Source of the DNA: Melioribacteraceae bacterium
Lineage (GTDB): Bacteria > Bacteroidota > Ignavibacteria > Ignavibacteriales > Melioribacteraceae
Length of the DNA stretch: 40,803 bases
Assembly: GCA_024103215.1 (NCBI GenBank)
Contig: JAGFIY010000126.1
Coordinates: forward strand, 1 to 40,803
Direction: 5' to 3'
This document shows positions 1-40,803 of the stretch, piece by piece. Within the stretch, counting starts at the first letter, position 1. Each line of letters begins with the position of its first letter. The notes under the pieces are model-generated. The model saw only the letters and a list, made by a program, of their open reading frames with translations, had not been told where the DNA came from and searched no databases. The translations under genes were made by a program, and so were the position numbers.

Positions 1-97
1 TGGTGGAAAGATATATTTAACCAATTGCACTGAGAGTCTCAGGGATCATGATAGCAAGAATCATCTTTTAAGACAAACAGTGAAATTTGTTACGTTT

Positions 98-1207
98 TCA
101 TTTATAAAAAGATTGTTGAATATCATGAGCATCAGTATCTCTCGCAGTGTTGTTATAAATTCTATTTGATGCAGTTATTGGATCAGTGATATGACAATTT
201 GCAGTGTATAAACCCCCCTCAGTGGAACCAGAGTTATTTGTTATTACTGAATTTGACAAACGAACATATTCTTTACCAATATGTTTAGGATCACTTAGGA
301 TTGAATGATGAATGGTGATACCTCCACAAGATTCCTCTGAATAATTATTTACAATAGCAAGATTCATAAGATCAACAATACCCTTTTCAATAGCTATACC
401 TCCAGCAGATGTTTTACTTTTATTGCTATCAATTAAAATATTATTTAAGTGCGAACTTTTATTGCCTACACTCGATGCCATATTAAGTTCAATACCTCCA
501 TTCCGAGTCGCTTCATTATTGCAAAAAATAGAATCAGTGAGTTTTATATTTCCTTTATAGCTAAATATTCCACCCCCACGCTTAGAATGACCACTCGATA
601 TGATTGATTGATTTAGATTCAAGTCAGCATCTATTACACAAATATTTCCTCCAAGTCCGTTTAAATTAATTGAAGTATATTTATTTGCACCAATAGGACA
701 GGTATACCTACTTCTTCCACCATGAATAATAACGTATTCAAGGATATTATTTATTCCACTCAGTAAAGAATTTTGTAAAAAAATTAGATTGCTCCAATTG
801 TTACCAGTTATAACGATCGGATCTTCGGCGATTCCTTGTGCCATTAATTTACCGTAGGCAATAATTCCACAATCCTTACTAAAATAAAGTTGAACTCCAT
901 GTTCTATGTTTAAGCATCCTCCTTCATGAATGTATATATCATTTTTGATCAAGTAACTACCTTTGGGAATTGTCCTTGTATTAAAGATGTTACTTAAATC
1001 TAAGTTTTTAGAATATGTGGAGATATAATGTTCTATTTCCGATACTATTGTTTCACTCGTACATTCGAGTGATAGCATTTGATTGTCTCTTATTTTTAAT
1101 TTTAGAAGTATCCGAGTTATATCTGCACTCATTTTCTCAACTATACTTTTATTTACGGAATATTTAAATAAATTTAATAAAAAGATTTCATAATTTTTGT
1201 CACACAA
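98..1207 (-). CDS. Right-handed beta-helix repeat protein, no signal peptide
   Basis: A 369-residue protein of unknown function. Residues about 1-90 look like a small mixed or helical domain. From about residue 90 to the end the chain is built of short repeats with one Gly pair per turn (residues 186-187, 211-213, 237-238, 269-270, 295-296, 331-332), several preceded by an N-N or FxxN step. That pattern fits a right-handed parallel beta-helix similar to polymorphic outer-membrane-protein (Pmp) repeats. Unlike those proteins, it shows no signal peptide or membrane segment. The start is a TTG at 1207 with GGAAGG five bases upstream; an ATG at residue 26 is the alternative, with a weaker ribosome site. 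It stands alone in the AT-rich accessory region. The fold is fairly safe, the function is not known. Confidence 0.6.
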   Translation of the reverse strand: MCDKNYEIFLLNLFKYSVNKSIVEKMSADITRILLKLKIRDNQMLSLECTSETIVSEIEHYISTYSKNLDLSNIFNTRTIPKGSYLIKNDIYIHEGGCLNIEHGVQLYFSKDCGIIAYGKLMAQGIAEDPIVITGNNWSNLIFLQNSLLSGINNILEYVIIHGGRSRYTCPIGANKYTSINLNGLGGNICVIDADLNLNQSIISSGHSKRGGGIFSYKGNIKLTDSIFCNNEATRNGGIELNMASSVGNKSSHLNNILIDSNKSKTSAGGIAIEKGIVDLMNLAIVNNYSEESCGGITIHHSILSDPKHIGKEYVRLSNSVITNNSGSTEGGLYTANCHITDPITASNRIYNNTARDTDAHDIQQSFYK

Positions 1208-1368
1208 ATAAACCTTCCAATTTGTTGTCTAGTTTTGATGGCCTAAGTCGATTTTCCCTATTCTTTAATCAAAAATAGAAATTTATTATATCGAAATATT
1301 TATTAAGAATATTATCTAGTAAATACTAGGAATTAGATTTTTTAAGAGAAATGAGGTGATTAAAATCA

Positions 1369-1509
1369 ATGGGACGACCATATAAATGTCCATACTGTAA
1401 TGGAACATATACAACTTGGAAAGGCTACAGAAAAACACAACAAGGCACAAAAAGAATCAGAATATGTAGAGATTGTAAGAAAAGATTTACCACAAAAATT
1501 TCACTCTAG
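1369..1509 (+). CDS. 46-residue zinc-ribbon protein
   Basis: A short gene starting at ATG 1369 with the ribosome site GAGGTG at 1353-1358 and ending at TAG 1507-1509. The product has a clear treble-clef or zinc-ribbon pattern: C7-P-Y-C10 and C33-R-D-C36, followed by K-x-x-F-T. It is strongly basic between the knuckles. This layout (CPxC, about 22 residues, CxxC, then RF) is typical of the N-terminal zinc ribbon of IS1-, IS6- and IS1595-type transposases. Here it ends right after the second knuckle, and I see no continuing transposase in the next bases in this frame. It may be a free-standing DNA- or RNA-binding mini-protein or the remnant of a transposase. No neighbour is close enough to form an operon. 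Confidence 0.6.
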   Translation: MGRPYKCPYCNGTYTTWKGYRKTQQGTKRIRICRDCKKRFTTKISL

Positions 1510-1941
1510 AACTTTCATCAAGCACAATTTGAAATTGAATTATTGTGCCAAATGAATAATTATTTTCAGATTATTTTGTGTACATACCTATTCAAAAATC
1601 TATGAAAATAGCATTTCAAAAAAGAACTTCTCTTTTCAAAATATTTTATGATTCGAATTAAAATTAGATTTTATTCAAAGCTTATTTTCGAGAATTTCCT
1701 ACTAACCCTCTTTTCAAATGTACTATACTTTATCACAATATCTATTTTTATATATAGTCGTTTTAAATAGAACCATACAACCTATTGTATATTAATGATT
1801 TACAAAGATACCGACTATACGTTAAATGCATACTTTTGTTTATTATGCGAATAGTTTTGCCGCATTAAACGAAGAAAATATATCGGGAAATTAGGGATGG
1901 ACGCTTGATGTTGTGATTCAACTAAACGATTAGGATTTTAA
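1510..1941. other. Gene-poor AT-rich gap
   Basis: No convincing gene is seen. The stretch is very AT-rich. A 7-bp inverted repeat (GCACAAT at 1522-1528 with ATTGTGC at 1542-1548) follows the zinc-ribbon gene by 12 bases and could end its transcript, but it lacks a T-run. The rest may be decayed mobile-element DNA. Confidence 0.4.
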
Positions 1942-2847
1942 TTATAGGAATAAACTTTCTTCATAATTTAGAGACGGTCCGATAATGGATTCTTTTGGTG
2001 TATGCAAATTGCCGCCACTAACCCAAATCTTTCCACCAAGACTTTTTTCAAATAATTCCAACTTAGTAGATATCCACACGAAGTTATTAGATCTATCCGA
2101 GCCAACCTGCTTGCAGATCATCTCTTCTCGTTCGAGTGAATTAGTTAAAAATAATAACCTAAATCCATTGAACAATGTATTCCATTTTTTCTGGTATCGT
2201 TTGTATTTTTCAGTTTGAAAATAGACACTATAGTTTTTGATCTTAGTAGCAATGTTATTTGTTTTTGAACTCCTGGTCGTCAAGGATTCTGTTCCCATAT
2301 CTACTTCGAGCATGAAAAGCAAACTTTTATTTTGTGTTTTGTTTTTAATACAAAACACACCATCAGGCGTAAAATTTATTTTAAGCAATTTAGTTTCAAA
2401 TTGTTCCGAGATTAATGGTAATCCATTTTTTTTTAATGGCAGGAATGGAGTTGTTGCTGATATGAAATCCACTGTCAGATCTGGTAATTTTATATGAAGG
2501 AAGTTGAGATGGATTCGAAACCAATTCAATAATAATTGATGCTTTGCGGTATAAATATTTTTAAATATAATTTTATCAGATGAAAAATAAAATTGCCCAT
2601 CAAATTCATTTCGAATAATTGTTGCGCCGATTTCACTTATAGATGAAACATACTCGGTTCTACCTTTCCTACCTTCTTTCTTAATATTGTGAAAAGTTAT
2701 TAAATCTTTTTTTCGAAGGTTCTCTAATTTTCTTTGTACTTCTCTTTTCCCTACTCCATTTATTAACATGATTTGGTTTGTTGATAATATTCCATACTCT
2801 AAAATTTGAAGTAACAGCTCTTTTTCCTTAGGCGTGATTTTTTTCAT
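1942..2847 (-). CDS. Replication-relaxation family protein
   Basis: A 301-residue protein with a winged-helix region at about 1-65 (ending in a K/R-rich wing, residues 56-63) and a nuclease-like alpha/beta core at about 155-260. The core carries F-T-P-D162-G-V-F and then F-M-L-E181-V-D183-M-G-T-E, the usual layout of the Replic_Relax family, whose members occur on plasmids and integrative elements and resemble PD-(D/E)xK folds. I chose the ATG at 2847 because AGGAAG lies nine bases upstream; the longer reading frame to 2922 adds an unlikely hydrophobic stretch. It points to a mobile element, probably in replication or mobilisation. Family assignment is by motif and layout, and biochemical function is unproven. 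Confidence 0.6.
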   Translation of the reverse strand: MKKITPKEKELLLQILEYGILSTNQIMLINGVGKREVQRKLENLRKKDLITFHNIKKEGRKGRTEYVSSISEIGATIIRNEFDGQFYFSSDKIIFKNIYTAKHQLLLNWFRIHLNFLHIKLPDLTVDFISATTPFLPLKKNGLPLISEQFETKLLKINFTPDGVFCIKNKTQNKSLLFMLEVDMGTESLTTRSSKTNNIATKIKNYSVYFQTEKYKRYQKKWNTLFNGFRLLFLTNSLEREEMICKQVGSDRSNNFVWISTKLELFEKSLGGKIWVSGGNLHTPKESIIGPSLNYEESLFL

Positions 2848-3318
2848 AATGATAACTTCCTGACTTTGGGTATACATACTTAGTGGTATAGTTGATGCTA
2901 TTGTTGCAATTAGAAAGACCAATCAATGGATTTGATGTTAGCTGAAAATTTGATCGGCGATAGTTATATACTATTACTATACTCAGATGATAAAACTATT
3001 TCTTGTGCTTTCTGAAATTTTAATATAAGAAAAAACCTTTTCTCTAAATCCCAATCAGAAACTACCTTTGTATAATTATATATAACTATCAAGCTGAAAA
3101 TAATAGCGAATAGGGAGCAGTTATTTTGTATATGTATTCCACACGGAGTAGTAATCAAACACTTCACGCTTGGATGATGATTCCAAAAGAAAATTATATA
3201 ATTATTGAGGATGATTTGTCAATTTGTAAATGTGAAAAAAACAGTAATAATTTAAGCATAATAATTGTGAGAATATTGTGAGACGGTTCTGTAAGCTATT
3301 ATTTTATATAGACTTTAG
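2848..3318. other. Gap between island gene and tmRNA
   Basis: About 470 AT-rich bases with no gene I can defend. A minus-strand frame at 2964-3167 begins with GTG, has no ribosome site and no recognisable domain. The part next to 3319 is where an element inserted at the tmRNA 3' end would have its junction. I see no integrase and no second copy of the tmRNA tail in the window. Confidence 0.4.
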
Positions 3319-3676
3319 TGGAGGTGGCGGGAGTCGAACCCGCGTCCGAAACTACAATTCTAGGAACTTCTACGCACATAGTCCGCCTTTTAATTTTCGC
3401 TGAAGCAGCTCCGGCAGACAGGATTTACATCAGCTATTCCGAAAAAAAGATTCGCCCTCGTTACTCGGAAACTCAGTCAGGCTATCGCACCTAATCGGCG
3501 TTCGAATAAATCCCGATGCGAAGGGATTTAATGAACGGCTGTATAACTATTAGTTACGCAGCTAAAGCGTAATTAGATTCGCCATTTAGATTTTGTTCCG
3601 TCGTTTAACGTGTCTACGGAGAACACGGTGCGCAATTCAAAGAACTAATAATCCCGTCGAAACCAATTTCACCCCC
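3319..3676 (-). ncRNA. ssrA: Transfer-messenger RNA (tmRNA)
   Basis: This RNA rescues stalled ribosomes and tags the unfinished peptide for proteolysis. The 5' end GGGGGTG (3676-3670) pairs with CACCTCC (3326-3320) as the acceptor stem, followed by discriminator A at 3319. The tRNA-like arm near the 3' end (minus strand GGACGCGGGTTCGACTCCCG) and the 5' element ATTGGTTTCGACGGG are hallmarks of one-piece tmRNA. The tag frame sits in the middle and encodes GESNYALAA. The next three bases read CTA rather than CCA, so CCA must be added after transcription. The 5' end lies only 11 bases after the adenosyltransferase stop codon, so the RNA may be cut from a longer transcript. Confidence 0.96.
3554..3583 (-). 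other. tmRNA tag peptide frame (GESNYALAA)
   Basis: Reading from GGC at 3583-3581 to TAA at 3556-3554 gives G-E-S-N-Y-A-L-A-A and a stop. The ending Y-A-L-A-A is the typical ClpXP degron of tmRNA tags, which confirms both the RNA and its strand. Confidence 0.93.
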
Positions 3677-3687
3677 AATATTGAATG

Positions 3688-4230
3688 TTAATTTTTCCAC
3701 TCGATTTCGGGTGTGTTGGATGAGTGATTTATATAACGTGCAAAAACAAAAAGAAAATCCGAGAGCCTGTTTAAAAACCTTAGAACATAAATTCCGACAT
3801 TTTCTAATTCACTTAATGTATAAACTTTTCTTTCAGCTCTTCTGCAAATTGTTCTTGCGAAATGAATTTGTGCCGCTGTTTTACTTCCACCGGGAAGAAT
3901 AAAATTTCTAAGCGGTGGAAGTTTTTCGCTTAACTCATCTATCATCTGTTCAAGATTAACTATATCGAATTCACTTATTCTATCAATTTTAACTTTTTCA
4001 TTTTCGAGCGGAGTGGCTAAATCACCGCCGAGAACAAACAATTGGTTTTGAATATCTGAAATAGTTTTGTCGATAGAATCATCATCATTAAAAGAACGTG
4101 CAATACCCATTACACAATTCAATTCATCCACGGTTCCATACGCTTCGATTCGTGCGTGGTTCTTTTTTACCCGCTTTCCACCGAATAATGAAGTCTCGCC
4201 CGTATCGCCTGTTTTTGTATAAATTTTCAT
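3688..4230 (-). CDS. pduO: Cob(I)alamin adenosyltransferase, PduO type
   Basis: This enzyme moves the adenosyl group of ATP to reduced cobalamin to make adenosylcobalamin, the cofactor of enzymes such as methylmalonyl-CoA mutase. At 180 residues it has the normal size. The ATP-binding N-terminal motif is present (T5-K-T-G-D-T-G-E-T through G-K-R20-V and A30-Y-G-T-V-D-E-L-N), as are the middle motif F110-I-L-P-G-G-S with A-R-T-I-C-R-R-A-E-R (125-134) and the C-terminal N154-R-L-S-D-F-L-F. It starts at 4230 and overlaps the ygfZ stop by four bases (ATGA), so the two are translationally coupled. tmRNA follows 11 bases after its stop. Confidence 0.93.
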   Translation of the reverse strand: MKIYTKTGDTGETSLFGGKRVKKNHARIEAYGTVDELNCVMGIARSFNDDDSIDKTISDIQNQLFVLGGDLATPLENEKVKIDRISEFDIVNLEQMIDELSEKLPPLRNFILPGGSKTAAQIHFARTICRRAERKVYTLSELENVGIYVLRFLNRLSDFLFVFARYINHSSNTPEIEWKN

Positions 4231-5321
4231 TTCTTTATGGGCAGTTCGACAACTCGAACAGGAATTTCCTCTTTAGTTTTGGATTTAATTTTAACTTTGG
4301 AGGAATCAGCCTTTCTTTTCAAAAATCCGATTCCCACTTTTTTACCGCATAGAATCGAGTTGACGATTGAAGTAACCTTCCCAACTTCTTCGTTCTTATC
4401 GTCAAGAACCGAGAACGAATCATCAGCAAAATGATTCGTTTCAAATACAAATCCTTTAAGTTCTTTCTGAACTTTATCGTAGGTATCCAATCTTGCAATA
4501 ACTTCCTGACCGATATAACATCCTTTACTGAATGATACATCCGAAATCAACCCGTTTTCGTGGGGATTAACTTCATCGTTTATTTCTGTCCCGAAAACAG
4601 GAATTCCGTTTTCTACTCTGAATATATTAAATGCTTCTTCGCCGATCATTTTCAAATTGAAAATTGAATTTTCATCAAACATCATTTTAAGTGTAGGTTC
4701 GGCAAACTGTGTTTTCCCCAGTATTAAAAATGAGGGTACTTGCTCAAAGTGCCTGCTTTTGGAAACAAACAAAACTTTGTTCGGATCAATAATTTTTACT
4801 ATCGAATCTTCCTTCAGTTCATCGGAATCTTTACCGCAGAAAAGTGTAAGGAAGGATTCAGCTTGAGGTCCAATAATTTGAAACTGGAAATATTTTTCGG
4901 TTGAATCTTCGATGGTAATCTTTTCCATAATTATATAGCGATCTAACCACTTAAGTAGTTTTTTTGATTCATCCAAACTTCCGGCAAGCGCCAAATGATC
5001 CTCAAATCTTAAAAGCAAAGCACGGTCAATGAATCTTCCCTTTTCGTTAAGGAATAGCGTCGTTTTTGAATGCAGAATTTCAAGATTTTTCAAATCATTT
5101 GTGGAAATTCTATTTAAAAACTCAAGCGATTCACTACCATAAAGTTTTATCAGATTATGAGTGCTTATATCTCTTATACCAACCGAATGCTTTAGCGACT
5201 CATACTCTTCTTCCATTGATGTATAGGATTTTATCGATCCGTTTTCGTCTTTAACGAGCTTAGGATATTTCTCCTCAATGAATTTTGAATGATGCCGAAT
5301 ATTTGAACTGTCTTGAAACAT
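4227..5321 (-). CDS. ygfZ: Folate-binding YgfZ/GcvT-like protein
   Basis: A 364-residue member of the COG0354 family, which binds tetrahydrofolate and helps maintain certain iron-sulfur enzymes, including the tRNA thiolase MiaB. The family signature K266-G-C-Y-I-G-Q-E273 with the conserved cysteine C268 is intact and followed by the usual Y-D-K-V-x-K. The N-terminal part has the GcvT-like fold (D-I-S-T-H-N-L-I-K-L near 51-60), but the signature separates it from true glycine-cleavage T protein. Its stop overlaps the start of the adenosyltransferase gene. The lipoprotein gene upstream ends 12 bases before its start, so all three may share a transcript. Confidence 0.9.
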   Translation of the reverse strand: MFQDSSNIRHHSKFIEEKYPKLVKDENGSIKSYTSMEEEYESLKHSVGIRDISTHNLIKLYGSESLEFLNRISTNDLKNLEILHSKTTLFLNEKGRFIDRALLLRFEDHLALAGSLDESKKLLKWLDRYIIMEKITIEDSTEKYFQFQIIGPQAESFLTLFCGKDSDELKEDSIVKIIDPNKVLFVSKSRHFEQVPSFLILGKTQFAEPTLKMMFDENSIFNLKMIGEEAFNIFRVENGIPVFGTEINDEVNPHENGLISDVSFSKGCYIGQEVIARLDTYDKVQKELKGFVFETNHFADDSFSVLDDKNEEVGKVTSIVNSILCGKKVGIGFLKRKADSSKVKIKSKTKEEIPVRVVELPIKK

Positions 5322-5333
5322 AACCTTACTTTT

Positions 5334-6176
5334 TTAATAATATCTGAACCATCTTGAATTTACTTTAGTTTTATACAATTGCTTTGTGCTGTCCCAATAA
5401 AATGGAATTGAATCGATCACACGGATAATATCAGGTGATTCTTCAAATCTATATTCAAAATAATCAGGATACCTATCGTTGTTCACGTCAGCCATTATTC
5501 TTTTATGCACAATTCCTAAATATGTCTCCATCAAGTGAGGGGGATTTCGTAAACCGTCAACGAAGAAATAATTATAATTTCGATGACCGGAAATTATTCC
5601 CGCTTCATAATTTAGTTCGATGTAAGGAGTGCGTTTATCTTTCCATGTTTTTAAGGTCATTGAATTAAAACCTCCGTGAATCGGTACTTCCGCCTCCCAA
5701 AGTCTTTCAAACATATTGTCCTTACATTCAAAAAGAGTTAAGAAAAAGAAGGCGGTTCCGAGTTTTGTGCTATCCAAATTAATAAAACTTGACTCAAAGC
5801 CGGTAACATTATCAGCTTCGATAAAACGCTCACCCGGTTTAGACTTGGCAATTACGGCAAAAATGTACGTTGTGCCATCGCTTCCTTTATGATACAAAAC
5901 AGCTTCTTTAGGAACATTGTAAGTAAACGTTCTATCAAACTTTACTAAATATTCTCCAGCCGGATAATTGTCGATTATATATTCTCTCAATGCAATTGTA
6001 TCGCAAGGAGTTCGCGAAACCGATTCTTTCTCCTCAACAGCAAGATTGTACTTCCTTACCCTTGTATCTTTGCTTTCCGAATGTTCGGCACCTTCGCCCC
6101 CAACATCTCCCTCGCTGGAGCAAGATATCATAAAACCGATAAAAATTATCGCAATTAAAAATTTTATGAGTCTCAT
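5334..6176 (-). CDS. Putative lipoprotein of unknown function
   Basis: A 280-residue protein with a short basic start, a hydrophobic stretch (residues 4-17) and a probable lipobox M-I-S-C19, followed by an S/G/E-rich linker, so it is likely anchored in a membrane facing the periplasm. The body is rich in aromatic and beta-strand-like sequence. A segment D-V-N-N-D-R-Y-P-D-Y near the C-terminal third resembles the acidic calcium-binding loops of FG-GAP or dockerin-like repeats, but only one copy is visible. I do not recognise the family. It lies 12 bases upstream of ygfZ on the same strand and 106 bases after the peptidase stop. Confidence 0.65.
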   Translation of the reverse strand: MRLIKFLIAIIFIGFMISCSSEGDVGGEGAEHSESKDTRVRKYNLAVEEKESVSRTPCDTIALREYIIDNYPAGEYLVKFDRTFTYNVPKEAVLYHKGSDGTTYIFAVIAKSKPGERFIEADNVTGFESSFINLDSTKLGTAFFFLTLFECKDNMFERLWEAEVPIHGGFNSMTLKTWKDKRTPYIELNYEAGIISGHRNYNYFFVDGLRNPPHLMETYLGIVHKRIMADVNNDRYPDYFEYRFEESPDIIRVIDSIPFYWDSTKQLYKTKVNSRWFRYY

Positions 6177-6252
6177 ATTTAACTCAATTGTTGTTTATCC
6201 AATAAGATAATAAAAAATATGGTCTAATAGAATATTTTCTGGAGGGGTAGAA

Positions 6253-6277
6253 AGTGCCGCCAAATTTTGGCGGCACT
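6253..6277 (-). terminator. Strong hairpin after the M20 peptidase
   Basis: AGTGCCGCC at 6253-6261 pairs with GGCGGCACT at 6269-6277, extendable through AAA/TTT toward the loop. It starts five bases past the peptidase stop. On the minus strand it is followed only by TTCTACC, a poor T-run, so it may act as a terminator, attenuator or transcript-stabilising hairpin. Confidence 0.6.
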
Positions 6278-6281
6278 ACAG

Positions 6282-7646
6282 CTATTTACTGAATTCTTCC
6301 ATAAAATAGATCGAACTTAGAATTCCTTTTTGAAAACTTGCCAGACTGAAATGCTCGTTAGGAGAATGAATGTTATCCGTATCCAGTCCCAAACCCATTA
6401 AAACAGCCGGGGCATTCAACTGATTCATAAATTCAACAACTATTGGAATTGAACCACCTTCCCGAGTGAATACTGTCTCTTTACCAAATGCCCGTGTAGT
6501 GGCTCTAGCTGCTGCTTTAATTGCATCCGATTCCAAAGGAACCATACAAGGCAATCCGCCATGAAGAGCTTTTACATTAATTTTTACGCTTTTGGGGGCA
6601 ATTGATTTCACATACTTTGTGAATTCTTTAGCAATTGTTTGAGGATTTTGGTTCGGGACGAGCCGCATACTCATTTTTGCCGTTGCTTTTGATGGCAGAA
6701 CAGTTTTTGCCCCTTCCTCCGTAAATCCACCATAAATACCATTGCAGTCGAGCGTTGGTCTTGCCCACAATCTTTCGAGCGTTGAAAAACCTTTTTCGCC
6801 TTGAAGCTGATTTACTTTTAATTCCTTAGCAAATTTTTCATCCGAAAATTCGAGCTTTTTAAAATTATCTCTTTCCTTCTTGGTCAACGGAACAACATTT
6901 TTATAAAAATTGGGGATTGTAACTTTTCCATTTTTATCCTGAAGTTTTGCAATCAATTTTGCAAGTTCGTTAATTGGGTTTGCAACAGAACCACCGAAAC
7001 TTCCGGAATGAAGATCCCGGTTTGGTCCTATCAACTCAACTTCCATATAACAGAGACCGCGCAGACCATAATTGATTGTTGGTACGTTAGGTGCAAAAAG
7101 GCTTGTATCAGAAATTAAAACCGCATCGCATTTCAGTTTATTTCGATTTGTTTTCAAGAACTGGGAAAGATTTGGACTGCCAATCTCCTCTTCTCCTTCA
7201 ATCAAAAATTTTACGTTAACAGGTAGCTTCTTATCATTTTTCAATAAAGCTTCAACAGCTTTTATATGAACAAAATTTTGTCCTTTGTTGTCGTTTGCTC
7301 CTCTAGCCCAAATTTTTCCGGATTTGATAACAGGTTCGAAAGGCGGAGTTTTCCAAAGCTTTAGCGGATCAACAGGCTGCACATCGTAGTGACCGTATAC
7401 CAAAACCGTAGGTTTATTTTCTGCTCCCATCCATTCTGCATAAACAAGCGGATGACCTTTAGTTTTGATGATTTCAACTTTTTTCATCCCTGCGTTTTTC
7501 AATTTTGAAGCAACGAATTTAGCGCAGTTTGCAACATCTTTTGTGTGACTTTTTGTTGTACTTATACTCGGAATTCTCAAATAGTCTTTCAGTTCTTCGA
7601 CATATCTTCCGGAGTTATCCTTTACGTATTTTAGTGTGTTTCTCAA
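6282..7646 (-). CDS. M20-family dipeptidase / metallopeptidase
   Basis: A 454-residue zinc-dependent peptidase of the M20 family (dipeptidase/carnosinase branch). Metal-site motifs are all present: G-H86-Y-D88-V-Q, the bridging aspartate in A-R-G-A-N-D119-N-K-G, the catalytic and metal glutamates in E-G-E152-E153-E-I-G, D180 in I-S-D-T, and the late H in N-I-H-S-P-N-E. H213 in D-L-H-S-G lies in the lid domain and fits the dimer-contributed histidine. No signal peptide, so cytosolic peptide recycling is likely. The start is TTG at 7646 with GGGGGT upstream; no ATG is available before residue 54. It is divergent from lptF, with a 162-base gap between them. Confidence 0.88.
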   Translation of the reverse strand: MRNTLKYVKDNSGRYVEELKDYLRIPSISTTKSHTKDVANCAKFVASKLKNAGMKKVEIIKTKGHPLVYAEWMGAENKPTVLVYGHYDVQPVDPLKLWKTPPFEPVIKSGKIWARGANDNKGQNFVHIKAVEALLKNDKKLPVNVKFLIEGEEEIGSPNLSQFLKTNRNKLKCDAVLISDTSLFAPNVPTINYGLRGLCYMEVELIGPNRDLHSGSFGGSVANPINELAKLIAKLQDKNGKVTIPNFYKNVVPLTKKERDNFKKLEFSDEKFAKELKVNQLQGEKGFSTLERLWARPTLDCNGIYGGFTEEGAKTVLPSKATAKMSMRLVPNQNPQTIAKEFTKYVKSIAPKSVKINVKALHGGLPCMVPLESDAIKAAARATTRAFGKETVFTREGGSIPIVVEFMNQLNAPAVLMGLGLDTDNIHSPNEHFSLASFQKGILSSIYFMEEFSK

Positions 7647-7808
7647 TCTACCCCCGAGAATTATTTAATTATGAAAACAATATTTATAAATTTAGTTGTA
7701 TTTTTTTGTGTAAACAAATAAGCTTAACATTCAGTAACTAAAAGATTATAGTAGTTTCCGTAGTTTTTTTGAATCAAATTGTTAACCTAATTTTTATTAC
7801 TTTTTGGC

Positions 7809-9179
7809 ATGATCATATTCAGATATATATTAAAAAATCACGTCGCACCCTTTCTGTTTTCAAATTTTATTTTGATTGCAGTTTTGCTGCTTCAGTACTT
7901 GATGAAAATTTCCGATCTATTGATAGGTAAAGGATTAAGTTTTTGGATCATCAGTCAACTCATCATTTACAGCATGGCTTGGATGCTCGTTCTTGTTGTT
8001 CCAATGGCAGCTTTGGTATCCACGATAATGGCATTCGGTTCGATGGCGCAAAACAATGAAATTGCAATTTTTAAAGCAACCGGTATAAGTCTTTACAAAA
8101 TGATGATCCCTCCTCTACTTGGATCGATGATTGTTGCAGCTTTGTTGATTCAGTTTAATAATAACATATATCCTCATACAAATCACCAGGCTCGATTGCT
8201 CCTGCAAAATATCACACAACAGAAACCTACTCTGTCACTTGTCCCAGGTGTTTTTTCACAAGATGTTCAAAATTATTCCATTTTGGTCAGATCAATAAAT
8301 CCCGAGACAAGCGAGCTGGAAAATTTGACTATCTACGATTATTCAGATCCTTATAAAACAAATATAGTTACCGCGGAAAGAGGAAAAATTTATTTTTCAA
8401 AAGATCAGAAAAAATTGATAATGGATCTTGTGAATGGTGAGATTCATGAATCCGACAACAACGTAAGAGAACCTTATAGGAAACTTATTTTTGAAAAACA
8501 CCGCATTGCAATGAAAGGTGATCAGTTCTCATATCAGGCTTCAGATTTCGGCGGACAGCGCGGAGAGAGAGAGTTAGGAGCCTCAGAGATGCTTGTTATT
8601 GTGGATAGTTTATCGGCCCAGAGAAACAATTATTTGGATATATTTAAGGAAAAGCAAAAGCTAATATTTTTCCCCGATACAGTTCGTGCAATTCAGACTA
8701 GCCGCGAACCATCTAGTATGAAACATGTTTATTTGAGAGTAAAAGAAAGAATAAAAAACAATCAGAATAATCTTACCACAAGTCTCCACAGGTTGGATGC
8801 TAACTTGAGAGAACAGAACAAATATTGGGTTGAAATTCACAAAAAATATTCGCTGCCATTTGCATGCATTGTTTTTGTACTAATCGGTGCACCGCTTGGA
8901 ACAATGACTCGTAAAGGCGGATTTGGAATTGCGGCAGGGATCAGCTTGGCATTCTTTCTTGTTTATTGGTTCTTCTTAATCGGAGGAGAAAAACTAGCCG
9001 ATCGTGGTTTAGTAAATCCTTTTTGGGGAATGTGGAGCGCAAATTTCCTTCTGTTTTTTTTAGGTATTTTTCTGACGATAAAGAGTGCAAGAGAAAGAGT
9101 TACTATAAGTTTTGACTGGTTAATAAAGCTAATACCAAAACAACTTCGGAACACTGAAAAAACAGATGTTGATACTTGA
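7809..9179 (+). CDS. lptF: LptF-type permease of LPS export
   Basis: An inner-membrane permease of the YjgP/YjgQ family; with LptG and the ATPase LptB it pulls lipopolysaccharide out of the inner membrane toward the LptC-A-D bridge. The 456-residue chain has three membrane helices at the N terminus (about 10-120), a periplasmic jelly-roll-like domain (about 130-340) and three more helices at the C terminus. The family motif M-A-Q-N-N-E-I-A-I-F-K-A-T-G-I-S lies near residues 79-95. It overlaps the next gene by 14 bases, so the pair is coupled. It is somewhat long because of an insert before the last helices. LptF rather than LptG is inferred from order. Confidence 0.85.
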   Translation: MIIFRYILKNHVAPFLFSNFILIAVLLLQYLMKISDLLIGKGLSFWIISQLIIYSMAWMLVLVVPMAALVSTIMAFGSMAQNNEIAIFKATGISLYKMMIPPLLGSMIVAALLIQFNNNIYPHTNHQARLLLQNITQQKPTLSLVPGVFSQDVQNYSILVRSINPETSELENLTIYDYSDPYKTNIVTAERGKIYFSKDQKKLIMDLVNGEIHESDNNVREPYRKLIFEKHRIAMKGDQFSYQASDFGGQRGERELGASEMLVIVDSLSAQRNNYLDIFKEKQKLIFFPDTVRAIQTSREPSSMKHVYLRVKERIKNNQNNLTTSLHRLDANLREQNKYWVEIHKKYSLPFACIVFVLIGAPLGTMTRKGGFGIAAGISLAFFLVYWFFLIGGEKLADRGLVNPFWGMWSANFLLFFLGIFLTIKSARERVTISFDWLIKLIPKQLRNTEKTDVDT

Positions 9180-10248
9180 TAGATATATAACAAAACAATT
9201 TATTCAAACTATCTTCTTCGGACTGCTTGTTTTTATTATGATTTTCGTAATAATCGATATGTTCGAAAAGCTTGATGACTTCATAGATAAAGATGTTCCA
9301 AAAAGTATAATTTTTGAATACTACATTGTATTTCTTCCTGAAATAATAAGATTGATACTCCCGGTGTCGGTTTTGCTCGCCGGTTTGTTCACGGTCGGGA
9401 AAATGGTTAATCAAAATGAATTAACAGCAATTAAAGCTGCCGGGGTAAGTATTTATAGATTTATTATTCCTTTTTTAATTATTGCGTTTTTAATCAGCTG
9501 TTTTTCGATTTACTTTGGGGGATATACGGTTCCTCAAGCAAATAAACGGCGAGTTTACATCGAACAGAACCACATGAAAAAAGGTTTGGTGAATGCCGGA
9601 ACAAATATTTTCTTCCAGGATACAAAAACTAAAATAGTAACAATTTCTTATTACGATGTAGAACGCGATCAAGCGAACCGTATAAGCATACAAGAGTTTG
9701 ATGACAACAAACAGATAAATCTTAAGTCAAGGATCGATGCGGAGAAAATGAAATTCGATTCATTGACGGGATCGTGGGTAATAATCAATGGCTATCAACG
9801 TTTTTTTGTTGACGATTCTATAAAAGCAGATAAGATAGATACGCTTTTCATCAATAATCTTAATTTTTCCCCAGCTGAAGTGATAAAAAAACAGCGAAAA
9901 CCTGAGGAGATGACACTTACTGAATTAAGCGAATATTCGAAAGAAATACTTCGGACTGGAAACGATCCCACGAGAATAGAGATCGAATACCACAGCAGAT
10001 TCGCTTTTGCATTTTCGAGTTTAGTGGTAATCTTATTCGGTTTACCAATCTCAATCAACAAACGTAGAGGAGGGCTTGCAATTCAATTCGGAATAAATTT
10101 GTTGATTACATTTATATACTTAATTTTTATGAAGGTAAGTCAATCCTTCGGAAAAAATGGTGTCCTTGAGCCAATAATAACGGCTTGGATAGCCAATTTT
10201 ATTTTTTTAGCAGCTGCAGTATTCAATTTATATCGAGTTAGGAAATAA
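9166..10248 (+). CDS. lptG: LptG-type permease of LPS export
   Basis: The partner permease of LptF, 360 residues, same layout: three N-terminal helices, periplasmic domain (about 120-260) and three C-terminal helices. The conserved cytosolic loop V-N-Q-N-E-L-T-A-I-K-A-A-G-V-S matches the family. It starts inside the end of lptF (ATG 9166, lptF stop 9177-9179), a strong sign of translational coupling and equal subunit supply. Its TAA stop (10246-10248) directly abuts the stop of the convergent cyclase gene, leaving no room for an intergenic terminator. Confidence 0.87.
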   Translation: MLILDRYITKQFIQTIFFGLLVFIMIFVIIDMFEKLDDFIDKDVPKSIIFEYYIVFLPEIIRLILPVSVLLAGLFTVGKMVNQNELTAIKAAGVSIYRFIIPFLIIAFLISCFSIYFGGYTVPQANKRRVYIEQNHMKKGLVNAGTNIFFQDTKTKIVTISYYDVERDQANRISIQEFDDNKQINLKSRIDAEKMKFDSLTGSWVIINGYQRFFVDDSIKADKIDTLFINNLNFSPAEVIKKQRKPEEMTLTELSEYSKEILRTGNDPTRIEIEYHSRFAFAFSSLVVILFGLPISINKRRGGLAIQFGINLLITFIYLIFMKVSQSFGKNGVLEPIITAWIANFIFLAAAVFNLYRVRK

Positions 10249-12510
10249 TTATTTTGTTTTAAGTTCAAATACTCCATCCCAATCCTCACTAGGAGGATTA
10301 TTTAAATAAAATTGACATCTTTCAAAATAAGTCCAAGATGGACGGTCATCCGGTAATTGCTGAATTGATAGATCAAAATGTGCCAATGCTTTTTCGAAAT
10401 TTCTGCTATTGTATTCGTTCAGTCCCTTAAAATAATGTTTTAATTTCTGCATACGGTCAATGGATTCGGGATCATCTTTTCTTCCAATCAATTCAAAAAC
10501 TTTCGTGGGTTTGGTTTTCCCTTTAACCCTAATTGTATCCAGCACACGAACAAGCAGTCTATCACCAGCCAAAATGTAAGTTGATTCCGAAATCATAATA
10601 CGAGTACCATATTGTTTATTTGCCCCTTCCAGTCGAGAAGCTAAATTTACGTCATCGCCCATAACCGTATAATCAAACCGTTTTTCCCCACCCATATTGC
10701 CTACAACTACTTCACCGGTATTTATACCAATACGAATATCCAAATTAAGATCGCGTCCAAACTCATTGCCATTCAGCATTTTTTGAATTTCCTTTCTCAT
10801 GTCTATAGCAGTTAAGCAAGCAAGGTATGCGTGATCCTCTATTGGAATTGGTGCCCCCCAAAATGCCATTATTGCATCACCTAAATATTTATCTAAAGTA
10901 CCTTGATAGGAAATAATAATATTCGTCATTTCGGAAAGGTATTTATTCATAAATTTAACTAAATCTTCGGGAGTTCTTTTCTCCGATATTTCAGTAAAAC
11001 CAATAATATCACTAAAAAGAACCGTTAATTCCTTCTTCTCACCACCCAATCTTAATTTTGACGGATCATCAAGCAGCTGATTAACTAGCGAAGCTGAAAC
11101 ATATTGAGAAAACATACCTTTGATCATTACGTTTTGACGACGTTCACGGAAGTAATGATACGCTGTGCTTCCGAAATAGCCTACAATCAAAGCCATTGAA
11201 GGACCGACCATCGACATAAGATATTTATGTTGCAAAAAAAGCCAGTTTGTAATCTCAAAATAAATCAAAAGCAAAATAAGAACTGAAATAATATTTGCTA
11301 GTTCAAGAAGTACGCCATACTTAAATCTTATTTTTCTAAAAACAACAGAAAGATAGAATGAAACAGCCGTCAGCAAAAGAATAAAGAATGCTTCAAGCAA
11401 CTTGTCCTGAATGTATAAAAAATCATGCGAGAGAACATTATGAATTGCATTTGCATGATAATAAACCCCGTAGATTTGATTATCGCCTTTACGTTTAGCG
11501 ATCAAAGGTGGAATACTTACAAGGTCGCGATCCTCCGGCATTGTTGAACCGATAATAACAATCTTATTTTCAAATAGACCGCTGTAAAGCAGTCCATGCT
11601 CAGGATCATCCCAGGTATTAAGCTCAATTTCAAGATCTATCTCATCAGTAGTTTGAAATTCAGAATCATCCAAAACATCCATAAATTGAACTGTTGGGAA
11701 TAAACTTTTCTGATCTGCTCTTCGGAAATTGATTAGGAAAGAAGATGCATCAAATCTTGGAATATTAGTGTTTAAGAACATAAATTGATTTTCATCCAAA
11801 TTGATCGTCGGTGTAAACAACGAAGGAAGCTCAAAATATTTATTTAATAATGCAAAACCGAAAGTAGGAATTCTCTTTTCAACTGCTGATGAATACACAA
11901 ATGGTTGATATCTTCTCGCTATTCCGTCATCGTCCTTTGGAACTTGAACGATTCCCACCGAACTATCCGCTTCAAAAAAAATATTTCCGAAATCGCTTTT
12001 TAATTCTCGCTTTATTGCTTTGTTCGATCCCAACGAACGTTCAATCCGCTGTTCATCAAGCATGGATTCAAGTTCAATATCAACTTTTCCCGCAACCACA
12101 ACATTCTCATATTTATCAATGACGTCAAATAACAAACTATCATTGGAAGGGGAAAAAGAATCGCTGCCCGACATTAGAATATCTATCCCAATTGCTTTTG
12201 CTCCGGCTTCGTTCAAATTTTCAATAAGATTTGCAAATATATCGCGGGGCCAGGGCCATCTGTTGTATGGGTGAGGAATTTGATCGTACGTTTCTTGTGT
12301 TATTTCGATAACTATTATGTTCTCACAAACAAGCTCGTCAGAACTTCCTCGTTCAAGGAAGCGAAAGTCTATAAATTTATTTTCAAGTTCTTGCAGTGGT
12401 TTTATTGTGAATAGAATGTTTTGTGTAAGGATCAATACCACGAATGCTGCCGTTACAATTATAAAAATCGAAACGGCAGCTCTGGAATTGAAAATTTTGG
12501 CAAGATTCAT
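10249..12510 (-). CDS. CHASE2-domain class III adenylate cyclase
   Basis: A 753-residue membrane receptor that should make cAMP from ATP. In order: a membrane helix (about 12-34), a large extracytoplasmic CHASE2 sensor (about 40-365), three helices (about 371-450), a cyclase catalytic domain (about 490-675) and a short TPR-like tail (about 690-740). The active site is complete: metal aspartates D501 (V-L-F-S-D-I-I-G-F-T) and D545 (K-Y-L-G-D-A), base-selecting K541 and T615, and transition-state N622 and R626 (D-V-N-L-A-S-R-L-E). The K/T pair matches class IIIb adenylate cyclases. It is the last gene of the Fn3-like/FecR/barrel cluster, 17 bases after the barrel gene, so its sensor probably reads an envelope state set by those proteins. 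Confidence 0.92.
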   Translation of the reverse strand: MNLAKIFNSRAAVSIFIIVTAAFVVLILTQNILFTIKPLQELENKFIDFRFLERGSSDELVCENIIVIEITQETYDQIPHPYNRWPWPRDIFANLIENLNEAGAKAIGIDILMSGSDSFSPSNDSLLFDVIDKYENVVVAGKVDIELESMLDEQRIERSLGSNKAIKRELKSDFGNIFFEADSSVGIVQVPKDDDGIARRYQPFVYSSAVEKRIPTFGFALLNKYFELPSLFTPTINLDENQFMFLNTNIPRFDASSFLINFRRADQKSLFPTVQFMDVLDDSEFQTTDEIDLEIELNTWDDPEHGLLYSGLFENKIVIIGSTMPEDRDLVSIPPLIAKRKGDNQIYGVYYHANAIHNVLSHDFLYIQDKLLEAFFILLLTAVSFYLSVVFRKIRFKYGVLLELANIISVLILLLIYFEITNWLFLQHKYLMSMVGPSMALIVGYFGSTAYHYFRERRQNVMIKGMFSQYVSASLVNQLLDDPSKLRLGGEKKELTVLFSDIIGFTEISEKRTPEDLVKFMNKYLSEMTNIIISYQGTLDKYLGDAIMAFWGAPIPIEDHAYLACLTAIDMRKEIQKMLNGNEFGRDLNLDIRIGINTGEVVVGNMGGEKRFDYTVMGDDVNLASRLEGANKQYGTRIMISESTYILAGDRLLVRVLDTIRVKGKTKPTKVFELIGRKDDPESIDRMQKLKHYFKGLNEYNSRNFEKALAHFDLSIQQLPDDRPSWTYFERCQFYLNNPPSEDWDGVFELKTK

Positions 12511-12527
12511 TTTATCATTTATAAATT

Positions 12528-14915
12528 TTACATAATCCAGCGTGCTGTTAATCCAACGATTGAATTATTGCTCAAATCCTTAATTTTATAATATCTTGAC
12601 TGCAGTCCAATACTGAAGTTTGTTAATATGTTATAATCAACTATCAAATCAACAGCAATACGTTCAAGGTCACCAAAACTAGGACCTCCGGTCAATCTCA
12701 AGTTAAGTTTATTCTCCAACAATTTTATATTTCCACCTGCGGTAATTGTTGTATAACTGTATTTAAATCCAGCAATTTCTGACGAAGAATATACAGCACT
12801 GAACAGACTTGTAAATTCGTCACTCCAATTTGAATTAAATGTTAAAACTCCTGTCGTGATTTTTGCATCGGAATTTGTAAAAGTTTCGTCCTCCCGACTC
12901 GAAGTTGATACACTTAATCTTGCGTTGTGTACAATCCCAGTATTTAAATCATAAGAAAGAGAAGCGAGAAAACTATTAGTTCCGTTGTTTACAGCATAAA
13001 TGCTGTCGCTGGGAAGATCGTTATTATTATCGTAACGGGTATAACCAAGAGTTATGTTAGGGAAATCAGCTCTCGGATAAATCGAAACCGAAGTATTGAA
13101 AGTGTTAAAAGTCGTTGTGGCTTGCTTAGTATTTTGCAAATTATCAGTTAGTCTTTCATATCCGACGGAGAAGAAAGCCTTGTTATCAAGCAATCTTACT
13201 CTATCGTTTATATTAAATCCTTGTATATCCTTCCTAAGATAATTGTTGCCGAAAGATGTATAATCATTTCCGCGGTACAAATATGCAACTTTGAAATTGT
13301 TGTTGAAGTAATTTAAACGCAAAGCCGATTCGTATGCAAGAGATGAAAATTCTTCGGGATTTATCGGGCCCAAATATTGGTTGATCGTAATTATACCTTC
13401 TAGATAATCTTTCAACCTTATTAAGTCATCCGGATTTGTACCAAGCAGCGATCCATCACCAAAGAGATTTCTAATATCTTCTTCGGTTAGTGAACCGGTT
13501 CGGATATCTCTATTATAAATACTGAAAGCGGCTTCGTTTTCAAAAACAATCCGCTGTCTATCAAATGAAAGTTTAAGCTCGGTTCCGAAAACAGCATTCT
13601 CTTCAGGTTTTCCTCCGTATTCAATGCTTTCATCATTATCTTTTGAATGCAGGTAAGAGATACCGAATTTATAGTTAGAACCTTCCGCAAAAGTGCTAAG
13701 TGCAAAAAGATTTCTTCCGTAAGTTCCGTAATTGACATTTCCATATGTTGTTTCATCAATTTTAATCACGTTTGGATAAAGAATTAATGAATCTTCGAAC
13801 GCTTGTGTTGCTGAAAATGTTGATAGTAATCGTCCTTCTACGGATCTATTTATTTGTCCGTAAGAAGCTTGAACGTTAAAAAAGTCTATCTTTACTCCTC
13901 CGGTAACACCGCGCAATCTCTTCCCGTCAAGAAGCAATTCTTGATATCTCGGAAAGTTATCCCCAAATTTCAAGAACATCCAATCGTTTGATACTTCGCC
14001 AAAATATCTGTTTTGGGGCTGCAGATATTGTTTCTCCTCAGAGGTAATAAAAAGTCTTGCATTAAAATTCCAATCGCGGTAATTGCCTCTAAACTTTCCG
14101 TCAAAATTATTGTACCAAGTTTCTTCATCATTAAATCTTTCGTTTCTGGATTCACCTTTCAAATCAAAAAAAGTATTGAATGTATGTGCATAAATTCCTA
14201 CGCCTTTTTCAGCAAAGACATTGAAATCCGTAGTTATTGAATGGTAAAAATTTCCCTCAATGTCGTAAATTTCAACCCTCAACACATGATTTCCTTCTCC
14301 TATTGTTCCAGGAAAATTTTCAGGGTAAAACAAAAGAAGATCGTCAGCAAAAAGTACCATTTGAGTTACATCATTATCATCAACAAAAACTTTTGTAGCC
14401 GAGTTATCTATACTCGGCGGTACACGAAGAAGAGAAATTGATATAAAAAGATCATTCAAACTCACTGATTCGTGAGGAGTTGGGCTTAAAACAATAATCT
14501 GCCTATCTTTCTCTGAAACTGGTTGAATGCTAACCTGAAGAGCGGCGGCTTCATTTGGTGCGCCAATCGGATAGGCTTCATAGGTGCCATCCTTTAGCTC
14601 AACTCTTAAGAAATATTCAATAAAAGGCGGAGCAATCTTTTCACCGCTAACAGTTGTAGAAGCCGCGGCACCGAAAAGGCTCATCTCCTGTTCAGTAAAT
14701 TCGGTTTCACCAAAAAGTTTGTAATAAAACAATATCCGGTTAACGGCTGCGACTTGAAATAAATCTGCTTTTACCGTAAGCGGTTCACCCTCTTTAGAAT
14801 TAAGAACTTCAACATTTGATATATAGTTACTCACCTGTGCGTAAATTCCTACAGGCAGCAATAAAACAAAAATTATAATCAGTTTTGAAAGAACTACCCT
14901 ATTTCTTTCAATCAT
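12528..14915 (-). CDS. Large outer-membrane beta-barrel protein
   Basis: A 795-residue exported protein; signal peptide about 1-26 (cleavage at I-Y-A|Q). Residues about 28-240 look like two Ig-like beta-sandwich domains (for example the V-F-V-D-D-N-D-V-T-Q-M segment). From about 245 to the end, alternating hydrophobic/polar strands, many aromatic residues and N/D-rich turns suggest an outer-membrane barrel of perhaps 20 or more strands. I do not recognise a named family; there is no TonB plug or clear porin signature. It sits between the FecR gene (26-base gap) and the cyclase (17-base gap). It could be a channel, an anchor or a structural receptor for the signalling cluster. Confidence 0.72.
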   Translation of the reverse strand: MIERNRVVLSKLIIIFVLLLPVGIYAQVSNYISNVEVLNSKEGEPLTVKADLFQVAAVNRILFYYKLFGETEFTEQEMSLFGAAASTTVSGEKIAPPFIEYFLRVELKDGTYEAYPIGAPNEAAALQVSIQPVSEKDRQIIVLSPTPHESVSLNDLFISISLLRVPPSIDNSATKVFVDDNDVTQMVLFADDLLLFYPENFPGTIGEGNHVLRVEIYDIEGNFYHSITTDFNVFAEKGVGIYAHTFNTFFDLKGESRNERFNDEETWYNNFDGKFRGNYRDWNFNARLFITSEEKQYLQPQNRYFGEVSNDWMFLKFGDNFPRYQELLLDGKRLRGVTGGVKIDFFNVQASYGQINRSVEGRLLSTFSATQAFEDSLILYPNVIKIDETTYGNVNYGTYGRNLFALSTFAEGSNYKFGISYLHSKDNDESIEYGGKPEENAVFGTELKLSFDRQRIVFENEAAFSIYNRDIRTGSLTEEDIRNLFGDGSLLGTNPDDLIRLKDYLEGIITINQYLGPINPEEFSSLAYESALRLNYFNNNFKVAYLYRGNDYTSFGNNYLRKDIQGFNINDRVRLLDNKAFFSVGYERLTDNLQNTKQATTTFNTFNTSVSIYPRADFPNITLGYTRYDNNNDLPSDSIYAVNNGTNSFLASLSYDLNTGIVHNARLSVSTSSREDETFTNSDAKITTGVLTFNSNWSDEFTSLFSAVYSSSEIAGFKYSYTTITAGGNIKLLENKLNLRLTGGPSFGDLERIAVDLIVDYNILTNFSIGLQSRYYKIKDLSNNSIVGLTARWIM

Positions 14916-14941
14916 ATTTTTGCTCCGCTTATTTTTGAAAA

Positions 14942-15637
14942 TTAGTTCTCGTCGAATAATTCGAGTTCGTATTCACCTTCACTTGTTTCAATAATGTATT
15001 TTATTGTTTTATCTTTTTTAGAGCTGTTAAGTTTTGCTTTTTCGTCTTCCGTTGTAGGGCGAATTGAAATATTACCTTCTTTATCGATTTCAGCTGTATT
15101 TCCCGCTCCAACATTTTGTACTTCACCTCCGTTGCTGAGAGCTTTTACTTCAACTAATCCTTCTTCAACAATAAGCCAAGTCTTATCGGGAATTACTTCA
15201 AAGTAACCGCTAGTTCCCCTTATTGACGCCAATCCGGTAGGAGTTGTAAACTTAAACTCCTCATCCTGCTGTTTTGACACATCAAAATTGACAACTCCTT
15301 GATCGATCTGTGTGTTCTTATTTTGTTTTGTACCTTCTATACTACTGAATATTTTTACAATAGAATTTTCTCTTACCCTTAAAAGAGATTTATCAAGGAA
15401 TGTAACCAAAGCGAGTGACCTACCTCCAGTCCTAATTGAATGGCCATCTTGCAGCGTCATCCCTCTTTTGGCTTCTTCCCAATCATCGGTTTGTATTTTC
15501 TGATGTTCAACATCCTTAACAACTTTATTCAAAATTGCTACTGATTTTGAATTAGCGGCTTCCTCTGAATTTTGTGCTATTAACTGAGTTGAACACATTA
15601 TAAGAAGCATTAAAATTAAATTTATTGTCATTCTCAT
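14942..15637 (-). CDS. Periplasmic FecR-domain protein
   Basis: A 231-residue exported protein: signal peptide 1-21 (cleavage L-I-A|Q), then a FecR domain at about 45-190. The domain shows the usual run of short beta strands, including G-x-x-L-x-D-G-H-S-I-R-T-G (59-71) and the hallmark T-P-T-G-L-A-S-I-R-G-T-S-G (132-144). Classical FecR is an inner-membrane anti-sigma regulator with a cytosolic head; this one has neither head nor anchor, so it is likely a free periplasmic ligand-binding or scaffold protein. The C-terminal 40 residues are charged. A good ribosome site (GAGGAAAA) precedes ATG 15637. Its place between a secreted protein and the barrel/cyclase genes suggests it feeds a signal to CHASE2. 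Confidence 0.87.
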   Translation of the reverse strand: MRMTINLILMLLIMCSTQLIAQNSEEAANSKSVAILNKVVKDVEHQKIQTDDWEEAKRGMTLQDGHSIRTGGRSLALVTFLDKSLLRVRENSIVKIFSSIEGTKQNKNTQIDQGVVNFDVSKQQDEEFKFTTPTGLASIRGTSGYFEVIPDKTWLIVEEGLVEVKALSNGGEVQNVGAGNTAEIDKEGNISIRPTTEDEKAKLNSSKKDKTIKYIIETSEGEYELELFDEN

Positions 15638-15660
15638 TTTATTTTCCTCGGATTAAATAA

Positions 15661-16695
15661 TTAATTTACTACAGTTAAATCGATTATTGTATTTGTGTTG
15701 TTTTTTAGAAAATCCAACAATCGCATAATTTCATCCGCAGTAAGCGGAGTTCCATCCGATCTTCTTATACCGAGAAGTGTGACCCCATTATCAATTATGT
15801 CTTGCAACAAATCAGAACCGGTTCCATCATCCAATAATTGAAGCAATTCTGTCAATTCCAGAGTAATCATTTTGACAGATCCGTCCGTCAAATCCGATAA
15901 ATAAAAATTGACAATGTTGCTGAAAAGTTTTGAACCGCCGTCAGGTCCAGGAATATTTGCTTCAATTTGCATAACCATTTCCTGCCCAGGGACCCACTCT
16001 CTCTGGAGTAAAGTTCTCAAATTCGCAACTGTAACAAGTCCAACATCGGCATCAACATATGGATTTCCAGATTCGATAGCATCATCCAAACTTTGTGTTG
16101 GTGAACTTCTTTCAGCGACTTTTACTTTGTAACTACTAGCACCTGCAATATCTTCCCAGCTTGCAAGCACTGCCCCAATATCGTGGGAAGAACCGCTTTC
16201 CGGAGTAAGTATAACAAAATTTTGAGCTGGGTTCGAAAATTCAATGATCTCCGAATCACCATCTCCTCCGCCTTGAATATTAACATTAATTCTGAACTTT
16301 CCGGTTGGTCTACCGCTTCTCCTCAATTCTTCAATTGCAGTTTGATTACTTGTAGATTGTGCAATTGAAATATCGCTGCTGCCGAATTCATCGTTGCAGA
16401 AGTCGCGAGCTGTAAACGGATTTGTTACAACGCTTAGTAATTCTTGAAAACTACCGCCGTTAGCCGGCTGCCATTCAATATTCAATTCCAAAACTACTTG
16501 ATCGCCTTTCGGGTTAATTAAAAAGCACATGATGCGAGGTAAGCCTGATATATCATTTGTGTAGATGAATGCGGAAAGATCAATTTCCGGCAGTGGTTGA
16601 AACACCTGTAAATCAACTGTATGTTGTGCTTTAATATCCACACTTGCCGCAGCAAGCAGGAGAGAGCTAAGCAGAACGATTTTTAAAATTTTCAT
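15661..16695 (-). CDS. Secreted protein with Fn3-like domain
   Basis: A 344-residue exported protein of unknown function; signal peptide 1-23 (cleavage I-K-A|Q). Residues about 30-150 form a beta-rich domain with two cysteines (C57, C100). Residues about 160-270 carry the pattern of a fibronectin type III domain (I-L-T-P-E-S-G, then A-S-W-x-D-I-A-G-A-S-S-Y-K-V-K-V). The last 70 residues are Leu/Asp-rich and probably helical. It is the first gene of the FecR/barrel/cyclase cluster, 23 bases before fecR, with AGGAG five bases before its ATG and a clear promoter upstream. It may bind a partner on the periplasmic side or at the cell surface. Confidence 0.7.
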   Translation of the reverse strand: MKILKIVLLSSLLLAAASVDIKAQHTVDLQVFQPLPEIDLSAFIYTNDISGLPRIMCFLINPKGDQVVLELNIEWQPANGGSFQELLSVVTNPFTARDFCNDEFGSSDISIAQSTSNQTAIEELRRSGRPTGKFRINVNIQGGGDGDSEIIEFSNPAQNFVILTPESGSSHDIGAVLASWEDIAGASSYKVKVAERSSPTQSLDDAIESGNPYVDADVGLVTVANLRTLLQREWVPGQEMVMQIEANIPGPDGGSKLFSNIVNFYLSDLTDGSVKMITLELTELLQLLDDGTGSDLLQDIIDNGVTLLGIRRSDGTPLTADEIMRLLDFLKNNTNTIIDLTVVN

Positions 16696-16722
16696 ACTTA
16701 CTCCTAAACTTTATATAAAATG

Positions 16723-16751
16723 AAATTATTAAGTTGACGCAATCCTGTCAA
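16723..16751 (-). promoter_or_regulatory. Sigma-70-like promoter of the FecR/cyclase cluster
   Basis: On the minus strand, TTGACA (16751-16746) is followed after exactly 17 bases by TAATTT (16728-16723). The first gene starts 27 bases further on, preceded by AGGAG (16705-16701). A perfect -35 and good spacing make this one of the few promoters here that can be read by eye; whether this lineage's sigma factor uses that consensus is not shown. Confidence 0.5.
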
Positions 16752-16754
16752 CTT
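16731..16754. promoter_or_regulatory. Perfect 8-bp inverted repeat over the promoter
   Basis: AAGTTGAC at 16731-16738 and GTCAACTT at 16747-16754 are perfect inverted copies with an eight-base spacer. The repeat covers the -35 box and most of the promoter spacer, the usual place of a repressor operator. It could also serve as a weak terminator for the DUF3467 transcript, since AT-rich sequence follows it. Confidence 0.5.
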
Positions 16755-16853
16755 GGGATATAATATAGACTTCGTTTGAAATAGAAATTGTGAACGGAAT
16801 CAAGATAAGTGATTCGAATCAAAAATTAAAGTAAATTTATCCGACTGATAAAA

Positions 16854-17180
16854 TTAATTGTAAGTTTTATCCTTATCCCCGCTTACGAACCCAAATTGCG
16901 CGTTGGGATGATTTTCCAGCTTAATTTCGCCGAATTTTGTCTCAAATTTTTCGATATTTTCTGTTAATGCTCTTAAAAGCATCTTAGCATGCTGTGGCGT
17001 AGTAATGATCCTTGCATGCACTTTTGCCTTTGGCACTCCTGGAACAACTCTTGTAAAATCTATTATGAATTCTGCAGGTGAATGAGTAATAATTGCCAGG
17101 TTTGAATAAATTCCTTCGGCTTCTTTTTCGTTTAGTTCAATGTTAATTTTTTGTCCTTTTGCTTGAGGGTTCTGATCCAT
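16854..17180 (-). CDS. DUF3467 family protein
   Basis: A 108-residue cytosolic protein matching the DUF3467 pattern by eye: I-N-I-E-L-x-E-x-E-A-E-G-I-Y-S-N-L-A-I-I-x-H-S-x-x-E-F-I-I-D-F, then P-x-A-K-V-H-A-R-I-I-x-T-P-x-H-A-K. This small family is widespread in bacteria and its role is unknown. A strong ribosome site (AGGAGAG) sits just before ATG 17180. It lies 67 bases after the TPR gene, behind a terminator hairpin, and 102 bases before the promoter of the FecR cluster, so it probably has its own transcript. Confidence 0.8.
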   Translation of the reverse strand: MDQNPQAKGQKINIELNEKEAEGIYSNLAIITHSPAEFIIDFTRVVPGVPKAKVHARIITTPQHAKMLLRALTENIEKFETKFGEIKLENHPNAQFGFVSGDKDKTYN

Positions 17181-17197
17181 ATCTCTCCTAAAATTTA

Positions 17198-17227
17198 AAA
17201 GCCTGCCATCATCAGAAAGCAGGCTTT
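17198..17227 (-). terminator. Terminator of the TPR lipoprotein gene
   Basis: AAAGCCTGC at 17198-17206 pairs with GCAGGCTTT at 17219-17227 (nine pairs, 12-base loop). On the minus strand it is followed by T-rich sequence, and it begins 21 bases after the TPR gene stop. Confidence 0.8.
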
Positions 17228-17247
17228 ATTGTTAAAAATAAAAAAAA

Positions 17248-18414
17248 TTATAATTGATCAGCTTTTTGAAATGCATCTTCTGATTTTTCTGTTTCACCTA
17301 AAAATGCGTATACTCTACCTAGCAATTCCCACATTGCAGGATCACTTACACCCGGTTCTTTAGCGACAATTTTTTCGAGAAAAGTTTGAGCTGAAACAAA
17401 TTTTGACATAATATTATCATCAATCTCTTCACCGGCGGCTTCAGCTTTATCTCTTAATTCAACACCCCATCTAACATAAGTGACTGCAAGGTTATAGATA
17501 GCATTTTCGTATTCGTTATCCATATCATAAGCTATTTTCAAATGTTTTTCAGCTTCTTCATAATTTTTGGCATTCAATAATAGTGAACCATAATTGTAGT
17601 GAGCAACTTTATCGTCAGGTTTTTTTTCAACGTTTGCTCTAAAAAGCGTTATAGCTTCTTCCTCCATACCGGCGTTTACATATGCATTTTGCAGATAAAG
17701 CATTATCGGTTCGTCATCTGGGTATTTTTCCGATCCTTCTTTAAGAACAGTGATGGCTTTTTCAAAATAAGTTTGGGCATCGCTGCTGTCATTTGGTGAT
17801 TTGCTTACTGCAAACTCGTTTAGTTTTTCAACTCCTTTTGCGTAGTAAATCTCTCCCAATCTACTGTAAGCATCTGCGGTTCCACCGAGATCGATCATTT
17901 TTTCCAACGGCGGAACAGCAGCATCGATATCGCCTTTATTCAAGTATGCATAAACTAAGTTGTTGTATGTATCCATCGAATCGGGCTGACATTTAATAGC
18001 AGTTTTAAATGCTTCAATAGATTTATCAAAATAAACCTCTGCACTATCGATGTTTTCTTGACTGCCTGCACGGTTGAACAGAGCAACGCCTCTGTTAAAG
18101 TTCTGTGCCCAGTGATATTGACGTTGTTTATCAATATCATCAGCGAATTTTTGGCTTATTGCTAGAGATTTGCCGAATGCATCGAGCATTTTTTCATAAT
18201 GACCTTTTTCTCCATAAACGTAACCTAATAGATAGTGACCTTCATCGCTCTTTGGATTCTTTTCGACTTCTTTCATTAGAACTTCTTCGGCTCTATCAAG
18301 GTTTTTCTGCTGAATATAAAGTTTACCACTTGTTAGTTCAGTAGAATCACATTGAAAAGCCGTTATACCAAAAATCATTGATAAAAGACTGATTATAACT
18401 AAAAAACGTTTCAT
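17248..18414 (-). CDS. TPR-repeat lipoprotein
   Basis: A 388-residue protein of tandem tetratricopeptide repeats from about residue 27 to the end, with repeat signatures such as G-H-Y-L-L-G-Y-V-Y-G-E-K-G, N-L-V-Y-A-Y-L-N-K-G and N-Y-G-S-L-L-L-N-A-K-N-Y-E-E-A-E. The N terminus has a signal-like hydrophobic stretch with a cysteine at residue 22 (A-F-Q-C), a relaxed lipobox of the kind tolerated in this phylum. I chose ATG 18414 over the ATG four codons earlier because GGGAG lies seven bases before it. TPR proteins act as docking scaffolds; the partner is unknown. It is divergent from add across about 210 bases and ends at a good terminator. Confidence 0.82.
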   Translation of the reverse strand: MKRFLVIISLLSMIFGITAFQCDSTELTSGKLYIQQKNLDRAEEVLMKEVEKNPKSDEGHYLLGYVYGEKGHYEKMLDAFGKSLAISQKFADDIDKQRQYHWAQNFNRGVALFNRAGSQENIDSAEVYFDKSIEAFKTAIKCQPDSMDTYNNLVYAYLNKGDIDAAVPPLEKMIDLGGTADAYSRLGEIYYAKGVEKLNEFAVSKSPNDSSDAQTYFEKAITVLKEGSEKYPDDEPIMLYLQNAYVNAGMEEEAITLFRANVEKKPDDKVAHYNYGSLLLNAKNYEEAEKHLKIAYDMDNEYENAIYNLAVTYVRWGVELRDKAEAAGEEIDDNIMSKFVSAQTFLEKIVAKEPGVSDPAMWELLGRVYAFLGETEKSEDAFQKADQL

Positions 18415-18627
18415 TCTTTCTCCCATAAATAAATTTGTTTAGTCGATTAAAAAAATTACCAATTTGAAGCCCGATAATCAAGTTCTAATATGCGATTGAC
18501 TCCTCTAAAACACTTGCAATTACACTAAATCGGCTAATCAGTAGAACAGTTTAAAAAAGAGGAATTTCTCTCAATTGATTTTACATTCTTAAAAGAATAT
18601 CTTTGAAAAAAACAAAAAAAGAGACTT

Positions 18628-19716
18628 ATGCAAAACACAGAAATAATAAGAAAAGTGCCTAAAGTGCTGCTTCATGATCATCTTGACGGCGGAGTAAGAA
18701 CGGAAACGATAATAGAATTAGCAAAAGATCTTAAATATGATCAATTGCCCACTTCCGATCCTAAAAAACTGGCTGAATGGTTTCATAGAGGAGCAAATAA
18801 AGGCAATCTCGTTGAATATCTTGAAGGCTTTAAACATACTTGTGCTGTAATGCAGACAAAGGAAGGTCTTGAGCGAATAGCATATGAAATGATGGAAGAT
18901 ATGAAAAACGATGGTGTATGCTATGTTGAAACAAGATTTGCACCCGTCTTCCACACTGATCTGGGTCTTAATCATGACGAAATAGTGACTGCTGTTCTTA
19001 AAGGTCTTGAACGAGGCAAAAAAGATTTTAATGTAGGTTACGGATTAATACTATGCGGTATGCGTAATATGCAAAACACCTTGGAAATTGCAGAACTTGC
19101 AGTAAATTACCGTTACAAAGGAGTTGTCGGTTTCGATCTCGCAGGTGAAGAAGGCGGATTCCCCCCCAAAAAACATCTTGAAGCTTTCCAGTTCATTCAA
19201 CGATCGAATTTTAACATAACAATTCATGCCGGCGAAGCATTCGGAAAGGAATCTATTTGGCAGGCTATACAATTCTGCGGAGCACATAGAATTGGTCATG
19301 CTACAAGACTAATTGAAGATATCTCATTCGATAGTGAAGGCGAAATTGTCGGACTTGGCGATCTGGCACAATATATCATCGATAAAAGAATACCTATGGA
19401 AATTTGCTTGATAAGCAATTTACATACCGGTGCGGTAAAATCACTTGAGGAACATCCGTTTCCGAAATTATATAAGAACAAGTTTAGAGTCTTTTTAAAC
19501 ACCGATGATAGACTGATGAGCGATACAACACTTACTAAAGAATATGTCACCGCAATTGACTTATTCGATTTGAACCTCGATGATATAGAAAAGTTAAATA
19601 TCAACGCAATGAAGTCGGCTTTCATCCCTTATAAGGAAAGACTTCATTATATCTACAATGTTATTAAACCCGGTTATCAATCGATGCGGGATAAACTATT
19701 ATCATTTAAATCATAA
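18628..19716 (+). CDS. add: Adenosine deaminase
   Basis: Cytosolic zinc hydrolase converting adenosine to inosine in purine salvage, 362 residues as expected. Zinc and catalytic residues are in place: H16-D-H18-L-D-G-G near the start, H200-A-G-E203 (metal histidine and proton-donor glutamate), H224 in R-I-G-H-A-T-R, and D293-D294 in N-T-D-D-R. The start ATG 18628 has AAGAGA upstream. It leads a plus-strand set with the 112-residue gene (five-base gap), hutU (one-base overlap) and serA. Closely related family members act on adenine or modified adenosine, which cannot be excluded by eye. Confidence 0.9.
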   Translation: MQNTEIIRKVPKVLLHDHLDGGVRTETIIELAKDLKYDQLPTSDPKKLAEWFHRGANKGNLVEYLEGFKHTCAVMQTKEGLERIAYEMMEDMKNDGVCYVETRFAPVFHTDLGLNHDEIVTAVLKGLERGKKDFNVGYGLILCGMRNMQNTLEIAELAVNYRYKGVVGFDLAGEEGGFPPKKHLEAFQFIQRSNFNITIHAGEAFGKESIWQAIQFCGAHRIGHATRLIEDISFDSEGEIVGLGDLAQYIIDKRIPMEICLISNLHTGAVKSLEEHPFPKLYKNKFRVFLNTDDRLMSDTTLTKEYVTAIDLFDLNLDDIEKLNINAMKSAFIPYKERLHYIYNVIKPGYQSMRDKLLSFKS

Positions 19717-19721
19717 TTAAT

Positions 19722-20060
19722 ATGACTAAAAAATTATTTAAAAATTACTCGTACACTTTCGATAAAAACGAAAAAAAACTAATCACAAATTTCTGCAAAC
19801 AAGCAATAAACCAGATGATGGGAGACGATCGGTTTCGTAAAGACATAAATTCGTTTAACTCCATTATGGATAAGCTTAACAACGGGTCAGAAGTAGTAAA
19901 ATTTACCAAAGAAGAAAAAACAAGATTAGTTCTGCAATTGAGGGAAAATGCAAAAGCAGTTAAAGATAAGATGGATAATAGCTGGTTCCTAAAAAAATGG
20001 CTTTATCGTTCGGTTTATGCTCAGTACAATAATCTTTTACTAAATAAATTTGAAGACTAA
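19722..20060 (+). CDS. Small helical protein of unknown function
   Basis: A 112-residue basic, mostly helical protein with no signal peptide, membrane segment or known motif. It has long charged helices (for example [17 protein letters not shown]) and an aromatic patch W-F-L-K-K-W-L-Y near the C terminus. Its stop TAA shares one base with the ATG of hutU (20060), and it begins five bases after add, so it is clearly a real coupled gene. I do not recognise the family. A role linked to either neighbour is only a guess from position. Confidence 0.75.
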
Positions 20061-21709
20061 TGAAAAGACAAATTAAATCACCGAGGGGATCAAAATTAAA
20101 TACCAAGGGCTGGATTCAAGAAGCTGCTCTTCGAATGTTGATGAACAACCTTGATGCAGAAGTGGCGGAAAATCCGGATGAGTTAATAGTTTACGGTGGC
20201 TCGGGTAAAGCAGCCAGAAATTGGGAATCATTCGATGCAATTGTTGACTCACTCAAAAACTTGGAAGAAGACGAAACGCTTTTAGTTCAATCGGGAAAAC
20301 CTGTTGGTATCTTTCGAACAAAAAAAGATGCTCCCCGAGTTATCATCTCTAACTCAATGCTTGTCCCTGATTGGGCAAATTGGGATGAGTTCAGAAGATT
20401 AGAACAATTAGGTCTTACGATGTACGGACAGATGACTGCCGGTAGTTGGATTTACATCGGTACGCAAGGAATTCTGCAGGGAACATACGAAACATTTGCC
20501 GCTTGTGCACAGAAGCACTTTGGGGGAACACTTGACGGAAAATTTTTGCTGACAGCCGGTCTAGGCGGAATGGGAGGCGCTCAGCCGTTGGCTGCAACAA
20601 TGAACGGCGCTGCATTTTTGGGCATTGAAGTAGATAAAACTAGAATCCAAAAAAGAATCGATACAGGTTATATCGATGTTATGACGGAAGATTTTGATCA
20701 AGCAGTAAAATTGATTCTCGAAGCAAAAGAATCAAACAAACCTCTTTCGGTTGGATTGGTCGGAAATGCCGGTGAAATAATGCCCAAATTCATTGAAAAG
20801 AATATCATACCGGATGTTTTAACTGACCAAACCTCCGCGCACGATACTCTTAACGGATACATTCCTATGGGAATGCCTCTTGAAGAAGCTATAAAGCTTA
20901 GAAAATCAGATCCTGAGAAATATATTGAATTATCAAAGAAAACGATTGTTGAACACTTAAAAGCAATGCTTGAGATGCAGAAAAGAGGTGCGGTTACTTT
21001 CGATTATGGAAACAACATCCGCGGTGAAGCGAAAGAGAACGGTGTTGAAAACGCATTCGATATTCCGGGTTTTGTTCCGGAATACATACGACCATTATTC
21101 TGTGACGGCAAAGGTCCATTTAGATGGGCTGCTCTATCAGGTGATCCAAACGATATTTACGTCACCGATGAAGCTGTTATTCAAGCATTCCCAGAAAATG
21201 AACCTTTAATCCGGTGGATAAAAATGGCGCAGAAGAAAGTTCATTTTCAAGGATTACCAACACGAATCTGCTGGCTGGGTTACGGTGAGCGAGCTAAAAT
21301 GGGAAAAATTTTCAATCAACTTGTTGCCGAAGGCAAAGTGAGTGCACCAATTGTAATCGGGAGAGATCATTTGGACTGCGGTTCGGTTGCATCACCTTAC
21401 CGCGAAACAGAAGGAATGATCGATGGCTCCGATGCGATAGCTGATTGGCCGATTTTAAACATTTTAATGAATACTATCGGAGGTGCAAGCTGGGTATCGT
21501 TCCATCATGGAGGAGGGGTAGGAATAGGAAAATCTCTGCATGCAGGAATGGTTATAGTAGCGGACGGAACAAAAGAAGCCGAAGAACGCCTTGAACGAGT
21601 TTTAACATACGATCCCGCTATGGGAATTATTAGACATACCGATGCAGGATATGAAAGAGCCATTGACAATGCTAAATTATTCAAAATAAAAATACCAATG
21701 TTGAAATAA
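20060..21709 (+). CDS. hutU: Urocanate hydratase (urocanase)
   Basis: Second enzyme of histidine breakdown: adds water to urocanate to give imidazolone propionate, using tightly bound NAD+. At 549 residues it has the normal length. Clear motifs are the NAD-binding [10 protein letters not shown] and the active-site segment G-R-D-H-L-D-C440-G-S with S-P-Y-R-E-T, holding the conserved cysteine. The start ATG overlaps the previous stop by one base. None of the usual partners (hutH, hutI, hutG, ftcD) is in the window; instead it sits behind add and a small unknown gene, with serA downstream after a short gap. Confidence 0.95.
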
Positions 21710-21738
21710 AAACTTAATAGTTGAGGAAGGTTATGAAA

Positions 21739-22923
21739 ATGAGAGTTTTAATCGCCGACAAATTTCCGGAGCAATATTTAACCAAGCTAAAAGATCATGA
21801 TCTTGAAGTAATTTATGAACCAAAACTCGGGGAAAACGATTTGCCGGTAGCAGCTGAAGAAGTTGATATACTTGTTGTACGATCTACAGTTGTTAACGAA
21901 GAAACAATTACCAAATCAAAGAATCTTAATCTTATCATACGCGCCGGTGCAGGATATAATAATATCAATATTCCTGCAGCAAATAAAAAGGGTGTATACG
22001 TTGCAAATTGTCCGGGTAAAAACTCAATTGCTGTGGCTGAATTAGCAATAGGATTGATGATTGCATTGGACAGAAGAATTCCCGACAACGTAATTGATTT
22101 TAGGAACAAAAAATGGAACAAAGCAGAATATTCAAAAGCCGAAGGATTGTTCGGAAAAACTCTTGCGATTGTCGGATACGGTAATATCGGGAAAGAAGTG
22201 GCAAAAAGAGCAATTGCATTAGGTATGAATGTATACGTTAAAGATATCAGCAGAATTGAGGGTTACGGAGTAAAAGACTTTTCTGATTTCGATAAAACAT
22301 TACCGATAGCCGATATAGTTTCTGTTCACTTACCGGTTACCCCTCAAACAAAAAATTTATTCGACGATAAAATGTTCGGATATATGAAAGACGGGGCAAT
22401 GTTTATCAATACATCCCGTGCCGGTGTTGTTGACGAAAAAGCATTGATTAAGGCGGTTAAAGAGAAAAAAATAAAAGCAGGATTGGACGTTTTTGCCGAC
22501 GAACCCGAAGGAAAATCAGGAGAGTTTATTTCACCATTACAAGAAGTAGAAAATGTTTATGTTACACACCATATAGGTGCATCAACCGAACAGGCGCAAA
22601 ATGCGGTTGCCGAAGAAACAATTAGAATTATTCTGGATTACATTCACAGCGGGGTTATTGCACATTGGGTAAATAGAGCCAAATTGACAGATGTTCATTT
22701 TCAATTAGCGGTTAAACATTATGATAAACCGGGCGTGCTTGCTTCAATTCTGGATGTGCTTCGTCAAGAGAATGTAAACATAGAAGAAGTTGAAAATATT
22801 ATATTCGACGGCGGTTTGGTAGCACTTTGTACTATGAAATTGAAAGATAAAGTTACAAGTGATATGCTTAGCGCGATTAAAAGAAATCCAAATGTGCTTA
22901 CAGTATCCTACGTAAATATTTAA
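21739..22923 (+). CDS. serA: D-3-phosphoglycerate dehydrogenase
   Basis: First step of serine synthesis: oxidises 3-phosphoglycerate with NAD+. The 394-residue chain has a D-2-hydroxyacid dehydrogenase core with the NAD-binding loop G-Y-G-N-I-G (about 146-151), the catalytic R in N-T-S-R-A-G-V, E in A-D-E-P-E-G, and H in T-H-H-I-G-A-S-T. A C-terminal ACT-type domain (about 320-394, K-H-Y-D-K-P-G-V-L-A-S-I) may bind serine. I chose ATG 21739 since GAGGAAGG (21723-21730) is eight bases upstream; an ATG at 21733 would be only two bases from it. It ends at a clear terminator. Other 2-hydroxyacid dehydrogenases remain possible. Confidence 0.87.
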   Translation: MRVLIADKFPEQYLTKLKDHDLEVIYEPKLGENDLPVAAEEVDILVVRSTVVNEETITKSKNLNLIIRAGAGYNNINIPAANKKGVYVANCPGKNSIAVAELAIGLMIALDRRIPDNVIDFRNKKWNKAEYSKAEGLFGKTLAIVGYGNIGKEVAKRAIALGMNVYVKDISRIEGYGVKDFSDFDKTLPIADIVSVHLPVTPQTKNLFDDKMFGYMKDGAMFINTSRAGVVDEKALIKAVKEKKIKAGLDVFADEPEGKSGEFISPLQEVENVYVTHHIGASTEQAQNAVAEETIRIILDYIHSGVIAHWVNRAKLTDVHFQLAVKHYDKPGVLASILDVLRQENVNIEEVENIIFDGGLVALCTMKLKDKVTSDMLSAIKRNPNVLTVSYVNI

Positions 22924-22940
22924 TCCAATTGATTAAAAGT

Positions 22941-22968
22941 AGTCCGGATTCAAAAATGAGTCCGGACT
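22941..22968 (+). terminator. Terminator between serA and the MqnA-like gene
   Basis: AGTCCGGA at 22941-22948 pairs with TCCGGACT at 22961-22968 (12-base loop), followed on the plus strand by TTATTTAT and on the minus strand by ACTTTTAA. It sits between two convergent genes (serA stop 22923, next stop 22973), so it likely works both ways. Confidence 0.8.
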
Positions 22969-22972
22969 TTAT

Positions 22973-23731
22973 TTATACAAACTTTATATCAAAAATATCG
23001 TCAACAAATTTGAAAAAATAAGAAAACTTATATAACTCTTTCAGCGCTTCCGTTTCGTTATCAGTCATTTCAAAATAAACACTGTCGAGATTTCCCTTAA
23101 TAAAACTATTAACCTTGCTTTGGTAATCAAATTTATCAAGAGTTGCATCTATATTATTTATTACTTTTTCATCCATTCTTACAATAAGTTTATTCAATTG
23201 ACGCAACTTCTCCTCACTTTTAGAAGCGAAGATAAAATTAACATAAGGCAGATTAATCAACTCGCTAACTTGTTCGGCAATACTGATTCCGGTTTCAGTC
23301 CAGTTAAAATCAAAAATTGAATTACCTGTAAAGAGATAACTGTTATTTTCCGTGATATTCTTTTCAGTATCTAAAACAATTTGCAGTTTTGTTTTATAAA
23401 GTTCTTGAAACACAATTTGGCTTGTCATCACTTCGTTTTTCGACACATCTCCCCTTAGAAAAAGATTTTTAATCTCTAACTTATTTTTGGGGAATTTGTA
23501 ATAAGCATTTGCCAAAGGTCCGTCAAACGAAATTGCCAGCTTCGAAGAGACATATAAGCTTTCGTTTTTGATTAAATCCAACGAAGGTATTATTGCAATA
23601 TCGCATTTGTCATCAAGTAAATCTTGAGTGACCATCGAAGCCTTCTGAATAGAAACATTTGTTTTTAATTCCTCAGAAATATTTAGCAGCAGAATTGCCG
23701 TAAAAACATTTCCGGGCAGTGAAATTTTCAT
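22973..23731 (-). CDS. Divergent MqnA/MqnD-like protein
   Basis: A 252-residue cytosolic protein that resembles the chorismate dehydratase MqnA of the futalosine menaquinone route. The matching stretches are D-L-L-D-D-K-C-D-I-A-I-I-P-S-L-D-L-I-K-N (a ligand-loop region), L-A-I-S-F-D-G-P-L-A and the C-terminal N-L-P-Y-V-N-F-I-F-A. Spacing between them also fits. It has no signal peptide, as in MqnA, unlike true periplasmic-binding proteins. Overall similarity is weak and Lys/Asn-rich, so it may have lost or changed activity. It is a single gene, convergent with serA, with the rplS terminator upstream. I give the family link moderate trust only. Confidence 0.5.
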   Translation of the reverse strand: MKISLPGNVFTAILLLNISEELKTNVSIQKASMVTQDLLDDKCDIAIIPSLDLIKNESLYVSSKLAISFDGPLANAYYKFPKNKLEIKNLFLRGDVSKNEVMTSQIVFQELYKTKLQIVLDTEKNITENNSYLFTGNSIFDFNWTETGISIAEQVSELINLPYVNFIFASKSEEKLRQLNKLIVRMDEKVINNIDATLDKFDYQSKVNSFIKGNLDSVYFEMTDNETEALKELYKFSYFFKFVDDIFDIKFV

Positions 23732-23759
23732 ACTATTTCCAAAATTTTTAAAACTAAAA

Positions 23760-23780
23760 AAGCCGCTTCTGAAGCGGCTT
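23760..23780 (-). terminator. Terminator of the ffh-to-rplS cluster
   Basis: AAGCCGCT at 23760-23767 pairs with AGCGGCTT at 23773-23780 around a five-base loop. On the minus strand a T-run follows immediately. It lies 18 bases after the rplS stop, ending the ribosomal/tRNA-modification set. Confidence 0.88.
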
Positions 23781-23798
23781 AATAAAACAAAATAAAGT

Positions 23799-24146
23799 CT
23801 ACTTTACATTTTTGTCTTTAATACGTGCTGCTTTACCTGAAAGATTACGAAGATAATAAAGTTTTGCTCTTCTAACTTTGCCTTCGCGTATTAAATCGAT
23901 CTTTGCGATTTTAGGTGAGTTATAGGGAAATATTCTTTCTACGCCGACACCGCTCGAAACTTTTCTTACAGTAAAAGTTTTGTCCCAACCGCTACCTCTA
24001 ACGCTAATCACATCACCTTCGAAAGGCTGTATTCTTTCCTTATCGCCTTCAACAACTCTCACATGAACTCGAACCCTGTCACCGGATTTGAATTTAGGAT
24101 AATCTGTTCTTTGTTCAAACGTCATTAAGTCTTGTAATTTATCCAT
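23799..24146 (-). CDS. rplS: 50S ribosomal protein L19
   Basis: A 115-residue ribosomal protein at the 30S-50S interface. The family pattern is clear: [44 protein letters not shown] and the C-terminal R-R-A-K-L-Y-Y-L-R. It follows trmD by two bases, the universal trmD-rplS pairing, and is followed by a strong terminator. Confidence 0.97.
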
Positions 24147-24148
24147 TG

Positions 24149-24838
24149 CTACTCCGAACTATTATTTTTTTTCCACTTTTTAGTTAAAATTTCAGATTGT
24201 CTATTTTTCCATTTTATAATTTCTTTTTCATTTCCCGATAACAATACATCAGGCACTTTCATTCCGTCAATTTCCGCCGGTCTTGTAAATTCGGGTGCGG
24301 CAATTATCTGATCGTCGATAAATGAATCAGTCAGTGCCGAATCGCTGTCACCCAAAACTCCAGGGAGCAGTCTTACAACCGAATCAATAATTACCAGAGC
24401 TAAAAGTTCCCCTCCGCTAAGTATAAAATTGCCGATTGATATTTCATCCGTGGCAAATCTTTCTCTCACCCGGTCATCAATTCCTTTATAATGACCTGCA
24501 ACAATAATTATATTTTTAGCGAGCGAAAACTTTTTTGCATATGATTGATCATACTTTTTTCCGCCAGCTGAAGAAAAAATAACATTGTCATAGCTTCTTT
24601 CACTCAACAGTTTCTTAAAACAGTTGAAAAACGGTTCCGGTTTAAGAACCATTCCGGAACTGCCCCCAAACGGTTTATCATCAATCATTCTGTGTTTATC
24701 AGTTGTATAATCCCGAAGCGAATGAAGGTATATTTCCACGATGTGTTTGTTTTGAGCACGCTTAATAATGCTGTTCTGCAAATTGCTTACCATTAAATCG
24801 GGAACAGCAGATATAACATCAATTCTCATCGTGGTCAT
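24149..24838 (-). CDS. trmD: tRNA (guanine37-N1)-methyltransferase
   Basis: Methylates G37 of tRNAs reading CNN codons with S-adenosylmethionine, preventing frameshifts. The 229-residue SPOUT enzyme has P57[14 protein letters not shown], the trefoil-knot segments [10 protein letters not shown] (115-124) and [12 protein letters not shown] (134-145), and T-D171-S-F whose aspartate fits the catalytic residue of the family. F-T-R-P follows at 184-187. The start lies inside rimM (20-base overlap); a second ATG three codons later is possible. Its stop is two bases before rplS. Confidence 0.96.
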
Positions 24839-25367
24839 CCGTGATTAGATATAATTTATAATCATCCGCAAGATGGAGAACTCGTTGCTTCGGGTCAAAA
24901 GATTTTATGCATTCTCCTATTGCCGGCAGCAAAACCTCTTTTCCATCAAAGGATTTAATTATATAAATATCGTTGGACTGCAACTGATAAACTTCTTTCA
25001 ATTCTCCAAAGAACAAATCTTTATAACAAACTTTACTTCCAATTAAATCGTGAATAAAATACGTATTTTCAGGAAGTTTAACGGCATCAGTAGTTTCAAC
25101 AAAAAAACTGCAGCCGATCAGATCGCTTAAATATTCACTATTGTCGAAATTGCAAAATTTCATAGCAATTTCTCCACCTAAATCTCTGACATCTTCAACT
25201 TCTAATTTCTTTATAGAGTCGAAGATTTCAATGTAAACGTTTTCCAAATCAAAAAATCGATCCGGAAAATCGGAAAAAGAAGTAACCAACAGATATCCGT
25301 TGTCATTTGCGACGGATTTAATTTTACCTACAAGAACTAGATCGTTCTTATTTTTACTGCTAGTCAA
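24819..25367 (-). CDS. rimM: Ribosome maturation factor RimM
   Basis: Helps assemble the 30S head by binding S19. The 182-residue protein has an N-terminal RimM beta-barrel (about 8-95; V-G-K-I-K-S-V-A-N-D-N-G-Y-L) and a C-terminal PRC-barrel (about 100-175; D-L-I-G-S-K-V-C-Y-K-D, I-Y-I-I-K-S-F-D-G-K-E-V-L-L-P-A). Sequence is diverged, but its place between khpA and trmD is diagnostic. The start seems to be TTG 25367, overlapping the khpA stop by eight bases; no closer ATG or GTG fits and no ribosome site is evident, so translation may depend on khpA. Confidence 0.9.
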   Translation of the reverse strand: MTSSKNKNDLVLVGKIKSVANDNGYLLVTSFSDFPDRFFDLENVYIEIFDSIKKLEVEDVRDLGGEIAMKFCNFDNSEYLSDLIGCSFFVETTDAVKLPENTYFIHDLIGSKVCYKDLFFGELKEVYQLQSNDIYIIKSFDGKEVLLPAIGECIKSFDPKQRVLHLADDYKLYLITDDHDEN

Positions 25368-25593
25368 GGATTTTAAGTATTGCTCTTTTTCCTTCTTTAG
25401 CAGCTATAGCTGTTAATAAAGTTCTCATTGCCTGAGCAGTTTTTCCCTGCTTGCCGATTACTTTGCCAACATCATCTCCGCTCACTTTTAAGGTGAGTTC
25501 AATTGTTTTTTCGTTGGGCAAAGTTTCCTCGATATTAACGCTATCGGGATTGTCAACGAGATGTTTTGCAATAAATTCTACAAATTCTTTCAT
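25360..25593 (-). CDS. khpA: KH-domain RNA-binding protein KhpA
   Basis: A 77-residue protein (formerly YlqC) made of one KH domain with the RNA-binding loop V-I-G-K-Q-G-K-T-A-Q-A-M-R. KhpA pairs with KhpB in several bacteria and influences small-RNA binding and cell elongation. The sites AGGTAG before ATG 25593 and the canonical position between rpsP and rimM support it. Its stop overlaps the rimM start. Confidence 0.93.
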   Translation of the reverse strand: MKEFVEFIAKHLVDNPDSVNIEETLPNEKTIELTLKVSGDDVGKVIGKQGKTAQAMRTLLTAIAAKEGKRAILKILD

Positions 25594-25662
25594 AAAACTA
25601 CCTATTGGTATATGAGAAAAAAATAGGTACTAATTAATGAAAAGGAATTGATTAGAGAATTT

Positions 25663-26160
25663 TTATGCTTTCTCTTCGGCAGTTCCCTCTTCGGAAGCAG
25701 TACCCGTTGCTTCCTCATTTTCTGTTGTAACAGAAACTTCTTTTTCTGCCTCGGCTTTAGCAGCTTCTTGAGCAGCTTTCTTTTTTTCTTCGGCTTTTAA
25801 TTTTTCTTCCGCCTTTTTTTGAGCGGCAGCTAACTTTTCTTCTTTCCCGGAATTCCACTCTTCCATTCTGGCACTTATTTTCTCCTCATCTAAGCCTTCT
25901 TTAAGCAATTCTCTTTTAAGAAGAATGCCTGATTTGCTCAAAAGGTTCCTTACCGTATCTGTAGGTTCGGCACCAACACCAAGCCAATAAAGCGCTCTTT
26001 CTTCGTTTATATCAATCTGAGCTGGATTTGTTTTCGGGTTATATAATCCAATTGCTTCGATAAACTTACCGTCTCTCGGAGACCGAACATCAGCTGCAAC
26101 AACTTTATAAACTGGTTGTCTTTTCTTACCCATTCTTCGTAATCTTAACTTAACAGCCAA
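25663..26160 (-). CDS. rpsP: 30S ribosomal protein S16, long tail
   Basis: The S16 core (residues 1-82; [21 protein letters not shown]) is standard and needed for 30S assembly. The protein is 165 residues, about twice the usual 80-90: residues 83-106 are a linker and 107-165 a Lys/Glu/Ala-rich tail, likely helical then acidic and disordered. Long S16 tails occur in Bacteroidota relatives. The start is TTG at 26160 with AGGAGG ten bases upstream. It follows ffh by 27 bases. Confidence 0.96.
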
Positions 26161-26187
26161 ATTAAATATTCCTCCTAATTTAATTTA

Positions 26188-27522
26188 TCAATTTATTCTT
26201 AAATTCTTCAAATTTCTCATCATTTTTTTATTATTTTTTCCACTGAACATTTTCATCATTTTCTGCATTTCATTAAACTGTTTTATCAATCTATTTACAT
26301 CTTGAATCGAATTTCCACTTCCTTTTGCAATTCTTTTTCTTCTGCTTCCGTTTAATATTTTTGGGTTCTTTCTCTCTTGTTTTGTCATCGATTGAATAAT
26401 CGCTTCAACTCTGACAAGTTGTTTATCATCAATATCAGTTTCCTTTAAGTTTTTCCCCAATCCAGGAACCATCCCAAGCAATGATTGGAGAGATCCCATT
26501 TTTTTAATCATTTTAATTTGCTTCAAGAAATCTTCAAAATCAAATTTATTGGAAAGAAGTTTCTTTTCAAGATCCTCAGCTTCTCTTTCGTCAAATTGCT
26601 GCTGGGCTTTCTCAACTAAGGAAACTATATCTCCCTTTCCAAGAATTCTTGAAGCCAATCTTTCAGGGTGAAAAATTTCGATTGAATCAAGCTTTTCACC
26701 ATGGCTCAAAAACTTAATCGGTTTTTCAACTACGGCTCTGATAGAAAGAGCACAACCGCCTCGTGAATCGCCATCCATCTTTGTAAGAACAATTCCATCA
26801 AAAGCCAATCTTTCGTGAAAAGTTTTTGCGGAATTTACGGCATCTTGTCCAATCATTGAATCAACGACAAACAGTATCTCCGTCGGATTAACCGCTTCTT
26901 TTATCGAGGCAACTTCATCCATCAACGTCTCATCAACATGCAGGCGACCGGCAGTATCAATTATGATAGTGTTCAGTCCGTTTTCTTTAGCGTAACTGAT
27001 TGAGTCCTTGGCAATTTTAACAGCATCCTTGCTTCCATCAATCGAAAAGACGGGAACATCAATCTGTTTCCCAAGCGTCTTCAATTGATCAATAGCAGCA
27101 GGTCTGTAAATATCAGCAGCAACAAGAAGTACTTTTCTTTTTTGATCAGTTAGTTTATTTGCAAGTTTTCCGGAAAAAGTAGTTTTACCTGAACCTTGCA
27201 GCCCAACCATTAGAATTATTGTCGGTCCCGAAGGATTAATTCTAATTTCGCGGCTGGAGCTTCCCATCAATTTTGTCAACTCATCATAAATAATTTTAGT
27301 GATTAGTTGACCCGGTGTAACGGAAGCAAGTACCTCTTTACCAAGAGCTTTCTCTTTTACATCCTCGATAAAGTTTTTAGCAACTTTATAGTTAACGTCA
27401 GCATCTAAAAGAACACGCCGGATTTCGCGAAGAGTTTCCGAAATATTAGTTTCGGTTAATCTTCCTTGTCCGGTAATTTTTTTAAGAGCTTTATCAAGCT
27501 TAAGAGTAATGTCCTCAAGCAT
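26188..27522 (-). CDS. ffh: Signal recognition particle protein Ffh (SRP54)
   Basis: GTPase that binds signal peptides and 4.5S RNA and brings nascent membrane proteins to FtsY. The 444-residue chain has the N domain (1-90), the G domain with P-loop G107-L-Q-G-S-G-K-T-T115, I-I-I-D-T-A-G-R and T-K-M-D-G, and the M domain (about 300-444) with the RNA-binding S-R-R-K-R-I-A-K-G-S-G segment and a Met-rich end. It lies 55 bases after atpG and leads the rpsP-khpA-rimM-trmD-rplS set. Confidence 0.97.
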   Translation of the reverse strand: MLEDITLKLDKALKKITGQGRLTETNISETLREIRRVLLDADVNYKVAKNFIEDVKEKALGKEVLASVTPGQLITKIIYDELTKLMGSSSREIRINPSGPTIILMVGLQGSGKTTFSGKLANKLTDQKRKVLLVAADIYRPAAIDQLKTLGKQIDVPVFSIDGSKDAVKIAKDSISYAKENGLNTIIIDTAGRLHVDETLMDEVASIKEAVNPTEILFVVDSMIGQDAVNSAKTFHERLAFDGIVLTKMDGDSRGGCALSIRAVVEKPIKFLSHGEKLDSIEIFHPERLASRILGKGDIVSLVEKAQQQFDEREAEDLEKKLLSNKFDFEDFLKQIKMIKKMGSLQSLLGMVPGLGKNLKETDIDDKQLVRVEAIIQSMTKQERKNPKILNGSRRKRIAKGSGNSIQDVNRLIKQFNEMQKMMKMFSGKNNKKMMRNLKNLRIN

Positions 27523-27577
27523 AATACTTCACAATCCTAAATAAAATAACAAAAAAGCATCATCATATCAATCCAAA

Positions 27578-28462
27578 TTATGCACTTTTCAAGGCATTCG
27601 CCCCTGAGACTATCTCTAAAATCTCTTTTGTGATAGCTGCCTGCCGCTCTTTATTATATTTTATCTGTAATGATCTAATTATTTCTTTTGCATTTTCTGT
27701 AGCCATATCCATTGCAGTCATACGCGCACCTAGTTCAGCAGCGTAAGATTCCAGAAGTGCTTTCCAAAATTGAGCATTAAGGTGTTTGGGGAGCAGTGAA
27801 TTAATAATGCTGATTTTATCAGGTTCAAAAATAAATTCAGTATTGCTTGCTGAATCTTCCTCGGAAGTTTCGAACGGCAATATTGGTAATAATTGCTCCT
27901 CAACAACTTCCTGCTGTACAACTGATTTAAATTGATTATACACAACAACTACTTTATCAATTTCCCCTTTTAAGAACTTATTCACAAAATCAGTTACCAT
28001 GGATGAGGCAAATTCAAATTTCAATTCCGAAAAAATACCGGGATACGAACCCGAAACATTATCAAAATTTTTCTTGAAGAAGTCATTTCCTTTCTTACCG
28101 ACGCAGTAAAGGGAAAGGGAATTATTATCTACCAGACTTTTATATTTCTTTTGGATTAATTCTTGTGCTTTTCGAATTGCGTTCATATTAAATCCGCCGC
28201 AAAGTCCTCTGTCCGAGGTTAATAATACTACCGCAATCTTTTTAACTTCGCGTTCAACAAATAACGGATTTGAAATATTGTTTTCAGATCTAATTAGGTT
28301 TGACAGTACTTCAGCAACCTTCTGTGAATAAGGCTTAGCAGCAAGCATATTATCCTGTGCTCTTTTCAGTCGAGCAGCAGCAACCATTTTCATCGCTTTG
28401 GTAATCTGCTGAGTGTTTTTTACGCCGACTATTCTTCTTTTTATGTCACGAAGAGTTGCCAT
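27578..28462 (-). CDS. atpG: F1 ATP synthase gamma subunit
   Basis: The rotating stalk of F1, 294 residues. The N-terminal M-A-T-L-R-D-I-K-R-R-I-V-G-V-K-N-T-Q-Q-I motif, the central S-D-R-G-L-C-G-G-F-N and the C-terminal A-M-D-M-A-T-E-N-A motif followed by a Q-A-A-I-T-K-E-I helix are all canonical. It begins seven bases after atpA. In most bacteria atpD and atpC come next, but here ffh follows directly. Confidence 0.97.
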   Translation of the reverse strand: MATLRDIKRRIVGVKNTQQITKAMKMVAAARLKRAQDNMLAAKPYSQKVAEVLSNLIRSENNISNPLFVEREVKKIAVVLLTSDRGLCGGFNMNAIRKAQELIQKKYKSLVDNNSLSLYCVGKKGNDFFKKNFDNVSGSYPGIFSELKFEFASSMVTDFVNKFLKGEIDKVVVVYNQFKSVVQQEVVEEQLLPILPFETSEEDSASNTEFIFEPDKISIINSLLPKHLNAQFWKALLESYAAELGARMTAMDMATENAKEIIRSLQIKYNKERQAAITKEILEIVSGANALKSA

Positions 28463-28468
28463 CAGTTC

Positions 28469-30019
28469 TTATTCACTAACCTTAAATTTTGACAAGAATT
28501 CATTTAATACGTTCTTAAGCTTTTCGACGATCGAATCTGTTAGAGCTTTTTCTTTTTTAATATTTTCAAAAAGATCCGAATGTTTTAGATCAATATATTC
28601 AATTAATTCTTTTTCAAATCTCTTTACATCAGAAACGGGGATTTTTTCCAAAAATCCTTGAGTACCAGCATAAACACTTACTACTTGTTTCTCAACGGGT
28701 ACAGGAGCATATTGACCTTGCTTAAGTAATTCAACTAATCTAGCACCTTTTCCCAAAGTTCTCTGTGTTGCTTTATCCAAATCTGAACCAAATTTAGCGA
28801 AAGCTTCTAATTCTCTATATTGAGCAAGATCAAGTTTTAATGAACCTGCCACTTTTTTCATAGCTTTAATTTGAGCGTTACCACCAACCCTAGATACACT
28901 AATACCTACGTTTATCGCAGGACGAACACCGGAGTTAAATAAATTCGGCTCTAGATAAATTTGACCGTCGGTAATCGAAATAACGTTCGTAGGAATATAA
29001 GCAGATACGTCACCCTGCTGAGTTTCGATAATAGGAAGTGCAGTCAAACTACCTCCTCCTTCGGCATCGCTAAGTTTTGAAGCTCTTTCAAGAAGACGTG
29101 AATGAAGGTAAAAAATATCACCGGGATAAGCTTCGCGTCCGGGAGGTCTTCTTAACAGCAATGATAACTCTCTATAAGCGACAGCTTGTTTCGAAAGATC
29201 GTCATAAATTACGAGTGAATGTTTTCCGTTGTCCCTAAAATATTCACCAAGAGTAGCGCCGGCATACGGGGCAATATATTGAAGCGGAGCAGGAGTTGAA
29301 GCAGGTGCAGAAACAACGGTCGTATATTCCATAGCACCATATTCTTCAAGTTTTGCTACAACTTGAGCAACAGTTGAATTCTTTTGCCCTATTGCTACAT
29401 ATATACAATAAACCGGTTCAATACCCAAAGCTTTCGATTCTTCAGTGTGGGTGTATTTCTGATTTATAATTGCATCTATCGCAACAGCAGTTTTACCCGT
29501 TTGGCGATCGCCGATTATAAGTTCCCTCTGACCTCTGCCGATCGGGATCATAGCATCTATTGCAGTTATTCCGGTCTGCAAAGGCTCAACAACAGGTTGT
29601 CTTTGAATAACACCAAGTGCTTTTCTTTCAATAGGCATATATTTCGAGTGCTGCATCGCTCCTTTTCCATCTGTGGGTTCGCCGAGCGGATTAACAACTC
29701 TACCAAGCATATAATCCCCAACAGGGAATGATGCCACGCGTTTTGTTCGTTTAACTGTATCACCTTCCTTTATATGCGAGCTTTCGCCAAACAACACACA
29801 ACCAACACTGTCTTCTTCGAGGTTTAGAACCATTCCCATCACGTCGTTTGGGAATTCGATCAATTCGCTCGCCATCACTTCTGATAATCCATAGACTCTT
29901 GCAATACCATCGCCGACTTGGAGAACAGTACCAACGTCGTAAATATCTATTTCATTCTCGAAACCGCCTAGTTGCTTCTTTAGAATCGCCGAAACTTCAT
30001 CTGGTCTAACTTCCGCCAT
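28469..30019 (-). CDS. atpA: F1 ATP synthase alpha subunit
   Basis: The non-catalytic nucleotide-binding subunit of F1, 516 residues. The P-loop G170-D-R-Q-T-G-K-T177 is intact, as are the N-terminal barrel, the [12 protein letters not shown] segment and the arginine finger in V-S-R-V-G-G-N-A-Q. It is 17 bases after atpH and six before atpG, within the minus-strand atp operon. Confidence 0.98.
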
Positions 30020-30036
30020 TTTCCTTCCTTAAATTT

Positions 30037-30591
30037 TTAGTTCAGATTAATTGATTCTGAAATAAACGTATTTTTCAATCTTTCCAATTGATGAAAAATT
30101 GAAGCATCAATTACGGTGTCCCCAATTCTTGCAATAAAGCCACCAATAATCGAAGAATCAATTTTAAATTCAGCCTTTACTTTTTTATTAGTAAAGACTT
30201 CAAGTTTGTTTATGATTTTTTCTTTTTGAGAATTGTCAAGTTCAACAGCACTTTGAACAAGAACATTGACGATTCCTTCTTTTCGATTTTTTAATTCAAT
30301 AAATCTGCCCGTGATATCGAAATAAAAGTCCTCCCTTCCTTTGTTTAATATCATATATAGGAAGTTCATAACTTCATCAGAAACTTTACCCGAGAACAAA
30401 TCGGAGAGAATATTTTTCTTTTTTTCGAAACGAATTATAGGATTTGCCATTACTCTTCTCAACTCTTTTGAACCGGCAAATGTAGAATAAACCAACTCGA
30501 TATCAGCAGATACTTTATCGAGCAAATTTTTCTTTACCGAATCATCTAAAAGAGAGACTGCATATCTTGTTGAAACTGCAAACCGGCTCAT
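30037..30591 (-). CDS. atpH: F1 ATP synthase delta subunit
   Basis: Connects F1 to the peripheral stalk; 184 residues. The N-terminal helical domain R-F-A-V-S-T-R-Y-A-V-S-L and the C-terminal strand motif D-S-S-I-I-G-G-F-I-A-R-I-G-D-T-V-I-D-A-S are typical of the OSCP/delta family. It starts two bases after the atpF stop, so it is coupled to the b subunit it binds. Confidence 0.95.
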   Translation of the reverse strand: MSRFAVSTRYAVSLLDDSVKKNLLDKVSADIELVYSTFAGSKELRRVMANPIIRFEKKKNILSDLFSGKVSDEVMNFLYMILNKGREDFYFDITGRFIELKNRKEGIVNVLVQSAVELDNSQKEKIINKLEVFTNKKVKAEFKIDSSIIGGFIARIGDTVIDASIFHQLERLKNTFISESINLN

Positions 30592-30593
30592 AA

Positions 30594-31133
30594 TTAGTTT
30601 TTAGAAATATCCTCAATGTATTTGTTAATAATTTTCGACTGTTTTTCTCTGTCCAAATTTTCAAGAATAATTTTTTCCGCAGCATCAATAGCAATTGCGG
30701 CAACTTGTTCCTTCAGACTGGAAAAAGCTTCCTTATTCTTACGTTCGATTTCCGAAGCAGCATCATCCATAATTTTCTTTGCATCAGTTTTGCTTTCTTC
30801 AAGAATCTGGGATTTCAACTTTTCAGCATATTCTCTGCTTTGGGCAATTATTTTTTGAGCCTCTTCTTCCGCTTTTTCGATGCTTGCTTTATTATCTGCG
30901 ATCATTTTTTCCGCTTCTTTCTGAGCGACTTCAGCCTTTTCGAGAGATTCTTTTATGAACTTCTCCCTTTCGTTCAAAGAATCAAGAATCGGTTTCCAAG
31001 CGAACTTTTTTAAGATTAAAAGAAGAATAACAAAAGTTATAACCGTCCAAATCATCAATCCGGGATTAACATCGAGCAAACCGCCCTGTGCACTACCTGA
31101 GAATGCGAGCAAAACTTTGGACATTCCGAGCAT
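30594..31133 (-). CDS. atpF: F0 ATP synthase b subunit
   Basis: Peripheral-stalk subunit, 179 residues: one membrane helix (about 25-42, followed by K-K-F-A-W-K-P-I), then a long charged coiled coil to the C terminus. The start ATG 31133 has GGAAAA seven bases upstream; an ATG three codons later is the alternative. Only one b-type gene is present. It is 31 bases after atpE. Confidence 0.95.
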
Positions 31134-31164
31134 AATAAATTTTCCTATTTCTGTTTGTTAATTA

Positions 31165-31383
31165 TTACTTGAGCGCTAAAAGAATACAGATAACGAGCGC
31201 AAAGAGAGAAATACCTTCAATAAGCGCAGCAGCAATAATCATAGAAGTTCTTATATCACCGGCAGCTTCCGGCTGACGTCCGCTAGCTTCCATCGCCGAA
31301 CTAGCTAATTTTCCAATTCCAAAAGCTCCACCAATAACGGTTAAACTGGCACCAAAACCAGCAGCTAAGAATGCGAGATCCAT
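31165..31383 (-). CDS. atpE: F0 ATP synthase c subunit
   Basis: Ring-forming proteolipid, 72 residues: two membrane helices around the polar loop G35-R-Q-P-E-A. The ion-binding carboxylate is E56 in helix 2 (A-A-L-I-E-G-I-S). Helix 1 has no glutamine near the site and E56 is followed by Gly rather than Ser/Thr, so the sodium-binding signature is missing and protons are the likely ion. A strong ribosome site (GGAGGA) precedes the ATG, fitting the high copy number of c. Confidence 0.96.
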   Translation of the reverse strand: MDLAFLAAGFGASLTVIGGAFGIGKLASSAMEASGRQPEAAGDIRTSMIIAAALIEGISLFALVICILLALK

Positions 31384-31410
31384 TTATGTCCTCCTAATTA
31401 ATAAGTTAAA

Positions 31411-32247
31411 TTAATGTTCCTGATGAACAGCCATACCTATAAACAATGATGAAAGCATCGTAAATATGTATGCTTGTATTAGTGCAACAAGCACTTCCAA
31501 CAAATATATAAATAAAGCAAACGCAACCGACACGGGTGCGACATACAAAGTTTTCAGAATAAAAATCAAACCGATCAATGCTAATATTACAATATGACCT
31601 GCAGTCATATTTGCAAATAATCTTATTGCAAGTGCAAACGGTTTCGTAAACAATCCGAGCAATTCAACAACAAACATAATCGGAAGCAACCAGAAAGGAA
31701 CTCCATGCGGAATTAAACCTTTAAAATAACCGAATAAACCGTTCTTCATTATTCCGCCAATTTGAATCACAAAGAACGAAATAATAGCCAATGTTGCTGT
31801 CACTGAAATATTGCTTGTTGCGGTTGCCCCGAAAGGAACCATACCTAAAAAGTTACAAACTAGTATGAAAAAGAAAACTGTTAATAAATATGGCAGAAAT
31901 TTTTCATAACCCTTTTGGATTGTTGGCTTTGCGATTTCGTCTCTTACAAAAACAACAAGCACTTCAAAAAAATTTGTAACTCCTCTTGGAACAAACGATT
32001 TAGAATAAGACTTGCTAACAGCAGTAAAAATAACAGTGAGAATTACCAGAGCAATCCACATAAAAACGACATGCTGAGTGATCGAAAGATCAATACCGAA
32101 AAGATGAATTTGAGGAAGTGGTATAACACCAAACAGTTCGTTACTGTCAAGAATGTGGTGCATTATCCATCCTGTTTCGGCTTGTTCCGCCGCGTCTGAC
32201 GCTGTATGTAAAGAATCAGTTAAAGTCTTAACCGTCGTTTCGTTCAT
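31411..32247 (-). CDS. atpB: F0 ATP synthase a subunit
   Basis: Membrane stator that forms the ion half-channels, 278 residues with five to six helices after a soluble N-terminal stretch of about 50. The essential arginine is R209 in P-F-A-L-A-I-R-L-F-A-N-M-T-A-G-H. The C-terminal E251...Q258-A-Y-I-F helix is also conserved. Its start overlaps the end of the upstream membrane-protein gene by 20 bases. Confidence 0.96.
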   Translation of the reverse strand: MNETTVKTLTDSLHTASDAAEQAETGWIMHHILDSNELFGVIPLPQIHLFGIDLSITQHVVFMWIALVILTVIFTAVSKSYSKSFVPRGVTNFFEVLVVFVRDEIAKPTIQKGYEKFLPYLLTVFFFILVCNFLGMVPFGATATSNISVTATLAIISFFVIQIGGIMKNGLFGYFKGLIPHGVPFWLLPIMFVVELLGLFTKPFALAIRLFANMTAGHIVILALIGLIFILKTLYVAPVSVAFALFIYLLEVLVALIQAYIFTMLSSLFIGMAVHQEH

Positions 32248-32635
32248 TAGTATCCATAATATTTTTTGCTTTCACATTCGTGTAAAAATGCATTATTTCC
32301 ACTGAAAGCAGAAGAAAATAAAAAATAAAGAATACTAATATAAATCCATCTCTATCAACATTCAAGAATTTTATAAAAATAATGACGGCGGTGAGAATCA
32401 CAACAAGCCTAGCCCCCATTCCCCCTAAAACCGATAATAGAAAGATTTTATTTGGTTTTCCTCTTGATTTTTCGAAGAGGTAAAACGCTATGAAACTGTT
32501 GAATAAATTCAGTAATCCTGCATAAATCGATGCTGTAAGTTGGTCTTGAGTTATCGAATCATTAAAATATAGTATAGCAATTATTGCATAACCTATAATA
32601 AATATTGCAACTACCGGTTTAATCGTTTTTGACAT
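32228..32635 (-). CDS. AtpI-like four-helix membrane protein
   Basis: A 135-residue protein with four predicted membrane helices (about 8-25, 38-54, 64-88, 97-117) and a charged tail. The helix-3 segment G-G-M-G-A-R-L-V-V-I-L resembles the conserved region of the AtpI/UncI family, which assists c-ring or F0 assembly or magnesium supply. It overlaps both neighbours: 17 bases with the AtpZ-like gene and 20 with atpB, so its synthesis is tied to F0. The match is weak in sequence and rests on topology and position. Confidence 0.65.
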   Translation of the reverse strand: MSKTIKPVVAIFIIGYAIIAILYFNDSITQDQLTASIYAGLLNLFNSFIAFYLFEKSRGKPNKIFLLSVLGGMGARLVVILTAVIIFIKFLNVDRDGFILVFFIFYFLLLSVEIMHFYTNVKAKNIMDTNERNDG

Positions 32636-32876
32636 TATCCTTTTTCTTATTTAGTTGAAGAACAGTTTTAATAAAGTTATAAATTCCGGCAAACCCACCG
32701 AAACAAGCAAAAAAAATGGTAAGAATAGGTTCCGTCTCAAATTCTTTATCGAGCCATCTGCCTAAAAAAAACATTAATATTATTGTAGCAGCTAATTGTG
32801 CACCGAGTCCTAAATACGGACCGACTTCATGAGCTGATTTACCAAATTTCTCTGCTGATCCTTTGAATGGATTCAT
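32619..32876 (-). CDS. atpZ: AtpZ/AtpI family F0 accessory protein
   Basis: An 85-residue protein with two membrane helices (about 22-42 and 52-71). The stretch Y-L-G-L-G-A-Q-L-A with F-F-L-G-R-W-L-D-K, followed by F-F-A-C-F-G-G-F-A-G-I-Y-N, is typical of the AtpZ/AtpI small membrane proteins at the head of atp operons (putative F0 assembly or cation-channel role with AtpI). Its start shares ATGA with the bactofilin stop, so it is coupled to that gene. Confidence 0.82.
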   Translation of the reverse strand: MNPFKGSAEKFGKSAHEVGPYLGLGAQLAATIILMFFLGRWLDKEFETEPILTIFFACFGGFAGIYNFIKTVLQLNKKKDNVKND

Positions 32877-33250
32877 TTAATTTCCGGTTTCGGAGCGCTG
32901 GGAGGAATTGGTGACATTGTGCTCTTACCGTCGAATTTTGCACCTTCTTGAATTATTAGGAGTTTAGAGATAACATCTCCTTTCAGCCGTGAAGAGGATT
33001 CAAGGATAACTTTTTCAGTAGCTTTTACACTTCCTTCAATCGAACCGCTAATTGTTACATTTTTTGCATTTATCTCACCTTGGATTTTCGACCCATCTCC
33101 CAAAGTCAGATTTCCGTTCACAATTACATCCCCGATAATTATTCCGTCTATCCTTACATTTCCATCGCTGCTGAATTTACCTTCAATTTTTACGCCTTTG
33201 CTGAGAATGCTGACTTCTTCACTTGAACGAAAATCTTTTTTTGGTCCCAT
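32873..33250 (-). CDS. Bactofilin (polymer-forming cytoskeletal protein)
   Basis: A 125-residue protein of the bactofilin family: short N-terminal tail, a beta-helix core (about 12-105) with repeats such as G-N-V-R-I-D-G-I-I-I-G-D-V-I-V-N-G-N-L and A-K-N-V-T-I-S-G-S-I-E-G-S-V-K-A, then a Pro-rich end. Bactofilins polymerise without nucleotide and place wall-modifying enzymes. It lies nine bases after an M23 peptidase gene, a recurring pair in curved or stalked bacteria, and overlaps atpZ by four bases. Confidence 0.93.
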   Translation of the reverse strand: MGPKKDFRSSEEVSILSKGVKIEGKFSSDGNVRIDGIIIGDVIVNGNLTLGDGSKIQGEINAKNVTISGSIEGSVKATEKVILESSSRLKGDVISKLLIIQEGAKFDGKSTMSPIPPSAPKPEIK

Positions 33251-33259
33251 TTACCCTCC

Positions 33260-34096
33260 TTATTTTCTAAAAATTACTGATGGATCCAATGCTTTTCCAA
33301 AGTGCCACACTTCAAAATGAAGATGTGGTCCCGATGATTTTTTACCGGTATTTCCAGTCAAAGCAATTAACTCACCTTGGTAAACATACTCTCTCTCTTT
33401 TTTTAATAAGTTTGAGCAATGTTTATACTTAGTAATATATCCCGAGCCATGATCGATCATCATCCAGTAACCATCACTGTCTGAAAATGAGGCGGAAAGT
33501 ACAAGACCTCCAGCCGCGGCATAGACGGGGCTACCGGTCTTTGCAGCATAATCCCAGCCAAGATGCCCTTTTTCTTGGTTAAAATACTGCGTCACGAACG
33601 AATTAATCGGCTCAAGAAAAACTATATTTGTATCAATTAAATCCGGTAAAAAACTTTTCCATAATTTTAAAAATGCGAATAAAACCGTTCCACCTTCAGG
33701 AATTTTACCTGTTTCATCGTCAATTCTCAATGAATCGAATTCAGCAGCATTTGAATCTATTTCACCCCCACCAAGCAGTATCGCATATTTTAATTTTTTA
33801 TTGGTTGAGGATAATTCCGATATCTCTTTAGATAGAAAAACAATTTTATCTTCCAGTTCTTTTATTCTTTCGGTATAATTTTCAAGGCGGTCTTTCTCCG
33901 TAAGCAGAACAACCTCCTTAACAGGTGTGAACAATATCAATAAGATTGTAATCAAAGCAACTAATGTAACAACCAGCAACATGAACAAAAGTACTTGTCC
34001 CAGTCCAAATTTATATCTTTTCGTCTGTAGCACAGGCAGATTCGGTGTGATATAAACAGATGATTTTTTAAGTTCTTTGAAATTAAACCAAGTCAT
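33260..34096 (-). CDS. Membrane-anchored M23 peptidoglycan endopeptidase
   Basis: A 278-residue LytM-type zinc peptidase: cytosolic start, one membrane helix (about 35-57), a coiled coil (about 66-105) and an M23 domain (about 172-275). Metal ligands H178 (G-H-L-G-W-D182) and H260 and catalytic H226 and H258 (S-G-P-H-L-H-F-E) are all present, so it should be active, cutting peptide cross-links in the periplasm. Its bactofilin neighbour probably localises it, with the N-terminal tail as the likely contact. About 40 bases separate it from the upstream glycosyltransferase. Confidence 0.93.
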   Translation of the reverse strand: MTWFNFKELKKSSVYITPNLPVLQTKRYKFGLGQVLLFMLLVVTLVALITILLILFTPVKEVVLLTEKDRLENYTERIKELEDKIVFLSKEISELSSTNKKLKYAILLGGGEIDSNAAEFDSLRIDDETGKIPEGGTVLFAFLKLWKSFLPDLIDTNIVFLEPINSFVTQYFNQEKGHLGWDYAAKTGSPVYAAAGGLVLSASFSDSDGYWMMIDHGSGYITKYKHCSNLLKKEREYVYQGELIALTGNTGKKSSGPHLHFEVWHFGKALDPSVIFRK

Positions 34097-34137
34097 GGGG
34101 AGTTAAATCATTTTTATCAAATAATTTACTGAAATTT

Positions 34138-35148
34138 TCAGATAAGTTCTTCCACTTTATTTATAATTTCACGTAAATTTATTTTATGTCCACAATCAAA
34201 AGTTCCGATTGGACATTTTTTATGTCCGTGAATTCCGCATGGTTTGCAATCTAGATCGTTTACTCCAAACACGAAACTGTTTTGTGAGTAAGGAAAAAAT
34301 CCAAAATCCGGAACTGTGGAACAATAAATCGTAAAAACCGGAATGTTTGCCGACATGCCGATATGAGTTGGGGCACTGTCGTTTGTAATTAAAAATTTGC
34401 ACTTTGTAAGCAAGTATGAGGTTTCGGCTACATTAAATTTGCCTGCGGCTGAAATTACTTTCTCATCAAATTTTGCCGAAATTTCTTCACATAGATTCGA
34501 GTCATCTTTACCGCCTATTAAGATTATGAAACAAGATCTTTTTCTAATTTCTTCAATAAGTTTTTCGAAGAGATATTGAGGCATTTTTTTTGTGTGCCAA
34601 ACCGAACCCGGAGCCACTGCACATAGTTTCGTATTATTCTTTAATTTCTCCTTAAGAAAATCATTCACATATTCCTTTTCTTTATCCAAATAATTAAAAG
34701 ATGGAAATATTTTCCAGTTACTTTCGTTAAAACCAATAAGCCGTAAATTTCTTAAAACTTCATGTTCATTTATATTGTACTTAATCTTCCTTTTATAAAA
34801 AAACGAGCCTGAAGTTTTATCATAAGTAACCGAATCTTTAGGATTAATAATAAAAGTTAATATTGATGATCTCATTGAACGGTGTGGTGAAATAACCAAA
34901 TCATAATTTTCACCACTAAGTCGCTTCCCAAACCGAAATAGCGATAATAAGTTTTTTTCTTTTCCTTTCTTATCAAGGATAAAAACTTTATTAACATCCA
35001 ATGATTTTTCAAACACTTCTTTTGTTGCAGGAATGCAGACAACATCCAATTCAACTTGTTTGTTTTTTCCCCTAAAGTATTGAATCATCGGAAGAGTGAG
35101 TATCGCATCTCCTAAGAATGCAGTTTGGATGACGAGTACTTTTTTCAT
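34138..35148 (-). CDS. Glycosyltransferase family 9 (heptosyltransferase-like)
   Basis: A 336-residue GT-B enzyme of family 9, which adds heptose or related sugars to the LPS core from ADP-sugars. The start K-K-V-L-V-I-Q-T-A-F-L-G-D-A-I-L-T-L-P-M and the acceptor/donor segment L-I-T-N-D-S-A-P-T-H-I-G fit well. A cysteine-rich end (C-K-P-C-G-I-H-G-H-K-K-C and a fourth C) is common in this family. The sugar added is not known. The gene starts one base after the acyltransferase stop. Confidence 0.9.
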   Translation of the reverse strand: MKKVLVIQTAFLGDAILTLPMIQYFRGKNKQVELDVVCIPATKEVFEKSLDVNKVFILDKKGKEKNLLSLFRFGKRLSGENYDLVISPHRSMRSSILTFIINPKDSVTYDKTSGSFFYKRKIKYNINEHEVLRNLRLIGFNESNWKIFPSFNYLDKEKEYVNDFLKEKLKNNTKLCAVAPGSVWHTKKMPQYLFEKLIEEIRKRSCFIILIGGKDDSNLCEEISAKFDEKVISAAGKFNVAETSYLLTKCKFLITNDSAPTHIGMSANIPVFTIYCSTVPDFGFFPYSQNSFVFGVNDLDCKPCGIHGHKKCPIGTFDCGHKINLREIINKVEELI

Positions 35149-35149
35149 T

Positions 35150-36025
35150 TTAATACTTCCAAATATTGTGCATCCAAAACCACTGTGCAGGATAAACCTT
35201 AATAATCTTTTCCAAAAGATTAAAGTATTTTTGATTTATTTGTTTAATGATTTCGTCAGTTGTTCCGCTAAGATTTTGATACTCAATCTCTTCCATAAAT
35301 ATTTTGAATTTATTATCCTCAGTGCGCGCAGCAAAGGAGACAAGTATCGGCACATTCAATTTAATTGCAATAGAAGCTGTTCCCGAATAAATTGCAGTCG
35401 GTTGATCAAAAAATTTAACTCTCATTCCCTCTCGTGGTCCACGCTGATCGCCAACAACTCCAACAGTTCCGTTGTTTTTGAGCACCCTGAAAATTTCTTT
35501 TACCGAAGTTCCCAGCGGTATAACTTTATTCCCAAATTGTGTCCTTCTCCGGTTGATGTAATCTGTTATGTAATTATTCCTTTGTTCTTTATACAAACCG
35601 TACATTATTCTATCCGTCAACATACCTGCAATCAATCCGGCAATTTCCCAATTTCCGAAATGTGCTGTTAACAGAAAAACCGGCTTTCCTTCATTCACAA
35701 GATTTTGATATTTGTACTGCTCACCGTCAGTTATGAAATTTAACACATCTTGTCTGCTAAACTTTTCTATGAACATCAATTCAATCAGTGTCATTAGAAT
35801 GTTCCGGTAATTTTCAAGAGCAAGTTTTTGAATATCCGATTCAAGAAGTTCGGGGAATGCAGTCCTAAGATTTTTTAGTACAATTTCCTTTCTTATTTTC
35901 AGAACCTTGAACAGAAACCAAGCGAGAAATAATGTGGTTTTCCGCGAATTATTTATCCCAATTAAATGAAAAAACATTGCGAAAGTTCTGAATAGAAAAA
36001 ATTCTAATTTGTTTTTATCGATCAC
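35150..36025 (-). CDS. LpxL/HtrB-type lipid A acyltransferase
   Basis: A 291-residue inner-membrane acyltransferase that adds a secondary acyl chain in lipid A synthesis. It has a hydrophobic N terminus, the H-x4-E motif H122-F-G-N-W-E127 and the substrate segment G-D-Q-R-G-P-R-E-G. I chose GTG 36025 because it forms a GTGA overlap with the stop of the GWxTD gene upstream; a TTG at 36049 would add eight residues and overlap further. It joins the GT9 gene in a lipid A/core-building set. Confidence 0.88.
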   Translation of the reverse strand: MIDKNKLEFFLFRTFAMFFHLIGINNSRKTTLFLAWFLFKVLKIRKEIVLKNLRTAFPELLESDIQKLALENYRNILMTLIELMFIEKFSRQDVLNFITDGEQYKYQNLVNEGKPVFLLTAHFGNWEIAGLIAGMLTDRIMYGLYKEQRNNYITDYINRRRTQFGNKVIPLGTSVKEIFRVLKNNGTVGVVGDQRGPREGMRVKFFDQPTAIYSGTASIAIKLNVPILVSFAARTEDNKFKIFMEEIEYQNLSGTTDEIIKQINQKYFNLLEKIIKVYPAQWFWMHNIWKY

Positions 36026-37362
36026 TTTATCTCGAGTCTGTCTTGCCAATGGAAATTATGAAGCTCTCCCCTTTTATCCGAGTGAAGCAATGTATATTCC
36101 GAAAATCCTTCTATGTCACCGAAAATAAAAGTAACTCCATTCTCGATTGAATAATAGCGCCATGTTATATAAGGTTTGAGATTAGGTTCATTCGTATAAT
36201 AATTTATCTCGTCAGGAAAACCGTATAAAATAAGTACTCTTCCCCTATCCGACTTTACTCCATCTTTCAAAATTGATGTGAAGTTTTCTCTTGCGTACTT
36301 TACTCTCCGCATTACCTCATCGAAAAATCGGTTGCCATCACCTTGATGTTCAAAATCTCTTCGTTTCCAAAATTCGAAAAGGAACTTTCTTTTTGCTTCT
36401 ACAGATAAAGCTTTTTCCCATAATTGCTGTTCTTCTTTCGTTGCAAAGTAATGAGTGTCGTTATAGAGATCCTCACACTCCTCCTCAGAAAATACTGCGA
36501 ATTTGCTTTCCAAAAAATCTACTTTTTCACCTCCGGAATCTGTTACATCCGTCCTGCTTCTATTTATAACAAAGAAGGGTTGTGATCTTTCTGATATTAT
36601 TTGATTTACCGTATCAATAAGTTGAATTATAAAACTATAACTGCCACTTTCAAAAGTGGAAAGGTTAATGCGACCCAATTCAATTGACGAGCTATAAGTA
36701 GAGTTCTCAACTTTCTCCTTTTGATAAACCACATTACCTTTTGAATCTTTGACTAATCGTCTAACGATGACCGGATAAACACAATTGTAAATTTCAGAGT
36801 AATAATTGAGTAATGAATTATTCAAATAAACTAATGATGGATTTGGAATAATTTTATACTTTCCTTTTGAGAACATTGATGTTTCGTTGGTTTCATCAAC
36901 CGAATAGGCAAGTTCAATACTACTAATAGAGTTCTCCCACTGATAATTTGGTGAATTAACAGAATAGCTTTTGGAAACCGAAGCATCGTCTTTGTAATTA
37001 TCACTAAGGGAATAATCTAAAACAAAATTGCCAATGGGAACAATTTTTTTAACTAATCCCAGTGCAGGAAGATTATAATTTTGTTCTATCAACAGGGTAT
37101 CCTTAGTATTCCAAGCTTGCGTAAAAATTGTTGTGTCTTCATTAGTCAAATTGATTTTGAGCGTATAATCATAAACAAGAAAAGAATCGGTTTCAATGGA
37201 AGTTAACTGTGAACGGTTTATCGTATAATAAATTTCTATATAATTCGATGTAGAATCATACCGAAAAACAGCAGATGTCAAATTTATAATATCATTGCTC
37301 TGAGCAAGAATTGAAGTAAATACGGAAAAGAATAGCGAAACAAATATTAAGTTTCTTTTCAT
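36022..37362 (-). CDS. GWxTD-domain secreted protein, degenerate motif
   Basis: A 446-residue exported protein; signal peptide 1-20 (S-I-L-A|Q). Residues about 25-270 are beta-rich, probably two domains. The C-terminal GWxTD domain (about 285-440) is recognisable from K-x-F-L-x-E-F-W-K-R-R-D, Y-A-R-E-N-F, the core G368-V-K-S-D372-R-G-R-V-L-I-L-Y-G-x-P and the end H-S-D-K-R-G-E-L-x-x-x-x-W. The naming tryptophan is replaced by Val and Thr by Ser. The domain is common in Chlorobi/Ignavibacteria relatives and its function is unknown. It is 43 bases after the GT39 gene and overlaps the acyltransferase gene by four bases. Confidence 0.85.
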   Translation of the reverse strand: MKRNLIFVSLFFSVFTSILAQSNDIINLTSAVFRYDSTSNYIEIYYTINRSQLTSIETDSFLVYDYTLKINLTNEDTTIFTQAWNTKDTLLIEQNYNLPALGLVKKIVPIGNFVLDYSLSDNYKDDASVSKSYSVNSPNYQWENSISSIELAYSVDETNETSMFSKGKYKIIPNPSLVYLNNSLLNYYSEIYNCVYPVIVRRLVKDSKGNVVYQKEKVENSTYSSSIELGRINLSTFESGSYSFIIQLIDTVNQIISERSQPFFVINRSRTDVTDSGGEKVDFLESKFAVFSEEECEDLYNDTHYFATKEEQQLWEKALSVEAKRKFLFEFWKRRDFEHQGDGNRFFDEVMRRVKYARENFTSILKDGVKSDRGRVLILYGFPDEINYYTNEPNLKPYITWRYYSIENGVTFIFGDIEGFSEYTLLHSDKRGELHNFHWQDRLEIK

Positions 37363-37405
37363 AAAATAATTTTTATTTTAAAGATAAGAAAAGAATGGTA
37401 ATTAT

Positions 37406-39277
37406 TTACTTATTACTTTCTTTGTTGAGAAACTCAGTTTTTATCTTGTCAATATCATATCTAACCGATGCATTAATTTCTTCATCATCCGAAAACGAGA
37501 GAAATTTTTCGAAATAATAAAGAGCTTCTTCGTAATTTTCGGATACATAATGAATAATTCCAGAGTTTCGGTAAGCGCCGGCAAAAGTTGGATCGAGTTC
37601 GATTGCTCTCTGATAAGAATTTAGGGCGTGTTCAAATTCACCGATCTGCGTGTACGCAAATCCCAAGTTAAAATGTGCTTTTACATCCGCAGGATTTCTA
37701 TTTATAGCTTTTGTGAAGGATGAAATCGCATTCCGGAAATCTTTTTTTAGTGCAAAAGCATTTCCGATGTTCATGTAAGTCATATAATAATCACGGAAAA
37801 ATAAAGAACGATTGTACTGTTCGATTGCTTCATCATAATTTTTTTCTTCAAATGCTATATCACCGAGATAAAGATATGCATCGTATTCGGTAAATTCCGG
37901 CTTCTCCAAAATCAAATAATAAACCACAAAAAAACTCAACAGAACTGAGAGTGGTATTTTTAATGCAGAAAAATTGAGATCTTTAAGTGCAGCAACCAAA
38001 TGTTCAATCCCATAAGCTGCAAAAATAATTACCACCGGAGTAATTCCAAGTCTATAGCGACCGTTAACAAAAAATATTATTGCGGCAAGGATGTACATTA
38101 AAAGGGTTATATAAAATAATCCATTATGTTCCTTTTTTCTTCTATAGTAGAACACTCCAAAAACAGCAAGAGAAGAAATAAAAAGCCAGTTGAAAAATGG
38201 TAATTGCAATAAATGGGAATAATGTTTTTTATAGTAATCGTAGTTGATTACCGATGATTGGGAGTTTTCGTTTTCTCCCCAGAACAATAAGAATTTTTTC
38301 ACAAGAAGTAATAGTTCACTTCCGGGATTATTAAAAATATAATCAAAACTCTTTTCATACCAAAATGAAGATACCTCTGATGGGCATAATTCCGAACCTT
38401 TTTGCTGTTCGGCATATTTTTCTCCAGTCATATCGGAAGAATAATCAAATTCGGTGGGAGTAACGAATACACCTTGCGTATTTTCGTTGTTGCCGATATA
38501 GAAATTAATTCCGCCGTTTGAGGTAAGTAAAACAAAATCATCGCCAACAATGTAATTATGAACCGCGGCAAATAAAACCAGTGCAACTGTTCCAATCGTA
38601 ATGTTTACAAGTGATTTTAAAAAAATAGGTTTGAATTTTTTATCATATCTTCTTCGTGCAAACATCCAAAATACTATTCCGAAAAAGATTAGAATTGTAT
38701 TACCCCTAAGTAAAAGCGAAAAGCCAAGAATCAGCCCGACCATCATCCATTTGTCGGTTAGATAGAATTCATCTTTTTTTGATAGCAGGTATATAAGTAA
38801 AGTAAGGAAAAAGATTTGCAGAGTTTCGGATAAAACTAAGCCTGAATAAAAGATGAATTGAGAATAAAAAACAGCAATTACTGCTGCGGTAACTGCAGTA
38901 TATTTTGAAAAAGAATTTTTCGCTGCTAGATAAATAAATAAAATTGTTACCGTACTTACTAAACTTTGAAACAACAGAACTGGCAAATTTGATTCACCGA
39001 ACAGCGCATAAAAAACCGCTAAAGTATAAGGATAAAGCGGAGCCATAAAGAACACAGAATCGCCAATAAATCCGTTAGCAACCAAATCTTTAGCCCACCG
39101 ACTATAAATTGCAGGATCGGAAAAAAGATGCTGTAAAAAAGGAGTATTAAAAACATCGAATACATAGTAAACACGGAGAGCTAATGCCGTCAGTAAAATT
39201 ACGAAAAGAAATTTCTTTTCAGATTTTTCAAGATTTGAAAAAAGACCAGATGTTTTAGTTATGGAATTCAACTTCAT
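37406..39277 (-). CDS. GT39-type membrane glycosyltransferase with TPR tail
   Basis: A 623-residue protein. Residues about 20-455 hold roughly 11-12 membrane helices, and the first extracytoplasmic loop has S-D54-P-A-I-Y-S-R-W-A, the acidic catalytic-type motif of the ArnT/protein mannosyltransferase (GT39) group that uses polyprenyl-phosphate sugars. Residues about 475-605 are TPR repeats (A-I-E-Q-Y-N-R-S-L, A-I-S-S-F-T-K-A-I-N-R-N-P, A-L-N-S-Y-Q-R-A-I-E-L-D-P). The tail should face the periplasm and hold a protein substrate or partner, making protein glycosylation plausible. It is nine bases after the first GWxTD gene and precedes the second. Confidence 0.87.
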   Translation of the reverse strand: MKLNSITKTSGLFSNLEKSEKKFLFVILLTALALRVYYVFDVFNTPFLQHLFSDPAIYSRWAKDLVANGFIGDSVFFMAPLYPYTLAVFYALFGESNLPVLLFQSLVSTVTILFIYLAAKNSFSKYTAVTAAVIAVFYSQFIFYSGLVLSETLQIFFLTLLIYLLSKKDEFYLTDKWMMVGLILGFSLLLRGNTILIFFGIVFWMFARRRYDKKFKPIFLKSLVNITIGTVALVLFAAVHNYIVGDDFVLLTSNGGINFYIGNNENTQGVFVTPTEFDYSSDMTGEKYAEQQKGSELCPSEVSSFWYEKSFDYIFNNPGSELLLLVKKFLLFWGENENSQSSVINYDYYKKHYSHLLQLPFFNWLFISSLAVFGVFYYRRKKEHNGLFYITLLMYILAAIIFFVNGRYRLGITPVVIIFAAYGIEHLVAALKDLNFSALKIPLSVLLSFFVVYYLILEKPEFTEYDAYLYLGDIAFEEKNYDEAIEQYNRSLFFRDYYMTYMNIGNAFALKKDFRNAISSFTKAINRNPADVKAHFNLGFAYTQIGEFEHALNSYQRAIELDPTFAGAYRNSGIIHYVSENYEEALYYFEKFLSFSDDEEINASVRYDIDKIKTEFLNKESNK

Positions 39278-39286
39278 GTTAAAGAA

Positions 39287-40657
39287 CTATGTTCCGCTGA
39301 TTAAATTATACCAATCATCATTAGAAAGTTCACCTGTTTTATTAGAGTGAATGAGTCTATATTCTCCAAACCCGTTTAAGTCGGCAAAAACGAAAATGAT
39401 GTTTCCCTCCCCCTGTATCGAATCATAAACCCAGATTTCATAAGGTTTTGTATTCAACTCATTAGGGTATCTTTCAATTTCATAAGGTTTTCCGTAGGTC
39501 ACATAAATTCTACCAAAATCAGTTTTCCAACCTTTTTTCTGCATCAAATTAGCAAAATTGTGATTTGCATATAAAACCCGGTTAAAATAATCATCCTTTG
39601 CTTCGTTTTCGGGCGTACCGGGTGTGTCATCCCGTTTTTCCCAAAAGTTATATATAAATGTACTTTTTGCCTCGGCAGTAGTAAGTTTTTCCCAATCACT
39701 GACCTCTTTACGAGAAGCAACATATTTAGATTGATCAAAAAGCTCATCCAATTCTTCAACTGTTAAGGTAGCCAATTCAGACGCTAACAAATTTACGTTA
39801 GCAAGCTGCTGTGAGGTTGAATCGATAATATCAGGATTATACACATAAATCTGCTTATAGGATTTTGTACTTAGGTTCATCACAGTATCTGCAGCAGTAA
39901 CAATTAAAGTATAGTATCCTGTTGGATATTTATTTACGGGTATAACACCTACATCAACAATTGAGGGATTAATTCTATTAACTAATTTAGATTTATTGTA
40001 CACAATTTTATTCGAAGAATTAATGAGATGATGCTCGATCTTTAATTTCTGCGATTCAATATTCACATTTACATTGTGTATTTCAGAATAGAAAAATATT
40101 GCAGGTAAATCTTTTCCAAAAGTACTGCTTGGATTAGGAACTATTTCAAGTGTGTTTTTATAAAACATTGATTCCTTGTTCTTGCTGTTTTGAACCAGAG
40201 AACTAGCCACCTGAATATCACTTATAGAAAATCTGTTTGGATCGATTCCTTTAATCGAAAAATCAAACTCAATCGATTCGTTCGCATTTTGATTATTTTT
40301 ATCGGCAGCAATAATCTGGCACGAATAATCTCCCAATTCAATTTGAAATCTCAATAACCCGGTTAAATAATTGTTAAAATTGTTCGAATCAAGTTTCGAT
40401 TGAAACTCCCAATCCCTTTTTACAACAATATTTGAATTTAAAGAATCAAATATCTTTATTTGAAGAATCCCTTCTATAATTTTCTTATTATTTATAATTT
40501 TCGGTTCATAACCCAATTGGGAAAAGGAATAATATACTTCAACTATTCCTGTCTGATCATCAAAGGGAAAAACCGCATAATCGTAATCACCTCTGAACAT
40601 GGATTGAGAAAAAATTATATTTACCGATATAACCAACAGCCAAATGATTTTTTTCAT
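39287..40657 (-). CDS. GWxTD-domain secreted protein
   Basis: A 456-residue exported protein with signal peptide about 1-17 (I-I-F-S|Q) and the same layout as the protein at 36022-37362: beta-rich N-terminal part (about 20-275) and a C-terminal GWxTD domain. The canonical core is intact: G376-W-K-T-D380-F-G-R-I-Y-V-T-Y-G-K-P, with F-W-E-K-R-D-D-T-P-G-T-P-E-N upstream and H-S-N-K-T-G-E-L-x-x-x-x-W at the end. Shared order and sequence show the two are paralogues. It probably works in the envelope with the outer-membrane protein encoded just upstream and the GT39 enzyme nine bases downstream. Confidence 0.9.
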   Translation of the reverse strand: MKKIIWLLVISVNIIFSQSMFRGDYDYAVFPFDDQTGIVEVYYSFSQLGYEPKIINNKKIIEGILQIKIFDSLNSNIVVKRDWEFQSKLDSNNFNNYLTGLLRFQIELGDYSCQIIAADKNNQNANESIEFDFSIKGIDPNRFSISDIQVASSLVQNSKNKESMFYKNTLEIVPNPSSTFGKDLPAIFFYSEIHNVNVNIESQKLKIEHHLINSSNKIVYNKSKLVNRINPSIVDVGVIPVNKYPTGYYTLIVTAADTVMNLSTKSYKQIYVYNPDIIDSTSQQLANVNLLASELATLTVEELDELFDQSKYVASRKEVSDWEKLTTAEAKSTFIYNFWEKRDDTPGTPENEAKDDYFNRVLYANHNFANLMQKKGWKTDFGRIYVTYGKPYEIERYPNELNTKPYEIWVYDSIQGEGNIIFVFADLNGFGEYRLIHSNKTGELSNDDWYNLISGT

Positions 40658-40681
40658 CTTACTTCCAATTTAAATCAAAAA

Positions 40682-40706
40682 AAAGTCCGGCAGAGCGCCG
40701 GACTTT
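40682..40706 (-). terminator. Terminator after the outer-membrane protein gene
   Basis: AAAGTCCGGC at 40682-40691 pairs with GCCGGACTTT at 40697-40706 around a five-base loop, with a T-run following on the minus strand. It separates the partial gene at the right edge from the GWxTD gene, which therefore needs its own promoter or read-through. Confidence 0.88.
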
Positions 40707-40724
40707 ATAAGTTAAGTATTACGC

Positions 40725-40803
40725 TTAAAAGCCTAATGTAACCGATATCATATGGTTCGCGTCAAAGTAACGTGCCCAACGGTATGCATAATCTACTTGG
40801 ATT
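40725..40803 (-). CDS. C-terminus of an outer-membrane beta-barrel protein (partial)
   Basis: The last 25 codons of a gene running off the right edge. The visible end I-Q-V-D-Y-A-Y-R-W-A-R-Y-F-D-A-N-H-M-I-S, then V-T-L-G-F and stop, has two amphipathic strands, an H-x-x-S turn and a C-terminal phenylalanine, the mark of a BAM-inserted barrel. It would suit the PorV/UPF0164 family common in this phylum, but too little is present to be sure. Confidence 0.6.
   Translation of the reverse strand, partial: IQVDYAYRWARYFDANHMISVTLGF

Follow-up and report, generated by a model that had tools for sequence, protein, structure and literature searches.

A four-gene cluster of Ignavibacteria encoding an Fn3-like protein, a FecR protein, an outer-membrane barrel and a CHASE2 cyclase: a probable split relative of the NsrA–CyaK system

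In the root-nodule bacterium Sinorhizobium meliloti, the cAMP response to the ribosomal protein uL2 depends on both an outer-membrane barrel protein, NsrA, and a CHASE2 cyclase, CyaK (PMC7529298, PMC13001267). This requirement was established by genetics, and NsrA, whose barrel comprises residues 600-1200, is reported as a receptor (PMC7529298). FecR and CHASE2 are also neighbours in two other described systems. In Campylobacterota, a CHASE2 adenylate cyclase is clustered with a FecR 'outer membrane protein', a TPR protein and a phosphodiesterase (PMC9239204), and in Burkholderia the gene of a LysM-FecR protein adjoins that of a CHASE2 histidine kinase in the BiofilmReg operon (PMC5192318). 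Inspection of the pSymB sequence revealed a 1219-aa ORF with a FecR domain at residues 85-179 (E 2.3e-15) and TPRs, the end of which overlaps the start of the next gene, encoding CHASE2 plus a cyclase. The record is unannotated; size, content and position point to NsrA and CyaK as the products of this ORF pair, as does the gene order, nsrA presumably lying immediately upstream of cyaK in S. meliloti.

The window, by which we mean the whole 40,803-nt stretch of Melioribacteraceae DNA analysed here (contig JAGFIY010000126.1), carries a four-gene block on its minus strand, with the layout listed below in the order of transcription.

16696..16853, minus strand: intergenic region 5′ of gene 1, presumed promoter, 158 nt
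15661..16695, minus strand: gene 1, Fn3-like domains (about residues 24-268) and a helical C-terminal region, predicted to be secreted, 344 aa (from the ORF list and a structure model)
14942..15637, minus strand: gene 2, soluble periplasmic FecR-domain protein with a signal peptide and neither TM segment nor lipobox, 231 aa; FecR domain at 15149-15436
12528..14915, minus strand: gene 3, outer-membrane protein in which two Ig-like domains precede a 26-strand barrel of MtrB-like fold (strands at about 14177-12534), 795 aa
10249..12510, minus strand: gene 4, CHASE2 receptor (11365-12435) carrying a class III adenylate-cyclase domain (10501-11037) and ending in a conserved TPR-like tail, 753 aa

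The ORF list gave gaps of 23, 26 and 17 nt between genes 1 and 2, 2 and 3, and 3 and 4, respectively, and ORFs, Pfam and models together bore out the preliminary description of the locus as a cluster of a secreted Fn3-like protein, a FecR protein, a barrel and a CHASE2 cyclase spaced by 17-26 nt. Hydropathy profiles indicated a single N-terminal hydrophobic segment in each of genes 1-3 and none further. No convincing Pfam or NCBIfam family match was obtained for genes 1 and 3, and their relatives had no consistent Pfam family match. Gene 2 belongs to the FecR family, with a match to PF04773 at E 2.5e-12 and 47.5 bits against a curated cut-off of 24. Its earlier depiction as a periplasmic FecR without an anchor holds, because the only hydrophobic segment resembles a signal peptide and a lipobox-like motif was missing in 104 of the 106 FecR copies scanned. 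The host genome (3.2 Mb, 99.9% complete) contains a single CHASE2 gene and a single FecR gene, both in the four-gene block, together with three cyclase-domain genes and eight cNMP-binding matches. On the downstream side, an lptF/lptG-type pair at 7809-10248 is convergent with the block, its last base abutting the end of the cyclase gene with zero gap. Directly upstream of the block lies a DUF3467 gene (16854-17180), which recurs at the corresponding position in numerous relatives of the window's family.

For gene 4, Pfam matches to CHASE2 (7e-48) and Guanylate_cyc (1.1e-29) were obtained, and hydropathy indicated a TM-CHASE2-TM layout. The cyclase residues D501, K541, D545, T615, N622 and R626, which make up a complete set of metal, base and transition-state residues, are all present and are invariant in 29 orthologues, in agreement with the earlier assignment of a CHASE2 receptor class III cyclase with a complete active site. 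A K...T pair is the signature of adenylate cyclases (class IIIb), and the K541/T615 pair suggests cAMP as the predicted product. Gene 1 was modelled with a pLDDT of 86.5 as a pair of Fn3-like domains followed by a helical tail, and structure comparison yielded Fn3 matches with Z of 9-10; the barrel profile also weakly matched the Fn3 region of this protein. The AF2 model of gene 3 (pLDDT 87.5, pTM 0.78) has 26 strands and two N-terminal beta-sandwich (Ig-like) domains, as expected of the large outer-membrane barrel proposed before. Comparison of this predicted model with solved structures gave MtrB (6r2q_B) as the best match, with Z 18.6 and 3.2 Å over 429 residues, followed by a second-best match with Z 16.9 and rmsd 7.2 over 254. 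In a profile comparison, the first Ig-like domain matched part of a bacterial peptidylarginine deiminase (6e-5).

Like NsrA–CyaK, the window's block thus encodes a FecR domain and an outer-membrane barrel next to a CHASE2 adenylate cyclase. In S. meliloti, however, FecR, TPR and barrel are one protein of 1219 aa, whereas in the window they are encoded by separate genes with no TPR in the FecR or barrel gene, and the Fn3 protein is extra. No similarity was detectable between the window barrel and the NsrA barrel by hhalign (probability 0.1%, E 0.65), a comparison of sequence only, so that the fold may be shared. Homology of the two barrels was ruled out at that level, and the parallel with NsrA therefore concerns the kinds of domains and not the whole proteins. 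The route had previously been put forward as one not known to be described, a claim that fails because the published NsrA–CyaK route already runs from a barrel through a CHASE2 cyclase to cAMP (PMC7529298, PMC13001267), with a FecR domain inside NsrA. The Campylobacterota cluster likewise combines a CHASE2 adenylate cyclase with a FecR-domain outer-membrane protein, but a phosphodiesterase and a TPR protein are part of it as well, and a separate Ig barrel or Fn3 gene is not reported for it (PMC9239204). The BiofilmReg operon shares a periplasmic FecR-domain protein beside a CHASE2 receptor, but there the FecR protein carries LysM, a histidine kinase with its response regulator takes the place of the cyclase as output, and no barrel is present (PMC5192318). 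FecA–FecR–FecI signalling also joins an outer-membrane barrel to a periplasmic FecR-domain protein; the window differs from it in having a cyclase as output and in lacking both a sigma factor and a membrane-anchored anti-sigma part. No description of the four-gene form was found in the literature searched, the original NsrA report (Garnerone 2018) lying outside that scope. The window holds a split form of an NsrA–CyaK-type system in which the barrel (two Ig-like domains, MtrB-like fold) is unrelated and an Fn3 protein is added; its split four-part form is new and its route is known.

The barrel profile matched 79 loci in named genomes, mostly of Ignavibacteria (e.g. Melioribacter, Stygiobacter and Ignavibacterium). 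When the conservation of the FecR-barrel-CHASE2 order, proposed earlier as a check, was evaluated in relatives, the order was found to be kept: FecR lies directly upstream of the barrel in 88 of the 91 distinct barrel loci, and the cyclase directly downstream of it in 85 of 91. The 88 FecR neighbours comprise 84 that were mapped and four hidden behind spurious antisense ORFs in GC-rich genomes; two of the remaining three loci are contig ends and L119 is unexplained. The order Fn3-FecR-barrel-cyclase is identical wherever the genes are linked, in about 100 related species, with median gaps along the block of 12, 49 and 6 nt at the distinct loci. The block occurs in many families of Ignavibacteria and, at L154, L163-L165 and L173, in further classes of the phylum, where the barrels are 23-26% identical to that of the window. 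These adjacencies demonstrate that the gene order is not accidental, and the conservation is stronger than the sequence of the window alone could reveal.

Among 294 Ignavibacteria genomes, counted regardless of kinship, 115 have both the barrel and the operon-type cyclase, two the barrel only, four the cyclase only and 173 neither, and the six genomes with one of the two alone are all less than 90% complete except G277. Split operons keep both barrel and cyclase in five genomes (those with L141, L146, L151 and L190/L175, the last being G157, and G104). At L141 and L151, Fn3-FecR-barrel is retained and the cyclase is on a separate contig (G573:C30 and G574:C90). The operon cyclases form one clade of 75 rows with an SH-aLRT of 98, which includes six unlinked cyclases. 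Two cyclases of this clade (L169 and L172) have no adjacent FecR or barrel, and for lone cyclases of the clade in other classes (G316 and G372) a barrel gene is present elsewhere in the genome.

The short gaps, the terminator pattern and the 158-nt gap 5′ of gene 1 favour the four genes as a likely single transcription unit. Only one terminator-like site was found on the minus strand within the four genes, near the 3′ end of gene 4. The preliminary description had placed the genes behind one promoter; the spacing it gave stands, and one promoter is likely but unconfirmed, the sigma-70-like matches in the region being at the level of chance (30 versus 29.9 in shuffles). A scan for a Bacteroidota-type promoter pattern gave none. 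In some relatives the FecR-barrel gap reaches 197 nt, and it thus leaves room for an internal promoter there. Just 5′ of gene 1, a perfect, operator-like inverted repeat, AAGTTGAC-N8-GTCAACTT, spans 16731-16754; as a conserved operator this palindrome was ruled out, no equivalent being found in relatives.

FecR was found beside CHASE2 in other lineages as well. In four of five alphaproteobacterial plasmid loci, which were selected for carrying annotation, a FecR-annotated gene lies directly upstream of the CHASE2 cyclase (Ruegeria, Paracoccus, Methylocystis and Shinella). Pfam confirmed the FecR domain in three of these four genes, the Methylocystis sequence being incomplete at its start. The Ruegeria pair (L200) adjoins ExbB/ExbD/TonB genes. 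In Azospirillum (L201), a ShlB/FhaC-type two-partner transporter gene comes after the CHASE2 cyclase gene, upstream of which a 241-aa protein with no Pfam match is encoded. A second, paralogous layout was observed in the same phylum (L036, L039, L166, L168, L170 and L171), consisting of a 1500-1670-aa TPR/NHL-propeller protein, a small FecR-like/TPR periplasmic protein, for which the FecR call rests on weak profile scores, and a CHASE2 cyclase. As in the window, a secreted partner and a small FecR-like/TPR protein are encoded directly upstream of the cyclase at L036, L166, L168 and L171, but the outer partner is the TPR/NHL protein and not a barrel plus Fn3 protein, and the cyclases of this layout form a clade of their own.

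In the phylum, a FecR neighbour is absent beside many CHASE2 cyclases, and the FecR-CHASE2 pairing is therefore frequent and not obligatory. Because FecR is often found with CHASE2 irrespective of outer partner and output, a FecR protein touching CHASE2 is the testable core. More tentatively, and with some doubt on our part, FecR could be a general periplasmic ligand of CHASE2, signalling the state of diverse outer partners (an Ig-barrel with Fn3, a TPR/propeller protein, the barrel fused in NsrA or LysM) to CHASE2 receptors whose output is either a cyclase or a kinase. If this were true, the Ignavibacteria operon would be its cleanest separated form, and FecR would answer what many CHASE2 domains sense.

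For the locus itself, we consider it probable that the four genes constitute one trans-envelope signalling unit, a split relative of NsrA–CyaK in which a surface state would be passed through FecR and CHASE2 to cAMP. Gene content, conservation and the published S. meliloti genetics support a functional link among the parts; contact among them, an inward signal, cAMP as the product and the assignment of the CHASE2 contact to FecR, and not to barrel or Fn3 protein, are inferred. In the proposed mechanism, the barrel would span the outer membrane, its pair of Ig-like domains would lie in the periplasm, and both the soluble FecR protein and the secreted Fn3 protein would cooperate with it; barrel and Fn3 protein would sense or transport something at the surface. 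When the barrel binds a ligand, passes a substrate or changes its assembly state, the barrel/Fn3/FecR assembly would be altered, FecR would then act on CHASE2, the periplasmic domain of the cyclase in the inner membrane, and the switching of CHASE2 would change cAMP, to be read by the cNMP-binding proteins of the genome.

The main competing explanation is a secretion or assembly device with cAMP feedback, in which the barrel would mainly export or display the Fn3 protein or other cargo, FecR would be a periplasmic helper, and the cyclase would report export load and adjust expression, signalling being a by-product. Such a device would suit an Fn3 gene that comes first and is always next to the block, the pilus ushers FimD and PapC that are among the many barrels matched by Foldseek, and the exporters that adjoin some alphaproteobacterial FecR/CHASE2 loci (TpsB-type in Azospirillum, an NHLP exporter in Shinella). 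We nevertheless judge it unlikely, since the cluster includes no plug, chaperone or protease partner, the best fold match of the barrel, MtrB, is no exporter, and NsrA is reported as a receptor (PMC7529298). Near-complete co-occurrence, even with the genes unlinked, argues in turn against co-transcription without direct signalling, in which CHASE2 would sense its own cue and the other three genes would supply envelope structure needed simultaneously. So do the occurrence, in a different phylum, of FecR and a barrel joined in one protein next to a CHASE2 cyclase and the requirement of NsrA in CyaK signalling (PMC7529298). Consistent with such co-transcription are the CHASE2 cyclases without FecR or barrel neighbours in the same phylum and the four-gene-clade cyclases that may be unlinked (L169, L172 and L175), but we hold it to be quite improbable.

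Two further explanations start from single proteins of the block. Gene 2 could be a classical FecR, acting as anti-sigma regulator of a distant ECF sigma factor with the cyclase incidental, and its PF04773 domain and the 12 sigma70 region-2 matches in the host genome fit this role. However, the protein has no TM segment and no cytoplasmic anti-sigma part, none of the sigma70 region-2 matches is on the host contig, and FecR directly adjoins CHASE2 in several other lineages. We regard this explanation as highly improbable, and an anti-sigma role was ruled out by the absence of a sigma gene on the contig together with that of an anchor. Likewise, 26 strands and MtrB as the best fold match would agree with an MtrB-type electron conduit, as in the porin-cytochrome complex MtrCAB, through which the cluster would report respiratory state. 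Against it, neither the window nor any of 109 barrel loci contained an ORF with at least three haem motifs, and the barrel had no sequence match to MtrB. The MtrB match is therefore read as a shared fold only; with no multihaem ORF near the barrel, the conduit was rejected, and we give it hardly any weight.

In the four-gene block, outer partner, FecR protein and receptor are separate genes that have been kept together across several classes of the phylum. Small soluble proteins can thereby be used to ask whether FecR binds and switches CHASE2, a question that the fused NsrA makes more difficult to address, and it is for these separate and testable parts that the four-part variant is of interest. 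It would also carry the barrel-to-cAMP route beyond a single plant symbiont and into a broad group of environmental bacteria.

In addition, an rseP-like site-2 protease gene lies directly upstream of the block on the same strand at L131, L138, L176, L178, L183-L188, L190 and L191. RseP cleaves FecR-type anti-sigma factors in other systems, and the placement of this gene beside the block may or may not be due to chance. At some of these loci, which belong to several families of the class, the rseP-like gene is itself preceded by a dxr-like gene.
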